The notes beneath the pieces are model-generated. The model did not search any database. It saw only the letters and a list, made by a program, of their open reading frames with translations, and was not told the DNA's origin. The position numbers were made by a program, and so were the translations under genes. A DNA stretch of 64,000 nt from Lachnospiraceae bacterium Marseille-Q4251 (GTDB taxonomy: Bacteria; Bacillota; Clostridia; Lachnospirales; Lachnospiraceae): assembly GCA_018223435.1 (NCBI GenBank), contig JAGTTO010000001.1, positions 2,604,001 to 2,668,000 of the forward strand, in the 5' to 3' direction. Of this stretch, positions 1-64,000 are shown piece by piece (the stretch's first letter is position 1; each line of letters starts with the position of its first letter).

Positions 1-2
1 CG

Positions 3-101
3 GAGCAGAAAGGTTCCGGGATTTTTTATGGAAATGTTCGGAATCGTAAAGTTCAGGTTATGTTTCGTGATGGAAAAATAACAGAAAAGCAGATAAAATA
101 A
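3..101 (+). CDS. C-terminal end of an unrecognised protein (partial)
   Basis: One frame is open from the window edge to a TAA at 99-101 and gives about 32 residues ending in RDGKITEKQIK. The two other forward frames also stop in this stretch, so the choice rests only on the protein-like composition. The gene would lie just upstream of the binding protein at 147. No family can be recognised from so short a piece. Confidence 0.35.
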   Translation, partial: EQKGSGIFYGNVRNRKVQVMFRDGKITEKQIK

Positions 102-146
102 AAACATCCAAAAAACGTGTACCAAACAAAACAGGAGGTAACAGTA

Positions 147-1664
147 ATGAAAAAGAAATACGCAGCAATTCTTTTGAGCGCAGTAACAGCAGTTTCAGGT
201 ATGGGCGGCGTTCTTCCGGTAAGCGCAGCAGAAGACGGCGAGATCACTGAGATCGTATGGCAGTGGCCCTCTCTTGGAAGTACCGGTTCTGGTTTTCAGG
301 CAGTTGAAGATGCTCTGAATGCTATGACCGAGCCGGATATCGGCGTACATATCACTCTGGAACCGGTAACTTTCTCCGAATTGGCAAATGAGACGGTTCT
401 GACCGTATCCAGCGGAGAGCAGCTCGACCTTTGCCTCTCTGTAGGAACCGGTGTCGGTAATCTGGTGAGTAGCGGCCTGATTGAGCCTCTGGATGACTAT
501 ATTGATAACGAAGGAAAAGATATTAAAGAGAAATGTGGTTCTGCATTAAGTGGCGGCTATTACGGAGGAACACTTTACGGACTGCCCAATGCTTACGTTC
601 AGGGTGAATCTTATGGCTATCTTGCAAGAACGGATCTTCTGGAGAAATATGGAATTACGATCGATGAGAACAAACTCTATACCATGGATGAATTTACAGA
701 AATTTTCCAGAAGGTAAAAGATGGAGAAGGAGAAAACTTTTTCTGCCTGATTCCTGAGGCTACCAGTGAAGAACCCTTAAGTCGAAATGCTTTTGAGTAT
801 GATAAGCTGGGATCCACCACCGCTTCCGGTGTTCTGATGTTGGATCAGGATTTCACAAACATGACCATTTCCAATATGTATGAGACAGATGAGTATGCCA
901 ATTTCGCACAGCTGATGTATGACTGGGCTCAGGCCGGCTTCATCTCCAAGGACGCAGCTACCAGCACAGAGGACAGAAACACGCTTCTGCAGGGAGGCAA
1001 TTATTTGGGATACTTCGGTTGGAGCACTCCAGGAGGTGAAGAGGCTACCGAGGCCGCAGTAGGTATGGATCTGACCGTCATTCCTGTTCTTGAAGGTTAT
1101 ACCGCAGGCGACCGTTTCCAGAACATCCTCTGGAGCGTGCCCATCACCTCTGCAAACCCGGCAAAAGCTGTGGAAGCTCTGAACTATATCTACGCTCATG
1201 ACGAGGCTGCATGGCTCCTTCAGTATGGTATTGAGGGTCAGGACTACGAAGTAATCGAGAAAACAGATGCAGGAACCAAGATCAAATATCTGTCTGACAA
1301 CCCCCAGACGCTTCCGTATTACCAGCTCTTCGGCGTATACGGTGACAGACTGGCATGGCCGGTAATGGACCCGACCCCGATTGATATGAACCAGACCATC
1401 AGAGAGTTCAGTGACAGCATTCCGGATTCCAGAAAATCCCCGGCACTGGGCTACTGCTTCATCAACGACAACGTATCTGCTGAGTATTCCGCAGTATCCG
1501 CAGTCATCCAGCAGTACATCCCGAGCGTGAACTGCGGTACCGTTGATCCGGCTACTAACCTGGCAGACTTCCAGAGCGCTCTGAAAGCAGCAGGTATCGA
1601 TACCGTCATCGAAGAAAACCAGAAACAGCTGGATGACTGGGCAGCAAGTCAGGCAGCTGAGTAA
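147..1664 (+). CDS. Extracellular solute-binding protein of a carbohydrate ABC transporter
   Basis: This 505-residue protein most likely captures oligosaccharides for the two permeases that follow. It starts with a Sec signal peptide (KKK, hydrophobic stretch to about residue 27, then VSAAEDGE). The mature part has the composition of LplA/YtcQ-type sugar-binding proteins, including the segment LYGLPNAYVQGESYGYLARTD. The ATG at 147 is chosen because ACAGGAGGTAAC lies 7-8 bases upstream; an in-frame earlier ATG at 117 has no such site. No lipobox cysteine is present, so the usual lipid anchor of Gram-positive binding proteins is missing. The substrate is not known; the linked GH43 suggests plant- or glycan-derived oligosaccharides. 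Confidence 0.85.
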   Translation: MKKKYAAILLSAVTAVSGMGGVLPVSAAEDGEITEIVWQWPSLGSTGSGFQAVEDALNAMTEPDIGVHITLEPVTFSELANETVLTVSSGEQLDLCLSVGTGVGNLVSSGLIEPLDDYIDNEGKDIKEKCGSALSGGYYGGTLYGLPNAYVQGESYGYLARTDLLEKYGITIDENKLYTMDEFTEIFQKVKDGEGENFFCLIPEATSEEPLSRNAFEYDKLGSTTASGVLMLDQDFTNMTISNMYETDEYANFAQLMYDWAQAGFISKDAATSTEDRNTLLQGGNYLGYFGWSTPGGEEATEAAVGMDLTVIPVLEGYTAGDRFQNILWSVPITSANPAKAVEALNYIYAHDEAAWLLQYGIEGQDYEVIEKTDAGTKIKYLSDNPQTLPYYQLFGVYGDRLAWPVMDPTPIDMNQTIREFSDSIPDSRKSPALGYCFINDNVSAEYSAVSAVIQQYIPSVNCGTVDPATNLADFQSALKAAGIDTVIEENQKQLDDWAASQAAE

Positions 1665-1688
1665 AGCAGGAAAAGACAGAAACTTTCG

Positions 1689-1713
1689 GAGCCGGAGATT
1701 TTTTCTCCGGCTC
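1689..1713 (+). other. Intercistronic hairpin after the binding-protein gene
   Basis: GAGCCGGAGA (1689-1698) pairs perfectly with TCTCCGGCTC (1704-1713) around a T-only loop. No T-run follows, so this is more likely an mRNA-stabilising or partly terminating element. Such an element would raise binding-protein expression above that of the permeases. Confidence 0.55.
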
Positions 1714-1735
1714 TATCAGAAACAGGAGGAACACA

Positions 1736-2665
1736 ATGAGTAAGAAACGGGCAAAAAAGAAAATTTCCTGGAAACGGATCTGGCCTTTTTATCTGATGGC
1801 ACTACCGGGATTTCTGTATATGCTGATCAACAACTACATTCCTATGTTCGGAATTTCCATCGCTTTCAAAAAGCTGAATTTCCGCGAGGGAATCTGGGGA
1901 AGTCCCTGGGTAGGCTTTAAAAACTTCAAATTCCTTTTTGCATCCGCGGATGCCTGGATCATCACCCGGAACACGATTCTTTACAATGTGGCCTTTTTCA
2001 TTGTGGGAAATGCCCTTGCTATTACCATTGCCATCCTGATCAATGAGATTCAGAGCCGTGTGGCAAAGAAGGCTTACCAGAGCCTGATCCTGCTTCCCTA
2101 TCTGATGAGCTGGGTTATCGTAAGCTATCTTGCTTATACCTTTCTCTCAGCAGAGACAGGTATGTTCAACAAGAGCATTCTGGAACCGCTGGGACTTGAG
2201 GCGGTCAACTGGTATCAGGAGAAAAAATACTGGCCTTTTATTCTGATTTTCGTCTCTGTCTGGAAGAGCGTGGGTTACAGCATGATCATCTACCTTTCCA
2301 GCGTTGTCGGCATCAGCATGGATTACTTTGAGGCGGCGAAGATCGACGGAGCCAGCAAGTGGCAGCAGATCAAATACATCACCCTGCCCCTTTTGAAACC
2401 GACCCTCATCACGCTGTTTATCCTGAGTGTGGGCCAGATCTTCCGTTCCGACTTCGGTCTGTTCTATCAGATGCCGAGAAACAGCGGAGCCCTTTACTCC
2501 GTGACGAGAACCCTGGATGTCTATGTATATCAGGCTCTGATGAAAAACAACGATTACAGCATGTCCAGTGCGGCCAGCGTCTTCCAGTCTGTGGTTGGCT
2601 TTATACTGATCATTGCAGCAAACAAACTGGTGAAGCGCTATGAGTCAAACAGCGCACTGTTCTAG
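1736..2665 (+). CDS. ABC transporter permease, LplB type
   Basis: This 309-residue membrane protein forms one half of the transmembrane channel of the sugar importer. It begins with a basic stretch, then a first membrane helix (FYLMALPGFLYMLINNYIP), and has about six helices in all. The EAA loop that contacts the ATPase reads DYFEAAKIDGASKWQQIKYITLP near residue 200. RBS AGGAGG lies about 8 bases before the ATG. The next permease gene starts 12 bases after its stop. No ATPase gene is in the cluster, as is normal for this family, which uses a shared MsmX/MsiK-type ATPase encoded elsewhere (family knowledge). Confidence 0.9.
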   Translation: MSKKRAKKKISWKRIWPFYLMALPGFLYMLINNYIPMFGISIAFKKLNFREGIWGSPWVGFKNFKFLFASADAWIITRNTILYNVAFFIVGNALAITIAILINEIQSRVAKKAYQSLILLPYLMSWVIVSYLAYTFLSAETGMFNKSILEPLGLEAVNWYQEKKYWPFILIFVSVWKSVGYSMIIYLSSVVGISMDYFEAAKIDGASKWQQIKYITLPLLKPTLITLFILSVGQIFRSDFGLFYQMPRNSGALYSVTRTLDVYVYQALMKNNDYSMSSAASVFQSVVGFILIIAANKLVKRYESNSALF

Positions 2666-2677
2666 GAGGTGGGGAAA

Positions 2678-3571
2678 ATGAAATCAAAAGAATATCGAAA
2701 TACCCAGATCCTGGCAAACCTTGTCTGCGGGATTCTGGCTCTTCTGGCCCTGCTTCCTTTCATCCTGCTGATCGTAGCCTCTCTTACGGATAACACCTGG
2801 GCCACAGCCAACGGCTTCAGCTTTTTCCCGGGCTCCTGGAGTCTGGATGCTTACCGCTACATTGCGGTTCAGTGGGCGACCATCGGTCGGGCTTACCTTA
2901 TGACGATTGTCGTGACAATTATCGGTACGGCAGCCAGCATCATGGTGACGACTCTTTTCGCCTATGCCATCTGCCAGCAGGAAGTGCCGGGCATGAAGCT
3001 TTTGAGCTTTATGATGGTTTTTACCATGCTTTTTAACGGCGGCCTGGTAGCCACCTACTACAGCTATGTGAACTATTTCCACGTCCGCAACACGATCTGG
3101 GCGCTGATCGTTCCGAACCTTCTGATGAACGCCTTCAACGTCATTCTGGTCCGCAACTATTTCACCAACAGCATTCCGGCGAGCCTCATCGAGGCAGCCA
3201 GACTGGACGGAGCCAGTGAGTTCGGCATTTTCTTCCGGATTGTGATGCCCTTAAGCCTGCCCATCATCGCCACTATCGGCCTGATGACAGCTCTGGGCTA
3301 CTGGAACGACTGGCAGAACGGTATGTACTATCTGACAGAGCGCGGCGGCGGCCAGTATTATACGATTCAGATCGTTCTGAACAACATCAACGAAAACATC
3401 AACGCCCTGCGGCAGAGTGCTTCCGCAACCGGAAACATGAACATTCAGATGCCCAGCACCACTGTCCGTATGGCGATCGCAACCGTAGGCATCCTGCCCA
3501 TTCTTCTGATTTATCCGTTTTTCCAGAAATACTTTGTCAAAGGTATTACGCTGGGCGGCGTAAAAGAGTGA
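2678..3571 (+). CDS. ABC transporter permease, YtcP type
   Basis: This 297-residue protein is the second channel subunit, paired with the permease at 1736. The ATG at 2678 is preferred over the in-frame GTG at 2669 because the AGGAGGTGGG site at 2664-2673 overlaps the GTG. About six membrane helices are visible. The EAA-loop motif is SLIEAARLDGASEFGIFFRIVMPLS near residue 180 (read in pieces), and the C-terminus ends KGITLGGVKE, typical of the YtcP/LplC branch. It is co-transcribed with its neighbours: 12 bases separate it from the upstream gene and 24 bases from the GH43 gene downstream. Confidence 0.9.
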   Translation: MKSKEYRNTQILANLVCGILALLALLPFILLIVASLTDNTWATANGFSFFPGSWSLDAYRYIAVQWATIGRAYLMTIVVTIIGTAASIMVTTLFAYAICQQEVPGMKLLSFMMVFTMLFNGGLVATYYSYVNYFHVRNTIWALIVPNLLMNAFNVILVRNYFTNSIPASLIEAARLDGASEFGIFFRIVMPLSLPIIATIGLMTALGYWNDWQNGMYYLTERGGGQYYTIQIVLNNINENINALRQSASATGNMNIQMPSTTVRMAIATVGILPILLIYPFFQKYFVKGITLGGVKE

Positions 3572-3595
3572 TTTATATAAGGAGGAAAATAACTT

Positions 3596-4648
3596 ATGAA
3601 ATATAATAGTATCCGTCCGGGCCAGGTCTGGCTGGACACAAACGGCAACCGAATCCAGGCCCACGGCGGCTCCATCATCTATGTAGACGGCGTTTACTAC
3701 TGGTATGGAGAGAATAAAGAGAAAACCACCGGCGAAAACAAGATCTGGCACTGGGGCGTCCGCTGCTATGCATCCACGGACCTCTATAACTGGGAGGACA
3801 AAGGTCTCATCATCCCGCCGGAACCCGATGATCCCGATTCTTCCCTGAATCCGGAAGCCTGCATGGACCGTCCCCACATCATTTACAATGCTTCGACGAA
3901 GAAATATGTGGCCTGGCTGAAGATCATGAATAAGGACAATACCCAGACCGAGACGGTTCTCACCGCAGACAACATCCTTGGCCCCTACACGAAAGTGAGG
4001 GAAGGCTTAAAGCCTCTGAATATGAGCGCCGGCGATTTTGACCTGGCAGTAGCCGAGGACGGAAAGGCCTACTATTACTTCGAGCGGGTTCACAGTGAGA
4101 CGATCTGCGCGGATCTGACACCGGATTACACCGATGTGACGGGCTATTACAGCACGCATTTCCCCCACACCCAGCCGCCCTTCGTACGGGAAGCTACCGC
4201 TCATTTTAAGAGAAAAGGCAAACATTACCTCCTGACCTCCGGAACCACCGGCTATCTTCCGAACCCCTCTGAGGCAGCCATCGCAGATACCTGGCATGGC
4301 CCTTACACGGTTCAGGGCGATCCCCATGTGGACGATCCGAGCCATACTTCCTTCCATTCTCAGATCTCTTCCGTATTTAAAGTACCTGGCAAAAAGGATC
4401 TCTACATTGCCTGCGCTGATCGTTGGCTCCCGAAGCTCATGGACCTGAAATACGAAGAGTACGCGAAAACCTTTGAGCGCATTTTCAGCGGTGACTGGAG
4501 AGAAGAAGATAAGACCGACGACAGTCTGAATACAAACGATATGAACAATACCTCCATTGCCGACTATGTATGGCTGCCCCTCCGCTTCGACGGCGACAAA
4601 ATCTACATCGACTGGCTGGACGAGTGGCGCATCGAAGATTACGAATAA
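3596..4648 (+). CDS. Glycoside hydrolase family 43 protein, cytoplasmic
   Basis: This 350-residue protein has no signal peptide and probably trims oligosaccharides after import by the transporter just upstream. It shows the five-bladed propeller pattern of GH43: blade one carries NRIQAHGGSIIYVDGVYYWYGE, blade two MDRPHIIYNASTKKYVAW, and a later segment FVREATAHFKRKGKHYLLTSG supplies the likely acid Glu in REA. The N-terminal IQAHGGS replaces the usual Asp-Pro that holds the general base. That substitution is known in the GH43 branch containing exo-beta-1,3-galactanases, so a galactan-directed role is an inference. RBS AAGGAGG lies about 9 bases upstream. It is the last gene of the operon; a terminator follows. 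Confidence 0.8.
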   Translation: MKYNSIRPGQVWLDTNGNRIQAHGGSIIYVDGVYYWYGENKEKTTGENKIWHWGVRCYASTDLYNWEDKGLIIPPEPDDPDSSLNPEACMDRPHIIYNASTKKYVAWLKIMNKDNTQTETVLTADNILGPYTKVREGLKPLNMSAGDFDLAVAEDGKAYYYFERVHSETICADLTPDYTDVTGYYSTHFPHTQPPFVREATAHFKRKGKHYLLTSGTTGYLPNPSEAAIADTWHGPYTVQGDPHVDDPSHTSFHSQISSVFKVPGKKDLYIACADRWLPKLMDLKYEEYAKTFERIFSGDWREEDKTDDSLNTNDMNNTSIADYVWLPLRFDGDKIYIDWLDEWRIEDYE

Positions 4649-4662
4649 GAAAATGTGAGAAA

Positions 4663-4699
4663 ATATCCTGGTAAGCATGCCTTGCCGGGGTATTTTTTT
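4663..4699 (+). terminator. Rho-independent terminator after the GH43 gene
   Basis: A 13-pair stem (4663-4675 with 4681-4693, including three G-U pairs) is followed by a run of seven T. Confidence 0.8.
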
Positions 4700-4719
4700 G
4701 CCTGGTCGAAAAAGGACGG

Positions 4720-4748
4720 TTGAGAGAAGCGGTGGGGTGTGATAAAAT
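4720..4748 (+). promoter_or_regulatory. Sigma-A-type promoter of nth
   Basis: TTGAGA at 4720-4725, a 17-base spacer, then TAAAAT at 4743-4748. It overlaps the upstream in-frame start at 4720 and so supports the ATG at 4783. Confidence 0.6.
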
Positions 4749-4782
4749 CGAGGAAGAATCGTTTTTAGATAGGAGAAATCAA

Positions 4783-5418
4783 ATGACAAAGGAAGAGCTG
4801 GCGCTGGAGATTATCCGGCGCTTGAAAAAGGAGTATCCGGATGCAGGCTGCACCCTGGATTATAATGAAGCCTGGAAGCTTCTGGTAAGTGTACGCCTGG
4901 CAGCCCAGTGCACCGACGCCAGAGTCAATGTGGTGGTGCAGGATCTCTATGCGAAATACCCGACAGTCGAGGCCCTGGCAGAGGCCGAGCCCGAGGAGAT
5001 CGAAGCCATCGTAAGACCCTGTGGTCTCGGAAAAAGCAAAGCCCGGGACATCAGCGCCTGCATGCGTATGCTGCGGGATGAGTATGGTGGAAAAGTACCC
5101 GATGATTTTAACACTCTCTTAAAACTGCCCGGTGTGGGAAGAAAAAGCGCCAACCTCATCATGGGTGACGTTTTTGGCAAGCCTGCTATTGTCACAGACA
5201 CCCATTGCATTCGTCTGACAAACCGCATGGGACTTGTGGATGGCATCAAAGAGCCGAAAAAAGTCGAGATGGCCCTTTGGAAAATCATTCCCCCGGAAGA
5301 AGGAAGCGATTTCTGCCACCGCCTGGTCATGCACGGCCGCGAAGTCTGTACCGCCCGTACCAAACCCTACTGCGACCGCTGCTGCCTGAAAGACATCTGC
5401 CCGAAGATTGGGGTGTAG
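4783..5418 (+). CDS. nth: Endonuclease III (DNA glycosylase / AP lyase)
   Basis: This 211-residue base-excision repair enzyme removes oxidised pyrimidines and nicks the abasic site. The helix-hairpin-helix reads LPGVGRKSANLI, with the catalytic Lys in GRKSA near residue 120. The catalytic Asp is in IVTDTHC near residue 138. The C-terminal iron-sulfur loop has four cysteines (CTARTKPYCDRCCLKDIC). The first spacing is seven residues, one more than in the E. coli enzyme. The start at 4783 follows AGGAGAAATCAA. The gene is alone behind its own promoter and followed closely by the DUF2007 gene. Confidence 0.95.
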   Translation: MTKEELALEIIRRLKKEYPDAGCTLDYNEAWKLLVSVRLAAQCTDARVNVVVQDLYAKYPTVEALAEAEPEEIEAIVRPCGLGKSKARDISACMRMLRDEYGGKVPDDFNTLLKLPGVGRKSANLIMGDVFGKPAIVTDTHCIRLTNRMGLVDGIKEPKKVEMALWKIIPPEEGSDFCHRLVMHGREVCTARTKPYCDRCCLKDICPKIGV

Positions 5419-5431
5419 ATCGGAGGAACCA

Positions 5432-5746
5432 ATGAATAAAAAAATAACCGTTTATTACGCCAAAGACGCCGACGAGGCTGCCCGCATCCAGGCGGTGCTT
5501 CAGGCCAACGGGATCGAGGCGGAGGAGAAAAGCCTGGGAGAGCATGTTTATCATGATATTTACGGTGGAAACGGCGCTTACGGAAGAGAGATCCAGGTGG
5601 AGGAAGAGAAGGAAGCACAGGCCAGGGCCGCCATCAATGCCTGGTGCTCTGGAAAAGAAACTACGGAGAAATCCAGAAATCTTTCCGGAAAAATCCTTAT
5701 TGCCGTTGCCGTCCTTCTCGTCATCATCCTTCTGTTTCTGAGATAA
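5432..5746 (+). CDS. DUF2007-type small protein with C-terminal membrane anchor
   Basis: This 104-residue protein begins with the pattern VYYAKDADEAARIQAVLQANGIEAE, which is the DUF2007 (putative signal-transducing) fold. After a charged linker it ends with one membrane helix (KILIAVAVLLVIILLFLR), so the small domain probably sits at the inner face of the membrane. The ATG at 5432 follows GGAGGAACCA; the upstream in-frame start at 5408 lies inside the nth stop region. The gene starts 13 bases after nth and is probably co-transcribed with it. Its function is unknown. Confidence 0.7.
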   Translation: MNKKITVYYAKDADEAARIQAVLQANGIEAEEKSLGEHVYHDIYGGNGAYGREIQVEEEKEAQARAAINAWCSGKETTEKSRNLSGKILIAVAVLLVIILLFLR

Positions 5747-5765
5747 ATCAGACGATAGAAAATGG

Positions 5766-5794
5766 TTGTACAAGAATCACATTTCGTATACAAT
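5766..5794 (+). promoter_or_regulatory. Promoter of the small export gene
   Basis: TTGTAC at 5766-5771, a 17-base spacer, then TACAAT at 5789-5794. Confidence 0.55.
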
Positions 5795-5826
5795 AGTAAC
5801 AGCATAGAAAACAAGGAGGAAACATT

Positions 5827-6303
5827 TTGATTGGAAAATATTTATGGGTATTTCTGATTTCCATGGTGCCCATCATTGAACTGAGAGGGGCCATTCCCGT
5901 AGCTGTGGGAATGGGACTGCCCCTGATCCCATCGTACATCATTTGCATCATCGGAAATATGCTCCCGGTACCCTTCATCTATTTTTTCGCACGGAAAGTG
6001 CTGATATGGGGCTCCGATAAACCCGTCATCGGAAAATTTTTCACCTTCTGCCTGGAAAAAGGCGAAAAAGGTGGCAAAAAACTCCAGGCAAAAGCGGGCA
6101 GAGGCCTCTTCGTTGCCCTGCTCCTTTTCGTGGGAATCCCCCTTCCCGGAACCGGAGCTTGGACAGGTACCCTGGCAGCCAGCCTTCTGGATATGGATTT
6201 CAAGTCCAGCGTCGTGGCTGTTATGTGCGGCGTTCTCCTGGCAGGCGTGATCATGGCGCTGATTAGTAACGGCGTCCTGGGAGCTTTAAGTTTTATGTTG
6301 TAA
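5827..6303 (+). CDS. Small multidrug export protein family (COG2426)
   Basis: This 158-residue integral membrane protein has about four helices. The family motif IPIIELRGAIPVA is present near the N-terminus as VPIIELRGAIPVAVGMG, and a second conserved segment is GIPLPGTGAWTG near residue 105. It starts with TTG at 5827, eight bases after AAGGAGGAAAC. It has its own promoter and terminator and is therefore monocistronic. The name is a family label; no substrate has been assigned from sequence. Confidence 0.8.
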   Translation: MIGKYLWVFLISMVPIIELRGAIPVAVGMGLPLIPSYIICIIGNMLPVPFIYFFARKVLIWGSDKPVIGKFFTFCLEKGEKGGKKLQAKAGRGLFVALLLFVGIPLPGTGAWTGTLAASLLDMDFKSSVVAVMCGVLLAGVIMALISNGVLGALSFML

Positions 6304-6307
6304 AATC

Positions 6308-6348
6308 AAACCGCTATTCTGGAAAAATCCGGGAGAAGCGGTTTTTTT
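6308..6348 (+). terminator. Terminator after the small export gene
   Basis: AAACCGCT (6308-6315) pairs with AGCGGTTT (6337-6344), followed by a T-run. Confidence 0.75.
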
Positions 6349-6429
6349 GGTTGACAGTAAGGGGGCAACGTGGGAAAATTAAAGTAAAGTGTGAGGGAAA
6401 AATGACAGAAAAGGCAGAGGAGACGATCC

Positions 6430-6864
6430 ATGAAAAAGCAGCAAAAGAAAAAGCAGACAGCAGGAATCCGAAAAATTTTAAAGCTGAAACCCACCTGTTT
6501 TAGCGCGATGGCTCTTCTGATCCTTCTGGTGCTGGCCTTTCAGGTGTGGCACAGGGACGAGAATCCCCTTCTGAAAAAGAACAACTCCATCACTCTGTAC
6601 CGGGAGGTATACGAGGGGCAGATGCCGGAGTTCCGGACAGAGGTTTTCTTCCCAAACAATCATTTTGACTACGAAAAAGTGACCTACGATACCTCGGCGC
6701 TGGACGTCAACACGCCGGGCGTCTATACGGTTCCGGTGCTGTACGACGGCGAAGCCACCAACTGCGTGGTGGAGGTGACGGTGAAAGCTACAGAAACGGA
6801 TGAAACCCAGGAGACAGCTCCTGCCGGTTCCGGAGAGGCCTGGGAAGAGGCAGAAACAGAATAG
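6430..6864 (+). CDS. Membrane-anchored protein with a small Ig-like extracellular domain
   Basis: This 144-residue protein has a very basic N-terminus (KKQQKKKQ), one membrane helix at about residues 25-40, then an external domain of about 75 residues. The pattern YDTSALDVNTPGVYTVPVLYDG resembles bacterial Ig-like (cadherin-like, DUF5011-type) domains, in which a conserved TPG-Y-V turn ends a strand. The C-terminal tail is acidic (TETDETQETAP...EEAETE). It probably shares a transcript with the DUF3783 gene 15 bases downstream. The function is not recognised. Confidence 0.65.
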   Translation: MKKQQKKKQTAGIRKILKLKPTCFSAMALLILLVLAFQVWHRDENPLLKKNNSITLYREVYEGQMPEFRTEVFFPNNHFDYEKVTYDTSALDVNTPGVYTVPVLYDGEATNCVVEVTVKATETDETQETAPAGSGEAWEEAETE

Positions 6865-6879
6865 GAAGGCGGGAGTGCA

Positions 6880-7263
6880 ATGGGAATGTTACTGGCATAT
6901 GAACTGGAAAAAGGAACGGAACGGGAGCTGAAAAGCCTGGCGGCGGCCCTGGGCCATCAGGTGAAAATGGTGAGCAGCTCCAATTATGGCGAACCTCTTG
7001 GCTATGTGGCCGGGATCACAGGCTTTAAAAAGACCAACGCCAAAGACACAGGAGAAAAAATAGGCAGCGAAATGCTGATTTTCTGCGGATTGGACAGTGA
7101 GGCCATGGATGCACTTCTGGCAGCCCTAAGGGAGCGAAAGCTTCGGATTCCCTTAAAAGCGGTGGTGACTCCCTACAACATCCAGTGGTCCTCCAGAATG
7201 CTTTACGAAGAACTGAAAAAAGAACATGAGAGTATGACAGCAATGAAAAACAGCCCCCAATAA
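6880..7263 (+). CDS. DUF3783-type protein of unknown function
   Basis: This 127-residue soluble protein has the C-terminal pattern LIFCGLDSEAMDALLAALRERKLRIPLKAVVTPYNIQWS. That pattern is characteristic of DUF3783, where a small domain predicts an alpha/beta fold with a conserved LK.V.TP.N..W stretch. GGAAGGCGGGAG lies before the ATG. Its 3' end overlaps a bidirectional terminator shared with the convergent DUF2284 gene. No catalytic residues can be named. Confidence 0.65.
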   Translation: MGMLLAYELEKGTERELKSLAAALGHQVKMVSSSNYGEPLGYVAGITGFKKTNAKDTGEKIGSEMLIFCGLDSEAMDALLAALRERKLRIPLKAVVTPYNIQWSSRMLYEELKKEHESMTAMKNSPQ

Positions 7264-7279
7264 TGCGGAAGGGCTGTTT
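7248..7279. terminator. Bidirectional terminator between convergent genes
   Basis: AAACAGCCC (7248-7256) pairs with GGGCTGTTT (7271-7279). T-rich sequence follows on both strands, and the hairpin lies across the end of the DUF3783 gene. Confidence 0.6.
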
Positions 7280-7285
7280 GCTTTG

Positions 7286-7822
7286 TCAGGCGTTAAAGAG
7301 CAGCAGAGTGAAATAAGTGACCGTGTCATTTCCATAATTGAAGCAGATGTTCATGGCTTCCACGGTCTGCATAAGCAGGATTCCGTGGCTTTCCACGGTG
7401 GCCACCCGCTTGTCCGGATGACGGCAGGGAGCGTTCGGATAGGCACAGGTTTCACACTGCATGCAGCCGGTAGAGAGAGCCAGAACTTCGCCGAACTCCT
7501 GGCGGAAACGGTCGCGAAGCTCCAGAGTCAGGTCCTCATGCTCCTTCCGGGCCTTGAGACAGGCCTCAAAATTCAGGCTGTCCTCCACCTGGGCAATGGT
7601 GGCAAAAAGAAAAGCCCTGGAAAATTTTTCGCATTTTTTGATACAGCTTTCAATGGAACCAATGGCTGGCGGACAGGCCCAGGAATGGCCGTAATGCTCA
7701 CATTCGTGTTCACACAGAAAGCGGACCTTTTCCGAAAAAATCAGGTCCTTCCGGTCCAGATAATGAAACTCCAGGATCGGATAATCATAGATAAAAGATT
7801 CAATGGTTTCTTTATATGACAT
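7286..7822 (-). CDS. DUF2284 cysteine-rich, probable metal-binding protein
   Basis: This 178-residue protein carries clustered cysteines of the DUF2284 family. They are CEHECEHYGHSWACPPAIG near residue 37 and STGCMQCETCAYPNAPCRHPD near residue 117. The spacing suggests an iron-sulfur or zinc site. GAAGGAGTTATTTT precedes the ATG on the minus strand. The gene is monocistronic, with its own promoter (7857-7885). The biochemical function of the family is not settled. Confidence 0.75.
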   Translation of the reverse strand: MSYKETIESFIYDYPILEFHYLDRKDLIFSEKVRFLCEHECEHYGHSWACPPAIGSIESCIKKCEKFSRAFLFATIAQVEDSLNFEACLKARKEHEDLTLELRDRFRQEFGEVLALSTGCMQCETCAYPNAPCRHPDKRVATVESHGILLMQTVEAMNICFNYGNDTVTYFTLLLFNA

Positions 7823-7856
7823 AAAATAACTCCTTCAAAGCTTGGATCATATCTAA

Positions 7857-7885
7857 AGTATAAGCTCAGGACGTCAGAACGTCAA
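7857..7885 (-). promoter_or_regulatory. Promoter of the DUF2284 gene
   Basis: On the minus strand TTGACG (7885-7880), a 17-base spacer, then TATACT (7862-7857). Confidence 0.65.
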
Positions 7886-7915
7886 CCAAAGATAGAACAA
7901 AGAGAGGAAACAGGA

Positions 7916-8578
7916 ATGAAACGACAGGTAAGTATTGAAGAAATCTGGGACGGCCGCTTCTACGGCCCCGGAGATATGGTAAAGGCCGGCTGCGGCGAGT
8001 GCAGCGGCTGCTCTGACTGCTGCAGAGGTATGGGAAAAACGATCATTCTGGACCCGCTGGACATATACCGGTTGACAGAAGGCCTCCATACGGATTTCCA
8101 GCAGCTCATCGGCAGCCATCTGGAGCTCAACGTGGTGGATGGCGTGATTCTCCCCAACCTTCTGGAGGCAGGCGCCGAAGAAGTCTGCACCTTTTTAAAT
8201 AAGGAAGGCCGCTGCAGCATTCACAGCATCCGTCCCGGCGTCTGTCGCCTCTTCCCCATGGGACGCTACTACGAAGGTGGCAGCTTCCGGTATTTTCTTC
8301 AGGCCGGCGAGTGCCAGAAAGAGCCAAAAACCAAAGTGAAACTGAAAAAATGGCTCGACACCCCGGAACTTTCTCGTTACGAGAAATTTGTCAACGACTG
8401 GCACTACTTCCTGGATGCCGTGGAACACATCCTCAGCGATCTCTCCAACGAAGCCACCGCCAAAAAGATCAACCTCTACATCCTCCAGAACTTCTTCCTC
8501 CAGCCCTGGAGCGGCGATTTCTACGAAGAATTTGACCGCCGCCTGACCGAGGCCAGAAGGATGATTGGGGTGGCGTAA
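7916..8578 (+). CDS. YkgJ-family cysteine-cluster protein
   Basis: This 220-residue protein has the N-terminal cluster CGECSGCSDCCRGMGKTI (near residue 24), then CTFLNKEGRCSIHSIRPGVCRLFP (near residue 85). This is the YkgJ/CxxCxxCC pattern thought to bind zinc or an iron-sulfur cluster. GAGAGGAAACAGG lies before the ATG. A strong terminator follows directly. The family has no firm function, though members often sit near repair or modification genes. Confidence 0.8.
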   Translation: MKRQVSIEEIWDGRFYGPGDMVKAGCGECSGCSDCCRGMGKTIILDPLDIYRLTEGLHTDFQQLIGSHLELNVVDGVILPNLLEAGAEEVCTFLNKEGRCSIHSIRPGVCRLFPMGRYYEGGSFRYFLQAGECQKEPKTKVKLKKWLDTPELSRYEKFVNDWHYFLDAVEHILSDLSNEATAKKINLYILQNFFLQPWSGDFYEEFDRRLTEARRMIGVA

Positions 8579-8599
8579 ATAAATAATAAGAACAAAAAG

Positions 8600-8632
8600 C
8601 AGGAATCTCAAAAAAGAGGTTTCTGTTTTTTT
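8600..8632 (+). terminator. Terminator after the YkgJ-family gene
   Basis: A ten-pair stem (8600-8609 with 8616-8625, two G-U pairs) is followed by seven T. Confidence 0.8.
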
Positions 8633-8676
8633 ATTGGAATGAAAATAGTAAATTTAGATACAATAAAAAATACATT

Positions 8677-8705
8677 TTGTATTTATTTTACTGAAACTAT
8701 ATGAT
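8677..8705 (+). promoter_or_regulatory. Promoter of the AAA-ATPase gene
   Basis: TTGTAT (8677-8682), a 17-base spacer, then TATGAT (8700-8705). Its predicted start point, near 8712, excludes the in-frame GTG at 8709 as a start codon. Confidence 0.5.
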
Positions 8706-8735
8706 ATAGTGGAATTAAGAATGGGGGAAAACATC

Positions 8736-10094
8736 ATGAATGATATTTATTTACTTAATTATTCGGTCAGGGGAATAAAGACCTTAGATCAGTTGGTTTC
8801 GCTATCCTTTTATAAAAAGACAATTTCCAGAGATATGGATACGCAGGAATATAACATCAAAGGAATTTATGGTATGAATGGTTCCGGTAAGTCAGGAATT
8901 ATTACCTCCGTTGCGATTCTCAAAAATCTTTTGATTGATCCGGACTACTTAAATAATCCGATCACTCAGAAAAATCTGGATGGAATTATAAATAAGAAAA
9001 CAAAAGAACTGTTTATGGAAGCTGATTATCTGGTTGACTTGAAAAAAGATTTGTTTTGTTTTCGATATTGTGTGACTTTAGCAAAGGATGTATCTGGAAA
9101 ATATGTAATTTCACAGGAATCGTTGGCTGTTCGGAAAGCCACATCGAAAAGTGATGAGCTGGGAATGATTTTTAAGGTAATTGCCGGTAAAGTGGACTTT
9201 CTTTATGGAGAGAAAAAAGAGGATTCCTTTTCTACTGCTGTCATAAATAGAACGATGAATTTATTGTCGACGACTTCCATGTGTGCGTTACTTTGTGGAA
9301 AGTTTTTATATGAAAACAGGAAGAAAATTCAGGAAAACCAGATTGTTTTTGTTAATACCATCAGTAACCTTTATATTTTGGGACACAAGTTGCATATTTA
9401 TCTGGATCAGTCTGATGATCACAGAGAATTTGCAGCGATAAATTCAATGGAAAGTTATGAAAACAAATATGTTTCCGTACTTAAAAGTTATTTGAGAATG
9501 GATAACGATATCCTTAGTGTAATATCCGTTACGAGGAACCTTGTTTTAAAAGAAAAATACGCGCAATTTGAAAAAACGATCCATCGCTTATATGAGTTTC
9601 TCCATATTTTCAAATCGGATTTACAGGCTATAGAAATCGACAGAAAAGAAAATCAGGACTTTTTTGTCTGTGATCTGGTTATGGTCTATGATTCTTATAA
9701 GATTCATGCAGAATATGAAAGCACAGGTATTAAGAAATTAGTCCGCCTGTTTGCCTATTTAAACGAAATGGTTCGCGGTGGGATCGTGTTTATTGATGAG
9801 TTCGACTCGAACCTTCATGACGTTTATCTCTGTGCCTTACTGGAATATCTGATGGAATATGGAAAAGGACAGCTGTGTTTTACGACTCACAATGTAGGCC
9901 CCATGGATGTCTTAAAACAGCGAAAGAAATCCATCGATTTTTTGTCGGAGGATCATAAAATTTATCCGTGGACAAAGAGCGGTAATTATTCACCTTCGAG
10001 ACTCTACCGAAATGGCATGATTGAAGGTTCGCCGTTTAACGTGGATTCTATTGACTTTATCAGCGTATTTGGTTCAGGTGAGGAGGATGAATAA
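8736..10094 (+). CDS. AAA15/OLD-like ATPase, probable defence protein
   Basis: This 452-residue protein has Walker A GMNGSGKS at about residues 46-53 and Walker B FIDEFD at about 352-357. A TTHN sensor-like stretch (CFTTHNVG) follows. This layout, an ABC-type ATPase split by a long helical middle region, matches AAA15/RloA/OLD-type proteins found in abortive-infection systems. The ATG at 8736 is chosen because GGGGG at 8723-8727 sits eight bases upstream. The gene is much richer in A+T than its neighbours. The next gene overlaps by one base (TAATG), as in two-gene defence operons, but that partner is broken. The defence role is inferred from family and context. Confidence 0.7.
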   Translation: MNDIYLLNYSVRGIKTLDQLVSLSFYKKTISRDMDTQEYNIKGIYGMNGSGKSGIITSVAILKNLLIDPDYLNNPITQKNLDGIINKKTKELFMEADYLVDLKKDLFCFRYCVTLAKDVSGKYVISQESLAVRKATSKSDELGMIFKVIAGKVDFLYGEKKEDSFSTAVINRTMNLLSTTSMCALLCGKFLYENRKKIQENQIVFVNTISNLYILGHKLHIYLDQSDDHREFAAINSMESYENKYVSVLKSYLRMDNDILSVISVTRNLVLKEKYAQFEKTIHRLYEFLHIFKSDLQAIEIDRKENQDFFVCDLVMVYDSYKIHAEYESTGIKKLVRLFAYLNEMVRGGIVFIDEFDSNLHDVYLCALLEYLMEYGKGQLCFTTHNVGPMDVLKQRKKSIDFLSEDHKIYPWTKSGNYSPSRLYRNGMIEGSPFNVDSIDFISVFGSGEEDE

Positions 10095-10276
10095 TGGGAG
10101 TTCAGCTGATCTTTACCGTCGAAACCAATAAAAAATGTAATTCTGACTGGATCTACATTAAAGATACGGTGGAACATTTTTATGCATATGAGCGTACACA
10201 GCTTAAACTCAGCGTGGTGTATCTGGACGGAAAAGGAAACTACAGCAGTCGATACCGAGGCAGCATCCTGGCTTGA
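10094..10276 (+). pseudogene. Truncated partner gene of the AAA ATPase (N-terminal remnant)
   Basis: The frame starts with ATG overlapping the ATPase stop and encodes VQLIFTVETNKKCNSDWIYI, then YLDGKGNY near residue 50. The start resembles RloB/TOPRIM-like effector proteins that pair with AAA15 ATPases (family recall, not a search). The reading frame loses sense after about 10240 and stops at 10276, giving only 60 residues where a partner of 150-220 is expected. From about 10250 another frame carries the end of an unrelated Sel1-repeat protein, so the locus looks like a deletion junction. Confidence 0.55.
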
Positions 10277-10592
10277 AAAAGCTGCTTCGAAAAGCGATAT
10301 AGTCGCAAATTATGCAGCTGTTCTTTTGGGAGATATGTATGTAAATGGGCAGCTGGGGGAGCCGGACTATAGTAAGGCAATCGGGCTTTATAAACAAGCT
10401 GCGAACAATGAATATGGGCTTGCAATGCTACGCTTAGGCATGATCTATGAAAATGGCTGGTATGATATAGAAATCAATCTGGAAGAAGCACTGAAGTGGT
10501 ATCAGCTGGCTGCAGACCAAGATTATGACGGGGCGCAGGAATGTGTGGACCGTGTTGAAGCGGCTCTTCAGAATGCTGCTGAAGACAGCTGA
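10251..10592 (+). pseudogene. C-terminal fragment of a Sel1-repeat protein
   Basis: About 113 residues with Sel1/TPR-like repeats are encoded from about 10251, for example AVLLGDMYVNGQLGEPDYSKAIGLYKQAAN and LRLGMIYENGWYDIEINLEEALKWYQLAAD (read in pieces). Upstream of this point the same frame only reads out-of-phase sequence of the partner gene, although it stays open back to an ATG at 10182. No ribosome site fits a start at the repeat boundary. The fragment is therefore probably not expressed as a normal protein, though a 136-residue product from 10182 cannot be excluded. Confidence 0.55.
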
Positions 10593-10691
10593 CCGAAAAA
10601 CTCCACCGATTTACACCCTGTACGCCAGCTCCTGATCGTGTTAAAATAGGACAAACGCCTGTTTAAAAGGCACGACAGGAGACGCTATTTT

Positions 10692-11807
10692 ATGATTCAG
10701 ACACTGAAAACCGTAAAAGAATACAAAGAATCCCTCATCGCCCCGGCGATCCGCGAGATGCTGGAGGCCCTGGATATCGCCAGAGACTTAAGGCCCGGCA
10801 TGAAAGTAGTCATCAAGCCAAACCTTGTTATGGCGAAAAAGCCGGACGCGCCGGTGACGACCCACCCGCTGGTGGTGAAGGCCGTGGCGGAGTGGCTCCG
10901 GGAGCAGGGCATTGAGGACATTACGCTGGCGGAGAGCTCCGGCGGCCCCTACACGCCGGAGCATATGAAACGGATCTACCACGTCTGCGGCATGGACGCG
11001 ATCGGTGACAGCATCCATCTGAACGAGGACTGTTCTGCGGAGACGGTGAACTGTAAGGAAGGCTTTGCCAACCACAGTTTTCACCTCATCACGCCGATTG
11101 TGAAGGCAGACTATATCATCAACATCTGCAAGCTCAAAACCCATGCCATGACCGGCTATTCCGGCGGTATCAAGAACCTTTTCGGAACGATTCCGGGCCT
11201 TGAGAAACCGCAGATGCACTACCGCTGGCCTGAGATCGAGGATTTCTCCCGGATGCTGGTGGAGCTCGCTGAGACCGTAAATCCGAATCTTACGATCATT
11301 GACGCCATTGACGCCATGGAAGGAAACGGCCCCACCGGCGGCACCTCCCATCCGCTGAATCTTCTTCTGGCTTCCCGGGATATCTGGACCCAGGACTATT
11401 TTGCAGCAGGCCTCATGGGCCTTGATCCCATGGAGATCGTCATGATCCGCCAGGCCGTGGAAAAAGGCCTCGCGAAACCGGATGAGCTTAAGCTTGTGGG
11501 CGATCCGATTCCGGGAAGTCTCACACCCTTTAAAAAGCCGGATTCCATCAGCCTGGATTTTACCGGAAACGTGCCGGGCTTTTTGCGGAAACCCTTCGTC
11601 TTCGTGGCTTCCCGCCTCCTGAAATCCTACCCTCAGGTGAATCCAAAGCTCTGCGTGGGCTGCGGAAAATGCGCGGAAAGCTGTCCTGCGGGCATCATCC
11701 GCGTTGAGAATAAAAAGGCGAAATTCCGGAAAAAGGGCTGTATTTCCTGCTTCTGCTGCCAGGAAATGTGCCCGAAAAAGGCGATTTATGTGCGAAAAGC
11801 ACTGTAA
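10692..11807 (+). CDS. DUF362 protein with a C-terminal 2[4Fe-4S] ferredoxin domain
   Basis: This 371-residue protein joins an N-terminal DUF362 domain (VVIKPNLVMAKKPDAPVTTHP near residue 40, KLKTHAMTGYSGGIKNLFG near residue 155) to a bacterial ferredoxin domain with two clusters. The clusters are CVGCGKCAESCP near residue 320 and CISCFCCQEMCP near residue 350. It is probably a cytoplasmic redox protein; no substrate is known for the family. AGGAG precedes the ATG by about ten bases. It stands alone between the defence remnant and the mannan locus. Confidence 0.85.
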   Translation: MIQTLKTVKEYKESLIAPAIREMLEALDIARDLRPGMKVVIKPNLVMAKKPDAPVTTHPLVVKAVAEWLREQGIEDITLAESSGGPYTPEHMKRIYHVCGMDAIGDSIHLNEDCSAETVNCKEGFANHSFHLITPIVKADYIINICKLKTHAMTGYSGGIKNLFGTIPGLEKPQMHYRWPEIEDFSRMLVELAETVNPNLTIIDAIDAMEGNGPTGGTSHPLNLLLASRDIWTQDYFAAGLMGLDPMEIVMIRQAVEKGLAKPDELKLVGDPIPGSLTPFKKPDSISLDFTGNVPGFLRKPFVFVASRLLKSYPQVNPKLCVGCGKCAESCPAGIIRVENKKAKFRKKGCISCFCCQEMCPKKAIYVRKAL

Positions 11808-11846
11808 ACAGGAAAAAATGTCTGGTTTCATCCACTTAATGTTATA

Positions 11847-11875
11847 TTGACATGTCATTCAATGATATATATAAT
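11847..11875 (+). promoter_or_regulatory. Consensus promoter of the GntR/LacI regulator, with a palindrome over the -35 box
   Basis: TTGACA at 11847-11852, a 17-base spacer and TATAAT at 11870-11875 match the consensus perfectly. The palindrome TGACATGTCA (11848-11857) covers the -35 box and recurs in variant form at 13239 and 22549, which suggests an operator. Confidence 0.8.
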
Positions 11876-11938
11876 ACATTTAAAAAGATAATGAAAAGCA
11901 ATCATTTCTTTGAAAATGTTTGTATCAGAGGTGAAAAG

Positions 11939-13054
11939 GTGAAAAGAGACCCGTTATATCTGAAAATTTATAATGATCTGCTGGCCGGAATCAAGAACGG
12001 TACTTATGCTTTGGGAAGCAGGCTCCCATCGGAGAAGGAACTGTCCAGTAACTATGATGTGAGCCGTATCACCAGCAAGAAAGCACTGGAGATGCTGGCA
12101 GAGCAGAATATGATAACGAGAATGCCGGGAAAAGGTTCTTATGTGTCCTACTCCGGTGAAAGAGTAGATGAAATTGTGGATGGAATCCTGATTGAACGGC
12201 AGCCAGAAGGAAAAAAAGTAATCGGAGTGATCATTGATTCCTTTGGTGTTGCCTTTGGAAGCCAGCTGGTCTGCGGTATCGAATGGGAATGCCGGGAGCA
12301 GGGCTATTATATGATGCTGCGGTGTACCTACGGAAGCGTGGAGGAGGAGGCGAAAGCCATCGAGGATCTCAGGAGCTTCGGGGTGTGCGGCATCATTCTG
12401 ATGTGCGTGCAGGGTGAAACCTATAATGCAGCAGTGCTGAAGCTTTCTGTGGAAAAATATCCGGTTGTCCTGGTGGACCGGGAATTGAAGGGAGTCCCCA
12501 TTCCCTGCGTGGGAACGGATAACTACAATGCAGTGAAGGAACTGATGAACATTCTGTTTAAGAATGGTCATAAAAATATCTGTTTCCTATCACATCCCTT
12601 CCTTAGGACCTCCACGGTGGAGGCACGGTTTGAGGGCTATAAGGATAGCTATCTGGAGCATAACCTTGTGACGAACGAAGGCCTCTGGATCACGGATATC
12701 GGTTCTATGGTTCCACAGCATGACAGGAAACAGGAGCAGGAAGAGGCGGATCAGCACAGAATCGAGAACTATATTCTGGAGAATCCCCAGGTAACTGCCT
12801 TCCTGGCAGTGGATCATACGACCGCTGTTATGACTTATAAGATATTGAAAAAACTAAATTTAGATCAGGAAAAAGAACTGGTATTTTTTGACGGCGTTGA
12901 TGAGAAAAATGACGCCAGCCCGATTTTTACCCATGTTATGCAGGGAGAAGGAGAGATTGGGAGAACGGCTGTCAGGTATCTGATCGATCGGATAAGAGGA
13001 AGAGAAGTACCGGAGAGAACCTACATCCCATACGATATTGTCAGGGGAAAATAG
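11939..13054 (+). CDS. AraR-like transcription regulator (GntR winged helix + LacI-type sugar-binding domain)
   Basis: This 371-residue protein has an N-terminal GntR DNA-binding domain (PLYLKIYNDLLAGIKNG, then SRLPSEKELSSNYDVSRITSKKALEML, in about residues 5-65). A LacI/periplasmic-binding-like effector domain follows from about residue 95 (KVIGVIIDSFG, FDGVDEKND). The GTG at 11939 is chosen for three reasons: AGAGGTG lies six bases upstream, the in-frame ATG at 11852 lies inside the promoter, and the paralogue at 21272-22381 begins at the same place in the alignment. It probably represses the mannan-utilisation operon downstream and itself until a sugar binds. Confidence 0.85.
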   Translation: MKRDPLYLKIYNDLLAGIKNGTYALGSRLPSEKELSSNYDVSRITSKKALEMLAEQNMITRMPGKGSYVSYSGERVDEIVDGILIERQPEGKKVIGVIIDSFGVAFGSQLVCGIEWECREQGYYMMLRCTYGSVEEEAKAIEDLRSFGVCGIILMCVQGETYNAAVLKLSVEKYPVVLVDRELKGVPIPCVGTDNYNAVKELMNILFKNGHKNICFLSHPFLRTSTVEARFEGYKDSYLEHNLVTNEGLWITDIGSMVPQHDRKQEQEEADQHRIENYILENPQVTAFLAVDHTTAVMTYKILKKLNLDQEKELVFFDGVDEKNDASPIFTHVMQGEGEIGRTAVRYLIDRIRGREVPERTYIPYDIVRGK

Positions 13055-13068
13055 AGAAAAGTAAGACA

Positions 13069-13112
13069 GAAGACTGGAATCCTATAGACAGGATTTCCGG
13101 TCTTCTTTTTTT
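13069..13112 (+). terminator. Terminator after the GntR/LacI regulator
   Basis: GAAGACTGGAATCCT pairs with AGGATTTCCGGTCTTC (one bulge), followed by seven T. Confidence 0.85.
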
Positions 13113-13237
13113 ATACAAGGAAACAATCTGCCTGAACAATAAATGGTATATGACAGCTTCTGCTTCTCAGAGATAGCGAAACAGCAATGAATAAAATGAT
13201 ATAACTGATATAATACATATGTTTATGTAAAAAATGC

Positions 13238-13266
13238 TTGACATATCATGGAAATGTTGATAATAT
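13238..13266 (+). promoter_or_regulatory. Promoter of the alpha-mannan transporter/hydrolase operon
   Basis: This lies in the 342-base gap 13055-13396, whose only other content is the terminator above and AT-rich sequence. TTGACA (13238-13243), a 17-base spacer, TAATAT (13261-13266). The candidate operator TGACATATCA (13239-13248) overlaps the -35 box. The mRNA leader would be about 125 bases. Confidence 0.65.
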
Positions 13267-13396
13267 ATGGGCATGTTAACAAGATAGGACGAAGAAAACG
13301 AGAGAAAGAACCTAAAAACTTCAAAAAAATCAAGAATAAAAAATAAATGATATAAATAATATATATAACATAAACAAACCGGAAAGGGGAAGAAGC

Positions 13397-14293
13397 ATGA
13401 GAAAGGGAAAAAAGAGAAAAGAAGCGGAACAAGTAATTGGCAAGCAGGATCGGATGGGACGGCTGTTTGTGGCACCACCGGTAATTTTGTTTTTGATGTT
13501 CACGTTGATCCCGATGATCATGGCCATCGGAATGAGCTTCACAAAGTACGATGTCATCAATCCTCCTTCCTTCGTGGGAATGGCGAACTTCAAGAAGCTG
13601 ATCCATGATGAATTTTTCTGGATTGCACTGAAAAACACCTGTGTTTATACCATCTTATATGTACCGCTGGGACTTCTGATTTCCTTGGGAGCGGCCCTGT
13701 TCCTGAATGCGGATCAGAAGTTTGTCGGATTATTCCGGACCTTGTTTTATCTGCCGGTGCTTTCTTCCACGGTTGCGACGGCAACCCTGTGGTTCTGGAT
13801 CCTGAATCCGCAGCTTGGTCTTCTGAATGGCATCTTAAGAATCTTCGGCATTCCGAATCAGGCATGGCTTTACAATTCCAGACTGGCGATGATCTCCATT
13901 GTTATGATGAGCCTCTGGGCCGGCTTTGGCGGAAACATGATGATCTTCCTCGCAGGACTCAAGGGAATTTCCCCGGTCTATTATGAGGCGGCGAAGATCG
14001 AGGGCGCGAACCGCTGGCAGATGTTCACCCAGATCACGATGCCTTCCATCACCAAAACAACTTTCCTGGTATCTACGATGCTTATTATCGGTACCTTCCA
14101 GGTATTCGACCAGGCCTTTGTTCTTACGAAGGGCGGCCCTGGAAATGCGACGATCACATTGGTTTACTACATTTACAACAACGGCTTCAACAATCTGAAT
14201 ATGGGATATGCGTCCAGTATTTCACTGGTTCTGTTTGCGATTATTTTACTGATGACAGTCATAAATACCAAGATCAACAAAGCGGATATCTGA
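13397..14293 (+). CDS. Sugar ABC transporter permease, MalF/UgpA type
   Basis: This 298-residue protein has a cytoplasmic basic start, then about six membrane helices. The first is LFVAPPVILFLMFTLIPMIMAIGMSF. The EAA loop reads VYYEAAKIEGANRWQMFTQITMP near residue 195. GGAAAGGGGAAG precedes the ATG. It is the first gene of an operon with a second permease, a binding protein, GH76, GH38 and GH76, so the imported sugar is most likely alpha-linked manno-oligosaccharide. No ATPase gene is present, so a shared MsmX-like ATPase must energise it. Confidence 0.9.
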   Translation: MRKGKKRKEAEQVIGKQDRMGRLFVAPPVILFLMFTLIPMIMAIGMSFTKYDVINPPSFVGMANFKKLIHDEFFWIALKNTCVYTILYVPLGLLISLGAALFLNADQKFVGLFRTLFYLPVLSSTVATATLWFWILNPQLGLLNGILRIFGIPNQAWLYNSRLAMISIVMMSLWAGFGGNMMIFLAGLKGISPVYYEAAKIEGANRWQMFTQITMPSITKTTFLVSTMLIIGTFQVFDQAFVLTKGGPGNATITLVYYIYNNGFNNLNMGYASSISLVLFAIILLMTVINTKINKADI

Positions 14294-14309
14294 CAGGAGG
14301 CAGAGCATT

Positions 14310-15185
14310 ATGGGAATGAAAAAAGCAAAAAAAGTAAGAAGCGTATTCTGGTACATAGGAGCGATCTTCATTTCTCTGATCACGGTCTATCCGTTCTTGT
14401 GGATGATCGCAACCTCGTTTAAACCGGAGATGGAAATTTACTCCAAATCCCTGGCTTTGTTCTCGGAGAATTTTTCTCTGCAGAACTATAAGAAAGCCTT
14501 TGACGTAATTCCTTTTGGAAGATATTTCCTGAACTCCTTTTATCTGGCAGGAATGGGAGTGCTGACCAATGTATTTCTGGGAGCGCTGGCTGGTTATTCC
14601 TTCGCAAAATTAAAATTCAGAGGCAGAAAAGTCACCTTCAGCCTGCTTCTGTCCTCCATGATGATTCCCGGAGTGATTACGATGATTCCGCAGTTCCTGG
14701 TTCTGAAAAACTTCCCGCTGGTAGGCGGAAACAATATCTTCGGACAGGGTGGTCAGGGACTGATCAACCACTATGCGGCCATTATTCTGCCGGGTGCAGT
14801 AGGAGCCTATGCAGTCTTCTTTATGAAACAGTTTTTTGAAACGCTTCCGGATGAACTGGCAGAGGCGGCCAGAGTGGATGGATGCAGCGAGTTTAGGATC
14901 TTCTGGAACATTTATCTGCCGCTGATTCTTCCCGCAGCAGTCACCCTTGGAATCATGACCTTCCAGAGCGGATGGAACAGCTTTATGTGGCCGATGATCG
15001 TCCTGAACTCAAGGGATATGATGACGATTCAGGTGGGACTTTCTACCTTCCAGTATCAGTACAACACACAGTACGGTCCGCTGATGGCCGGCACCGTGAT
15101 TTCCGTTTTACCGACCTTACTGCTTTTCCTGTTTGCACAGAAATATTACATTCAGGGTATTGCTTTTTCCGGAAGCAAGGATTGA
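14310..15185 (+). CDS. Sugar ABC transporter permease, MalG/UgpE type
   Basis: This 291-residue partner of the permease at 13397 starts 16 bases after it, behind GACAGGAGG. About six membrane helices are visible (FISLITVYPFLWMIATSF first). The EAA loop ELAEAARVDGCSEFRIFWNIYLP lies near residue 185, and the C-terminus ends QKYYIQGIAFSGSKD. A periplasmic-side stretch at about residues 125-155 (LVGGNNIFGQGGQGLINHYA) is typical of this branch. The two permeases form the heterodimeric channel. Confidence 0.9.
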   Translation: MGMKKAKKVRSVFWYIGAIFISLITVYPFLWMIATSFKPEMEIYSKSLALFSENFSLQNYKKAFDVIPFGRYFLNSFYLAGMGVLTNVFLGALAGYSFAKLKFRGRKVTFSLLLSSMMIPGVITMIPQFLVLKNFPLVGGNNIFGQGGQGLINHYAAIILPGAVGAYAVFFMKQFFETLPDELAEAARVDGCSEFRIFWNIYLPLILPAAVTLGIMTFQSGWNSFMWPMIVLNSRDMMTIQVGLSTFQYQYNTQYGPLMAGTVISVLPTLLLFLFAQKYYIQGIAFSGSKD

Positions 15186-15279
15186 TAACCGGATACCCTG
15201 GCAGTTATTTTATCACTGATCGTTCGGCGAAGGCCTGATGATAGTACAGTCATACTTATAAAAAAGGAGGAAACAGATT

Positions 15280-16545
15280 ATGAGAAGAAAGAGCGTAGCA
15301 TTAGTTATGGCAGCTGCAACGGCATTGAGCCTGATGGCAGGCAGCGGCGTATCTGCACTGGCAGATGAGGAAACTGTGGAACTTACCATGTGGGGAGGCT
15401 GGGCTGGTGACCAGATCGGACAGCTGGAAAAACAGCTGGAAGGATTTAATAATTCCCAGGATAAGATCCATGTTACTTACATGGCACAGGATTCCATGGA
15501 GCAGAAGCTTCTGACCGCCATCGCTTCCGATGAGGTACCGGATATCGTGCTTTGGGACCGTTTCAATACAAGCGTATATGCCCCCAAGGGAGCACTGATG
15601 GCACTCGATGATTATGTGGAGAAAGACAGCATCGACCTGGATCAGTTTTATGAGCCGGCAGTGGACGAGCTCAGATCCGGCGACAACTTATACGGTATTC
15701 CGCTGACAGTTGATACTCGAATCATTTTCTACAACAAGGATCTCCTGGAAGAGGCAGGCGTAGATCCGGCTTCCATCACCGACTGGAACAGCCTGGAAGA
15801 GGCAGCTGTGAAGCTGACAAAATGGGATGGCAATGTTCTGGAGCAGTCCGGTTTCTCCATGAAAGACGTAGGCTTGTTCAATAACTGGATCGCACAGGCA
15901 GGCGGCCAGATGATCGACGATACCACAAACCCGCCGACAACCGCCTTCAATTCTGAGGCAGGTCTTACCGTATTAGAGTACTGGAACAAACTGCTCAATG
16001 AGGATAAAGTATACCAGCTCGGTTTCGAGGATGGCCTGGGCGGAGATGGCTTCAAAGCAGGTAAAGTGGCAATGACCTTCAATGGTCCCTGGGTTCTGGA
16101 ACAATACAAAGAAGCTGGCCTGAACTTTGGTGTCATTGGACAGCCGAAAGGACCTTCCGGCGATATGCACGCAATGATGGGTGGTTTTGGTCTGGCAATC
16201 CCGAACAAAGCAAAACATGCAGACGAAGCCTGGGAGTTCATCAAATGGTGGACCACACAGCCGGAGAACGGTGTAGAGTTCTGCAAGATCAGCGGAAATA
16301 TGCCGGCAAACAAGGCTGCAGCAGAAGATCCTTACTTCGCAGAAGATGACGTTTTTGAAGTATTTACAGAGGCTTATACCTATGCCGGAATCCGTTCCAA
16401 AGTACTGGGTTATTCTGACGTAGAAGGTCTGGCACTGATTCCTCAGCTGCAGAAATATGTAGCAGGCGAGATCAGCGCAGAAGAAGCTTTGGCAAACGCA
16501 CAGTCACAGGGCGACAGCATTTTAGCAGAGGCTGCACAGCAGTAA
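15280..16545 (+). CDS. Sugar-binding protein of the alpha-mannan ABC transporter
   Basis: This 421-residue protein has a signal peptide (RRKSVALVMAAATALSLMAG, cleavage probably near SALADEE) followed by a classic extracellular sugar-binding domain. That domain includes VELTMWGGWAGDQIGQLEKQ, DIVLWDRFNTSVYAPKGALM and VAMTFNGPWVLEQYK. AAAAAGGAGGAAAC lies before the ATG. As with the other binding proteins here there is no lipobox cysteine. The neighbouring GH76 and GH38 genes suggest manno-oligosaccharides as ligand. A terminator-like hairpin right after the gene would raise its expression relative to the hydrolases. Confidence 0.9.
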   Translation: MRRKSVALVMAAATALSLMAGSGVSALADEETVELTMWGGWAGDQIGQLEKQLEGFNNSQDKIHVTYMAQDSMEQKLLTAIASDEVPDIVLWDRFNTSVYAPKGALMALDDYVEKDSIDLDQFYEPAVDELRSGDNLYGIPLTVDTRIIFYNKDLLEEAGVDPASITDWNSLEEAAVKLTKWDGNVLEQSGFSMKDVGLFNNWIAQAGGQMIDDTTNPPTTAFNSEAGLTVLEYWNKLLNEDKVYQLGFEDGLGGDGFKAGKVAMTFNGPWVLEQYKEAGLNFGVIGQPKGPSGDMHAMMGGFGLAIPNKAKHADEAWEFIKWWTTQPENGVEFCKISGNMPANKAAAEDPYFAEDDVFEVFTEAYTYAGIRSKVLGYSDVEGLALIPQLQKYVAGEISAEEALANAQSQGDSILAEAAQQ

Positions 16546-16563
16546 ACATGCAATGGTGGAAAA

Positions 16564-16595
16564 AGTCTGCTGACAGAAGTCAGCAGGCTTTTTTT
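16564..16595 (+). terminator. Partial terminator between the binding protein and the hydrolases
   Basis: An eleven-pair stem (AGTCTGCTGAC with GTCAGCAGGCT) is followed by seven T. As the hydrolase genes follow within 25 bases with no new promoter seen, it probably attenuates rather than stops transcription. Confidence 0.75.
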
Positions 16596-16618
16596 AAAAC
16601 CAGGAAAGGACAGAAAAC

Positions 16619-17638
16619 ATGAATATCTATGAATCAGCCTGCGAGAAAGCACAGGAAGGCTTATGGAATTGTTTTTTTGACGAAAAAACGGGAGTAATGG
16701 TAAATCACATGCCCGTCCGGAAAGAGGAAAACTGGATCTACTGGTGGCATGCCCACGCTTTGGATGCACTGCTGGACGGATATTTGAGAAAAACGGAAGA
16801 GGAATATCTGGAGCGCTTCCGCAAAGAATATGCAGGTACTTATCGGGAAAATGGCAATACGCTTCTGCATAACTGGTACGATGACATGGAGTGGATGACA
16901 CTGGCGCTTCTTCGAGCCTGGGATGCGACAAAGGACGAAGAATACAAGAAACAGGCGCTTTTTGTCTGGGAGGACATCAAGACTGCATGGAATGATGCCT
17001 GCGGCGGTGGAATGGCCTGGAAAAAAGATCAGCTCGATTACAAAAATACACCGGCCAATGCTCCGGCAGCGATCATTGCCTTCCGTCTCTATCAGCGTTT
17101 TGGAAAGAAAGAAGACCTGGAATGGGGAGAGAAAATTTTCACCTGGAACAGAGATCAGCTGATGGATCCTGAAACCTGCTTTGTCTGGGACGGCATGAAC
17201 CGGGAAGGCGACGGAAAGATCGATAAGGAATGGAAATTTACCTATTGTCAGGGTGTGATGCTCGGCGCGGCCCTGGAGTATTACCGGATTACCGGGGAGA
17301 AGGAACAGCTGGAGCTGGCCAAAAAGATCGCACGCAGGGCGGTAGTGAAGCTTGCCGGCGAGGATGGAATCTTCAATTATGAAGGCAAGGATGACTGCGG
17401 TCTTTTCCGGGGAATCTATTTCCGCTATTTATACGAGCTGGTTATGGCAGCTGACGACTGTGACGATCTGAAAAAGATCATCCTTAAGAATGCGGCTGCG
17501 GTTTCCAAAGCGATGCGCGAGGATGGACTGGTCGGCGGAGACTGGAGAAGTGTCTCTGCGGGAGAGATTGATCTGGCACAGCATTTGAGCGGTGTGATGG
17601 TACTGGAAATGGCAGCAAAGTTAGTGAAAGAGGACTGA
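16619..17638 (+). CDS. GH76 family alpha-1,6-mannanase/mannosidase-type enzyme, intracellular
   Basis: This 339-residue (alpha/alpha)6-barrel protein has no signal peptide, so it acts inside the cell on imported oligosaccharides. The catalytic Asp pair of GH76 is seen in WYDDMEWMTLALLRAWD (Asp88 and Asp89). Other family marks are WNDACGGGMAWKKDQ near residue 125 and WKFTYCQGVMLGAALEYYR near residue 205. AGGAAAGGACAG lies upstream of the ATG. It is 16 bases from the GH38 gene. Its mature region is related to the secreted GH76 at 20104, suggesting an outside/inside division of labour on alpha-1,6-mannan backbones. Confidence 0.85.
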   Translation: MNIYESACEKAQEGLWNCFFDEKTGVMVNHMPVRKEENWIYWWHAHALDALLDGYLRKTEEEYLERFRKEYAGTYRENGNTLLHNWYDDMEWMTLALLRAWDATKDEEYKKQALFVWEDIKTAWNDACGGGMAWKKDQLDYKNTPANAPAAIIAFRLYQRFGKKEDLEWGEKIFTWNRDQLMDPETCFVWDGMNREGDGKIDKEWKFTYCQGVMLGAALEYYRITGEKEQLELAKKIARRAVVKLAGEDGIFNYEGKDDCGLFRGIYFRYLYELVMAADDCDDLKKIILKNAAAVSKAMREDGLVGGDWRSVSAGEIDLAQHLSGVMVLEMAAKLVKED

Positions 17639-17654
17639 AAGGAACGGAGCAAAA

Positions 17655-20123
17655 ATGAGAAAAATTCACTTGATCTGCAATGCCCATCTGGACCCGGTAT
17701 GGCTTTGGAGATGGCAGGAGGGCTGTACGGAGGCACTGTCTACTTTCCGGGTGGCGGAAGGCTTTACCGATGAGTTTCCGGGCTTTGCATTTAACCATAA
17801 TGAAGCGATTCTGTATCAGTGGGTAAAAGAAAATGAATCGGATCTGTTTGAACGAATTCAGCAGAAGGTAAAGGAAGGAAAATGGCATATCATGGGAGGC
17901 TGGTACCTTCAGCCCGACTGTAATATGCCCTCCGGCGAATCCATGATCCGCAATATGGCAGAAGGAAGAAAGTTCTTTCTGGAAGAATTTGGCGTGCAGC
18001 CGCATACGGCCATCAATTTTGATTCCTTCGGCCATTCCCGCGGTCTGGTGCAGATTTTAAATCAGGCAGGCTATGATTCTTATGTGGTATGCAGACCGGC
18101 AAAGGACAATTTTGACTTCCCGGAGCAGAACTATTTATGGAAAGGCTTTAATGGATCGGAGGTCATCGTTCACCGCTCGGATGAAAACTACAATTCCGTT
18201 TACGGCCATGCGGCAGAGGAACTGAATAAATTCCTGGAAGAGACGAAAGAAGAGCCGGTTTCTCTTTTCCTCTGGGGTGTGGGCGATCACGGAGGCGGCC
18301 CGTCCAGGGATGATCTGAAGGATCTGACAGCGCTGATTGAGGAAAAGAAAGAGGACTATGTGATCCTGCATTCCGATACGGAAACCTTTTTTAAGGAGCT
18401 AAAGGAAGCTGCACCAAAGCTTCCGGTTGTGGAGCGGAGTCTCAATCCGGTGGCGGAAGGCTGCTATACCTCTCAGATCCGCATAAAACAGAAACACAGA
18501 CTTCTGGAAAACGAGCTCTATTCTTCCGAGAAAATGGCCAGTGCGGCAGCCCTTTTACAGGGAAAGAATTATCCGAAACAGGCTTTTGAGGAAGCGGAAA
18601 AAGCCCTGCTCTTTGCAGAGTTTCACGATGCGCTTCCGGGTTCAGGCACCCAGCTGGTAGAGGAAGATACTTTACGCCTGCTGGATCATGGATTGGAAAT
18701 TCTTTCAAGAGAAAAACTGAAAGCGGCAATTGCGCTGACGGCCGGAGAAGAGAAAATCCTGGACGGAAGCTCCTGCGCCTTTATCTATAATCCTCATCCC
18801 TATCCGATCAAGGGACAGTTTGCCTTTGAGGTGGGTCTGCCAAAACAGAACTGGGAAAATGTATTTTACTATCCGAAGGCCTACTGCAATGGGAAAGAAG
18901 TACCGACCCAGGGTGAGATGGAGTCCAGCCATTTCTGCATAGACTGGAGAAAGAAAGTCGTGATCGAGGTGGAGCTTCAGCCTTCCTGCATCAACCGCGT
19001 GGATGTGTTCTTTGAAGCCATTGAGAAGAGACCGGTTTTTGAGCCGATCATAGCAAAGAAAAACTTTGTGTTTGAGAACGAGAGAATGCGCGTGGTGATC
19101 AATACTTCCACAGGACTGATGGATTCCTATCAGGTAGATGGAAAAGAATACTTAAAACCGGGAAGCTTTCAGCTGACAGCCATGGACGGAACCTATAATT
19201 CCTGGGGCCTCTGGACCGATGAAACTCATTGCAGGAGAAAATTTGCACTTCTGACGCCTCATGAGGGCAGTGAATTTTCCGGCCTGATGGATCAGGTAGT
19301 ACCCTCTGTCCGGGTGATTGAGGACGGAGCAGTCCGGACAGTGGTGGAAGTTTTGTCTGGCTGGCACAATAGTAAGGCTTATCAGCGCTATGTGCTGCCG
19401 AAAGTGGGAACCTCCTTTGAAGTGGAAGTCGGCGTATACTGGAACGAAAATGATACCGTTCTGAAAATGGAGATCCCGACACTGCTGGAAAAAGGCCAGT
19501 ATCAGGGCCAGGTGATGTTCGGTCATGATACCCTCCGGCAGAATGGAGCGGAAGTGGTTGCACAGAAATGGAATGCATTGACAGAGGACGGCCGGATGTT
19601 CAGCGTACTGAACAAAGGCAGCCATGGAAGCAGTGAAAAGGACGGCACCATTGGTCTGACACTTTTACATTCTGCCGGTTATTCCGCAGCAGATGGTGAT
19701 TTTGAACGGACTCTGAGGGAGAAACGCCATACGGTACGAATGGAACAGGGAGAGCGTCTTTTCTCATTCAAAGTAGAAGCCGGAAAGACGGAAGAACTGG
19801 AAGCAGTTCTGGATCAGAAGGCACAGGTCTATAACGAGGAACCCTATGCATTTGCCTTCAGCGCGCCGGGAACCGGCAAAAAAGCAGGTTCGTTTATGAC
19901 CATCGATAATCCGGCGATTCTCGTTTCTGCCTGCAAGATGGCGGAAAGCGGCGAGGGCTACACGATTCGTGTGTTTGAAACGGCGAATAAAGAAAGCGAA
20001 GGAATGCTTTCCATTCCTGCGCTTGGGATAACGAAAAAGATTTCTCTGAAGCCTTTTGAACTGAAAACCTTACACTTGGATGAAAAGGCAGGGGTGATCG
20101 CGGATGCGGATATTTTCGACTAA
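17655..20123 (+). CDS. GH38 alpha-mannosidase (822 residues)
   Basis: This retaining, metal-dependent alpha-mannosidase has the zinc-binding motif HLDPVWLWRW (His11, Asp13) right at the N-terminus. The nucleophile Asp123 lies in AINFDSFGHS, and a further conserved segment is LQPDCNMPSGES near residue 85. C-terminal beta domains follow (residues about 390-820). No signal peptide is present, so it works in the cytoplasm and removes alpha-mannosyl branches from imported oligosaccharides. AAAGGAACGGAG precedes the ATG. The next gene starts inside its last 20 bases, so translation is coupled. Confidence 0.92.
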   Translation: MRKIHLICNAHLDPVWLWRWQEGCTEALSTFRVAEGFTDEFPGFAFNHNEAILYQWVKENESDLFERIQQKVKEGKWHIMGGWYLQPDCNMPSGESMIRNMAEGRKFFLEEFGVQPHTAINFDSFGHSRGLVQILNQAGYDSYVVCRPAKDNFDFPEQNYLWKGFNGSEVIVHRSDENYNSVYGHAAEELNKFLEETKEEPVSLFLWGVGDHGGGPSRDDLKDLTALIEEKKEDYVILHSDTETFFKELKEAAPKLPVVERSLNPVAEGCYTSQIRIKQKHRLLENELYSSEKMASAAALLQGKNYPKQAFEEAEKALLFAEFHDALPGSGTQLVEEDTLRLLDHGLEILSREKLKAAIALTAGEEKILDGSSCAFIYNPHPYPIKGQFAFEVGLPKQNWENVFYYPKAYCNGKEVPTQGEMESSHFCIDWRKKVVIEVELQPSCINRVDVFFEAIEKRPVFEPIIAKKNFVFENERMRVVINTSTGLMDSYQVDGKEYLKPGSFQLTAMDGTYNSWGLWTDETHCRRKFALLTPHEGSEFSGLMDQVVPSVRVIEDGAVRTVVEVLSGWHNSKAYQRYVLPKVGTSFEVEVGVYWNENDTVLKMEIPTLLEKGQYQGQVMFGHDTLRQNGAEVVAQKWNALTEDGRMFSVLNKGSHGSSEKDGTIGLTLLHSAGYSAADGDFERTLREKRHTVRMEQGERLFSFKVEAGKTEELEAVLDQKAQVYNEEPYAFAFSAPGTGKKAGSFMTIDNPAILVSACKMAESGEGYTIRVFETANKESEGMLSIPALGITKKISLKPFELKTLHLDEKAGVIADADIFD

Positions 20124-21216
20124 AATAAGAAAACGAATCCTGTGTGCGGCAGCGGCGACAGTGATCGCGGTGAGCGGCACAGGAATGACAGCAATGCCAG
20201 TATTTGGAAAAGAAACGGAAGGAGGTCAGGAAACAGACATGCGTGTAGAACAGGCAGAAAAAGCAATGCAGAGTTTTCTGGATCGATTTTATGTAGTCGA
20301 TGAGGATAACGACAGAGGTGAGATTGTCGGTGAATTTTTCTGGACAAGGGCAGAAATGTTTGAGATTGTAGTGGATGCCTACGAGAAGACCGGGGAAGAA
20401 AAATATAAGGATCTGATAGCGCAGATGTACCGCGGCTTTGTAAAAAGCTACGGAGAAGACTGGTCGGATAATGATTTCAATGATGACATTATGTGGATGA
20501 CAATCGGCTGTGCCCGGGCTTATGAGCTGACCGGCGAAACTTTTTATAAGGAACAGGCGGAACATCATTTTAAGCTGGTGTTTGACCGAGCCTGGAATGA
20601 TGATCTGGGAGGCGGCCTTTTGTGGAAAACGGACCAGACCTGCAAAAACGCCTGCATCAACGGTCCGGCAGCGATCGCCGGCTGCCTTCTGTATCGGATA
20701 ACGAAGGAAGAGAATTATCTGGAGAAGGCGAAGCAGATTTATCAGTGGCAGTTAGATACGCTCTGCCAAGGGAACGGAGCAGTTTCTGATAACATCGAGA
20801 GCGATGGAAAGATCAATACCTGGTGCTCTACCTATAATCAGGGAACCTTTATCGGAGCGTCGCAGTTTTTGTGGGAGTTGACCGGAGAACAGAAGTATCT
20901 GGATGAGGCGATTCTTGCAGCTGATTATACGATGCATGAAATGTTTCACGATGGAGTGATAAACACAGAAGCAGATGGGAATGATCTGCCGGGCTTCAAA
21001 GGCATTCTGGCAAGATGGCTTGGAAAGCTGGTAAACGAAGGTGGCCAGGAACAATACCGGGAATGGATGGAGCTGAATGCGGAAAACGCCTGGAAGAATC
21101 AGAATGCAAAAGGTCTGATGTGGACTCTTTGGGGTGAAAAGACGCAGGATACCTTCTATATGCCCTGGGGTTGTTCCGCGGCGATTGCCCAGTTGTTTGC
21201 AGTAATCCGTAAATAG
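20104..21216 (+). CDS. Secreted GH76 alpha-1,6-mannanase
   Basis: This 370-residue protein has a signal peptide (RKRILCAAAATVIAVSGTGMTAMPVFG, residues about 9-36; no lipobox) and a GH76 domain. The catalytic pair lies in NDFNDDIMWMTIG (Asp127, Asp128). Further marks are WNDDLGGGLLWKTDQTCKNACI near residue 165 and INTWCSTYNQGTFIGASQFLW near residue 240. Its start overlaps the GH38 stop by 20 bases in another frame. As the only clearly exported hydrolase of this operon, it is the likely first enzyme to cut mannan outside the cell before uptake. Confidence 0.88.
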   Translation: MRIFSTKIRKRILCAAAATVIAVSGTGMTAMPVFGKETEGGQETDMRVEQAEKAMQSFLDRFYVVDEDNDRGEIVGEFFWTRAEMFEIVVDAYEKTGEEKYKDLIAQMYRGFVKSYGEDWSDNDFNDDIMWMTIGCARAYELTGETFYKEQAEHHFKLVFDRAWNDDLGGGLLWKTDQTCKNACINGPAAIAGCLLYRITKEENYLEKAKQIYQWQLDTLCQGNGAVSDNIESDGKINTWCSTYNQGTFIGASQFLWELTGEQKYLDEAILAADYTMHEMFHDGVINTEADGNDLPGFKGILARWLGKLVNEGGQEQYREWMELNAENAWKNQNAKGLMWTLWGEKTQDTFYMPWGCSAAIAQLFAVIRK

Positions 21217-21222
21217 AAAGAG

Positions 21223-21264
21223 AAGTGGCTGGCACAGCTTATCGAAAGCGCCAGCCACTTTTAA
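21223..21264. terminator. Bidirectional terminator
   Basis: AAGTGGCTGGC (21223-21233) pairs perfectly with GCCAGCCACTT (21250-21260) between the convergent GH76 and regulator genes, with T-rich flank on both strands. Confidence 0.8.
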
Positions 21265-21271
21265 AACTAAA

Positions 21272-22381
21272 TTATAAGGTGAAAAACGACTCGCCTTCCA
21301 CCAGCTTTGCCGGAATTTTGACATTCTGGGGCGCCTGGACGGGATGAGAGATCAGCTCCAGAAGAAGCTCCACAGCCTTCTCACCGATCGCAGCCTCATC
21401 CTGGTGAAGATGGGTAAACTGCGGTCTGCCAAAAAGAGGCAGAGGAGAGTCAAAGCAGAGGATGGAGAGATCCTTTCCTGTGGTGCGGCCGATCCGCCGG
21501 GCTGCCTGATCCGCGGCCACAGCCAGAGGGTACTGGAAGGCGAACAGAGCGGTGATCTCCGGGTGCTCCGTGAGGTGAAGGGCGATCCGGTCGATGCTTT
21601 CCTCGGAGACGATCTCTGAAGAATGGCCCAGATCTTTCAGCCATAGCTCCTGCTTTAACGGGAAGCCGGTGATGGCGCTGTACTGGAAAACGGCATCGCA
21701 CCGCTCCTGGAGCACACTGTTATCGATGGTCGGAAGAAGGATTCCCACATTTTTGTGCCCCTGGGAACTGATATAGGAAAGTCCCTGGGAGACAGCCAGC
21801 GCGTTGTCTGTGCCAACGGAGGTCTGCTGGATGATCTGGATGTTCTGGTCGATGAGGACCAGCGGATATTTGTCGATGACCATCTGGAGCAGCCGGGGAT
21901 TCAGAAACTGGGAGGTTCCGGGAAAAACAATGAGGCCGTCCACAGGAGCGGAGCTCATGCTGAGAATTGCCTCCTCCTCCCGTTTTTGATCGTCATGAGA
22001 CAGAGCGAAGAAAAGATGAGCTTTTCCGTGGCAGGCATCGGCGATGGCGGTGACGGTCTCAAGACCGAAATGTCCGTTCATTTCCGGATAGATCAGTCCG
22101 ATCCGGGGAAGAAAATCACCGGAAAAAGAAGAAGCTTTGGCGAAATTGCTGACTGCCGGAGTGGAAGTCTTGTGACTTACAAAGGTTCCGCGGCCCTTCT
22201 GCCGGGATAGAAGCCCTTCCTCGGCCAGCATGTTCAGCGCCCGCTTGCTCGTGATCTTACTCACATGAAAAAGGTCCGCCAGTCCGCCCTCCGTCGGCAC
22301 CTGATCGCCGGGCTTATAGACGCCGTTCTCGATATCCTGCTTGAGAGACTGATATATTTTCAGATATAAAGGTTCATCCAT
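21272..22381 (-). CDS. Second AraR-like regulator (GntR winged helix + LacI-type domain)
   Basis: This 369-residue paralogue of the regulator at 11939 has an N-terminal GntR domain (PLYLKIYQSLKQDIENGVYKPGDQVPTEGGLADLF, read in pieces, residues 4-40; then VSKITSKRALNMLAEEGLL). A LacI-like effector domain follows from about residue 85 (RIGLIYPEMNGHF, ILCFDSP). GGAGGATAGTATTT precedes the ATG on the minus strand. It is transcribed away from the large GH38 gene, and the two promoters share the 257-base gap. It therefore most likely controls that gene, its own gene, or both. Confidence 0.85.
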   Translation of the reverse strand: MDEPLYLKIYQSLKQDIENGVYKPGDQVPTEGGLADLFHVSKITSKRALNMLAEEGLLSRQKGRGTFVSHKTSTPAVSNFAKASSFSGDFLPRIGLIYPEMNGHFGLETVTAIADACHGKAHLFFALSHDDQKREEEAILSMSSAPVDGLIVFPGTSQFLNPRLLQMVIDKYPLVLIDQNIQIIQQTSVGTDNALAVSQGLSYISSQGHKNVGILLPTIDNSVLQERCDAVFQYSAITGFPLKQELWLKDLGHSSEIVSEESIDRIALHLTEHPEITALFAFQYPLAVAADQAARRIGRTTGKDLSILCFDSPLPLFGRPQFTHLHQDEAAIGEKAVELLLELISHPVQAPQNVKIPAKLVEGESFFTL

Positions 22382-22442
22382 AAATACTATCCTCCGTAAA
22401 AAAACACTGACTCCTGGTAAAACAAATAATTTTTATGAAAAA

Positions 22443-22471
22443 AGTATACTATATATATCAACACAATGCAA
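22443..22471 (-). promoter_or_regulatory. Promoter of the second GntR/LacI regulator
   Basis: On the minus strand TTGCAT (22471-22466), a 17-base spacer, then TATACT (22448-22443). Confidence 0.6.
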
Positions 22472-22547
22472 GTGAAAAAATGCACGATTGCAATAAATAG
22501 TATTGTTTTTAGAAAAATTATATACTATATTTCTAGAAAAACATATA

Positions 22548-22576
22548 TTGACATGTTAAATGCCGCATTTTATAAT
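22548..22576 (+). promoter_or_regulatory. Consensus promoter of the large GH38 gene with operator-like -35 overlap
   Basis: TTGACA (22548-22553), a 17-base spacer and TATAAT (22571-22576) are a perfect match. TGACATGTTA (22549-22558) is a one-base variant of the palindrome at 11848. Confidence 0.8.
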
Positions 22577-22638
22577 GAAACCAAGAAAAACCAGTTTTAC
22601 AATAAGCCGTCAGATCGGCAGAAAAGGAGGATGCATGC

Positions 22639-25600
22639 ATGTTTTTTACACTGGAAAAACTGGAAAGAAGCACGAAGAAGCTGAAAGATCTCCGCTACAG
22701 AGAGCGGATTGAGATTCCGGCATTTGACGCAAGTACACCGGAGGAGGAGCCGGTGGGAAAACGTCCGGAGAGCGTCGTTTACACCGGAACTCTGAAAAAA
22801 GGTGATTTCTGGACCGGAAGAGGCACTTATATGTGGATTCGTCAGACCGTGGAAATCCCGGCAGAATGGGCAGGAAAGAAGATTGCCGGCCTTTTTAATA
22901 TGGGAAAAACCGGCGACGGATTGAACTCCGGCTTTGAAGGCCTGATCTATGTCAACGGCTCCCCCTACTGCGAGACCGGTTCCTATCATGAGGAAGTGAT
23001 CTTCCCGACTGAGCTTGCCGGAACCAAAGTGGAGCTTGCCATTCGTCTCTGGGCAGGTCTGGAGGGCGGCGGCGTGCCCACACCGCAGACGCACCAGTTC
23101 AAACAGGCAGAGATCGCGATTCTGGACGAGACTGCAGATGATTTTTACTACAGCAGCCGGGCGGCCGTTGAGACTGTGCGGGTTCTGGATGAAAATGATT
23201 CCGTGAGAAGAGAGCTTCTGACCGCCATCGACCGGGCGCATCTCGCCATCGACTGGAGAAAGCCAGGTTCCGAGGCTTTTTATGAATCCCTGAAAAAAGC
23301 TCTGGCTGTCTGGAACGAGGAGGTTTCCAAAATTTCCTACACCAGCCCTGTGACCGTTCATACTGTGGGCCATTCCCATATCGACGTGGCCTGGCTCTGG
23401 CAGCTGAAGCACACCAGAGAAAAGGCTGCCCGCACCTTCTCTACGATGTGTACCCTGATGGAGCAGTACCCGGAATTTACTTTTATCCAGTCCCAGCCCC
23501 AGCTTTACGATTACATCAAGACCGACTATCCGGACATCTACGAGCGGATTCAGAAGACTGTGAAATCCGGCAACTGGGAGCCCAACGGCGCCATGTGGGT
23601 TGAGGCCGACTGTAACATTTCCTCCGGTGAGGCTTTGGTGCGTCAGATCCTGAACGGCCAGCGTTTCTTCAAGGAAGAATTCGGCGCGACCTCCAACGTA
23701 CTCTGGCTTCCGGATGTGTTCGGCTACAGCTGGGCCCTGCCCCAGATCCTGAAGCGTTCCGGCATCGACAATTTCATGACGATCAAGATCAGCTGGAACC
23801 AGTACAACCATATGCCTCACGATACCTTCCGCTGGATCGGCGTGGACGGCTCCGAGGTGCTGACTCATTTCATGAGCACACCTGCCATCTCCGACAACGG
23901 CGGCTACACCTATAACGGCGTCATCGATCCCGTATCGGTCAAGGGCGAGTGGGATCTCTACCATGACAAAGAGATCAACCAGGATCTGCTTCTGGCTTAC
24001 GGAAACGGAGACGGAGGCGGCGGAGTCAACCGTGACATGCTGGAGATGGGCCGTCATCTGAAAGCAATGCCGGGTCTTCCCCGCGTAACCCCGGGAACCG
24101 CTTACGATTACTTTGAGAATCTCCAGAAGACCGTTGCAGCAACCGACCGCCATGTGCCCACCTGGGACGGCGAACTTTATCTGGAGTACCACAGAGGCAC
24201 CTACACCTCCCAGGCCCGCAATAAGAAAAATAACCGGAAAACCGAGCTGAAGCTGCGGGAGGCTGAGTGGCTGGCCAGCGAGGCTGCTGTAAAGACCGGC
24301 GATTTCTCTTCCTATCCGGCAAAAGACTTCCACGAGGCCTGGAAAATCGCCCTCAGAAACCAGTTCCACGACATCATCCCCGGTTCCTCCATCCATGAAG
24401 TATACGAGGATTCCACCGAGGAGTACCGGAAGGCCAACGAGATTCTGGACGCCATCGAGAAAAATGCCCTGAAGGTTCTGACCAGAGACGCAGCTTCTAC
24501 CGTGACCGTTGTGAACAACAGCAGCTTTGCAGGTGAAGGCATCGTGACGGTAAAAGGCTTCGAGGACAAAGAGGGAAGCTGGCTCTCCGCTGACGGCAAA
24601 GAGCTCCCCGCGGTCCGGACGGAAAACGGCTGGCTTGTGAAGGTTTCCGGCGTGGAGCCCACTGGCTTTACGACTCTGACTTTCAAAGAGGGAACCGGCG
24701 CCGAGAGCTTTTCCAAAGCGGACTGGATCGGAGAGATCGACACACCGTTCTATCACATCACCTGGGATGAGAGCGGCCGCATGACCTCTATTTTTGACAA
24801 GGAAAACGACCGTGAGATCTTAAAGGCAGGCGAGACCGGAAACCGTCTCGTGGTTTACGAAGACCGCCCGATGAACTTCGATGCCTGGGATATTGATATT
24901 TATTATCAGGAAAAAGGCTACGAGGTGGAGGATCTCAAGGAAGTTTCCGTGGAAAAATCTTCCCTGATGACAACGGTGAAAATGACCTGGAATTACGAGG
25001 ATTCCGTGATTTCTCAGGAGATCCGCCTCTACAATGACGACCGCCGGATCGATTTTGTGACCCATGCGGACTGGCATGAGCATCAGCAGCTCTTACGGGT
25101 GCTCTTCCCGCTTGATATCCGCACCAGCGAGGCCACTTTTGATATTCAGTACGGAAATGTGAAACGGCCGACCTACGAGAACACCAGCTGGGATATGGCA
25201 AAATTTGAGACCGTTGCCCATCAGTGGGCCGATTATTCCGAGACCGGCTATGGCGTCAGCCTGATGAACGACTGCAAATACGGCTACAGCGCCAGAGGTC
25301 ACATCCTTGGCATGTCACTGATTAAATGCGGAATCTATCCGGATTACGCGGCAGATCAGGGAAGCCATGACTTTACCTATGCCCTTTACCCCCACAGCGG
25401 CAGCTGGCAGGAGTCCGGCGTACAAAAAAGTGCATGGAGCCTTAACAATCCGCTCTGGGCCGTGGCAGGAACCCTTGATGTCGAGAGCGCATTTTGCAAG
25501 GCCGACACCGATCATGTGGCCATCGACTGTGTGAAGAAGGCGGAGGATTCCGATGATCTCATCGTCCGCTTCCACGAGTATGAGGGCATGCGCGGACCGG

Positions 25601-25746
25601 TAACGCTGAAATTTGGCTTCCCGGTGGCATCCTGGCAGGAGACTAATCTGTGTGAAAATCCGGAGGGTGAAGAGCAGACCGGAGAGCTCAAAGTGACCGT
25701 GCGTCCTTACGAGATCCGTACCTTCCGTGTAACACCGAAAAAATAA
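22639..25746 (+). CDS. GH38 alpha-mannosidase (1,035 residues)
   Basis: This is the long bacterial GH38 form. An N-terminal beta domain (residues 1-235) precedes the catalytic barrel. Zinc ligands lie in GHSHIDVAW (His245/His247, Asp249). The nucleophile Asp359 is in LPDVFGYSWALPQ, and EADCNISSGE lies near residue 322. C-terminal beta-sandwich domains extend to the end. There is no signal peptide. AAAGGAGG lies eight bases before the ATG. The gene is monocistronic and divergent from the second GntR/LacI regulator. It differs in size and sequence from the GH38 at 17655, so the two enzymes probably handle different linkages; which ones cannot be told from sequence. Confidence 0.92.
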   Translation: MFFTLEKLERSTKKLKDLRYRERIEIPAFDASTPEEEPVGKRPESVVYTGTLKKGDFWTGRGTYMWIRQTVEIPAEWAGKKIAGLFNMGKTGDGLNSGFEGLIYVNGSPYCETGSYHEEVIFPTELAGTKVELAIRLWAGLEGGGVPTPQTHQFKQAEIAILDETADDFYYSSRAAVETVRVLDENDSVRRELLTAIDRAHLAIDWRKPGSEAFYESLKKALAVWNEEVSKISYTSPVTVHTVGHSHIDVAWLWQLKHTREKAARTFSTMCTLMEQYPEFTFIQSQPQLYDYIKTDYPDIYERIQKTVKSGNWEPNGAMWVEADCNISSGEALVRQILNGQRFFKEEFGATSNVLWLPDVFGYSWALPQILKRSGIDNFMTIKISWNQYNHMPHDTFRWIGVDGSEVLTHFMSTPAISDNGGYTYNGVIDPVSVKGEWDLYHDKEINQDLLLAYGNGDGGGGVNRDMLEMGRHLKAMPGLPRVTPGTAYDYFENLQKTVAATDRHVPTWDGELYLEYHRGTYTSQARNKKNNRKTELKLREAEWLASEAAVKTGDFSSYPAKDFHEAWKIALRNQFHDIIPGSSIHEVYEDSTEEYRKANEILDAIEKNALKVLTRDAASTVTVVNNSSFAGEGIVTVKGFEDKEGSWLSADGKELPAVRTENGWLVKVSGVEPTGFTTLTFKEGTGAESFSKADWIGEIDTPFYHITWDESGRMTSIFDKENDREILKAGETGNRLVVYEDRPMNFDAWDIDIYYQEKGYEVEDLKEVSVEKSSLMTTVKMTWNYEDSVISQEIRLYNDDRRIDFVTHADWHEHQQLLRVLFPLDIRTSEATFDIQYGNVKRPTYENTSWDMAKFETVAHQWADYSETGYGVSLMNDCKYGYSARGHILGMSLIKCGIYPDYAADQGSHDFTYALYPHSGSWQESGVQKSAWSLNNPLWAVAGTLDVESAFCKADTDHVAIDCVKKAEDSDDLIVRFHEYEGMRGPVTLKFGFPVASWQETNLCENPEGEEQTGELKVTVRPYEIRTFRVTPKK

Positions 25747-25758
25747 ACAGCTATCTTT

Positions 25759-25792
25759 ACGCCGGTTTATCTTCGGATGGCCGGCGTTTTTT
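25759..25792 (+). terminator. Terminator after the large GH38 gene
   Basis: ACGCCGG (25759-25765) pairs with CCGGCGT (25781-25787), followed by six T. Confidence 0.75.
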
Positions 25793-25843
25793 CATGTATA
25801 AAAAGTCGGGCCGATCGTGCAAAGAGAAACCGGTCAGCTGTTG

Positions 25844-25849
25844 TATAAT
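25844..25849 (+). promoter_or_regulatory. Probable -10 box of the nan operon
   Basis: A perfect TATAAT lies 34 bases before nanE. No good -35 box is seen at the right distance, so an activator may be needed. Confidence 0.4.
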
Positions 25850-25882
25850 GAAGACAACAAATATTGAATAAAGGAGGAGCAC

Positions 25883-26599
25883 ATGAGAACAGAAGACAGA
25901 ATTAAGGCGCTGAAAGGCCAGCTCATCGTTTCCTGTCAGGCGCTGCCGCAGGAGCCTCTTCATTCATCCTTTATCATGGGGAGAATGGCGAGAGCGGCAA
26001 AAGAGGGCGGAGCCGCTGGAATCCGGGCCAACACGAAAGAGGACATCAAAGAAATTCAGGAAGTGACCGGCCTTCCGATCATCGGCATCGTGAAACGCGA
26101 CTATCCGGACAGCGCGGTTTACATCACGCCGACGATGAAGGAGATCGAGGAGCTGATGGAGGTGAAGCCGGAGATCGTTGCCATCGATGCCACCGGAGCC
26201 CTGCGCCCTGGAAATGTGACGCTGGCGGACTTTTTCCATCAGATTAAGGAAAAATATCCGGAGCAGAAGCTGATGGCGGACTGCTCGACCATCGAGGAAG
26301 CACTTTTTGCCGACGAGCTGGGCTTTGATTTCATTGGAACGACGATGGTGGGCTATACTCCCCAGAGTAAAGGCCTTAAGATCGAAGAAAATGATTTCGA
26401 GATTTTACGGACGATCCTGAAAAAAGTGAAACATCCGGTGATCGCAGAAGGAAATGTGAACTCCCCGGAAAAAGCAAAACGAGTCATCGAACTTGGTTCT
26501 TATGCAGTTGTGGTGGGAAGCAGCATTACCCGCCCGCAGCTGATTACAAAAGGCTATGCAGAGGCCGTAAATTCTGTGGAAAAGGAGACGACAGTATGA
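25883..26599 (+). CDS. nanE: N-acetylmannosamine-6-phosphate 2-epimerase
   Basis: This 238-residue (beta/alpha)8 enzyme converts ManNAc-6-phosphate to GlcNAc-6-phosphate. Family marks are LIVSCQALPQEPLH at the N-terminus, GAAGIRANTKEDI near residue 45, GIVKRDYPDSAVYITPT near residue 69 and a phosphate-binding end VVVGSSITRP near residue 210. AAAGGAGGAGCAC precedes the ATG. It overlaps nanA by four bases (ATGA), so the two are translationally coupled. It is the first gene of a sialic acid/ManNAc catabolic operon. Confidence 0.93.
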   Translation: MRTEDRIKALKGQLIVSCQALPQEPLHSSFIMGRMARAAKEGGAAGIRANTKEDIKEIQEVTGLPIIGIVKRDYPDSAVYITPTMKEIEELMEVKPEIVAIDATGALRPGNVTLADFFHQIKEKYPEQKLMADCSTIEEALFADELGFDFIGTTMVGYTPQSKGLKIEENDFEILRTILKKVKHPVIAEGNVNSPEKAKRVIELGSYAVVVGSSITRPQLITKGYAEAVNSVEKETTV

Positions 26600-27516
26600 G
26601 AGATCTGGAGAAATACAGAGGTGTAATTCCGGCATTTTATGCCTGCTATGACGAGGACGGAGAGATCAGCGCAGAGAGAACGGAAGCTCTGGCGCTTCAT
26701 TTTCTGAAAAAAGGGGTAAAAGGCCTCTATGTCAACGGTTCTTCCGGCGAGTGCATCTACCAGAGCGTGGAGGACCGGAAAAAAGTTCTGGAGCATGTGA
26801 TGAAGGCTGTCGGCGGCAAGCTGACCATCATTGCCCATGTGGCCTGCAACAACACGAAGGACAGCGTGGAGCTGGCAGCCCATGCAGAAAAACTGGGCGT
26901 GGATGCTATTGCAGCCATTCCGCCGATCTATTTCCATCTGCCGGATCATGCGATTGCCGATTACTGGAATGACATCAGTGCGGCAGCTCCCCATACGGAT
27001 TTCGTGATTTACAACATTCCGCAGCTGGCCGGTGTGGCTTTAAGTCCCTCCCTTTTCAAAAAAATGCGGGAAAATCCAAATGTCATCGGTGTGAAAAATT
27101 CCTCCATGCCGGTGCAGGATATCCAGATTTTCAAGGCTCTTGGCGGCGAGGACAGCATTGTCTTTAACGGACCGGATGAGCAGTTTGTGGGTGGACGGCT
27201 TATGGGAGCCGACGGCGGTATCGGCGGAACCTACGGCGTGATGCCGGAGCTTTTCCTGAAAATGGACGAGTACATCCGCGCCGGTGAAGCTGAGAAAGCC
27301 ACCCCGATCCAGTATGCGGTGGATGAGATCATTTCTGCTCTCTGTGCCGGTTACGGAAGCATGTATGCGATCATCAAAGAGGTTCTGAAAAAACGTGAGG
27401 GCATCGATATCGGCGGCGTACGGAAACCCCAGGCAGGCGTGATTCCGGAGGATCAGGCGGTCATCGACCATGCAGCAGAGCTCATCGACAAGGCCATGGA
27501 AAACTTTATCCGATGA
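26596..27516 (+). CDS. nanA: N-acetylneuraminate lyase (DapA/NAL family)
   Basis: This 306-residue class I aldolase cleaves sialic acid to ManNAc and pyruvate. The substrate loop YVNGSSGECIYQS near residue 39, the catalytic Tyr in FVIYNIPQLAG near residue 140 and the Schiff-base Lys in VIGVKNSSMP near residue 167 are all present. The GSSGE form (instead of GSTGE) fits the neuraminate lyase branch. It overlaps nanE upstream and the ROK kinase downstream by four bases each. Related lyases for other keto acids exist, but the operon context supports sialic acid. Confidence 0.9.
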   Translation: MRDLEKYRGVIPAFYACYDEDGEISAERTEALALHFLKKGVKGLYVNGSSGECIYQSVEDRKKVLEHVMKAVGGKLTIIAHVACNNTKDSVELAAHAEKLGVDAIAAIPPIYFHLPDHAIADYWNDISAAAPHTDFVIYNIPQLAGVALSPSLFKKMRENPNVIGVKNSSMPVQDIQIFKALGGEDSIVFNGPDEQFVGGRLMGADGGIGGTYGVMPELFLKMDEYIRAGEAEKATPIQYAVDEIISALCAGYGSMYAIIKEVLKKREGIDIGGVRKPQAGVIPEDQAVIDHAAELIDKAMENFIR

Positions 27517-28595
27517 GCAGCGCGAAAACATACATCTGCCTGGATATTGGCGGAACCTATATCAAACACGGCCTTCTCACAGAAACCGGCGAGATCCTGA
27601 TTAAAGGGAAAATTCCCACCCGGGCAAAAGAAGGCGGGCAGGCGGTTTTTGAGCAGGCAGTGGGACTGGTGGAAGGGTATCTGGAGAAAAAGAAGACTTC
27701 TGCTATAAGCGAAAAGGAAACAGACTTTTTGAGAGTAGACAGAGAAGAACCCTTTCCTGTCAGCCTTGACGAAAGACCAGACACTGAAAAACACTCGGAA
27801 TCAGATTTTATTCTGCAGACACAGGTGGAAACGGACCTTTCAGAAGCGGATGAGATAGCAGTTGAGATGCAGGATCATACAGGCAAAATTTCAGGTATTG
27901 CCATCTCTACAGCAGGTATGGTGGACCCGGCGACCGGGACGATTCTGCACGCCTCCGACGCAATTCCCGGCTATGCGGGCATCAGCTACAAGGCTTATAT
28001 GGAAGAGCACTTTCACCTTCCCTGCGCCGTGGAAAATGACGTAAACTGTGCCGGTCTGGCGGAAAGCATCTCCGGCGCAGGAAAAGGAAGTAGGATCAAC
28101 CTATGTCTCACCGTGGGAACCGGCATCGGCGGCTGCCTCGTGGTGGATGGAAAGGTCTTCCACGGGGCGTCAAACAGCGCCTGCGAGGTGGGCTATATGC
28201 ATCTGGCCCCCGGCGCTTTCCAGGATGAGGCGGCTACAAGTGCATTGGTTCGCCGCGTGACTGAGCGGAAAAAGGCAGAGGTGTGGGATGGTTTCCGCAT
28301 CTTTGAGGCGGCGAAGGCCGGCGATCCCATCTGCCAGGAGGAATTGGACCGACTGGCAGACCTTCTCGGCATGGGAATTGCCAACATCTGTTTTGTGATC
28401 AACCCGGAGCGAATCATCCTCGGCGGCGGAATCATGGAGCAGGAAGCTTACATGAAGCCCCGGATCGAGGCTGCCCTGGAAAAATATCTGGTTCCTCAGA
28501 TCTGGGAACACACCACCGTCTGCATGGCCGCCTACCAGAATAACGCAGGTATGCTGGGAGCACTGTATCATCTGCAGGCAGAGCTATCCCGGTAA
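27513..28595 (+). CDS. nanK: ROK-family kinase, probable N-acetylmannosamine kinase, with an internal insertion
   Basis: This 360-residue sugar kinase supplies ManNAc-6-phosphate for NanE. The phosphate loop is LDIGGTYIKHGL (residues about 7-18), the catalytic Asp is in CAVENDVNCAG near residue 175, and the second ATP loop is TVGTGIGGCLV near residue 200. ROK proteins are usually near 300 residues. Here about 55-60 extra, charged residues (about 58-118; bases about 27690-27870) separate the first lobe from the KISGIAISTAGMVD strand. The usual ROK zinc motif CxCGxxGCxE is not present. Substrate is inferred from the operon. Confidence 0.85.
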   Translation: MSSAKTYICLDIGGTYIKHGLLTETGEILIKGKIPTRAKEGGQAVFEQAVGLVEGYLEKKKTSAISEKETDFLRVDREEPFPVSLDERPDTEKHSESDFILQTQVETDLSEADEIAVEMQDHTGKISGIAISTAGMVDPATGTILHASDAIPGYAGISYKAYMEEHFHLPCAVENDVNCAGLAESISGAGKGSRINLCLTVGTGIGGCLVVDGKVFHGASNSACEVGYMHLAPGAFQDEAATSALVRRVTERKKAEVWDGFRIFEAAKAGDPICQEELDRLADLLGMGIANICFVINPERIILGGGIMEQEAYMKPRIEAALEKYLVPQIWEHTTVCMAAYQNNAGMLGALYHLQAELSR

Positions 28596-28600
28596 GTTTT

Positions 28601-28820
28601 ATAAATTTATGATGCCAGGGTCAAAAGGTCAAAAAGCCGTTCATGCTTGCATGATAAGGCTTTTGAACTTGGGACCCGCCAAACATGAGAAAGCAGCGAT
28701 TTACGCAGTAAATCAGCGGATTTCGAATGTTTATAGAATTGCGGGAGCTGCTTTGCAGCGGAGCAATTCGTAGGCATCAGTTGGGGGCAAAAGACCTTTT
28801 GACCCCAACATCAAATTTAT
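28601..28820. repeat. 220-bp MITE-like element with about 28-bp terminal inverted repeats
   Basis: This occupies most of the gene-free stretch 28596-28970. The left end (28601-28630) and the inverted right end (28793-28820) share ATAAATTT, GATG and an exact 13-base core GGGTCAAAAGGTC. Inside are smaller palindromes (for example GATTTAC-GTAAATC and GAATTGC-GCAATTC). No protein is encoded, so it is a non-autonomous element or a large folded intergenic repeat. Confidence 0.65.
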
Positions 28821-28942
28821 GTAACTATTCAGGGCTCATTTTGATGTGACTGCTTGTAAAATAAATTCTCAGTCAAAAGTGTTCATTCATGCAAGCATGA
28901 TTTGCGTTTTGGCTTGAAAGCTGCCTGGTTCTGGATAGTTAC
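28821..28942. repeat. 122-bp palindromic intergenic repeat
   Basis: It abuts the previous element. The ends GTAACTATTCAG (28821-28832) and CTGGATAGTTAC (28931-28942) are inverted with one mismatch. The inside carries TTCATTCATGCAAGCATGA, related to the GTTCATGCTTGCATGA in the first element. Confidence 0.6.
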
Positions 28943-28970
28943 AAATTAGTTATGGAAAGGCAGGTAAAGT

Positions 28971-30065
28971 ATGAGATCAGCAAACTTAGGAAAGATTTCC
29001 GCGGATATCCGCCCGGATCTTTCCAAAAATAATCCGCGAAACAGCGAGGGAGCCTTTTTTACTCTGAAAAACAGTGATATCCTGTTTGCGTACAGTAAAT
29101 TCAAAGGAAAAAGCAATGCGGATTACGCCAGCGCAGATATCTGTCTTCTCCGTTCCACTGATGACGGCCGTACTTTCGGCGAAGAGAAGACGATTATGAC
29201 CTGCGAGAGCGAAAAGGCCGTCAACATCATGTCACTTTCCTTCCTGGAGATGGCAAACGGAGATATCGGTCTTTTTTATCTGGTACGCCAGACTTATACC
29301 CATATGCGGATGTACCTCAGAAGATCCGCCGATGGCGGAAATACCTGGAGCGACCGGGTGCTCTGCATGCCTGAGGATGGCTACTATGTGGTGAACAATG
29401 ACCGGGTTCGCCACTTAGCTTCCGGCAGAATCCTGATTCCGGCGGCGCGCCATGCCGTAGCCGAAGGCTATGTAGATGCCCGTTCTGAGTCTCTGTTCTT
29501 CTATTCCGACGATGACGGGGCAAGCTGGAAAATGGCAGCAGGCAAATGTAACCTTCCGGGAATTTCCTGCTGTGATTCCGGTCTTCAGGAGCCCGGCATT
29601 TTGGAGATCGCGCCCAACATTCTCTGGGGCTGGGCCAGAACCGACCTTGGCCGCCAGTATGAGATGTTTTCCCACGACGGAGGCGACACCTGGACAGCCA
29701 GCCAGCCGTCCCGTTTCACCTCTCCCTTAAGCCCCCTCTGCATGAAACGGGGCTGGGACGAAAACATCTACGCAATTTGGAATCCGATTCCTGTTTATAA
29801 TGGAAGAGAAGTGGACAAAGAATTTTTCACAGGCGGAAGAACACCGCTTGTCATTGCAGTGAGCAAAGACAACGGCCAGACCTTTACTGACCCCGTGGCC
29901 TTTGAAGAAGAGCCGGACCGCGGTTACTGCTACTGCGCCCTGCACTTTACCAAAGAAACTCTGCTCCTGGCCTACTGCGCCGGAGGCAAAGAAGACGGTA
30001 ACTGCCTTGGCCGGACCGTCATTCGCCGAATCGAAAAAAAGGAACTGGAAGAAATATTTGCGTGA
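28971..30065 (+). CDS. Sialidase-like (BNR/Asp-box) exo-glycosidase, cytoplasmic
   Basis: This 364-residue six-bladed propeller protein has several Asp boxes: RSTDDGRTF near residue 62, RSADGGNTW near 115, YSDDDGASW near 178, SHDGGDTW near 234 and SKDNGQTF near 297. It has no signal peptide, so it would act on imported or internal sialosides, or on another substrate of this fold. Its position 375 bases behind nanE-nanA-nanK supports a role with sialic acid. The catalytic Arg triad and Tyr of GH33 cannot be placed with certainty by eye. It starts at ATG 28971 with AAGGCAGG upstream. Confidence 0.75.
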   Translation: MRSANLGKISADIRPDLSKNNPRNSEGAFFTLKNSDILFAYSKFKGKSNADYASADICLLRSTDDGRTFGEEKTIMTCESEKAVNIMSLSFLEMANGDIGLFYLVRQTYTHMRMYLRRSADGGNTWSDRVLCMPEDGYYVVNNDRVRHLASGRILIPAARHAVAEGYVDARSESLFFYSDDDGASWKMAAGKCNLPGISCCDSGLQEPGILEIAPNILWGWARTDLGRQYEMFSHDGGDTWTASQPSRFTSPLSPLCMKRGWDENIYAIWNPIPVYNGREVDKEFFTGGRTPLVIAVSKDNGQTFTDPVAFEEEPDRGYCYCALHFTKETLLLAYCAGGKEDGNCLGRTVIRRIEKKELEEIFA

Positions 30066-30091
30066 ATTGAAAATACGTTGAAAAAAGGAGG

Positions 30092-30115
30092 GCCGGGTGT
30101 CATTTGACATCCGGC
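30092..30115 (+). other. Hairpin after the sialidase-like gene
   Basis: GCCGGGTGTCA pairs with TGACATCCGGC (one G-U) without a following T-run. The rest of the 339-base gap 30066-30404 holds a weak promoter and the palindromic repeat below. Confidence 0.5.
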
Positions 30116-30254
30116 TTGAGTTATGAAAAAGAGAATCTATATGAAAAAGCTGTTTGGCTTTGTTTGATTATATAGTACACAAGGAATGTGTCCATTCTGT
30201 GTAGAAAGTTTGAGAAAAGTGTAAAGAGTTTCTTAGATTCTTCGGAAAGTGTGG

Positions 30255-30260
30255 TATACT
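30255..30260 (+). promoter_or_regulatory. Possible extended -10 promoter of the PfkB-Nudix operon
   Basis: TGG-TATACT is an extended -10 box; the -35 region (CTTAGA at 30232) is weak. Confidence 0.35.
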
Positions 30261-30275
30261 TTCTTAAAAATCAGG

Positions 30276-30367
30276 GCTTTGGGAAAGCGCGGGGAAACCC
30301 TTTGCAAAGGAGAGCGGCTCGGAGTCGCGAGCCCCCTCAAGTATGTTTCCCTACGCTTTTCCAAAGC
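30276..30367. repeat. 92-bp REP-like palindromic element
   Basis: Two 23-base arms (30276-30298 and 30345-30367) are inverted copies with 20 of 23 positions matching. An inner stem GGCTCG/CGAGCC lies in the loop. It sits in the leader of the PfkB-Nudix operon, so transcripts from the upstream promoter would fold it. Confidence 0.65.
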
Positions 30368-30404
30368 GTAAATCATAAAAATCTATAAGAAGGAGCTTCT
30401 TATC

Positions 30405-31934
30405 ATGATACTTACAGTCACCCTCAACCCCTGCATCGACCGCACCCTCATGGTCTCCAACTTCCGCGAGGGCGGCACCACCCCCGTGTCAGCCACCCGC
30501 ACTGAAATCGGCGGCAAAGGCCTGAACGTCAGCCGCGCCCTGAAAAATCTCGGCGCCCCCACCCTCTGCCTCGGTTTCTCCCACGAAAAAGGCGGTTCCG
30601 ACATCAAAACCACCCTGGATGAGGTCTCCATTTCCTACGACCTGGAAGAAATCCCAGGAGAACTCCGCATGAACATCAAAATCTTCGACGAATCCAACCG
30701 CACGATGAGCGAACTCAATGACAAAGGCTGCCCGGTGAGCGAGGATGCGGTAAATCGCATGATCGACCGCATCGTCTCTCATTTCAAAGATGCAGAGCTT
30801 CTCGTCCTGGCAGGAAGCGTGCCCCCGGGCGTTCCCGCAGACATCTACAAAACCCTCCTGGAAAAAGCCAAGGCCTACGACCTTCCCGTAATTCTGGATG
30901 CTTCCGGAGCCCTTCTCCTCAACGGCATTGAGGGCAAACCTTGGCTCATCAAGCCGAATATTGACGAGCTTTCCGCAACCCTCGGCCGGGAATTTCATTC
31001 AAGAGAAGAGATCATTCAGGCCGCCCGGGAAATCGTCGCTCGTGGAATCCCCTACGTCTGCGTTTCCCTCGGTCCGGATGGAGCCCTTCTGATTGGAGAA
31101 AAAGAAGCTCTCTACTCCCCGGCGCCGGACGTGAAAGTCCACGGTCTTCAGGGAGCAGGCGATTCACTGGTGGCCGGTTTCTGCCTGGCTTTCCACGAAC
31201 ACCACCTGAAAGGAGAAAAACGCGCCGAAACCTCAGCTGTGCAGAAAGCCGGCGATCCCACTTTCATGCGCTCCCTCCTCCGCTCCGCCCAGGCCGCAGC
31301 GGCCGGTTCCCTCACGAAACCCGGCACCGCCGTCTGCGAGCGCACAGATTTTGACAAATACCTCCCCACAATCCAGGTGGAAAAAGCCGGCGAATTTTTC
31401 GACGTCCGCCGGGAAGACGGAAGCCTCACCGGTGAAGTAAAGCTTCGGAGTCTCGTACACCGGGACGGAGACTGGCACGGAACCGTTCATATGTGGGTGG
31501 CGGACCGCACGCCGGAGGGAAAATGCCGCCTCCTGATCCAGAAACGCAGCCAGGACAAAGACAATTTCCCCGGCTACTGCGACATTTCCTCCGCAGGTCA
31601 TCTCGATGCAGGCGATGATTACGACTCTGCGGCCTATCGGGAACTCTACGAAGAACTCGGTATTCGGGCAGAAAAAGGAGACCTTCGCTTCTGCTTTTTC
31701 ATTACCCGAAGCGTGGAAACAGAATTCCACGGCCAGAAAGTCATTGACAGGGAGCGTGCAGCGGTTTATCTTTATGAAAAAACGGTGGACCTCACGAAAC
31801 TTCATCTCCAGAAAGAAGAAGTGGATGAAGTTTTCTGGATCGACCTGGAAGAGCTGGAGAAAATCCTTCAGGATCCCACCGCAAAATACTGCGTTTACAA
31901 AGAGGAAATACAGGGAATTAAAAAGTATCTGTAG
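30405..31934 (+). CDS. Fusion of a PfkB-family sugar-phosphate kinase and a Nudix hydrolase
   Basis: This 509-residue protein has two enzymes in one chain. Residues 1-310 are a 1-phosphofructokinase/tagatose-6-phosphate kinase-type PfkB domain: VTLNPCIDRT at the start, EIGGKGLNVSRAL near residue 35, LVLAGSVPPGVP near 132 and the catalytic loop GAGDSLVAGFC near 252. Residues about 335-509 are a Nudix domain. Its box reads GHLDAGDDYDSAAYRELYEE followed by LGI; the first box Glu is an Asp here. A charged insertion (HLKGEKRAETSAVQKAGDP) lies before the last kinase helices. AAGGAG precedes the ATG. The downstream phosphatase genes follow closely. Confidence 0.88.
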   Translation: MILTVTLNPCIDRTLMVSNFREGGTTPVSATRTEIGGKGLNVSRALKNLGAPTLCLGFSHEKGGSDIKTTLDEVSISYDLEEIPGELRMNIKIFDESNRTMSELNDKGCPVSEDAVNRMIDRIVSHFKDAELLVLAGSVPPGVPADIYKTLLEKAKAYDLPVILDASGALLLNGIEGKPWLIKPNIDELSATLGREFHSREEIIQAAREIVARGIPYVCVSLGPDGALLIGEKEALYSPAPDVKVHGLQGAGDSLVAGFCLAFHEHHLKGEKRAETSAVQKAGDPTFMRSLLRSAQAAAAGSLTKPGTAVCERTDFDKYLPTIQVEKAGEFFDVRREDGSLTGEVKLRSLVHRDGDWHGTVHMWVADRTPEGKCRLLIQKRSQDKDNFPGYCDISSAGHLDAGDDYDSAAYRELYEELGIRAEKGDLRFCFFITRSVETEFHGQKVIDRERAAVYLYEKTVDLTKLHLQKEEVDEVFWIDLEELEKILQDPTAKYCVYKEEIQGIKKYL

Positions 31935-31948
31935 AAAGGGAACAAAGC

Positions 31949-33088
31949 ATGGAATTTGAGACAAAAGTGCAGTTCTTGACTCAGCCGGAGCATAACCGCC
32001 GAACTATCGTGATCAGTGATATTCACGGGCACCGCGCCTGGCTGGAAAAACTTTTGAAAAAAGTAGATTTCAGCGAAAAAGACATTTTAATCATTGTCGG
32101 CGATATGATTGAAAAAGGCCCGGAAAGCCTGAATACCATCCGCTACATCATGGAACTTTGCGAGAAATATACGGTCTACCCCATGATGGGAAACGTGGAC
32201 CTCTGGAGAATCCAGATGCTGCTCACAGAGGATGGAAGCCTGGATCAGGAGCTTTATGAGACGAACGAACGGATGCGTCAGTACTGGAAAGCCACCTTTT
32301 TTCAGGATCTCTGCCGGGAGGCAGGCGTGTCGGTGAAAACGCCGGAGGAGATTCCGGCGGCAAGAGAAGCGGTGGTTGCCAAGTTTCAGAAGGAGCTCAC
32401 CTTTATGAAAGAACTTCCCACGATTCTGGTGACACCAGCGTTTACCTTTGTGCATGGCGGTCTCGTTCACGAAAAACTGGAGGATAATTTTCACCTTCCG
32501 CCCTTTCAGCTTTTGAAAAATGATAATTTTATCAATCAGGGAAAACATTTTGACAAATATGTGGTCGTCGGCCACTGGCCCGTGTGCCTTTACCGGTCGG
32601 ATATCGAGTCCTCTGCGCCCTATATCAGCGAGGAACAGAAGATTATTGCCATCGACGGCGGCTGCGGGATCAAGCGGGACGACCAGCTCAACGCCCTGAT
32701 CATTCCGGATCTCTATTCAGAAAAAACGACCTGGGAGAGCGTGGATGATTTCCCGGAGGCAGTTGTCCTGGAAGATCAGGAAGCAGGAGCTTCCTCGATT
32801 AACATCCGCTATTATGAAAGTGAGCTTAAAATTCTGGAACCCGGTCCGGTCTTTTCCCTGGCGGAGCATGTAAAAACAGGATATCAGCTCAAAATCTATA
32901 ATGGTTTCCTGGAAGAACCGCCGGTAAAAGGAGCGCCGAACACCTGCTGGGAGTACACGGATTACCAGATCACGCTGAAAAAAGGCGACCGGGTGTCGAT
33001 CCTGCAGAAAACGCCGGAAGGAACGATGGTGCGGAAACGCGGCGTCACCGGCTGGTATTATGGAAAATTAGAGGAGGCAGAAAAATGA
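31949..33088 (+). CDS. Metallophosphoesterase (calcineurin-like), with C-terminal SH3-like segment
   Basis: This 379-residue protein has the calcineurin-type metal-binding motifs VISDIHGHRAWL near residue 22, IIVGDMIEKGP near 49, MMGNVD near 76 and GGLVHEK near 171. This is the PP2A/diadenosine tetraphosphatase-like subgroup. After the catalytic domain (to about residue 260) a C-terminal region with YQITLKKGDRVSILQKTPEG and GWYYGKL looks SH3-like. It starts 14 bases after the PfkB-Nudix gene behind GAAAGGGAAC and overlaps the HAD gene by four bases. The substrate is unknown; nucleotide polyphosphates or phosphoproteins are possible. Confidence 0.78.
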   Translation: MEFETKVQFLTQPEHNRRTIVISDIHGHRAWLEKLLKKVDFSEKDILIIVGDMIEKGPESLNTIRYIMELCEKYTVYPMMGNVDLWRIQMLLTEDGSLDQELYETNERMRQYWKATFFQDLCREAGVSVKTPEEIPAAREAVVAKFQKELTFMKELPTILVTPAFTFVHGGLVHEKLEDNFHLPPFQLLKNDNFINQGKHFDKYVVVGHWPVCLYRSDIESSAPYISEEQKIIAIDGGCGIKRDDQLNALIIPDLYSEKTTWESVDDFPEAVVLEDQEAGASSINIRYYESELKILEPGPVFSLAEHVKTGYQLKIYNGFLEEPPVKGAPNTCWEYTDYQITLKKGDRVSILQKTPEGTMVRKRGVTGWYYGKLEEAEK

Positions 33089-33732
33089 TAGCAGTAGTTT
33101 TTGATATGGATGGAGTCATTTTTGATACGGAGGCCATTTGCCGGAGGGCCTGGCATGCCTGCGCCGGAAAATATAACATTCAGGACGTAGATGCTCTGCT
33201 GATACCCTGCATCGGTGCAAACAAACAACATATGCGGAAAGTTTTTCATGAGCAGCTGGGCGAAGATTTCCCTGTGGAAGCCTTTGACAGGGATGCCCGG
33301 GAAGGTTTTCTCAGGATCGAGAGAGAAGAGGGAATCCCTGTGAAAAAAGGCGCGCGAGAACTGCTTTCCTGGCTGAAAGAGCAGGGAGCCGTGGTAGGTC
33401 TTGCCTCCTCTACTGCTCATGATATCGTAGTACAGGAGCTCACCGACGCCGGCCTTGTGGATTATTTCCAGGCCATCACCGGCGGCGACCAGATCTCCCA
33501 CAGCAAACCGGACCCGGAAATCTACCTGAAAGCCTGCGAAAAACTGGGCATCGACCCCAAAGAAGCCTACGCCGTGGAAGATTCCTACAACGGCATCCGT
33601 TCCGCCTTCTCAGCAGGAATGAAGCCCCTCATGGTGCCCGACCTCCTGCCTCCGACCGGGGAGATGGAAGAAAAAGCCCACCAGATCTTCGACGACCTTC
33701 TCGAAGTCCGCGATTTCCTGGCAGGAAAATAA
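33085..33732 (+). CDS. HAD-family phosphatase / beta-phosphoglucomutase-like protein
   Basis: This 215-residue protein has HAD motif I FDMDGVIFDTE at residues 6-16, motif II GLASSTAHD near residue 112, motif III SKPDPEIYLKA near residue 138 and motif IV VEDSYNGIRSA near residue 162. A helical cap lies between motifs I and II. It overlaps the metallophosphoesterase gene by four bases (ATGA). Together with the PfkB-Nudix fusion it forms a small operon of phosphate-transferring and phosphate-removing enzymes. Exact substrate cannot be told. Confidence 0.88.
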   Translation: MIAVVFDMDGVIFDTEAICRRAWHACAGKYNIQDVDALLIPCIGANKQHMRKVFHEQLGEDFPVEAFDRDAREGFLRIEREEGIPVKKGARELLSWLKEQGAVVGLASSTAHDIVVQELTDAGLVDYFQAITGGDQISHSKPDPEIYLKACEKLGIDPKEAYAVEDSYNGIRSAFSAGMKPLMVPDLLPPTGEMEEKAHQIFDDLLEVRDFLAGK

Positions 33733-33773
33733 AAGGAACTGTTACAAAAGTTCAAGATTATTGAAAAAATGGC

Positions 33774-33802
33774 TTGAAATCAAGGAGATTTGATGCTATA
33801 AT
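33774..33802 (+). promoter_or_regulatory. Promoter of tRNA-Pro
   Basis: TTGAAA (33774-33779), a 17-base spacer and an extended -10 TGC-TATAAT (TATAAT at 33797-33802). Confidence 0.85.
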
Positions 33803-33816
33803 ATACATCAAATCAG

Positions 33817-33890
33817 CGATGCGTGGCTCAGCTTGGTAGAGCGCTGCGTTCGGGACGCAGAGGTCGCAAGTTCAAATCTTGTCGCATCGA
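33817..33890 (+). tRNA. tRNA-Pro (anticodon CGG)
   Basis: The 74-base cloverleaf has acceptor arms CGATGCG and CGCATCG, D-arm GCTC/GAGC, anticodon stem CTGCG/CGCAG with loop TTCGGGA (anticodon CGG at 33851-33853), and T-loop TTCAAAT. The discriminator A is followed by TTCC, so CCA is not encoded. It reads the CCG codon. Confidence 0.93.
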
Positions 33891-33906
33891 TTCCTTGGCA
33901 GGGGCG

Positions 33907-33947
33907 CCGGAAACATTGAATTTACAGTGTTTCCGGTTCTTTTTTTG
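33907..33947 (+). terminator. Terminator of tRNA-Pro
   Basis: CCGGAAACA pairs with TGTTTCCGG, followed by a long T-run. Confidence 0.85.
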
Positions 33948-34055
33948 TTTTCGCAAATTTGTTCGCAAATTCCGCTCTAAAGATCGCTCTAAAAATGTTC
34001 TGAAATTTGATGATAAAACAGGCAAAGGATATGAGTATAAATCTTTACAAAATAT

Positions 34056-34094
34056 AAGAACCGGCAGTCAGACCTTTCCAAACTGCCGGTTCTT
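34056..34094. terminator. Terminator of the CNNM/CorC gene
   Basis: AAGAACCGGCAGT (34056-34068) pairs perfectly with ACTGCCGGTTCTT (34082-34094). T-rich flanks lie on both sides; it serves mainly the minus-strand gene. Confidence 0.75.
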
Positions 34095-34097
34095 CTT

Positions 34098-35417
34098 TTA
34101 CTTTTCTTCTTCCACAGCCTTCTCCGCTTCTTTCGTCACAATCCCTTCCACCACCATGTGATGCTTCACATCCAGAACATGGATATGGAGCGGGCCGCAG
34201 CTGCAGCGGAAGCTTTCGCCGTCTCTGGGGATCCGGCCGGTGAGGCCGCAGATAAAACCGTTGAAGGTTTCTGAGCCGTCGTGGGGAAGTTCTACCTGGA
34301 GCTCTTCCTCGACTTCTTCCAGGGAAGCGGAACCCTGAATTTTCCATTCTCGCTCGGCGACTTTGACGATATCCTCGGGCTTTGCAGCCTCCTCCTGGTC
34401 ATCCAGGTCGCCTACCAGAGCCTCCATGATATCGTGCAGGGTGATGATACCGCAGACACCGCCGTACTCATTGACGATGACGTTGAAATACTGGCGGCTT
34501 TCTTTCATCTGCCGGAACATCGTGTTTGCCTTCATGCTCTCCGGAACGAAAGAAGGCTTGTCAGCCAGGTTTTCCATGATGTATTTGCGGGTGCGCTGGG
34601 GAGCGCGGAAATAATCGCGGGTGTCGAGAACGGCCACTACATTGTCGAGATTTTCCTGGCAGATCAGATAATGGGTGTGCCGGCTCTCCTTGATGGTCTT
34701 TTCCCAGACGGTGCTGTCATCATCGAGAGAAAGCCAGACAATATCGGGCCGGTGGGTGCAGATCTTTTCCACCGTAATATCGTTGAAATCAAATACATGC
34801 TGGATCAGCTCGTGCTCCTCCTCGGGAATCGTTCCCTGTTCTGTGCCTTCCACGAGCATCATGCGGATTTCCTCCTCCGTGACCTGTTCCTCATTTTCAT
34901 AAGGATCGATGCCGAAAAGACGGAGCACCAGATTGCTGGAAATCGTCAGAAGAGAGACCAGCGGCGTGAGGATGACCGAAGTCAGATAGAGAAGACCGGA
35001 CATATGAAGAGCGGTGGAATCTGCCTTTTTCACGGCCCGCTTCTGTGGAATCATTTTTCCAAAAACCATCGTAAAATAGGCGAGAACCAGCGTGATAAGG
35101 ATCACAGCCAACGGATGAAGAATCCGCTCGGAAAGCGAAAGTCCGGAGTTCTTCAAGGCCTTTACCAGAGGTCCGGCAAAAGCATCCGCCGCCAGGGCAC
35201 TGACCAGAAAACTGATGATGGTCACGGCTGCCTGGATCGTCACGAGAAAACGAGTCGGCTGTTTAGTAATCCGTTCCAGCTTTTTGGCCCGGCGGTCGCC
35301 GTCCTCCTCCAGCTTGTGGATATCCGCCTCGGTGAGCGAGACGATGGCGATCTCCGCGCTGGAAAAAATCGAATTGAGAAAAATCAGAAATATCTGCAGA
35401 ATAACTGCTCCTATCAT
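34098..35417 (-). CDS. CNNM/CorC-family membrane transporter (hemolysin C-like)
   Basis: This 439-residue protein has an N-terminal DUF21 (CNNM) domain of about four membrane segments (residues 1-190; FLNSIFSSAEIAIVSL is the typical start), a CBS pair (about 205-325; VFDFNDITVEKICTHRPDI, YGGVCGIITLHDIMEALVGD) and a C-terminal CorC_HlyC domain. Family members are linked to Mg2+/Co2+ export. The ATG ending at 35417 is preferred; the GTG at 35429 overlaps the GGAGG site. It is monocistronic. Confidence 0.87.
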   Translation of the reverse strand: MIGAVILQIFLIFLNSIFSSAEIAIVSLTEADIHKLEEDGDRRAKKLERITKQPTRFLVTIQAAVTIISFLVSALAADAFAGPLVKALKNSGLSLSERILHPLAVILITLVLAYFTMVFGKMIPQKRAVKKADSTALHMSGLLYLTSVILTPLVSLLTISSNLVLRLFGIDPYENEEQVTEEEIRMMLVEGTEQGTIPEEEHELIQHVFDFNDITVEKICTHRPDIVWLSLDDDSTVWEKTIKESRHTHYLICQENLDNVVAVLDTRDYFRAPQRTRKYIMENLADKPSFVPESMKANTMFRQMKESRQYFNVIVNEYGGVCGIITLHDIMEALVGDLDDQEEAAKPEDIVKVAEREWKIQGSASLEEVEEELQVELPHDGSETFNGFICGLTGRIPRDGESFRCSCGPLHIHVLDVKHHMVVEGIVTKEAEKAVEEEK

Positions 35418-35508
35418 AAGTAAAAACACCTCCGGAAATTACTTTGTAATTCTTTGTCCAGCCCCCATTATATCACAGGACTTTCTTTTCGTCAGTCCCA
35501 AAAAGTGA

Positions 35509-35537
35509 TAGACTTCTTTTGTAGGAATCGCTATAAT
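35509..35537 (+). promoter_or_regulatory. Promoter of the alpha-galactosidase gene
   Basis: TAGACT (35509-35514), a 17-base spacer, TATAAT (35532-35537). Confidence 0.55.
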
Positions 35538-35573
35538 AAAAGTACTATACACATATGCGAAGGGAGAAGGAAA

Positions 35574-37763
35574 ATGGCAGTCAGATTTGATGAGAAGAAG
35601 AACTTATTTACACTTCAGACTTTGGACAGCACTTATCAGATGAAGGTGGACGATCACGGGGTTCTTCTTCACACTTACTATGGGGCGCCTGCGGACGAAA
35701 CGGATTTTTCCTATCTGATCGGGCCGGAGGACAGAGGCTTTTCCGGGCAGCCGGGAGATGAAAAAAAGGACCGTACCTATTCCATGGACTACTATCCGCT
35801 GGAATATCCGGTACAGGGAAACGGCGATTTCCGTGTGAAAGCTCTGAAAGCAGGTTTTGAGGGGGAGGTTCCTGCGTTGGATCTCCGTTTTATTTCTTAT
35901 GAGTTGGAAAAAGGCAAATACAGCCTTCCGGGCCTTCCTGCCCTTTTCGAGGCGGAGGCAGGAGAGGTAGAGACTTTGAAAATCACGCTGAAGGACCGTC
36001 TGGAAGAGATCTATGTGACACTTTTCTATGGCGTTTTCGAGAAGAAAAATGTCATCACCCGGGCTGCCTCCATTGAGAACCGTTCCGGAAAAAACGTAAC
36101 GCTCAAGCGCGCCTTAAGCCTTGGCCTGGATTTCATGGAAGGCGATATGGATCTCATTCATTTCTATGGAAAACACGCCGGCGAGCGTCAGTTTGAGCGC
36201 AGAAATCTGCCCCACGGCATCACCGAGATCAGCAGCAGCCGCGGCACTTCCAGCCATCACCACAACCCGTTTGTGATCCTCTGCGACAAAGACACCACCG
36301 AGGATTTCGGAAATGCTTACGGCGTTTCCTTTATCTACAGCGGCGGTTTCAAGATCCAGATGGAAAAAGACCAGGTGGACGGTATTCGTCTTGTCTGCGG
36401 CTTGGACGACGAGGAATTCCTGTGGAAACTGGCTCCGGGCGAGACCTTTGTGACACCGGAAGCTGCTCTGAGCTACAGCGAAAAAGGTTTGACCGTACTC
36501 TCTGACCAGTTCCAGAAGGCTTATCATGCCAACCTGATCCGCAGCCCCTGGAAAGACAAAAAGCGTCCGACCCTGGTAAACAACTGGGAGGCCACTTATT
36601 TTGGCTTCGATGCGGAAAAACTGTTGAAAATTGCAGGAGAGGCAGCAGATCTGGGCCTCGATATGCTGGTACTGGACGACGGCTGGTTTGGAAAAAGAAA
36701 CGATGACAATTCTGGCCTGGGCGACTGGTTTGTAAATGAGAAGAAACTGGGCTGTACGATGAAAGAGCTGGTGGACCGCGTCAATGCCCTTGGTCTGAAA
36801 TTTGGTATCTGGCTGGAGCCGGAGATGGTTTCCGAGGACAGCGATCTTTACCGGACACATCCCGACTGGGTGCTCCAGATTCCGGGAAGAGAGCCCAATC
36901 GCAGCCGTAACCAGCTGGTTCTGGATCTCTCCAGAAAAGAAGTACGGGAATATATGAAGAAATTCATCGACGACACTCTTTCCTGTGCAAACATTTCCTA
37001 TGTAAAATGGGATATGAACCGCAGTGTGGATAATGTATACAGCGCTGCAGATCCTACTCTCAGCCAGGGAGCCATCCGCCATAAATATGTGCTTGGCCTT
37101 TACGAGGTGATGGAAGATATGCTGACCCGCCATACGGACCTTCTGCTGGAGGGCTGCAGCGGAGGAGGCGGACGTTTCGATGCCGGTATGCTGTATTATG
37201 CGCCGCAGATCTGGTGCAGCGACAACACCGATGCCATCGAGAGACTTCGTATTCATTATGGAACCTCCTTCGGTTATCCCATGTCTTCCGTGTCTGCCCA
37301 TGTGTCCGTTTGCCCGAACCATCAGAACGGCCGGGTAACGCCGTTCAAGACCAGAGGCATCTGTGCAATGCAGGGTTCCTTCGGTTATGAGCTGGATCTC
37401 AGCAAACTTTCTGAGGAAGATAAAGCAGAAGCCAGACGGCAGATCACTGTATACAATGAAAACTGGGAGCTTTTCCAGTCTGGTTCCTACTATCGACTGA
37501 ACTCTCCCATGGAGAATCATGACTACACAGCCTGGAGTTATGTTTCAAAGGATCAGAGAAAAGCATCCTTAAGTGTGATCTACACAGACCTTCACGGCAA
37601 TCCCAAACCGGTTCGCGTGAAACTGAAAGGCCTGAAAAAAGACGCCTCCTACGATGTGGACGGAACCGTGTATACAGGAGCCGCACTGATGAGAGGCGGC
37701 CTTCTGATTCCGAAACCTTCCTGCAATTATGACTCCTACATGGTCTGCATACACGAGATCTGA
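35574..37763 (+). CDS. GH36 alpha-galactosidase
   Basis: This 729-residue cytoplasmic enzyme releases terminal alpha-galactose from raffinose-type sugars or glycans. An N-terminal beta-supersandwich (to about residue 320) precedes the barrel. Barrel marks are NNWEATYFGFDAEKLL near residue 335 and LVLDDGWFGKRNDD near 365. The nucleophile is Asp480 in YVKWDMNRS and the acid/base is Asp550 in CSDNTDAIERL. CSGGGGRFD near residue 530 is typical of the clostridial/lactobacillar GH36 group. The ATG at 35574 follows AGGGAGAAGG. It is separated by 19 bases from the MATE gene. Confidence 0.93.
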   Translation: MAVRFDEKKNLFTLQTLDSTYQMKVDDHGVLLHTYYGAPADETDFSYLIGPEDRGFSGQPGDEKKDRTYSMDYYPLEYPVQGNGDFRVKALKAGFEGEVPALDLRFISYELEKGKYSLPGLPALFEAEAGEVETLKITLKDRLEEIYVTLFYGVFEKKNVITRAASIENRSGKNVTLKRALSLGLDFMEGDMDLIHFYGKHAGERQFERRNLPHGITEISSSRGTSSHHHNPFVILCDKDTTEDFGNAYGVSFIYSGGFKIQMEKDQVDGIRLVCGLDDEEFLWKLAPGETFVTPEAALSYSEKGLTVLSDQFQKAYHANLIRSPWKDKKRPTLVNNWEATYFGFDAEKLLKIAGEAADLGLDMLVLDDGWFGKRNDDNSGLGDWFVNEKKLGCTMKELVDRVNALGLKFGIWLEPEMVSEDSDLYRTHPDWVLQIPGREPNRSRNQLVLDLSRKEVREYMKKFIDDTLSCANISYVKWDMNRSVDNVYSAADPTLSQGAIRHKYVLGLYEVMEDMLTRHTDLLLEGCSGGGGRFDAGMLYYAPQIWCSDNTDAIERLRIHYGTSFGYPMSSVSAHVSVCPNHQNGRVTPFKTRGICAMQGSFGYELDLSKLSEEDKAEARRQITVYNENWELFQSGSYYRLNSPMENHDYTAWSYVSKDQRKASLSVIYTDLHGNPKPVRVKLKGLKKDASYDVDGTVYTGAALMRGGLLIPKPSCNYDSYMVCIHEI

Positions 37764-37782
37764 AAAAACGGAGGAATGAGTT

Positions 37783-39129
37783 TTGAAAAAATCATATGAA
37801 ATGGATATGTGCAACGGCCCGCTATTAGGAAAGATCCTTGTATTTACGTTTCCGCTGATGCTTTCCGGTGTGCTGCAGCTGCTTTTCAATGCGGCGGATA
37901 TTGTGGTGGTGGGGCGGTTTTCCGGAGCTCATGCACTGGCGGCGGTGGGTTCTACCGGTGCACTGATCAATCTTCTGATCAATGTATTCATGGGCCTTTC
38001 TATCGGCACCAACGTGCTGGCAGCCCAGGGGTACGGAGCCAAAAATGCGGAAGATGTCAGCGATACCGTACATACGTCCATTCTTTTAAGCCTAGTGAGC
38101 GGCGCAATTCTCATCGTGGTAGGGATTCTGTTTTCCAGGCCCCTGCTGGAACTTATGGCTACCCCGGAGGAAGTCCTGGGACAGGCGGCTCTTTATATGA
38201 AGATTTACTTCATCGGAATGCCGGCCATGATGGCCTACAACTTTGGCGCGGCTATTTTAAGAGCCATCGGAGATACCAAGCGCCCACTTTATTATCTTTT
38301 GATTTCCGGTGTGGTGAACGTGATTCTGAACCTGATCTTTGTGATCATTTTCAAGATGGGAGTGGCAGGAGTGGCGACAGCCACTGTGATTTCCCAGGTT
38401 ATTTCCGCGGGCATGGTCTTAAAATGCCTGATGGGCCTGGATGGCATGTGCCGCCTGGATCTCCACAAGCTGGCCATCCACAAGGATAAACTCCTGAACA
38501 TTGCCAGAATCGGTCTTCCCGCAGGCATGCAGGGAGCCATTTTCTCCATCTCCAACGTGCTGATCCAGTCCTCGGTAAACTCCTTCGGAGCCATCGCCAT
38601 GGCCGGAAATACAGCCGCCGGAAACCTGGAGGGCTTTGTATATACGTCCATGAACTCTGTATACCAGACAAACTTGAGCTTCACCAGCCAGAACATGGGA
38701 GCCGGAAACCGCCAGCGCATGAAAAAGATCTTAGGTATCTGCCTGATTCTTGTCAGTGTGGTTGGCCTGGTCCTCGGAAACGGCTTCGTTTTCTTCGGCC
38801 AGCAGCTTCTCGGCATTTACTCCTCCGACCCGGAGGTCATCCAGTACGGCCTCAACCGAATGCATCTCATCTGCGCCCCCTATTTTCTCTGCGGCCTCAT
38901 GGATGTCATGGTGGGAAGCATGAGAGGAATGGGCTACTCCTTCCTCCCCATGATCGTTTCCCTGATCGGAGCCTGCGGCCTCCGTGTTGTCTGGATTTTC
39001 ACAGTATTTCAGTGGCATCGCTCTCTGTTTACGCTGTATCTGTCCTATCCGATCACCTGGACGATCACGGCGTTGGCACATATGGCTTGCTGGTATGTGG
39101 TGATGTATAAGAAACAACCAAATAAGTAA
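37783..39129 (+). CDS. MATE-family efflux transporter
   Basis: This 448-residue protein has twelve predicted membrane helices and the duplicated MATE fold. Its N-terminus, DMCNGPLLGKILVFTFPLMLSGVLQLLFNAADIVVVG (read in pieces), is typical of the clostridial branch, and the second half repeats the pattern from about residue 235 (IGLPAGMQGAIFSISNVLIQ). It starts with TTG at 37783, a few bases after GGAGGAATGAG; an ATG at 37801 is an alternative. It would export drugs or metabolites with Na+ or H+; the substrate is unknown. Confidence 0.88.
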   Translation: MKKSYEMDMCNGPLLGKILVFTFPLMLSGVLQLLFNAADIVVVGRFSGAHALAAVGSTGALINLLINVFMGLSIGTNVLAAQGYGAKNAEDVSDTVHTSILLSLVSGAILIVVGILFSRPLLELMATPEEVLGQAALYMKIYFIGMPAMMAYNFGAAILRAIGDTKRPLYYLLISGVVNVILNLIFVIIFKMGVAGVATATVISQVISAGMVLKCLMGLDGMCRLDLHKLAIHKDKLLNIARIGLPAGMQGAIFSISNVLIQSSVNSFGAIAMAGNTAAGNLEGFVYTSMNSVYQTNLSFTSQNMGAGNRQRMKKILGICLILVSVVGLVLGNGFVFFGQQLLGIYSSDPEVIQYGLNRMHLICAPYFLCGLMDVMVGSMRGMGYSFLPMIVSLIGACGLRVVWIFTVFQWHRSLFTLYLSYPITWTITALAHMACWYVVMYKKQPNK

Positions 39130-39135
39130 TTGACC

Positions 39136-39172
39136 CGAGGGGAGATGTTTGCGTGGAAAACATTGCCCCTCG
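39136..39172 (+). terminator. Terminator-like hairpin after the MATE gene
   Basis: CGAGGGG (39136-39142) pairs with CCCCTCG (39166-39172), with ATGTTT/AAACAT pairing inside; only a short T-stretch follows. Confidence 0.6.
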
Positions 39173-39224
39173 CTTTATAAAAAATAGGAAATATTTTAGA
39201 GGATGCTGCTGGTAAAAATACAAA

Positions 39225-39253
39225 TTGGCAGGAAATGAAAAGTATGCTATATT
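39225..39253 (+). promoter_or_regulatory. Promoter of the CRISPR-repeat-like small RNA
   Basis: TTGGCA (39225-39230), a 17-base spacer and the extended -10 TGC-TATATT (TATATT at 39248-39253). The predicted start point is near 39260, directly before the RNA's 5' stem. Confidence 0.75.
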
Positions 39254-39259
39254 ACTTAT

Positions 39260-39386
39260 GTGTAACCAATAGAGTTTGGGTCGTATTACATTGGGAATGC
39301 GTGAGTAGAAATAGTTTTATTGGCTATTAGGGTTACAAGAAGAAGAGCTATATGCAGAGATGAGTTTTTGCATATAGCTCTTTTTG
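39260..39386 (+). ncRNA. CreR-like small RNA with one degenerate type I-C repeat and a guide against the cas promoter region
   Basis: The RNA contains a repeat-like unit at 39280-39312. Its stem CGTATT/AATGCG replaces the ACGCCC/GGGCGT stem of the array repeats, and its last 12 bases, GTGAGTAGAAAT, are identical to the array repeat end. The guide starts at 39313 and runs about 31 bases to a perfect 13-14-pair terminator stem (39344-39356 with 39369-39381) followed by T residues. The guide matches the minus strand at 39415-39399, upstream of cas3, at positions 1-5, 7-11 and 13-17. A 5' stem (39261-39272 with 39324-39337) could mask the guide. Seen: pairing, promoter, terminator, match. Inferred: processing by Cas5c and repression of cas genes through Cascade, as known for CreR RNAs of other type I systems. 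Confidence 0.8.
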
Positions 39387-39398
39387 TACGAATGAAAG

Positions 39399-39415
39399 TA
39401 ATATCCAATTAAACT
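39399..39415 (-). promoter_or_regulatory. Candidate protospacer for the CreR-like RNA (cas operon operator)
   Basis: On the minus strand the 17 bases read AGTTTAATTGGATATTA against a guide AGTTTTATTGGCTATTA; the mismatches are at guide positions 6 and 12 only. The three bases on the PAM side are CTT, with TTC two bases farther out. The PAM edge lies 9 bases from the -35 box of the cas3 promoter. Confidence 0.7.
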
Positions 39416-39426
39416 AAGAAAATATA

Positions 39427-39455
39427 TTGACGAGATATTAAAAAGGTGATACAGT
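39427..39455 (+). promoter_or_regulatory. Probable promoter of the cas operon
   Basis: TTGACG (39427-39432), a 17-base spacer, TACAGT (39450-39455). Transcription would start near 39462, only about ten bases before cas3. Confidence 0.5.
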
Positions 39456-39470
39456 AAGCCTAAGAGAGGA

Positions 39471-41678
39471 GTGAGAAAAATAGAAGAAAAAGAAAATTAT
39501 ATTGCACATAAAAACAAAGAAAATGGAAAAATTCAGACAATAAAAGAACACAGCGAAAATGCTGCCAGGTTATGTATGGAAATGTCTATACCAGAACTTA
39601 AAGAAATCAATCGAATAATTGGATTGTTACATGATATTGGAAAATATCAAAACTCTTTTCAGAGAAGAATGAAGGATGAAAAAATTCGGGTTGAGCATTC
39701 CATATGTGGTGCACAGATTGCAAAGAAAATATATGAGAAACCATTCCTGGCGCTTGCGTATTTAATGGAATATTGCATTGCTGGCCACCATTCCGGGATT
39801 CCTGACGGAGGAGTTCAAAATGGCAGACCGGATTCACTGAATACAAGGCTTCAAAGAGAGATGGAGGATTACAGTGCTTACCAAGAGGAACTGGAAATTC
39901 CACAGATTGATCTGCAGAAAGTAATAAATTTTTTCGCGCAGGATATCAAAAATGATATAGATTTTTTGATTGATAAATTCGCTTTTCTGACAAGATATTG
40001 TTTTTCCTGTCTGGTAGATGCAGATTCCGAAGACACTGCAAGGTTTTGCGGAGATGGAACTTTACCAGAGGATCTGAAGACAAATTTTCAGAGCTGCCTT
40101 GAAAAAGTAAATCGAAAACTGCAATCTTTTCAAGCTGAGACTGAACTTCAGAAAGCCAGAGCACTTTTACAGAAGCAGGTATTTGATAAAACAGGTGAAA
40201 AAGCAGAGATTTATCTTATGAACATGCCGACAGGAAGCGGCAAAACATTATGTAGTGTGAAATTTGCTCTGGAAAAAGCAATTGCCGAAAAGAAGAAGAG
40301 GATCATTTATGTAATTTCATTTTTGAGTATCATTGATCAGTCAGTCGAGATGTTTGAAAATCTCTTTGGGAAGGATGCACAGATTCTGCGTCATCAGTCT
40401 ACCTTTTCCTATGACGATGCAGAAGATTTCAGTGAAGATTATCGTATTTCAGCAAAGCATGCGACAGAGAACTGGAGTGCAGATTTTATTGTGACAACTA
40501 TGGTTCAGTTCCTCGGCTCCTTGTATTCCAATCGGCGGGGAAAACTGCGAAAGGTCCACAATATGGCAGATGCGGTTCTCATTTTTGATGAAGCACATTT
40601 GATGCCTGTAGAATATTTACAGCCCTGTCTCCAGGGAATCGCATTTCTCACAAGGTACTTGAACAGCAGTGCAGTATTTCTGACGGCAACAATGCCGGAC
40701 TTTCCAAGTTTGATTCAGACCTATGCTTTGGAAAACAGCAAGATAGTTAATCTGGTAACAGATACATCGGATTTTGAAAAGTTTAAGAAATGCAAGTTTA
40801 GCTATATTGGAAAGATGGAACAGGAAACGCTGTTAAGTAAAAGCAGACAATATGCTTCCAGTTTGATTGTTGTTAATAAGAAACGAACAGCAAGGGAATT
40901 ATACAGGCAGTGTACAGGTAAAAAGTATCATTTGTCTACTTATCTGGCGGCATATGACAGAAAACGGATTTTAGATGAAATTCGAAAGGAACTAAAGCAA
41001 TTAGAGGTGGAATATCCTAATCTTGAAGGAGTTCCGGAAGATCGGCGTATTACCGTGATATCTACTTCGCTAATTGAAGCAGGAGTTGATCTTGACATGG
41101 CTGTTGTATTTCGACAGCTTACTGGTCTGGACAGCATTTTACAGGCTGGCGGACGTTGCAACAGAGAAGGAAAAAGACAGGGAGCAACGACATTTGTTTT
41201 TGAACTGTCAGAGGATCAAAAAGAAGATGAGGGAATGAATAAAACCAGAGGACTGCTTAAAAAATATGCAGATGTTTCTTCGCAGGAATGTATACGGGAA
41301 TATTATAACTGTATGTATAAGCTGAGAGAGACAGAAATTGAAGAACATGCGATTCATAATGATTACAAAGATATTCGGCAGATAGGTTTTAAAACCTATG
41401 CTGAAAAATTTCATTTGATTGAATCTAATACTCAATCGGTTGTAGTTGGCTGCAATGAGGAAGCGAAACGTAGAATAGAAGAGCTGCAGAAAACCCAAAT
41501 AGGCAATCCGCGAAAATTCCAAAATTATGCCTGTTCTGTAACACAGGCTGAATTAGATGATCTGGTAAGACAGCATGCGGTGAAGGACTATGGGACTGGA
41601 ATTTTCTGCCTGATAAGTGATGGTTATTATGACGAAAATCTTGGGATTCTTTTTGAAGGAAAAGATTACATCATATGA
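39471..41678 (+). CDS. cas3: Cas3 helicase-nuclease (type I-C)
   Basis: This 735-residue protein has an N-terminal HD nuclease domain (His27; LLHDIGK with His54-Asp55; GHHSG near residue 105). An SF2 helicase follows (Walker A NMPTGSGKT near residue 253, DEAH at 373-376, TSLIEAGVDLD near residue 527, QAGGRCNREGK). It unwinds and degrades DNA bound by Cascade. GTG at 39471 is the only usual start codon in frame, but it overlaps the AGGAG site (39467-39471). A rare ATA start at 39480 would have normal spacing, so the start is uncertain. It is the first gene of an AT-rich seven-gene operon. Confidence 0.93.
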   Translation: MRKIEEKENYIAHKNKENGKIQTIKEHSENAARLCMEMSIPELKEINRIIGLLHDIGKYQNSFQRRMKDEKIRVEHSICGAQIAKKIYEKPFLALAYLMEYCIAGHHSGIPDGGVQNGRPDSLNTRLQREMEDYSAYQEELEIPQIDLQKVINFFAQDIKNDIDFLIDKFAFLTRYCFSCLVDADSEDTARFCGDGTLPEDLKTNFQSCLEKVNRKLQSFQAETELQKARALLQKQVFDKTGEKAEIYLMNMPTGSGKTLCSVKFALEKAIAEKKKRIIYVISFLSIIDQSVEMFENLFGKDAQILRHQSTFSYDDAEDFSEDYRISAKHATENWSADFIVTTMVQFLGSLYSNRRGKLRKVHNMADAVLIFDEAHLMPVEYLQPCLQGIAFLTRYLNSSAVFLTATMPDFPSLIQTYALENSKIVNLVTDTSDFEKFKKCKFSYIGKMEQETLLSKSRQYASSLIVVNKKRTARELYRQCTGKKYHLSTYLAAYDRKRILDEIRKELKQLEVEYPNLEGVPEDRRITVISTSLIEAGVDLDMAVVFRQLTGLDSILQAGGRCNREGKRQGATTFVFELSEDQKEDEGMNKTRGLLKKYADVSSQECIREYYNCMYKLRETEIEEHAIHNDYKDIRQIGFKTYAEKFHLIESNTQSVVVGCNEEAKRRIEELQKTQIGNPRKFQNYACSVTQAELDDLVRQHAVKDYGTGIFCLISDGYYDENLGILFEGKDYII

Positions 41679-41694
41679 AAGAAGGTGAGAGGCA

Positions 41695-42423
41695 ATGGCG
41701 TATGGATTTAAAATAATGGTAGAAGGAGATTATGCCTGTTTTACAAGGCCGGAGCTGAAGGTGGAACGTGTCAGTTATGACGTTCCGCCTCCGGGCGCAC
41801 TGGAAGGAATGCTGAAAAGCTGCTACTGGAAGCCGTCTATAAAGTATACGATTGATAAAATTATCGTGTTCAATAAGATTGATTTCATGAATGTCAGGAG
41901 AAACGAAGTAAAAGAGAAGGTATTGTTGAGTGCGGTAAAGAGTCAGATGAATGGAAAAGGAGGAGATCCCTGTATCTATACTTCTGAGAGCAGGAGTCAG
42001 AGAGCTTCTATGATTCTGAAAAATGTGAAATATGGGATCGAATTTCATTTTGAACTGACGAATTTGAAAAATGAAAGGGAGGAAGATGCAGAGAAGAAAC
42101 ATTACAATATCATAAAAAGGCGACTGGAAAAAGGACAATGGTTCCGTGTTCCCTGCCTGGGTTGTAGTGAATTCCCCGTAAAGAAAATAGAACTTGTAGA
42201 AGATTTTAATGAGAATCTTATCGACAAAGACATTTTAGATATGAAAGATGTGGATCTTGGCTACATGAGCTATAAAGTGCAGTTTGCAGACGGAGGAAAG
42301 CCAATAAATGATGATTGGGAGAATCCGGAGTTTTCTGACCGGGCCAATACGCTTTACTATCGTCCACATATGATAAATGGAGTGATTGATGTGAGAAAAT
42401 ACAGGGAGGGGCTGCGATGCTGA
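41695..42423 (+). CDS. cas5c: Cas5c (Cas5d) crRNA-processing Cascade subunit
   Basis: This 242-residue RAMP protein takes the place of Cas6 in type I-C systems. It cuts pre-crRNA at the base of the repeat hairpin and stays on the 5' handle. The N-terminus has the family pattern MVEGDYACFTRPELKVERVSYDVPPPGALEGMLKSCYWKP (read in pieces, residues 8-45), and RPHMINGVIDVRKYREGL closes the protein. AAGAAGGTGAGAGG precedes the ATG. Its end overlaps cas8c by seven bases. It is the likely processor of both the array transcript and the CreR-like RNA. Confidence 0.93.
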   Translation: MAYGFKIMVEGDYACFTRPELKVERVSYDVPPPGALEGMLKSCYWKPSIKYTIDKIIVFNKIDFMNVRRNEVKEKVLLSAVKSQMNGKGGDPCIYTSESRSQRASMILKNVKYGIEFHFELTNLKNEREEDAEKKHYNIIKRRLEKGQWFRVPCLGCSEFPVKKIELVEDFNENLIDKDILDMKDVDLGYMSYKVQFADGGKPINDDWENPEFSDRANTLYYRPHMINGVIDVRKYREGLRC

Positions 42424-44234
42424 TAAAAGCATTAAGCGATTACTATGATATTCTGGCGTCAAAAGGGGAAATAACACCAGAGGGTTTCTCAAAGGTAAAA
42501 ATACATTATAAAGTAGCCTTAACTGAAGATGGAAAAATAGATGAAATTATCGACTTCAGAAAGAAGGATACTATAAAAACGGGAAAAGACAAGATTAAAG
42601 AGGTAATTGCTCCTCAGGAGAAATTATTGCCTGCGAGAACAGAAAAAACTGGAATTGAAGCGAATATTGCAGAGCACAGGCCGCTTTACTTATTCGGTTT
42701 AAATCTGGATAAAGATCAGCTGACACCGGAAGATAAAACGGGAAAAGCAAAAAAATCCCATGAAGCTTTTGTAAAAACAAATTTGGAATTCACAGAAGGA
42801 ATGAGTTCGCCTCTCATTCAGGCATTTCGAAAATTTCTTGAGAGCTGGAAACCAGAGCAGGAGACACAGAATTCACAGTTATTAGTTCTGGGTAAGGAGT
42901 ATGCGAAATCCGGATTTGTATTTTGTCTGACAGGAAGTCCGGAAAAATTGTTGCACGAAGAACCGGAGTTTAAAGAAAAATGGCAGGAATACTGGATCAA
43001 AAAGCAAGATGAAAATTCAGAGGGGCCGACAGCGCAATGTGCTGTCAGTGGAGAAACAGCTGCGATTGCAAGAATACATAGTAAAATCAAAGGTGTTTAT
43101 GGTGGTCTGGCAACAGGAAGTGTGCTTGTAGGTTTTAATAATTCATCGGAAAGCTCCTATGGAAACGAGCAGGCGTATAACAGCAATATTTCTGAAAGTG
43201 TGATGAAGAAATATACGGAAGCTTTGAATTATCTTCTGAGCAGTGAGAAACATAAAATAATGCTGGATGATATGACGCTTGTATTCTGGGCAATGAATAC
43301 AGGTGAAAAGCAGGAAAATCTTATTATGGAAATGCTCTTTGGAGCATCTGATAAAATGAATACAGAACAGACAGATTTGATGTTGAAAGAGCTTATGGAA
43401 GATTCAGCAACAGGAAAGATTACCGCAAAAAGATTGGAAAATCTGGATTTGATTCAAGAAGATGTTGATTTTTATATGCTGGGATTAAAACCGAATTCTT
43501 CCAGATTGGCTTTGAAGTTTATCTATAGAAAGAGCTATGCGGATGTTTTATGGAATATTGTAAGATTTCAGAACGATCTGCAAATGACGAAAGAACCACA
43601 TGCGATTTCGCTGCAAAGGATAAAACACGAGCTGATATCACCTAAAGTCAAAAATGATAAAGTTAATCCTGCTTTGACGACAAAACTTCTGGAATCTGTT
43701 TTGTATGGACGAAAATATCCGACGACTTTGTTGGAAACAGTGCTGAGAAGGATCAGAACCGATGAAGGGAGTGAAAAAATCAATTCTGTCAGGATTGGGA
43801 TTATTAAGGCAGTTATAAACAGAAACAGTGAAAAGGAGGAATTGAAAATGGTAGTGGATTTAGAAAATGAAAATTCTGCATATTTATGTGGACGTATGTT
43901 TGCGGTTTTGGAAAAATTGCAGAAAGATTCAGTAACGTCTGGAAAATTGAATCGAACAATCAGGGATGGATATTTTGCCATGGCATCTACCAGACCGGCG
44001 TCGGTTTTTCCTAAATTGTTGAGATTGGCGCAGCATCATTTAAAGAAATTGGAAAAAGCGGAATATTCACTTTACTATGAAAAAATGTTGGAGGAGATCC
44101 ACAGTAAAATGAAAAATGAATATCCAGGAAGACTTCTGTTAAAAGAACAAGGTATGTTTATGGTTGGATACTATCAGCAGATGCAGGATTTATATCAGAA
44201 GAAAAATAAAGAAAATGAAAAAGGAGAAAATTGA
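42417..44234 (+). CDS. cas8c: Cas8c (Csd1) large Cascade subunit
   Basis: This 605-residue large subunit recognises the PAM and starts R-loop formation. Family features seen are the start ALSDYYDILASKGEITPEGFS, the Cys-Ala-Val stretch AQCAVSGETAAIARIHSKIKG near residue 205, LVGFNNSSESSYGNEQAYN near residue 238 and a helical C-terminal third. The gene is strongly AT-rich like the rest of the operon. It overlaps cas5c at its start and touches cas7c at its end. An internal start for a small subunit (Cas11c), known in other type I-C systems, would be expected near base 43848: AAAGGAGGAATTGAAAATG is present there, followed by VVDLENENSAYLC. Confidence 0.93.
   Translation: MLIKALSDYYDILASKGEITPEGFSKVKIHYKVALTEDGKIDEIIDFRKKDTIKTGKDKIKEVIAPQEKLLPARTEKTGIEANIAEHRPLYLFGLNLDKDQLTPEDKTGKAKKSHEAFVKTNLEFTEGMSSPLIQAFRKFLESWKPEQETQNSQLLVLGKEYAKSGFVFCLTGSPEKLLHEEPEFKEKWQEYWIKKQDENSEGPTAQCAVSGETAAIARIHSKIKGVYGGLATGSVLVGFNNSSESSYGNEQAYNSNISESVMKKYTEALNYLLSSEKHKIMLDDMTLVFWAMNTGEKQENLIMEMLFGASDKMNTEQTDLMLKELMEDSATGKITAKRLENLDLIQEDVDFYMLGLKPNSSRLALKFIYRKSYADVLWNIVRFQNDLQMTKEPHAISLQRIKHELISPKVKNDKVNPALTTKLLESVLYGRKYPTTLLETVLRRIRTDEGSEKINSVRIGIIKAVINRNSEKEELKMVVDLENENSAYLCGRMFAVLEKLQKDSVTSGKLNRTIRDGYFAMASTRPASVFPKLLRLAQHHLKKLEKAEYSLYYEKMLEEIHSKMKNEYPGRLLLKEQGMFMVGYYQQMQDLYQKKNKENEKGEN
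43848..44234 (+). CDS. Candidate internal small subunit Cas11c within cas8c
   Basis: Inside cas8c an AAAAGGAGGAATTGAAA sequence ends shortly before an in-frame ATG at 43848. This would give a 128-residue protein identical to the Cas8c C-terminus (starting MVVDLENENSAYLCGRMFAVLEKLQKDS, in pieces). In other type I-C systems the small subunit is made by such internal initiation (established for that subtype). Here the perfect ribosome site and correct size are seen; expression is inferred. Confidence 0.7.
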   Translation: MVVDLENENSAYLCGRMFAVLEKLQKDSVTSGKLNRTIRDGYFAMASTRPASVFPKLLRLAQHHLKKLEKAEYSLYYEKMLEEIHSKMKNEYPGRLLLKEQGMFMVGYYQQMQDLYQKKNKENEKGEN

Positions 44235-44236
44235 TT

Positions 44237-45106
44237 ATGGCTATCAATAATAGATATGATTTTGTGATGTTATTTGATGTGGAAAATGGAAATCCAAACG
44301 GAGACCCGGACGCAGGCAATGCTCCCCGCGTGGATGCAGAATCAGGTTATGGATATGTTACCGATGTCTGCCTTAAAAGGAAAATTCGGAATTATGTAGA
44401 ACTGGTAAAAGAAGGTGAGGAAGGATATAATATCCTGATCAAACCAGATCGTTCTTTGAATGCAAAATTTACGGAAGCATATAAAGAACTGGGACTTACA
44501 TCTACGAAAAAAGACAGTAGAGAAAAAAAGGCTGATGATATGGTAAAGGCCCGGGATTATATGTGTAAAAACTATTTTGATGTCAGAACTTTCGGTGCAG
44601 TTATGTCTACAGGTGATAATCCCTGTGGAATTGTAAGGGGACCTGTACAGATTAACTTTGCAAGAAGTATTTCACCGGTTGAACCTCAGGATATTGCGAT
44701 TACCAGGCAGGCAAGGACAACAGACGAAAGAACGGAGACCGGCGATACGGAAATAGGAAGAAAAAGTTTTATCCCTTATGCATTATATCGTGCGGAGGGC
44801 TACATATCTGCAGCTTTGGCAAACAAAGTAACTGATTTGTCAGAAGAAGATGTAGAGCTTTTATGGACGGCGATTATGAATATGTTTGAGAATGATCACA
44901 GTGCAGCACGCGGAAAAATGTGTATGCGGAAACTGTTTGTGTTTAAGCATGATAACGTACTCGGGGTATGCCCTTCACATCTCCTGTTTGATAAGATTCA
45001 GGTGAAAGAATGCGAAGATGTGAATGTGATCCGTTCCATAAAGGATTATGACATTACAGTTGATCGGGAAATGCCGGAAGGAGTGGAACTGATAGAAAAA
45101 TTATGA
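44237..45106 (+). CDS. cas7c: Cas7c (Csd2) Cascade backbone subunit
   Basis: This 289-residue protein polymerises along the crRNA guide. It shows the Cas7 signature RYDFVMLFDVENGNPNGDPD at its start, the VRTFGAVMS loop near residue 114 and GPVQINFARSISPVEPQDIAITRQ near residue 136. The ATG at 44237 is chosen over the in-frame TTG at 44231 because of the spacing to AAAGGAG. Cas7 thumbs insert after every sixth guide base, which flips that base out. That is relevant to the mismatch pattern of the CreR-like guide. It overlaps cas4 by four bases. Confidence 0.94.
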   Translation: MAINNRYDFVMLFDVENGNPNGDPDAGNAPRVDAESGYGYVTDVCLKRKIRNYVELVKEGEEGYNILIKPDRSLNAKFTEAYKELGLTSTKKDSREKKADDMVKARDYMCKNYFDVRTFGAVMSTGDNPCGIVRGPVQINFARSISPVEPQDIAITRQARTTDERTETGDTEIGRKSFIPYALYRAEGYISAALANKVTDLSEEDVELLWTAIMNMFENDHSAARGKMCMRKLFVFKHDNVLGVCPSHLLFDKIQVKECEDVNVIRSIKDYDITVDREMPEGVELIEKL

Positions 45107-45780
45107 TTTCTGAGGAGATTGCTATAAGATCCATTCAGCATTATATGTATTGTCCTCATCGATGGGGACTGCTGGAAATTGACAAAGCCTGGGCAGAAAA
45201 TTTTTTTGTGACAAAAGCAAATTTGCTGCATGAGCGGGTTCATGATCCGGAGAAAAATTATACTGCAAGAGGGAAAAAAGTGTTTACAGCCGTCCCCGTC
45301 TACAATGACAGAGAAGAATATAATCTGTACGGAGTAACAGACTGTCTGGAACTGACGGAAAGCAAAGAAGGTGTTTCTGTTGGGGATGACGGTAGAAAAT
45401 ATCAGATTTGCATTGTGGAATATAAACCCACGAAACCGAAAAATGAGGAGATCAGGCCGGATGACCAAATGCAGATATTTGCACAGAAGCTTTGTGTGGA
45501 TTTTGCGTTTGGAGGAGACTGTGATGCAGTAATTTATTATGCTGATGTAAGGAAAAGATACAATGTACCTGTGAAGGAAAATTTTGAGGCATATGATAAG
45601 AAGCTGAAAGAACTTTTGTATGAAATGAGAACGTACCTTGAAAATGGTCAGATACCGGAAATACGGAAAGGTCAGAAATGCAGCGGTTGTTCTATGAAAG
45701 ATCTTTGTATGCCGAAAACATCTCCATCATGGAATGTCAAAAAAGAGCTGAAAAAAATTTTAGCGGATGAAGGCGAATGA
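45103..45780 (+). CDS. cas4: Cas4 exonuclease (adaptation)
   Basis: This 225-residue RecB-type nuclease has an iron-sulfur cluster and works with Cas1-Cas2 to choose and trim PAM-containing prespacers. Conserved features are IQHYMYCPHRWGL near residue 11, the nuclease motif QICIVEYKPTKPKNEE near residue 104, DDQMQIFAQKLCV near residue 120 and the cysteine set CSGCSMKDLCMP near residue 190. It overlaps cas7c by ATGA. Its stop lies in a four-base overlap with a possible early cas1 start. Confidence 0.93.
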   Translation: MISEEIAIRSIQHYMYCPHRWGLLEIDKAWAENFFVTKANLLHERVHDPEKNYTARGKKVFTAVPVYNDREEYNLYGVTDCLELTESKEGVSVGDDGRKYQICIVEYKPTKPKNEEIRPDDQMQIFAQKLCVDFAFGGDCDAVIYYADVRKRYNVPVKENFEAYDKKLKELLYEMRTYLENGQIPEIRKGQKCSGCSMKDLCMPKTSPSWNVKKELKKILADEGE

Positions 45781-45797
45781 TCTTTTTGGGGGAGGAT

Positions 45798-46820
45798 ATG
45801 AGAAAGCTTTTAAATACGATTTATGTAACAAATGAAGCAGCTTACTTAACGCTGGATGGTGAAAATATGGTGTGTAAAATCGAAGGAAAAGAAAAGCTGA
45901 GGATTCCTTTTGAGAATATTGAAAATGTAGTCTGTTTTAGCTACCTGGGATGTTCACCGGCGCTTATGGGAAAATGCGTCGAAAAAACAATACCCATTAA
46001 CTTTATTTCACCTCAGGGAAAGTTCTGGGCAAAAGTGTGCGGAGAAACAAAAGGAAATGTCTTTTTAAGAGTAGCACAAATAGAACAGTTTCGGGAAAAT
46101 GGATTGACTTTGGCACAGAATACATTGGCTGCAAAATTTAGTAATACACGTCAGCTGATTCGAAGGACACTTCATGATAATGCAGAATTAAGAGAAGATG
46201 CGGAAATAAAAAAGGCTATAACTGTTCTGGAAGAAGGAATGAACAAGATATTCCAAGCCTTAACGATAGAAGAAGCGATGGGAATAGAAGGGTATTGTGC
46301 GGAAAGTTATTTTGGTATTTTTGACAAATTGATTACCAATGAAAAAGTTCCATTTCATTTTGAACTGAGAACAAAACGTCCTCCGCTGGATCCGATCAAC
46401 GCGGTGCTCTCGTTTGTGTATACACTGGCTACAAATGAGTTTGCAGCAGCCCTGGAAACGGTGGGGTTAGACAGCTATATAGGATATTGCCATGCGCTCA
46501 GAAGCGGAAGAAAATCTCTGGCTTGTGATATGGTAGAAGAAACGAGATGCATTGTGGAACGTTTTGTCATTACGCTGTTAAATCTTCAGATTTTAGGAGA
46601 GAAAGATTTTGAAAAACAGATCTCCGGAGCCGTATGGCTAAATGAAGAAGGCAGAAAAAAAGTCCTGGCACGCTGGCAGGAGAAGAAGAGAACGGATATG
46701 ATGCACCCGTATCTGAAACAGAAAATTCCGCTGGGCTTGCTTCCTTATGTTCAAAGTAACCTTTTGGCTAAATATGTGCGTGGGGATATTGCAGAATATC
46801 CAGTGTTTCTTTTGAAGTAG
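45798..46820 (+). CDS. cas1: Cas1 integrase (type I-C)
   Basis: This 340-residue protein inserts new spacers together with Cas2. It begins MRKLLNTIYVTNEAAYLTLDGENMV, the standard type I-C start; the ATG at 45798 follows GGGGGAGGAT, whereas the earlier ATG at 45777 overlaps cas4. Active-site stretches are EGYCAESYFGIFDKLI (Glu) near residue 160 and SYIGYCHALRSGRKSLACDMVEE (His, Asp; read in pieces) near residue 230. The sequence appears intact, so adaptation is probably possible. Confidence 0.94.
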   Translation: MRKLLNTIYVTNEAAYLTLDGENMVCKIEGKEKLRIPFENIENVVCFSYLGCSPALMGKCVEKTIPINFISPQGKFWAKVCGETKGNVFLRVAQIEQFRENGLTLAQNTLAAKFSNTRQLIRRTLHDNAELREDAEIKKAITVLEEGMNKIFQALTIEEAMGIEGYCAESYFGIFDKLITNEKVPFHFELRTKRPPLDPINAVLSFVYTLATNEFAAALETVGLDSYIGYCHALRSGRKSLACDMVEETRCIVERFVITLLNLQILGEKDFEKQISGAVWLNEEGRKKVLARWQEKKRTDMMHPYLKQKIPLGLLPYVQSNLLAKYVRGDIAEYPVFLLK

Positions 46821-46829
46821 GTAAAAATT

Positions 46830-47120
46830 ATGATGGTGTTGATCAGTTATGATGTAAGTACGGTAAGTGCATCTGGAAAAACGAGGCTTCGCAAAGTAGC
46901 AAAAGAATGTCAGAATCACGCTCAGCGAGTTCAAAATTCGGTTTTTGAAGCTGATTTGGATTATTCATCCTTTTTAAAACTGAAGGATCGCCTTTGTAAG
47001 TTAATAAATCTAGAGGAAGATAGTCTGCGTTTCTACTATCTCGGAAATAACTGGGAAAGAAAGGTAGAACATGTAGGCGCTAAGAAGACTTACAATCCAG
47101 AAGGGGTTATTATAATTTAG
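46830..47120 (+). CDS. cas2: Cas2 (adaptation)
   Basis: This 96-residue protein forms the dimer that bridges two Cas1 dimers. The ferredoxin-like start MMVLISYDVSTVSASGKTRLRKVAKECQNH (in pieces) and QRVQNSVFEADLD are typical of type I-C Cas2. It starts nine bases after the cas1 stop and is the last gene of the operon. The CRISPR leader begins right after it. Confidence 0.94.
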   Translation: MMVLISYDVSTVSASGKTRLRKVAKECQNHAQRVQNSVFEADLDYSSFLKLKDRLCKLINLEEDSLRFYYLGNNWERKVEHVGAKKTYNPEGVIII

Positions 47121-47314
47121 CAGGATACTGAAATATAAAAAATTATATGCTAATCCATTCACAAAATAGAGAACCCTCAATGACTCCAAAATCTCCAGAA
47201 GGTTCGCCTGGAAAAATATAGTTTTTTATGCTAGTATGATTAAGAATCATTAAAAAAATAAGTCCGCCTTGCGTTATATGGTGGCGTGATCTCCCTAAAA
47301 TACAAAATATAGGA
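47121..47314 (+). promoter_or_regulatory. CRISPR leader
   Basis: This AT-rich stretch of 194 bases lies between cas2 and the first repeat, as expected for the promoter and integration signals of the array. A -10-like TATGAT lies at 47235, but no convincing -35 is seen. Confidence 0.65.
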
Positions 47315-48919
47315 GTCACGCCCCTCGCGGGCGTGTGAGTAGAAATTATTTAATACGTCTGTCTGGTAATAATATCCGCGTCACGCCCCTCGCGGGCGTG
47401 TGAGTAGAAATTATATTCCGATGGACGGCTTCCAGACCGGTGCGAGTCACGCCCCTCGCGGGCGTGTGAGTAGAAATGAAATCATACGAATGTCAGTAAG
47501 ATATTTGTCTGAGTCACGCCCCTCGCGGGCGTGTGAGTAGAAATAATCGCTAAAATTGTAGAATCAGTCTATACTGCCGTCACGCCCCTCGCGGGCGTGT
47601 GAGTAGAAATGTTCCAATTACCGTTTTGAATGGTGTGAAAACGGTCACGCCCCTCGCGGGCGTGTGAGTAGAAATGTCCGTCCCGGAAATATTGTTCAGC
47701 AAAATATGGGTCACGCCCCTCGCGGGCGTGTGAGTAGAAATTTTCAGTTTCGCACCTGGCCCGCAGAGCTTCCAGGGTCACGCCCCTCGCGGGCGTGTGA
47801 GTAGAAATATCCTCTCTTTCTGTTCTGGTGGAACAGCTATTACGGTCACGCCCCTCGCGGGCGTGTGAGTAGAAATTAATAGTTCCATATTGGAATGTAA
47901 ATTTAGAACGTCACGCCCCTCGCGGGCGTGTGAGTAGAAATATTGATGATGGCCTCATGACGGAAAACATCATCGTCACGCCCCTCGCGGGCGTGTGAGT
48001 AGAAATTTCCGGTTGTTTCATCTGTTCCGGTTCGTGTCCCGTCACGCCCCTCGCGGGCGTGTGAGTAGAAATGCATCAGTAGCACCTGTGTTATCAGCTC
48101 CGTGCAGGTCACGCCCCTCGCGGGCGTGTGAGTAGAAATTTGTGCATTTCCATGTAGCACCCGCTGACACGAAGTCACGCCCCTCGCGGGCGTGTGAGTA
48201 GAAATTGCAAGTGCATGGCAATCTTCCTTTGTGAATCCGCGTCACGCCCCTCGCGGGCGTGTGAGTAGAAATTTGTGCGCTTGCTGTACATATTACTGAT
48301 ATTATCCGTCACGCCCCTCGCGGGCGTGTGAGTAGAAATGTTAATGCTTCTAACAAGTTTCAAGTTACCTTCGTCACGCCCCTCGCGGGCGTGTGAGTAG
48401 AAATCCTTTTCCGCTGTTCCGCCACTGACCAATTCCATGAGTCACGCCCCTCGCGGGCGTGTGAGTAGAAATTTGCTGCAAACCTCAGAGAAGCAATCGT
48501 TCCCCGTCACGCCCCTCGCGGGCGTGTGAGTAGAAATGCAAAATACGGCGGTTGTGGGATTTCAGGACATGTCACGCCCCTCGCGGGCCTGTGAGTAGAA
48601 ATGCCATGCCATCATCAGTGAACACGTTGCCGTCGTGTCCGGTCACGCCCCCTGTGGGCCTGTGAGTAGAAATTACGGATGCGGTCTGCACCGCCAGGAA
48701 GTACTGGTCACGCCCCAAGCAGGCGTGTGAGTAGAAATTTCAGAGTCTCCGGAAGATTATCAACAGACTCTTGCCATGTCCCACATGGGCGTAAGAGTAG
48801 AAATGATATGGTGGATAATATGACCGGTAAGATACAGGGCGTGAGAGTAGAAATGACTGGGGAATTTCTGTTATGGATTACAGAGAAGTCACGCCTTTTA
48901 TAGGCGTGTGAGTAGAAAT
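47315..48919 (+). CRISPR. Type I-C CRISPR array, 25 repeats (22 full, 3 at the far end altered)
   Basis: Repeats are 32 bases: first 47315-47346, then at 47380, 47446, 47513, 47579, 47644, 47710, 47777 and so on. The stem is ACGCCC/GGGCGT and the 3' tag is GTGAGTAGAAAT. Most spacers are 33-36 bases; a few near the far end are 39. Repeats from 48571 on collect changes (GGGCCTGTG at 48571; loop changes at 48642 and 48707), then become shortened at 48778-48804 and 48837-48854. The final unit, 48888-48919, has a changed loop but a paired ACGCC/GGCGT stem. Decay away from the leader shows that the cas2 side is the growing end. Spacer targets cannot be named without a search. Confidence 0.97.
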
Positions 48920-49058
48920 GAGAATGATGTAAAAGAATAGGGATTTCAAGCAATCTCATATTGTTCAGGATTTCCTGAATAGAAAACAATATAAAATTTT
49001 ATAGTAACTCCCAAATTCCCCGCATACACTGTAAAAACACCACTATCGGGGGATTTCC

Positions 49059-49331
49059 TTGAAGGATTATATTGAGGAGCGAGCCATTGAGATCGCAGAT
49101 TATATCATAGCAACTAACGCAACCGTGCGCCAGGCGGCAAAAAAGTTTGGCGTGAGCAAAAGCACTGTTCACAAAGACTGCGTGGAGCGCCTACGGGAAA
49201 TCAATCCCTCTCTGGCCTCTGAGGTGCGGAGGGTTCTGGATGTCAATAAATCCGAGCGCCATATCCGCGGTGGAATGGCGACAAAAGAGAAATACCTTCA
49301 CCTGCATAAACATCGGACTGCTCATGCGTAA
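49059..49331 (+). CDS. spoIIID: Sporulation regulator SpoIIID
   Basis: This 90-residue mother-cell transcription factor matches SpoIIID throughout its length: DYIEERAIEIADYII, then the helix-turn-helix AAKKFGVSKSTVHKDCVERL (residues 27-46), then RHIRGGMATKEKYL. It starts with TTG at 49059 after CGGGGGAT. Its presence shows an endospore-former. It stands alone between the CRISPR array and a Cro/CI regulator. Confidence 0.95.
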   Translation: MKDYIEERAIEIADYIIATNATVRQAAKKFGVSKSTVHKDCVERLREINPSLASEVRRVLDVNKSERHIRGGMATKEKYLHLHKHRTAHA

Positions 49332-49343
49332 AAATACGGGACG

Positions 49344-49372
49344 TTGCCAAAAAGCGGGGCAGAGGTTATAAT
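49344..49372 (+). promoter_or_regulatory. Promoter of the Cro/CI-type regulator
   Basis: TTGCCA (49344-49349), a 17-base spacer, TATAAT (49367-49372). Confidence 0.75.
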
Positions 49373-49437
49373 GGGAACAGTCAGGCAGAAAGCCTGAAAA
49401 TATTATCACAAAAAATTCTGAGGAAGGACTGCAGATC

Positions 49438-49761
49438 ATGAAGGATGAAAAAACGGATATTGCGAAAGAACTATCCAGAATATGTAAAGAAAAAGGAATC
49501 AGTCGATATTCCTTAAGCAAACGGACCGGTATTCCCGACAGCACGCTGCAGAATTATGAAAATGGGACCACGCCCAATTTTTCTACTCTGGAGATCATTT
49601 GCGAAGCGCTGGGAACAACGATTGCAGGTTTTTTCCAGAGTGACTGCTTTTCCTATTTTACAGAGGATCAGGAAGAACTGATGAGCCTTTTTGAAAAGAT
49701 GGGACCGGATGACCGACAGCGCCTGCTGGCCTTTGCCGATGGTCTGGCTTCCGATCTATAA
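49438..49761 (+). CDS. Cro/CI (XRE)-family transcription regulator
   Basis: This 107-residue protein has an N-terminal helix-turn-helix (ISRYSLSKRTGIPDSTLQNYENG at about residues 21-43) and a C-terminal acidic helical tail (TEDQEELMSLFEKMGPDDRQRLLAFADGL). GAGGAAGGAC precedes the ATG. It is 14 bases upstream of the DNA-deoxyinosine glycosylase gene and probably shares its transcript. Its target is unknown. Confidence 0.85.
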   Translation: MKDEKTDIAKELSRICKEKGISRYSLSKRTGIPDSTLQNYENGTTPNFSTLEIICEALGTTIAGFFQSDCFSYFTEDQEELMSLFEKMGPDDRQRLLAFADGLASDL

Positions 49762-49775
49762 AAGAGGAAAAATCG

Positions 49776-50267
49776 ATGAAAACATATGAAAAAGTAACCC
49801 ATACATTTGAGCCTGTTTATGACGAAAATTCCCGGATTTTGATTCTCGGGACCTTTCCCTCGGTGAAATCCCGGGAGCAGCAATTTTATTACGGCCATCC
49901 GCAGAACCGCTTCTGGAAACTTCTGGCAGCTCTCACCGGCTGGAAGGTTCCAAAGACGATTTCGGAGAAAAAAGAGCTGCTCCTTCAGAATGGCATTGCC
50001 ATCTGGGATGTGGTTGCCAGCTGTGAAATTGTCGGTTCCAGTGACAGCAGCATCCGAAACGTGGTGCCAGCGGATCTGAACAGAATCCTCCAGGCGGCAC
50101 CCGTCCGGAAAATTTACGCCAACGGCGGAAAAGCCTTTGAGCTTTACCAGAAATATGCTTTTCCGGTAACCGGAAGGCCAATAGAAAAACTTCCCTCCAC
50201 AAGTCCTGCCAATGCAGCCTGGCAGATGGATCGCCTGAAAGAGGCCTGGAGCGTGATCTTACAGTAA
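49776..50267 (+). CDS. DNA-deoxyinosine glycosylase (uracil-DNA glycosylase superfamily)
   Basis: This 163-residue repair enzyme is predicted to remove hypoxanthine from deaminated DNA. The superfamily's first motif reads LILGTFPSVKSREQQFYYGHPQNRFW (in pieces, residues 24-50). A middle motif is IWDVVASCEIVGSSDSSIRN near residue 75 and the last is LPSTSPANAAW near residue 142. This matches the hypoxanthine-type (HDG) branch rather than classic Ung. AAAAGAGGAAAAATCG precedes the ATG. A terminator follows. Confidence 0.88.
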   Translation: MKTYEKVTHTFEPVYDENSRILILGTFPSVKSREQQFYYGHPQNRFWKLLAALTGWKVPKTISEKKELLLQNGIAIWDVVASCEIVGSSDSSIRNVVPADLNRILQAAPVRKIYANGGKAFELYQKYAFPVTGRPIEKLPSTSPANAAWQMDRLKEAWSVILQ

Positions 50268-50282
50268 AATTTAAAAATGGGA

Positions 50283-50336
50283 ATCTCCAGCTGAAGTCTG
50301 AGCACTGAAAAGTATCAGTTTCGGCTGGAGATTTTT
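50283..50336 (+). terminator. Terminator after the deoxyinosine glycosylase gene
   Basis: ATCTCCAGC (50283-50291) pairs with GCTGGAGAT (50324-50332), followed by T residues. Confidence 0.75.
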
Positions 50337-50350
50337 ATTTTGCAGAAAAA

Positions 50351-50378
50351 TGAATCAAGATACAAAAAAGTGAATCAA
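50351..50378 (+). promoter_or_regulatory. Candidate AraC-type regulator sites (direct repeats)
   Basis: TGAATCAA occurs at 50351-50358 and 50371-50378, twenty bases apart. Looser copies lie at 50389 and 50401. Two-turn-spaced direct repeats upstream of a promoter suit YesN/AraC-type activators such as the one encoded at 58522. Confidence 0.45.
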
Positions 50379-50424
50379 AAAATAAAAATGAAATAAATTG
50401 TGAATGAAAAAGCATGGATCGTTT

Positions 50425-50454
50425 CTGATAAAAATTCTTTTTCTTTTTTATAAT
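50425..50454 (+). promoter_or_regulatory. Promoter of the second transporter operon
   Basis: CTGATA (50425-50430), an 18-base spacer, TATAAT (50449-50454). The weak -35 box fits an activator-dependent promoter. Confidence 0.5.
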
Positions 50455-50502
50455 GGTTGCATCAGCAATAACCAGTGAAAATACAAAAAAGGAGGCAACA
50501 AA

Positions 50503-52116
50503 ATGAAAAAGAGAAAAATGATGGCTTTATTAACTGCAGCTGCTGTGATGTGCAGTCTGGCGGTCCCTGCTCTGGCAGATGAGGCAGAGGGTGACCTGAT
50601 TCCCATTACTTTCTGCAGAACGGCAGATCCTCTGGTGGAAGCGAATGTCTTCGCGAATATGGAGGGAGCGACTTACGAGAAGAACATCTGGACAGATCTT
50701 ATTGCGGAGAAATTAGGTTACGAGGTTTCCTATCTTTGGGTCGCATCCAGCTCCGAAATTGCAACGCAGAAGTTTAACGCGGCTGTAGCGTCCGGAACTA
50801 TTCCTGACGTTGTATGTGTGAACAAGCAGGATCTGAAACAGCTGGTAGACGGCGACCTGGTTGTTGATATGGCGCCTTATTTTGAGGAATATGCCAGTGA
50901 TTATCTGAAATCCCTGATTGAAGCTGCCGGGGAAGCCTGCATCAATGCCTGTACTTATAATGGCGTACAGTATGGTATCCCTTATGTAGACTGTGATCTG
51001 GAAAAAGCGCAGATCCTGTGGCTGAGACAGGATTGGCTGGATGCCTTAGGGCTGGAAGCTCCCAAGACACTTGATGAGTTAAAAGAGATTATGACAGCCT
51101 TTAAAGAATATGCAGGCGAAGACAGTATCGGAATGGCACTCAGCAATGATCTTTATGGCAACCAGTTTGATATCAAAGGCTGGAGCAACGCGTATGGCGC
51201 TTACCCGCGTTATTGGATCGAAGATGAGAATGGCGATCTGATTTACGGAAGCACCACAGCTGAGATGAAAGAGGCTCTGGGAGGCCTGGCTGAACTGTAT
51301 GCAGACGGTCTGATTGATCCGGAATTTTATGTGAACGATAATGAGAAAGCGAGTGAAGCGCTTGTAAACGGAAAATGCGGTGTGCTTTATGGCTTCCATG
51401 CTTCTTCACTGGATTATTTACAGAGATCCATCGATGCTGACGAAAATGCAGACTGGATGCCGTATATGATTCCGATGAAAGAAGAGGGCGAGACCATCAC
51501 CCCGGGTATTGAAATGTGTACCAGCAACTGGTATGCAGTCAGCAAAAACTGTGAGCATCCGGAAGCACTGGTTCAGATACTGAATCTGTATTGCGAGAAA
51601 GTACTGGATCCGGAATTAAACGAATATGAAGTATATGCAAATCCGGGTAATGGAGTAGAAGGTGTATGGAAGCTTTCTCCGGTACAGTACAGCGGACCGA
51701 ACAAGAATCAGGTAACAACTCAGGCAATCGCCAATGCACTGGAAACCGGTGATCCGGGTGATCTGGCAGGTGAGCAGTACAGCATGTGGGAGTACAGCTA
51801 TGCGGCACAGAACGGCGACCGTACGATGTGGGGATGGAACAGAGTCTTTGGTAAGGATGGTTCTCAGGAATTACTGATTAAATATCAGAATGATGAAAAT
51901 GTGAAACTGGTAGAGGATAAATTTGTAGCGGCTCCCGGAGAGGTAATGTCTGAAAGAAAGACAACTCTGGATGATATGCTGGATCAGACGTTTATCAAGA
52001 TTATTTCCGGCCAGGAGACGCTGGATGCTTTTGATTCTGTAGTAGAAGAGTGGACTACCGCCGGCGGACAGGAAATGACAGATGAAGTCAATGGGTGGTA
52101 CAGTGCAAATAAATAG
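50503..52116 (+). CDS. Extracellular solute-binding protein (LplA type)
   Basis: This 537-residue binding protein belongs to the large LplA/YtcQ group that pairs with LplB and YtcP permeases. The signal peptide is KKRKMMALLTAAAVMCSLAVPALADEAE, with cleavage probably after ALA. Its one cysteine (VMCSL) does not fit a lipobox well. Conserved stretches are VCVNKQDLKQLVDGDLVVDMAPYF near residue 105 and ILWLRQDWLDALGLEAPKTLDEL near residue 171. AAAAAGGAGGCAAC precedes the ATG. Neighbouring YesM/YesN and a GH106-like enzyme suggest a rhamnose-containing or similar plant oligosaccharide. Confidence 0.87.
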   Translation: MKKRKMMALLTAAAVMCSLAVPALADEAEGDLIPITFCRTADPLVEANVFANMEGATYEKNIWTDLIAEKLGYEVSYLWVASSSEIATQKFNAAVASGTIPDVVCVNKQDLKQLVDGDLVVDMAPYFEEYASDYLKSLIEAAGEACINACTYNGVQYGIPYVDCDLEKAQILWLRQDWLDALGLEAPKTLDELKEIMTAFKEYAGEDSIGMALSNDLYGNQFDIKGWSNAYGAYPRYWIEDENGDLIYGSTTAEMKEALGGLAELYADGLIDPEFYVNDNEKASEALVNGKCGVLYGFHASSLDYLQRSIDADENADWMPYMIPMKEEGETITPGIEMCTSNWYAVSKNCEHPEALVQILNLYCEKVLDPELNEYEVYANPGNGVEGVWKLSPVQYSGPNKNQVTTQAIANALETGDPGDLAGEQYSMWEYSYAAQNGDRTMWGWNRVFGKDGSQELLIKYQNDENVKLVEDKFVAAPGEVMSERKTTLDDMLDQTFIKIISGQETLDAFDSVVEEWTTAGGQEMTDEVNGWYSANK

Positions 52117-52179
52117 TTGAATGCGGCAGGGGGAGACGTAGTTTCGTGCTCCCCTGCTTTTGTAGAGAGGAGGAAGAAT

Positions 52180-53103
52180 ATGAAAAAGCGAAAATCAAAA
52201 TATACATTCTCAATTTTTAAAAAAGAACTTCCGCTGCATCTGATGCTTCTGCCGGGTGTGCTTATGATTCTGGTATTTAATTATACAACGATGGCGGGGC
52301 TGATTATTGCTTTCCAGAAGTTTATTCCCAGTAAAGGATTGTTTGGTGATCAGAAATGGGTGGGGTTTGATAACTTCAGGTATGTATTTAAGCTTCCTGG
52401 TTTTTCTCAGGCGTTGAAAAATACGATAGTTATTGCTTTCTGGAAAATTGTTCTGGGACTTCTGGTTCCCATTGTATTTGCTCTCTTATTAAATGAGATC
52501 CGCGGACGCAGGTTCAAAAAGACCGTGCAGACCATTGTATATTTGCCCTACTTTTTATCCTGGGTTGTTTTGGGCGGCATTTTTATTGATATGCTTTCTC
52601 CGAGCACAGGTATCGTGAATCAGATCATTAAGGCGTTTGGGGGAAAAGAAATCTTCTTTCTGGGAGATAACCGATATTTTAAAGGTACTTTGATTGCAAC
52701 AGATATCTGGAAGAATTTTGGTTATGGAGCCATCGTATATCTGGCAGCGATACTGGGAATTGATTCCAGTCTTTATGAAGCGGCAAAGATTGATGGAGCG
52801 AATCGCTGGCAGCAGACCTGGCATGTAACCCTGCCCGGAATGAAGATGATCATTGTACTGATGCTGGTATTAAGTCTTGGAAATGTTTTAAATGCAGGGT
52901 TTGACCAGGTATTTAATTTATATAATGTTTCTGTTTATGAATCGGGAGATATTTTGGATACTTTTGTATATCGTCTGGGACTTTTGAATGCCCAGTACGG
53001 ACCGGCGACGGCTGTGGGACTGTTTAAATCCTTTGTATCCACGCTGTTTATTTCCGTCTCCTATTTTCTGGCTTATAAGTTCGGAGATTATCGGATTTTC
53101 TAA
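52180..53103 (+). CDS. ABC transporter permease, LplB type
   Basis: This 307-residue membrane protein is one half of the channel for the binding protein at 50503. The ATG at 52180 follows GAGAGGAGGAAGA; an in-frame upstream ATG at 52117 directly follows the previous stop and lacks a site. The first helix is LMLLPGVLMILVFNYTTMAGLIIAF. The EAA loop SLYEAAKIDGANRWQQTWHVTLPG lies near residue 200. Its partner permease gene starts 14 bases later but is split by an insertion sequence, so the transporter is probably not functional in this strain. Confidence 0.9.
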   Translation: MKKRKSKYTFSIFKKELPLHLMLLPGVLMILVFNYTTMAGLIIAFQKFIPSKGLFGDQKWVGFDNFRYVFKLPGFSQALKNTIVIAFWKIVLGLLVPIVFALLLNEIRGRRFKKTVQTIVYLPYFLSWVVLGGIFIDMLSPSTGIVNQIIKAFGGKEIFFLGDNRYFKGTLIATDIWKNFGYGAIVYLAAILGIDSSLYEAAKIDGANRWQQTWHVTLPGMKMIIVLMLVLSLGNVLNAGFDQVFNLYNVSVYESGDILDTFVYRLGLLNAQYGPATAVGLFKSFVSTLFISVSYFLAYKFGDYRIF

Positions 53104-53117
53104 CTGGAGGTGAAAAG

Positions 53118-53659
53118 ATGAGAGTATCGAAGGGACGCATCCTTTTTCAAACCATCAATTATGTAATTATGATATTACTGGCAGTTATCTGTCTGTTTCC
53201 TCTTCTGAATGTGCTGGCAATGTCTTTTTCAAGTGCGACGGCTGTTTCGGCCGGAAAAGTATCCATTCTGCCGGTTGATTTTACTGCCAGTGCTTATACA
53301 TATGTAATGAAGAGAAAAGAATTTTGGGTTTCACTTGTAAAATCCATAGAAAGAGTATGCATAGGAGTTCCGCTTTCTATGATGATCACGATTCTGACTG
53401 CCTATCCATTGTCCAAGGAGCCGAGACAGCTCCGGGCGCGAAGCGTTTATGCATGGCTTTTTTTCTTTACCATGCTGGTGTCTGGCGGATTGATTCCAGG
53501 CTATCTTCTGATTCAGAAATTACACCTGATGGATACAATCTGGGCGATGGTGCTTCCGACCACAGTATCGGTATACAATATCGTGCTGATGCTGAACTTT
53601 TTCCGAGGAATACCGGTAGAGCTTGAGGAAGCTGCATTGATGGATGGAGCCGGGCAGTT
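53118..53659 (+). pseudogene. ABC transporter permease, YtcP type, N-terminal part (split by IS256-family element)
   Basis: The first 180 codons or so of a permease run to MDGAGQ in the EAA loop (ELEEAALMDGAGQ), where the 8-base target duplication GGGCAGTT begins the insertion. Joining base 53659 to 55159 restores a continuous frame of 292 residues with MDGAGQFRTCFQIYVPCALPS. The break is thus a clean, probably recent insertion. The frame as it stands continues into the element and stops at 53696 (192 residues), lacking the last two or three membrane helices. Confidence 0.93.
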
Positions 53660-53680
53660 GGGAGTATCCCAAAGTTTGTG

Positions 53681-53728
53681 TAAACCTCCAAACTGATGTA
53701 AGATAGAATTACTCAGTTTGGAGGTTTA
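53681..53728 (+). promoter_or_regulatory. RBS-sequestering hairpin of the IS256-family transposase
   Basis: TAAACCTCCAAACTGA (53681-53696) pairs perfectly with TCAGTTTGGAGGTTTA (53713-53728). The transposase ribosome site GGAGG (53720-53724) lies inside the stem. Read-through RNA from the host operon would hide the site, limiting transposase synthesis. Confidence 0.7.
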
Positions 53729-53732
53729 TTTT

Positions 53733-54980
53733 ATGGCAAGAAAAAAGGATTCACCACAAAAAGCAGCGCTTAGAGAACTCATGGGAAACTACCTGAAAGA
53801 AAACAATGTAAAAGTAAAAGATGGAACAGATGTTAATTCCATTATGCGGGATATGATGTCTATCATTTTGGAAGGTGCCCTTGATCAGGAACTGGATGAA
53901 GAACTGGGATATTCCAAGTATGATTATCGAAATAAAGAAACCGATAATTCCAGGAATGGACATTCCCAGAAAACGTTACATACCAGTTACGGAGATATGG
54001 AGATTGATATTCCAAGGGATCGAAAAGGTGACTTCGAACCACAGGTTGTAAAGAAGTATCAGAATTCGATTACGCAAGACATGGAAGAAAAGATCATTTC
54101 CATGTACGCAAAAGGAATGACTACTGCCGATATAGAAAGCCACATGCGTGAATTATACGATCTTGAGATCTCCGACAGTACTGTCAGCCGGATTACTGAT
54201 AAGATCCTGCCAATAGTAAAAGAATGGCAGGAAAGGCCATTAGAAAGTGTGTATGCTGTTGTATTTATGGATGCGATCCATTTCCATGCCCGTAATGAGG
54301 GGCGGATTGTAAAACGTGCTGTTTACATTGCGATTGGGATCGATATGGAAGGACGTAAGGATGTCCTCGGAATGTATGTTGGTCAAAATGAAAGTGCCAA
54401 GTTCTGGCTCTCCATCCTGAATGGCCTGAAAAACCGGGGTGTAGAAGATATATTGATTGCGTGTGTGGATGGACTGACCGGTTTTCCACAAGCAATTGAA
54501 GCAGTATTTCCCCAGACCGAGATCCAGCAGTGCATAATCCATCAGATCAGGAATACCACGAAATTTGTTTCTTACAAAGAGATCAAACCACTTATGGCAG
54601 ATCTGAAGCGTGTATATGCAGCTCCTACAGAAGAAGTTGCATTGGCAGAACTGGACAGCTTTGACGAAAAATGGAGCGGGAAATACCCTAAGATTGCAAA
54701 GTCATGGAAAGATAACTGGGCAAATCTTTCAACGTATTTTAAGTATCCGGAAGCTGTCAGACGTCTGATCTATACCACGAACACGATTGAAGGATTTAAC
54801 CGTCAGCTCCGGAAAGTCACCAAATCCAAGACGGTATTTCCATCCGATGACAGTCTCCTGAAAATGCTGTATCTGGCCATGATAGATATCACCAAAAAAT
54901 GGACGGGACACCGTCAGGATTGGGGACAAATCCATTCTCAGCTGGAAATTTTCTTCGAAGAAAGATTGGAAAGGTTATAA
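53733..54980 (+). CDS. IS256-family (Mutator-like) transposase
   Basis: This 415-residue DDE transposase has Asp180 in VVFMDAIHF, Asp246 in ACVDGLTGF and Glu353 in NTIEGFNRQ. The C/D-x2-H motif reads CIIHQIRN between the second Asp and the Glu. The N-terminal region has DNA-binding character (SRNGHSQKTLHTSYGDMEIDIPRDRKG in pieces). The ATG at 53733 lies nine bases after GGAGG. The frame is intact, so the element may still be mobile. Confidence 0.96.
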   Translation: MARKKDSPQKAALRELMGNYLKENNVKVKDGTDVNSIMRDMMSIILEGALDQELDEELGYSKYDYRNKETDNSRNGHSQKTLHTSYGDMEIDIPRDRKGDFEPQVVKKYQNSITQDMEEKIISMYAKGMTTADIESHMRELYDLEISDSTVSRITDKILPIVKEWQERPLESVYAVVFMDAIHFHARNEGRIVKRAVYIAIGIDMEGRKDVLGMYVGQNESAKFWLSILNGLKNRGVEDILIACVDGLTGFPQAIEAVFPQTEIQQCIIHQIRNTTKFVSYKEIKPLMADLKRVYAAPTEEVALAELDSFDEKWSGKYPKIAKSWKDNWANLSTYFKYPEAVRRLIYTTNTIEGFNRQLRKVTKSKTVFPSDDSLLKMLYLAMIDITKKWTGHRQDWGQIHSQLEIFFEERLERL

Positions 54981-55158
54981 GCAGAATGCATGCTAGGCAG
55001 GGCTGGCACAGCCAGTCCTGCTTGACATGCCTTAAAACTGCATTATAATACAAACAAGGACAGAACCCTGAAAAACAGGTTCTGTCCTCGATAACTAATG
55101 ACATATCTTACATCAGTTTTTTCTGTTTACACAAAACTTGAAACGCTCTCGGGCAGTT

Positions 55159-55495
55159 CCGTACCTGTTTTCAGATTTATGTTCCCTGTGCCCTGCCATC
55201 CATTGCGACTCTGACTTTGTTCAGCTTTATTACCCAGTGGAACAGTTATTTTGATGGCCTGATATTTTCTAATTTTCCTGAGAATTATCCGCTGGCTTCT
55301 TATCTTTATACAGTAGTAGTCCAGCGTGATATGAGTCTGTTGAGCGTGGAAGAGTATAAGCTGCTGTCCATGGTAGATGACAGAACGATTCGCTGCGCGC
55401 AGATCTTTATTTCTATGCTTCCGATCATGATTATTTATCCTTTTGCACAGAAATATTTTGTCTCAGGAATCACAGTTGGTTCTGTAAAGGGCTGA
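55159..55495 (+). pseudogene. ABC transporter permease, YtcP type, C-terminal part
   Basis: About 112 residues complete the permease interrupted at 53659: FRTCFQIYVPCALPSIATLTLFSFITQWNSYFDGLIF (in pieces), ending QKYFVSGITVGSVKG, the usual YtcP C-terminus. No start codon with a ribosome site lies at the beginning, so it is unlikely to be made. Downstream genes of the operon (from 55557) may depend on read-through of the element. Confidence 0.92.
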
Positions 55496-55556
55496 CTTGA
55501 AAAAGGAAAATGCCTAAAGTATACTTTTAGAAAAAGGTATCAATAGGAGGAGACTT

Positions 55557-56792
55557 ATGGGGTGGAGGAAAGAGCTGGCAGGATTAGGTACATTTATAAT
55601 TCTAAGCAATGCCATGGGTAGTTTATCGGTCCGGGCAGATGAAAGTATTTCCGGAAAACTGACTGTGTGGGAACATTCGATCACTTTTGAAATGCCTATG
55701 GAGATGCTGGTCAGTGGTTTTGAGGAGAAATATCCGAATGTGGATGTTGAGTGGGAAATCTGGGATATGGAGAATTACTACGATCTGGTTTCTTTAGGAA
55801 TACAGGCGGGCAGCGGGCCGGATTTGTTTTATACGGATGGGATTGCCAGGACAAAGATGAGAGAGTATGCAGATCAGGGAACAATTCTGAATCTTACGGA
55901 CCTTGTGGATTTCAGTAATTTTGATGAAGCTGATCTGTGGAGAGAAGAAATAGACGGAAAATGTTACGGGGTACCCTGGCTGACGTTTGACAGCCGTATC
56001 GTCTATTATAACGTGGAGATGTTTCAGGAAAATAACTGGAAGATCCCGGAAACTTTTGCAGAATTTGAGGAGCTGCTGGGAAAAATCAAAGACACTGGCA
56101 TTACGCCGATTTCCTTAACGCCCTATGACAGCTATTCGCTGCTGTTTTTGATGGAACCGATACTCACTGCCTTGCATCCGGAATATGCGGAAAATATAAC
56201 AGAGGATGATACGGATCTTTTGGCGGAACCGGTAAAAGAAGCGATACAAAAAATGCTTGATTGGGCGGCTGGAGGATATTTTGGAGACTGGACGGAGGTT
56301 TTAAATGGCGGAGATCAGGGGCTGAATTTTATGTCTGGCAATGCAGCAATGAATATCTGCGGTTCCTGGGATGCGACGAATATGCAGGCCAATAATCCGG
56401 ATCTGAAGATAGACGCCTTTATTCTTCCTTCTAATGATGGCAGTAAAGGTCTGATGGGAAGTATTGCCAGCGGTTTTTCTTTAAATGCGGAAACAGAGAA
56501 TCGGGATGCGGCAATCGCTTTTTTGAACTATTGTGCTTCTCTGGATGGACAGAGCCGATGGATCAGGGCTCATGGCGGTATATCAGCGGATGAGTCGATA
56601 GAATCCTCTACAGAAATAACGAAAAAGATACAGGAACAGGCAGAAAACAATTTATTTACAAGCTGGGAAATGGTTATGGCATCACGTTCATCGGAGGCTG
56701 TGGATATCTGGGAAAAAGGGTTTGTAGAGCTCTTTCTGGGAAAGATTACGCTGGAAAATCTGTGTGAACAGCTTGCCTCGGTAATAGGGTAA
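55557..56792 (+). CDS. Sugar-binding protein, second of the locus, next to a sensor kinase
   Basis: This 411-residue binding protein is of the MalE/UgpB type (KLTVWEHSITFEMPMEMLVSGFEEKYPNV in pieces, GSGPDLFYTDGIARTKMREYADQG, MNICGSWDATNM near residue 265). The N-terminus is a weak signal (WRKELAGLGTFIILSNAMGSLSVRADE) without a lipobox. It belongs to a different group from the LplA-type protein at 50503. It lies 21 bases before the YesM kinase gene, which suggests it presents ligand to the sensor rather than to a transporter (inference). AATAGGAGGAGAC precedes the ATG. Confidence 0.8.
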   Translation: MGWRKELAGLGTFIILSNAMGSLSVRADESISGKLTVWEHSITFEMPMEMLVSGFEEKYPNVDVEWEIWDMENYYDLVSLGIQAGSGPDLFYTDGIARTKMREYADQGTILNLTDLVDFSNFDEADLWREEIDGKCYGVPWLTFDSRIVYYNVEMFQENNWKIPETFAEFEELLGKIKDTGITPISLTPYDSYSLLFLMEPILTALHPEYAENITEDDTDLLAEPVKEAIQKMLDWAAGGYFGDWTEVLNGGDQGLNFMSGNAAMNICGSWDATNMQANNPDLKIDAFILPSNDGSKGLMGSIASGFSLNAETENRDAAIAFLNYCASLDGQSRWIRAHGGISADESIESSTEITKKIQEQAENNLFTSWEMVMASRSSEAVDIWEKGFVELFLGKITLENLCEQLASVIG

Positions 56793-56813
56793 GACAGGTT
56801 GTGAGGGTTTGCT

Positions 56814-58520
56814 ATGAAAAAGATCAGTGAAAAATACGGTTTTCGTATGAAAATATTCATTCTGTTTTTACTGCTTGTTATTTTGCCTTATCTTCTTGTG
56901 ATTACGACGATCTATCGGATGTTTTTGGATTATACAGGTAAAAACTGGGGAAAAAGCATGGAAGATACCATGATATCCATAGGAAACCAGGTTTCCTCCA
57001 GTCTGGATGTCTATGAAAACAGTACCATGAATCTTTATTACAGCGGCTGTGTGGATATGCTGGAAAGCGGGAATGTAGATAAAGAAAAGGTGGAGTCTAT
57101 TCTGAACGTGTGCTGTTATTCCAATATGGGAGTGAAATCAACCTATCTGGTCTGTGATGGGGCGGTTTATCACAGCGGTTCCCAGTACGGAAATTTTCTG
57201 GAAATTGTAAAGCCTTATGAAAAAGAGGTTTACAGCAGCGGCGGAAAATGCCTTTGGTATAATACGACGGAATTATATGGGAAAGCGGATTCCAGAAACT
57301 ATATTCTGGCCAGGGCTTTAAATGGAAAAAAGAAGGAAAATCTGGGAATATTATATTACATTGTCAGTGAAAAGCTCATTACAAATGCTTTTTCGAGGCT
57401 TCAGGTGGATGACTGCATGAAATATATGGTGGATGCAGAAAATAATATTTTATATTCTTCCGTGAGTACAGACAAAAGCAGCCCTTTTATCTGGGAAGAA
57501 GCGGACCTGGAAAAAGAGAGCGGCTATGTGATCTTAAAGAATAAGAAGCGTCAGGAGGTTCTGGCTTATAATACCATGCCGGACGTGGGCTGGACTTTTT
57601 TGAGTTATATTTCTCTGGATAATCTGATGAAGACTTTGTTTCCGATAGAAAAACTGGTCATTATAGTATCCGTCACCTATGGTTTATTTCTGGCGCTTGT
57701 CTTTTATCTGTTCCAGAAGAACTTTCTGAAGCCAATCAGTGATTTGAAATATGCGATGAATCAGTTCGCGGATGGAAATATGAATGTCCGGATGGAAGAG
57801 ATTAAAAGCGGTGAGCTGAAGAATCTTTCTGAACATTTTAACAGTATGACAGATAAGATCAATATACTGATTAAGCACAATCAGGAAGTCATTAACGAGA
57901 AAAATAATTTTAAGATGCAGATTCTGATGGCAAAGCTTCATCCTCATTTCATTTTTAATGCGCTGAACACAATTAAATGGATGTCTGTTATTAACCATCA
58001 GGAAAATATTCAGAAGTTGACAGAGGCCTTGATTTATATTCTTATGAATAATGCAGGCGATAAAAAAGAGGATTATAGCCTGAAAGATGAAGAGGAGCTG
58101 ATTAAGCAATACGCGGTGATACAAAAAGCACGATTTATGAATTTTGAAATCGAATGGGATCTGGCAGAGGAGACTCTGGACTGCAGGATTTTTCAGTTTC
58201 TTCTGCAGCCGGTAGTCGAAAATGCGATTGTGCATGGTTTCCAGCGAGGAATGACCAGAGGCGGAAAGGTGAAGATAAGCAGCAGGATACGCAATGGAAT
58301 GCTGGAGATCGCGATTACCGATAATGGCTGTGGTTTTGATGTAGCGCAATGGGAAAATTCCAATGAGCGGCAGAAAAATCATACAAACATCGGACTTCGA
58401 TATATAAAGCAGATCATCAAGCTAGAATATGGTGCGGAGTATGATATGGAGATACAAAGTCAGCCGGGAGTGGGAACGTCTGTTTATTATCAGATTCCTG
58501 TCCGAAAACAGGAGGGATGA
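56814..58520 (+). CDS. Sensor histidine kinase, YesM type
   Basis: This 568-residue membrane kinase has a first membrane helix at about residues 12-32 (IFILFLLLVILPYLLVITTIY), an extracellular sensing region of about 240 residues and a second helix near 285-305. A HAMP segment (FLKPISDLKYAMNQFADGNMNVRM) follows. The His-kinase core has His378 in LHPHFIFNALNTIKWMS and the ATP site NAIVHGFQRG and ITDNGCGFD. This is the LytS/YesM class. It overlaps no gene but is followed one base later by its response regulator. The ligand is probably a plant or host glycan fragment. Confidence 0.92.
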   Translation: MKKISEKYGFRMKIFILFLLLVILPYLLVITTIYRMFLDYTGKNWGKSMEDTMISIGNQVSSSLDVYENSTMNLYYSGCVDMLESGNVDKEKVESILNVCCYSNMGVKSTYLVCDGAVYHSGSQYGNFLEIVKPYEKEVYSSGGKCLWYNTTELYGKADSRNYILARALNGKKKENLGILYYIVSEKLITNAFSRLQVDDCMKYMVDAENNILYSSVSTDKSSPFIWEEADLEKESGYVILKNKKRQEVLAYNTMPDVGWTFLSYISLDNLMKTLFPIEKLVIIVSVTYGLFLALVFYLFQKNFLKPISDLKYAMNQFADGNMNVRMEEIKSGELKNLSEHFNSMTDKINILIKHNQEVINEKNNFKMQILMAKLHPHFIFNALNTIKWMSVINHQENIQKLTEALIYILMNNAGDKKEDYSLKDEEELIKQYAVIQKARFMNFEIEWDLAEETLDCRIFQFLLQPVVENAIVHGFQRGMTRGGKVKISSRIRNGMLEIAITDNGCGFDVAQWENSNERQKNHTNIGLRYIKQIIKLEYGAEYDMEIQSQPGVGTSVYYQIPVRKQEG

Positions 58521-58521
58521 A

Positions 58522-59994
58522 ATGATTCGTGTGTTGATTGTAGATGATGAGATTCTTGCCCGTGTAGGGATTCAGTCTTTGCTGGAAAACAGTCAGGAGA
58601 TTCAGGTAGTGGGTTCTTTTAATCTGGCAAGTGAAGCGCTGGAGTTTTTAAAGACGACGATTGTAGATATCATAATCACAGATATTGAAATGCCCTATAT
58701 GGACGGACTAGAGTTTATCCGGCGGATCAGGGAACAGAATCTTGTACAGGGCGTGATTATCTTAAGCTGTTATGACAAATTTGAATATGCAAAGCAGGCG
58801 ATCTCTCTGGGGACAGATGGATATATCCTGAAAAACAGTATTACACGGGAAGCACTGGAGAAAGAAATCTGCAGTGTATACAAAAAAATATCCACCAGGA
58901 TAGGAGAAAAAAGAGAAATAAGCTCTGAAAAAGAGACTGCTGTCCATGGCGGAAAAATGGCGGTGGCAATTATCAAAACACAGCCAAAGGAATCAGACAA
59001 TAAGATCATCACGAAACTTCTGGGTGACATCGTAACCCATTATCATATGGGCCATCTGATTGAAGCATACCATGAAAAAAATTCTTTTGTAGTGATTGAG
59101 TTTCCGGAAAATACAGAAGAAGATGGAAGAAAAGAACTATTAGAGGGTTACATAGAAGCCATACGGACGAATCTTTTGCAGTATACAAATGCGATGCCTT
59201 ATATAGGGGTGAGCGGGGAATTTGATAAACTGCAAGAGATTCCCGAAGCGTACAGGCAGGCGGAGCTTGCAATGGAACTGCGGTTTTATCGCGAGAAGAA
59301 GACCGTTTTTCATGCGCCGGAAATCTGCTGGAAGGAGGATGATGTCGGCCTTATGTTTTCCAGAAAAGGGTTTCTGGAAGAAAAGGGCATGACTGTATTT
59401 GAAGAAGAGTTAAGAAATTATCTGGAACAGTGCAAAAAAGAAACAGTTCTGGTGAAAACAGTAAAAGAAACTCTGGTGCAGGCAATCAGCATTTTTGTGT
59501 ACAGTATTGAACGGGATTACTTTGACGATCAGGATATTGCCAGGTGGAACAGCCGGTATTCTTTTATGGAAACAGTCATGGAAGCAGAATTTATGGGAGA
59601 ACTGATCTTAAAACTGACTGCAATGATGGCAAATTTCAAGACAGATTTCTTAAAGGAACTGAATGAGGATGGTTTTGGAGATGTGCTGGAATACATTGAA
59701 AAAAACTGTGCTTCCAAAATTACGATAAAAGAGCTGGCGGATTTGAAAAACATGAGTCTTTCTCTGTTTACGAAGAAGTTTAAAAATAAAACAGAAAATG
59801 TGCCGGTGCAGTATATCAATAAAAGAAAAGTTGAGCTGGTAAAAGAGTATCTGAAAAAGCGGGAATATACCCTGGGCGAAATTGCAGAGCTCACAGGCTT
59901 TTCAAATGAAAACTATATGGTCCGGGTTTTCAGGAAAGTGACTGGGAAGACCATTACCGACTACAGGAAAGAGCTTATGATGCATGAAAAATAA
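58522..59994 (+). CDS. Response regulator, YesN type (receiver + AraC DNA-binding domain)
   Basis: This 490-residue regulator has a receiver domain (RVLIVDDEILARVGI at the start; phosphorylated Asp54 in ITDIEMPYMDG; Lys in GYILKNSI). A long middle region follows, then a C-terminal AraC-type double helix-turn-helix (TIKELADLKNMSLSLFTKKFKNKT and LGEIAELTGFSNENYMVRVFRKVTG, in pieces). The ATG at 58522 follows CAGGAGGGATGA; the longer upstream frame runs inside the kinase gene. It probably activates the transporter promoter at 50425 and the glycosidase gene downstream. Confidence 0.93.
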   Translation: MIRVLIVDDEILARVGIQSLLENSQEIQVVGSFNLASEALEFLKTTIVDIIITDIEMPYMDGLEFIRRIREQNLVQGVIILSCYDKFEYAKQAISLGTDGYILKNSITREALEKEICSVYKKISTRIGEKREISSEKETAVHGGKMAVAIIKTQPKESDNKIITKLLGDIVTHYHMGHLIEAYHEKNSFVVIEFPENTEEDGRKELLEGYIEAIRTNLLQYTNAMPYIGVSGEFDKLQEIPEAYRQAELAMELRFYREKKTVFHAPEICWKEDDVGLMFSRKGFLEEKGMTVFEEELRNYLEQCKKETVLVKTVKETLVQAISIFVYSIERDYFDDQDIARWNSRYSFMETVMEAEFMGELILKLTAMMANFKTDFLKELNEDGFGDVLEYIEKNCASKITIKELADLKNMSLSLFTKKFKNKTENVPVQYINKRKVELVKEYLKKREYTLGEIAELTGFSNENYMVRVFRKVTGKTITDYRKELMMHEK

Positions 59995-60009
59995 AAAAGG
60001 GGGATGGAT

Positions 60010-63000
60010 ATGCTATATAAGCGGCAGGAGTTTACAAAAGAGTTGTTTCAGAATCCTACAAACGAATACAGAGGAGCGCCTTTCTGGTCATGGAACTGTA
60101 AGCTGACAAAAGAAGAGGCAGATGCGATCTTGGCTGATCTGAAAATGATGGGAATGGGAGGGAGTCATCTGCACTGTCGGACGGGTATGGATATTCCCTA
60201 TCTTTCAGAGGAATTTATGGAACTGGTCCGGTACGCGCATGAAAAGGCAAATCAGCTGGGGATGCTCACCTGGCTTTATGATGAAGATCGCTTTCCTTCC
60301 GGAGCAGCAGGCGGAAAGGTTACGAAAAACTGGGATTATCGTCAAAGATATCTGCTTTTTTCACCGGAAGCTCTGGAGGAAAATACACAGGTTAAATTTC
60401 TGGCCAGATATGCGGTTCTTTTGGAAAAAGGCTTTCTGAAAGAATATCATCGCCTGGCAAAAGGGGAAACTGTACCGGAGGGCTTCAGAGAATGGTATTT
60501 ATACAGAGAGATAGCAGGGGATAATCCCTGGTTTAATAATCAGGCATATGTGGATACTCTAAATCCAAAAGCAATCGCCTGTTTTATCAAAGAAACACAT
60601 GAAAAATACTTTGAAGAATTGGGAGAGGCTTTTGGAGACACGGTTCCGGCGATATTTACGGACGAACCGCAGTTTGCTCAGAAATCAGTGCTGGGGTTTG
60701 CAGAGGAGAGAAAAAAGGTTGTTCTGCCTTATACGGAGGATTTTCCGGAAAGTTATGAAAATGCTTACCATAGTGATTTCTTTTCAACTTTTCCGGAATG
60801 TATCTGGGAATTGCCGGATGGTCAGGTATCTGTAGCCCGGTATCGTTTTCATGATCATATCTGCGAACGGTTTACGGAGGCTTTTGCAAAGCAGATCGGA
60901 GATTGGTGTCAAAAACATAAAATTGCACTGACGGGTCATATGATGCAGGAACCGACGCTGGAATCTCAGACAGGTTCTCTGGGGGAAGCTATGCGTGCTT
61001 ATCAGGCTTTTGATATTCCGGGAATTGATATGCTCTATGATTCCAGAGAACTGAATACGGCAAAACAGGCCCAGAGTGCGGTTCATCAGTACGGCCGGGA
61101 AGGAATGCTCAGCGAATTATATGGAGTAACTGGCTGGGAATTTGATTTCCGGGGCCACAAATTAGCGGGAGACTGGCAGGCAGCTTTAGGCGTGACTGTT
61201 CGTGTGCATCATCTTACCTGGACTTCCATGGCAGGAGAAGCCAAAAGAGATTACCCCGCATCCATCGGTTATCAGTCGCCCTGGTATAAAGAGTATCCGT
61301 TGATTGAAAATTACTTTTCCAGGCTGAATACGGTTTTAAGCCGCGGAAAAGCAGTTGTAAAAGTTGGCGTAATTCATCCTATAGAATCTTACTGGCTTTA
61401 CTGGGGAACCAAGGAACAGACCCAGGGGCTGAGGGATGAAATGGATGAGAGATTTAAAAAGCTGACGGAGTGGCTGCTGTTTGGCCTGATTGATTTTGAC
61501 TTTATTTCCGAATCGCTTTGGAAAAGCCAGACTCCGGATGACGCTTTGCTTTCGGATGAAGCGTTTTCTGTGGGGAAAATGAAATATGAAACAATCCTTG
61601 TACCTAACTGTCTTACCTTGAGAAGCAGTACGCTGGAAAGATTGAAAGTATTTCAGAAAAAGGGGGGAAGAGTTGTCTTTCTGGGAGAACTTCCCCGGTT
61701 TATTGATGCGATTCCCAGTGATGAGGCAGAAGTTTTCAGCGAGAGCTGTGAAAAAATACATTTTGCCAAGGAGAACGTTTTAAATGTTCTTCAAAAAGAA
61801 AGACTTCTTGATGTACATGATCAGTCTGGCATGAGAACGGCCAATCTGATTTATCAGCTGCGGGAAGAAAAAGACAGAGAATGGCTGTTTTTTGCACACT
61901 GCAACGCGATGCCAAATCCGGATCTTCCCAAAAGAGAAGACCTGGTTATTGAAATAAACGGAATTTATGAACCGGTCAGATATGATGCGATGACAGGAGA
62001 ATGCTGCGAATCTGTCTATTTTCACAAAGAAGGAAAGACGGTGATACGACAGACTGTTTATGACCATGATTCTCTGTTGTATTCTTTGAAACCTGCGGCA
62101 GAAGAAAAAGAAGATGAGAAAACCGAAGCGGCAGAAAAGGAATATGAAGAACTGGAACTGGAAAGTTACCTGGATGCAGAGCTGGCAGAGCCGAATGTTT
62201 TGGTATTGGATTTGGCTGAAGTAAAAGTAGAAGAAGAGCCATGGCAGAAAGAGGAAGAGATCCTACGCCTGGATAACAAATTGAGAGAACGTTTTGGCTA
62301 TCCGAAACGGGAAGAAGCCTTTCCGCAGCCCTGGGTAATGGCTGAAAAAGACAAGGAAAGTCATCTTATCCAATTGCGTTTTAAGATTTTTTCCGATATA
62401 GAAGCGGAAAAAACAGCTCTTGCACTGGAAGAAGTAAAAAATACCAGGCTGTTCCTGAATGGAGAAGAAATTTCTACGAAAGCAGAAGGGTATTATGTAG
62501 ATCGTTCAATTGCCAAAGTTCCGCTGCCCAGGCTGCACAGGGGTGAAAATATCCTGATCACACAGGTAAAATATAACAGCAGAGTTAATCTGGAAGCTAT
62601 GTATCTTTTGGGTGATTTTGGCGTTAAACTCGCCGGGAGGAATACAAGGCTTATAAAGGCAGAAGAAAAAATGGCTTTCGGTGATGTCCGCAGTCAGGGA
62701 CTTCCTTTTTATGGCGGAAATCTGACTTATAAAACATCCATTGATATTCGCGAAAAATGTGATCTTAAGATAGAAATTACACGTTTTAAAAGTCCGCTGC
62801 TTAAAGTTTTCCTGGATGGAAAGGATTGCGGAGCAATCGCGTTTTCTCCCTATGCTCTTGAAATCAGGGACATAACACCCGGGAAACACCGCTTGGAAAT
62901 TGAGTTTTTTGGAAATCGCTACAATACTTTTGGCGCTCTGCATAACTGCAATGAGACGCTTTCATGGAAAGGTCATCCAAATTCCTATCGCACAGTTGGA

Positions 63001-63078
63001 GAAGCCTGGTCGTATGAATATCAGATTCATCCGCAGGGGATTTTAAAAGCACCTGTTATAAAGATCATAAAAGGATGA
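60010..63078 (+). CDS. Large glycoside hydrolase, GH106-like (alpha-L-rhamnosidase type)
   Basis: This 1,022-residue protein starts with a pattern typical of GH106-like proteins (EYRGAPFWSWNCKLTKEEADAIL in pieces; GMGGSHLHCRTGMDIPYLSEEF; LTWLYDEDRFPSGAAGG). Further conserved segments are VPAIFTDEPQFAQK near residue 210 and ALTGHMMQEPTLESQTG near residue 305. A C-terminal beta-sandwich region with acidic linker (EEKEDEKTEAAEKEYEELELE, about 700-720) follows. No signal peptide, so cytoplasmic. ATG 60010 is chosen because AAGGGGG (59997-60003) directly abuts the ATG at 60004. The link to rhamnosidase is by pattern memory; another GH106-related activity is possible. Confidence 0.7.
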   Translation: MLYKRQEFTKELFQNPTNEYRGAPFWSWNCKLTKEEADAILADLKMMGMGGSHLHCRTGMDIPYLSEEFMELVRYAHEKANQLGMLTWLYDEDRFPSGAAGGKVTKNWDYRQRYLLFSPEALEENTQVKFLARYAVLLEKGFLKEYHRLAKGETVPEGFREWYLYREIAGDNPWFNNQAYVDTLNPKAIACFIKETHEKYFEELGEAFGDTVPAIFTDEPQFAQKSVLGFAEERKKVVLPYTEDFPESYENAYHSDFFSTFPECIWELPDGQVSVARYRFHDHICERFTEAFAKQIGDWCQKHKIALTGHMMQEPTLESQTGSLGEAMRAYQAFDIPGIDMLYDSRELNTAKQAQSAVHQYGREGMLSELYGVTGWEFDFRGHKLAGDWQAALGVTVRVHHLTWTSMAGEAKRDYPASIGYQSPWYKEYPLIENYFSRLNTVLSRGKAVVKVGVIHPIESYWLYWGTKEQTQGLRDEMDERFKKLTEWLLFGLIDFDFISESLWKSQTPDDALLSDEAFSVGKMKYETILVPNCLTLRSSTLERLKVFQKKGGRVVFLGELPRFIDAIPSDEAEVFSESCEKIHFAKENVLNVLQKERLLDVHDQSGMRTANLIYQLREEKDREWLFFAHCNAMPNPDLPKREDLVIEINGIYEPVRYDAMTGECCESVYFHKEGKTVIRQTVYDHDSLLYSLKPAAEEKEDEKTEAAEKEYEELELESYLDAELAEPNVLVLDLAEVKVEEEPWQKEEEILRLDNKLRERFGYPKREEAFPQPWVMAEKDKESHLIQLRFKIFSDIEAEKTALALEEVKNTRLFLNGEEISTKAEGYYVDRSIAKVPLPRLHRGENILITQVKYNSRVNLEAMYLLGDFGVKLAGRNTRLIKAEEKMAFGDVRSQGLPFYGGNLTYKTSIDIREKCDLKIEITRFKSPLLKVFLDGKDCGAIAFSPYALEIRDITPGKHRLEIEFFGNRYNTFGALHNCNETLSWKGHPNSYRTVGEAWSYEYQIHPQGILKAPVIKIIKG

Positions 63079-63089
63079 TGTGAATGAAA

Positions 63090-63130
63090 AGGGACCCTTG
63101 CCGCAAAGCAAAGGTCCCTGATTTTCTTTT
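63090..63130 (+). terminator. Terminator after the GH106-like gene
   Basis: AGGGACCCTTGC (63090-63101) pairs with GCAAAGGTCCCT (63108-63119) with one mismatch; T-rich sequence follows. Confidence 0.8.
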
Positions 63131-63299
63131 GTAATGCTATCTTTTGTATGGTCAAAATTCTTTTGTATTTTCTTGTCATTTTTCTTAAGTGAATGTCGTC
63201 GTTTCCTGACGACAAATGTATTATAGCAGAAAATTTTGAAAAAGAAAAGCAAAAGATTTCGACAAAAAACGACCTTCCCGTGAAAAAGAAAAATTGGGC

Positions 63300-63328
63300 T
63301 TGTCATGGCCAGATGAATCTCTTATAAT
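63300..63328 (+). promoter_or_regulatory. Promoter of guaA
   Basis: TTGTCA (63300-63305), a 17-base spacer, TATAAT (63323-63328). The leader of about 45 bases is too short for a purine riboswitch. Confidence 0.75.
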
Positions 63329-63378
63329 GATGAGAGACAAGAGATAACGTTTCTCATAAGAAAAATGGAGGAATACCA

Positions 63379-64000
63379 GTGGAAAAGGAAATGATCATCG
63401 TACTGGACTTTGGTGGCCAGTACAATCAGTTGATTGCAAGAAGAGTCAGAGAATGCAACGTGTATGCGGAGGTGCATCCCTACACACTCAGCCTGGAAAA
63501 GATTAAAGAGATGAATCCCAAGGGAATCATTTTTACAGGCGGACCCAACAGTGTATACGGAGAGGATTCACCGCGCTGCCCGAAAGAAATTTTTGAAATG
63601 GGTATTCCCATCCTGGGTATCTGCTATGGTTCTCAGCTGATGGCTTATATGCTTGGCGGAAAAGTGGAAACTGCACCGGTCAGCGAATACGGCCACACAG
63701 ATGTAACGGTAGACACGGATGATATCCTGTTTGAGGGCGTTTCCAAAGAGACCGTAGCCTGGATGAGCCATACGGATTATATCGCACAGGCTCCCGAAGG
63801 CTTTAAGATCACGGCTCATACCAGTGTGTGTCCGGTAGCAGCTATGTCCTGTCCGGAGAAAAAGTTTTACGCTACACAGTTCCATCCGGAAGTTATGCAT
63901 ACCGCAGAAGGAAAAACGATGCTGAGTAACTTTGTATACAAAGTCTGCGGATGCAGCGGAAGCTGGCAGATGGCTTCTTTCGTAGAGACCACGATCCAGC
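63379..64000 (+). CDS. guaA: GMP synthase (glutamine-hydrolysing), N-terminal part; runs off the window
   Basis: The first 207 residues are the class I glutamine amidotransferase domain of GMP synthase, which feeds ammonia to the XMP-aminating domain in the last step of GMP synthesis. It begins [21 protein letters not shown] (residues 5-25, in pieces). The nucleophile Cys lies in [15 protein letters not shown], and the His-Glu pair in [10 protein letters not shown]. The start is GTG at 63379 with ATGGAGGAATACCA before it. The synthetase domain lies beyond base 64000. A strong promoter and no upstream partner suggest a monocistronic start. Confidence 0.95.

What the first reader, a model, noticed from the sequence alone, without database searches (positions are those of the whole stretch)
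39225..39470. CreR-like autorepressor RNA gene upstream of a type I-C cas operon
Between the MATE gene and cas3 is a complete small RNA gene: consensus promoter (TTGGCA, 17 bases, extended TATATT), one degenerate CRISPR repeat (39280-39312), a guide, and a strong terminator. The last 12 repeat bases, GTGAGTAGAAAT, are identical to the array repeats. The stem bases differ completely from those of the array but still form six pairs (CGTATT/AATGCG, one G-U), which shows selection for structure. The guide points at DNA just upstream of the cas3 promoter. CreR RNAs that guide Cascade to cas promoters are known for some other type I systems. I do not recall one described for I-C with this layout. 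It would keep cas expression low and release it when Cascade is blocked, for example by anti-CRISPR proteins.
Basis: partly seen in the sequence, partly recalled or inferred. Interest (0 to 1): 0.95.

Follow-up and report, generated by a model that had tools for sequence, protein, structure and literature searches.

The report
CRISPR system's own off-switch RNA
Next to a bacterial CRISPR immune operon lies a predicted small-RNA gene with one worn-down CRISPR repeat and a guide that matches the DNA just in front of that operon's predicted promoter, so the RNA likely sends the immune complex there to hold its own production down without cutting.

Summary
The 341-bp gap before a type I-C cas operon holds a predicted promoter, a degenerate repeat ending in the exact array handle GTGAGTAGAAAT, a guide and a terminator-like hairpin. 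Guide positions 1-17 match the opposite strand, with the CTT PAM ending 8 nt before the predicted cas3 -35 box. Only positions 6 and 12 mismatch; Cascade flips such bases out. None of 3000 shuffles reached that score. In 130 distinct cas3 loci, 38 of 63 lone handles flanking cas3 have such a guide, against 1 of 1549 array spacers and 0 of 157 lone handles elsewhere. In 42 distinct guides, matching is at chance at 6, 12 and 18-30, none used for selection. The PAM follows the handle class (17 of 17, 25 of 25). Of 117 loci with enough flank, 40 carry the element and 77 do not. It is a CreR-like cas autorepressor, a known kind shown in I-B, I-E and V-A. My searches found no I-C demonstration, but the main prediction paper was not readable here. 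Transcription, Cascade binding and repression are untested.

The parts
39137..39171 (+). hairpin after the upstream MATE gene, possibly its terminator (weak T-run)
   Evidence: by eye on the sequence; no scan listed it
39225..39253 (+). predicted extended sigma-70-type promoter of the small RNA (TTGGCA, 17 nt, TATATT)
   Evidence: consensus scan; not significant alone
39260..39385 (+). predicted small RNA (precursor), about 126 nt
   Evidence: inferred from promoter and terminator; fold
39280..39312 (+). degenerate CRISPR repeat (pseudo-repeat) with stem CGTATT/AATGCG
39301..39312 (+). repeat 3' end GTGAGTAGAAAT, identical to array repeats; predicted 5' handle from 39302 after Cas5c cleavage
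   Evidence: cleavage site inferred
39313..39344 (+). guide (spacer-like), up to 32 nt; positions 1-17 (39313-39329) match the target except 6 and 12
39345..39385 (+). terminator-like hairpin and T-run, in the place of a second repeat (stem from 39340 in the fold)
39399..39415 (-). target (partial protospacer) of the guide
39416..39418 (-). PAM CTT (minus strand)
39427..39455 (+). predicted cas promoter TTGACG-17-TACAGT, extended -10
   Evidence: 8 nt from PAM
39471..41678 (+). cas3 (type I-C operon)
   Evidence: NCBIfam
41695..46820 (+). cas5c, cas8c, cas7c, cas4, cas1
   Evidence: NCBIfam (cas2 not looked for)
47315..48950 (+). CRISPR array, repeat GTCACGCCCCTCGCGGGCGTGTGAGTAGAAAT

Best explanation
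[quoted passage not shown] Shown: a pseudo-repeat with the array's exact handle, a guide whose positions 1-17 match the DNA just upstream of the predicted cas3 -35 box next to a CTT PAM, with mismatches only at positions 6 and 12, and a terminator-like hairpin after the guide where a second repeat would be. Also shown: the same arrangement, with its own guide and target, in 40 of 117 distinct type I-C-like loci. Inferred: the RNA is transcribed, Cas5c cuts at the base of the pseudo-repeat stem, Cas5c-Cas8c-Cas7c assemble on it and sit on the promoter. Because pairing stops at position 17, they would bind without recruiting Cas3, so the operon would be turned down, not cut. Array crRNAs or anti-CRISPR proteins that take up Cascade would then release the operon.
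For: Window: handle in 0 of 3000 shuffles, guide-target score 15 of 15 against at most 13 in 3000 shuffles; the degenerate guide pattern occurs only at guide and target in 64 kb. Comparison on 130 distinct cas3 loci: at least 14 of 15 core matches plus PAM for 38 of 63 lone handles in cas3 flanks (44 of 63 at 13 or better; exact handles 36 of 41 at 13 or better), against 0 of 157 lone handles elsewhere (1 at 13) and 1 of 1549 array spacers (5 at 13). Perfect scores 22 of 63 when positions 6 and 12 are ignored, against 1, 1, 1, 1 and 2 of 63 in the five other phases. In 42 distinct guides, positions not used for selection match at chance: 22 of 84 at 6 and 12, 141 of 546 at 18-30 (sums). The PAM base at -3, free in the scan, is C in 17 of 17 GTGAGT handles and T in 25 of 25 GTGG/GCGG-type handles. 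Terminator-like hairpin after the guide in 36 of 42, no shuffle control. Targets lie within 12 nt of a promoter-like site in 22 of 42, against 18% of random positions. In L032, L034, L125 and L126, whose elements look alike, all 1-3 core guide differences per pair are mirrored in the target. Next gene is Cas5c in 10 of 10 loci tested. In E. coli type I-E a target mismatched at 19-32 bound Cascade robustly with no interference and no priming (PMC5904413, section 14); every sixth base is flipped out (PMC5904413 and PMC11127173, passages).
Against: No expression or binding data. 77 of 117 distinct loci lack a detectable element, including 22 of the first 24 loci ranked by Cas3 at the 13-of-15 cut. 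L018/L109 (Blautia) keep a similar element with a changed handle and no target. L005/L083 reach only 12 of 15. L036 mirrors only 1 of 2 core guide differences to L034, and L032 lies in the other orientation. The window hairpin alone is not better than shuffles. The PAM could not be checked from spacers: no phage match, and four spacer seeds in IMG/VR gave no true protospacer. 20 of 42 targets are not within 12 nt of a consensus promoter. Of 4000 random guide positions in these regions, 0.25% also reach 14 of 15 (run before the loci were turned). The 13-of-15 cut makes the core match rate itself circular; only the unselected positions, the phase control and the array-spacer control are free of that. 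The 'elsewhere' control holds only 7 exact handles, the rest having one mismatch.
Confidence: 0.87

Rival explanations
1. It is an antitoxin RNA (CreA) of a CreTA-type addiction module: the guide would silence a small RNA or peptide toxin, not cas genes.
For: CreA has the same anatomy, including the one-repeat-plus-terminator form in Haloarcula hispanica (PMC8501985, passages). In L055 the target lies next to the element and far from cas3.
Against: In the window the PAM ends 8 nt from the predicted cas promoter, and no ORF of 20 aa or more lies on the + strand wholly between target and cas3. In relatives the targets lie upstream of cas3 (18) or downstream of it (22).
Confidence: 0.06
2. It is a relic: a decayed repeat with a guide that no longer acts.
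For: Stem diverged from the array; a similar element in Blautia (L018/L109) has a changed handle and no target.
Against: Handle exact and 15 of 15 core matches with mismatches only at flipped-out positions; predicted promoter and terminator in place. Mirrored guide-target changes among the L032/L034/L125/L126 elements.
Confidence: 0.04
3. It is an RNA anti-CRISPR (Racr) or phage-derived solitary repeat that poisons Cascade assembly.
For: Solitary repeat downstream of a predicted promoter; a type I-C Racr has been tested experimentally (PMC10651486, passages).
Against: It sits between two host genes inside the cas locus, the same arrangement recurs in 40 of 117 loci, and the guide matches the cas promoter region in phase with a PAM, which a Racr would not need. 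Five IMG/VR contigs with the guide pattern lack the handle.
Confidence: 0.02

Closest known systems
CreR, cas-regulating RNAs of types I-B, I-E and V-A (reviews PMC13131331, passages; PMC12737573, passages and section 9; primary paper not read)
   Same: Ectopic crRNA-like gene, partial complementarity of the guide to the cas promoter region, presumed Cascade-mediated autorepression.
   Different: Here the subtype is I-C, where Cas5 and not Cas6 processes repeats (PMC11127173, passage); one pseudo-repeat closed by a terminator-like hairpin; two target placements in relatives (next to the -35, or shortly after the -10).
CRISPR-derived crRNA-like elements / mini-arrays near cas genes (Shmakov et al. 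2023, NAR; seen only as a reference entry, content recalled)
   Same: Standalone repeats with guides partly matching cas promoters, mostly in type I; the window element may fall in that set.
   Different: Whether I-C elements, this lineage, the PAM-handle pairing or the every-sixth-base rule are reported there could not be checked (not held).
CreA of CreTA modules (PMC8501985, PMC9458426, passages)
   Same: Degenerate pseudo-repeat, guide with PAM, one-repeat form with terminator.
   Different: CreA silences a toxin; no toxin ORF was found here and the target is at the predicted cas promoter.
Racr, RNA anti-CRISPR (PMC10651486, passages)
   Same: Solitary repeat with promoter; a type I-C case is known.
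   Different: Carried by mobile elements and inhibitory through mimicry; here a cas locus and a promoter-matching guide.
Natural single-guide RNA that autoregulates Cas9 (Workman 2021, seen only as a reference entry, content recalled)
   Same: Natural guide with partial match to the cas promoter.
   Different: Cas9 and tracrRNA, unrelated parts.

Membership tests
CreR | crRNA-like gene outside the array with the 3' end of the repeat conserved | tested here: met
   GTGAGTAGAAAT exact at 39301-39312, outside the array
CreR | guide partly complementary to the promoter region of the cognate cas operon, beside a PAM | tested here: met
   15 of 15 core positions, CTT PAM ending 8 nt from the predicted -35; that CTT is a working PAM of this system is inferred from relatives
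CreR | match limited to the PAM-proximal part, compatible with binding but not cutting | tested here: met
   Window match ends at 17; in 42 guides positions 18-30 match 141 of 546
CreR | expressed as a small RNA | not testable with these tools
   only predicted promoter and terminator
CreR | Cascade-dependent repression of cas genes | not testable with these tools
   no expression data
CreTA (CreA) | a toxin gene or RNA under the targeted promoter | tested here: not met
   No + strand ORF of 20 aa or more wholly between target and cas3; a shorter RNA toxin is not excluded
Racr | encoded on a phage, prophage or plasmid, away from cas genes | tested here: not met
   Between a MATE gene and cas3 of a I-C operon; the wider window was not searched for a mobile element
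type I-C CRISPR-Cas (host system) | cas3, cas5c, cas8c, cas7c, cas4, cas1 | tested here: met

The most novel reading that the evidence does not exclude
Type I-C systems across several bacterial phyla run on an old, lineage-kept autorepressor RNA. Its guide and promoter target co-evolve under the base-flip rule of Cascade, its PAM is tied to the handle clade, and its guide stops at position 17 so that Cascade parks and does not cut. The window element is one such switch; in at least one relative (L004) the job has passed to a spacer inside the immune array itself.
Probability: 0.5. Interest if true: 0.7.

Novelty: new member of a known kind. Interest (0 to 1): 0.55.

Why it matters
If true, type I-C, a compact subtype in which Cas5 replaces Cas6, controls its own dose with an RNA guide, as shown for I-B, I-E and V-A. 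The paired guide-target sites give a ready reading of the I-C seed, PAM and tolerated mismatches in nature. They also give a test of whether anti-CRISPR attack on I-C raises cas expression.

Tried and rejected
PAM from spacers: the whole window array against 50,697 phage records gave no match at E 0.01. Four 18-mers, each from one window spacer, gave 0, 1, 2 and 4 contigs in IMG/VR. Two of these seven contigs carried a partial match to one spacer, 27 and 29 of 36, with CGG before it; the other five fell below 24 matches. Rejected as protospacers, so the PAM rests on the element set alone.

Guide sequestration by the RNA's 5' leader (GTAACC...GGTTAC pairing seen): not a shared feature (mean z -0.54 over 42; window -1.02; strong, below -4, only in L034, L125 and L126). 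Rejected as general.

A phage carrying the same guide: five IMG/VR contigs match the degenerate guide pattern but have no repeat handle; taken as chance.

Rfam: three matches with E up to 1 at 39000-39600, none near its gathering score.

Searches used genome-search loci on the minus strand without turning them, so 'upstream of cas3' was wrong for those rows (L095, L099, L104, L105, L132 and others). (139 loci) still held some genomes twice; its figures were 40 of 68, 0 of 158 and 1 of 1549 at 14 of 15, and repeats the count on 130 distinct cas3 loci (L140 left out). The pairwise total (415 of 445) is inflated by the selection on matching and is not used.

Lone handles in cas flanks without a target at 13 of 15: 22 of 68, listed (19 of 63); several have one mismatch and may be chance.

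Full report
WHAT IS THERE. The window holds a type I-C operon, cas3, cas5c, cas8c, cas7c, cas4, cas1 (NCBIfam), followed by an array of 32-nt repeats GTCACGCCCCTCGCGGGCGTGTGAGTAGAAAT. The best loci by Cas3 are mostly Lachnospiraceae and other Clostridia by their titles; no whole genome is held for the window. The gap between the MATE gene (ends 39129) and cas3 (39471) holds, in order: a hairpin that may end the MATE transcript (by eye), a promoter-like site (39225-39253), a degenerate repeat (39280-39312), a guide (39313-39344), a terminator-like hairpin with T-run (39345-39385), the target with PAM (39399-39418, minus strand) and the predicted cas promoter (39427-39455).

IS IT CHANCE? The exact handle GTGAGTAGAAAT occurs in 0 of 3000 dinucleotide shuffles of the gap. 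The guide-target score of 15 of 15 (positions 1-17 without 6 and 12; T at -2 and C or T at -1 required) compares with a maximum of 13 in 3000 shuffles. The pattern with N at 6 and 12 hits the 64-kb window only at guide and target, 0 in 100 shuffles. The promoter alone is not significant (1.9 expected by shuffle, 2 found), nor is the window's pseudo-repeat hairpin (z -0.36).

RELATIVES. An alignment of 15 Cas3 proteins brought 80 loci from genome contigs, the best 80 of 435 confirmed. Three draws of 397, 392 and 391 genomes had 28, 13 and 25 genomes with a match at the cut-offs set, some shared between draws. As handle I took any of 11 twelve-base I-C repeat ends with at most one mismatch. After collapsing near-identical cas3 genes (130 loci, L140 left out), 38 of 63 lone handles within 900 nt of cas3 are followed by a guide with at least 14 of 15 core matches in those flanks; 44 of 63 reach 13. 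The same holds for 0 of 157 lone handles elsewhere (1 at 13; only 7 of these handles are exact) and 1 of 1549 array spacers (5 at 13). With exact handles, 36 of 41 reach 13 and 30 reach 14. Perfect scores are 22 of 63 in the real phase and 1, 1, 1, 1 and 2 in the five other phases, although these have one position fewer to match (all). Of 117 loci with at least 500 nt on both sides, 40 carry the element at 13 or better (35 at 14 or better), 18 upstream of cas3 and 22 downstream of it, and 77 do not. Two of the 77 have a two-mismatch handle with a good target (L095, L107), and L005 reaches 12 of 15. The gene after cas3 is Cas5c in 10 of 10 loci tested, out of 17 listed; for the others the gene order was not tested.

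SPREAD. By record titles and scores, elements occur outside Clostridia in Candidatus Gastranaerophilales (L051, 15), Halomonas (L062, 14), Kushneria (L079, 14), Falsochrobactrum (L072, 14), Burkholderiales (L058, 13), Desulfobulbaceae (L063, 15; L076, 13), Desulfuromonadales (L078, 15) and Enteroscipio (L055, 13, target not near cas3). Several of these are metagenome bins, so single titles may be wrong.

THE SIGNATURE. For 42 distinct guides, matches per position are 35-42 of 42 at the core positions, 15 at position 6, 7 at position 12, and 5-16 at each of positions 18-30. The core rate is shaped by the 13-of-15 cut, but positions 6, 12 and 18-30 played no part in selection; their pooled rates, 22 of 84 and 141 of 546, are at chance. 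In Class 1 complexes every sixth guide base is flipped out (PMC11127173, PMC5904413, passages). In E. coli type I-E, a target mismatched at 19-32 bound Cascade robustly but gave no interference and no primed adaptation (PMC5904413, section 14). A guide that pairs to 17 and then stops fits binding without cutting; applying this to I-C is inference.

PAM AND HANDLE. The base at -3 was free in the scan. It is C for 17 of 17 elements with a GTGAGT-type handle (CTT 10, CTC 7) and T for 25 of 25 with GGAT or GGGT at handle positions 3-6 (TTC 23, TTT 2). Two clades of I-C Cascade with different PAM taste would explain this; it is hard to get from chance AT-rich matches. An independent PAM from spacers could not be obtained.

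GEOMETRY AND ANATOMY. Targets are within 12 nt of a promoter-like site in 22 of 42, against 18% of random positions nearby. Two placements recur: next to the -35 box (window 8 nt, L007 0, L017 4, L044 6, L061 5, L087 6, L090 7) and shortly after the -10 box (L034, L036, L126, L031). A terminator-like hairpin follows the guide in 36 of 42 by a script criterion without shuffle control. L034, L036, L125 and L126 have a second repeat after a short spacer at that place, and the script counts that hairpin too, so the terminator appears to stand in for the second repeat. One-repeat genes closed by a terminator are known for creA of Haloarcula hispanica (PMC8501985, passages). Among L032, L034, L125 and L126, which look alike, all core guide differences (1-3 per pair) are mirrored in the target; L036, also similar, mirrors only 1 of 2 against L034. 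L032 lies in the other orientation.

ARRAY-RESIDENT CASE. In L004 an internal array spacer (19368-19402) shows the same match pattern, with ACTT before it, to 9905-9921 just upstream of cas3; the repeats on both sides each carry variant bases. It is the only array spacer among 1549 that reaches 14 of 15 and remains a lead.

MECHANISM. Most likely (0.87): the RNA is made from its own promoter, cut by Cas5c, loaded with Cas8c and Cas7c, and parks Cascade at the cas promoter, giving negative feedback on Cascade dose. crRNA competition and anti-CRISPR release are taken from reviews of CreR in I-B, I-E and V-A (PMC13131331, passages; PMC12737573, passages and section 9). Transcription, processing, binding and repression were not tested.

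NOVELTY. Open-library searches found CreR described for I-B, I-E and V-A and for 'Type I' in general, and no demonstration for I-C in the listings and passages that I saw. Shmakov et al. 2023, which as I recall predicts crRNA-like elements in many type I loci, is not held; I-C cases may be in it. I therefore call the window element a new member of a known kind. The phase-locked guide-target pairing and the PAM-handle split are, to my knowledge only, unreported for I-C.

Noticed in passing
L004:19368-19402 and 9905-9921: An internal array spacer matches the cas3 upstream region with mismatches only at 6 and 12 (within 1-17) and a CTT PAM: a possible autorepressor guide kept inside the immune array.
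   Followed up: partly
L018:1883 (same locus as L109), upstream of cas3: A Blautia relative has an element resembling that of L007, with a handle change (GTGAGTAGAGAT) and no target found; it may be decaying.
   Followed up: partly
L090:1278-1317: Two tandem copies of the target upstream of the cas promoter, both with ACTT before them, with 14 and 15 of 15 matches.
   Followed up: no
L055:9515-9590 (Enteroscipio rubneri): Element whose target lies beside it and about 490 nt from cas3 (13 of 15); it may control another gene or itself.
   Followed up: no
window 39261-39337: The predicted leader can pair with sequence after the seed (GTAACC/GGTTAC); not a general feature in relatives.
   Followed up: yes
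window 39461-39480: The GTG start assigned to cas3 directly abuts the ribosome-binding-like AGAGGAG, so the true start codon is uncertain.
   Followed up: no
window 48640-48929: Repeats at the far end of the array are degenerate and one unit is shortened, as expected for the old end.
   Followed up: no
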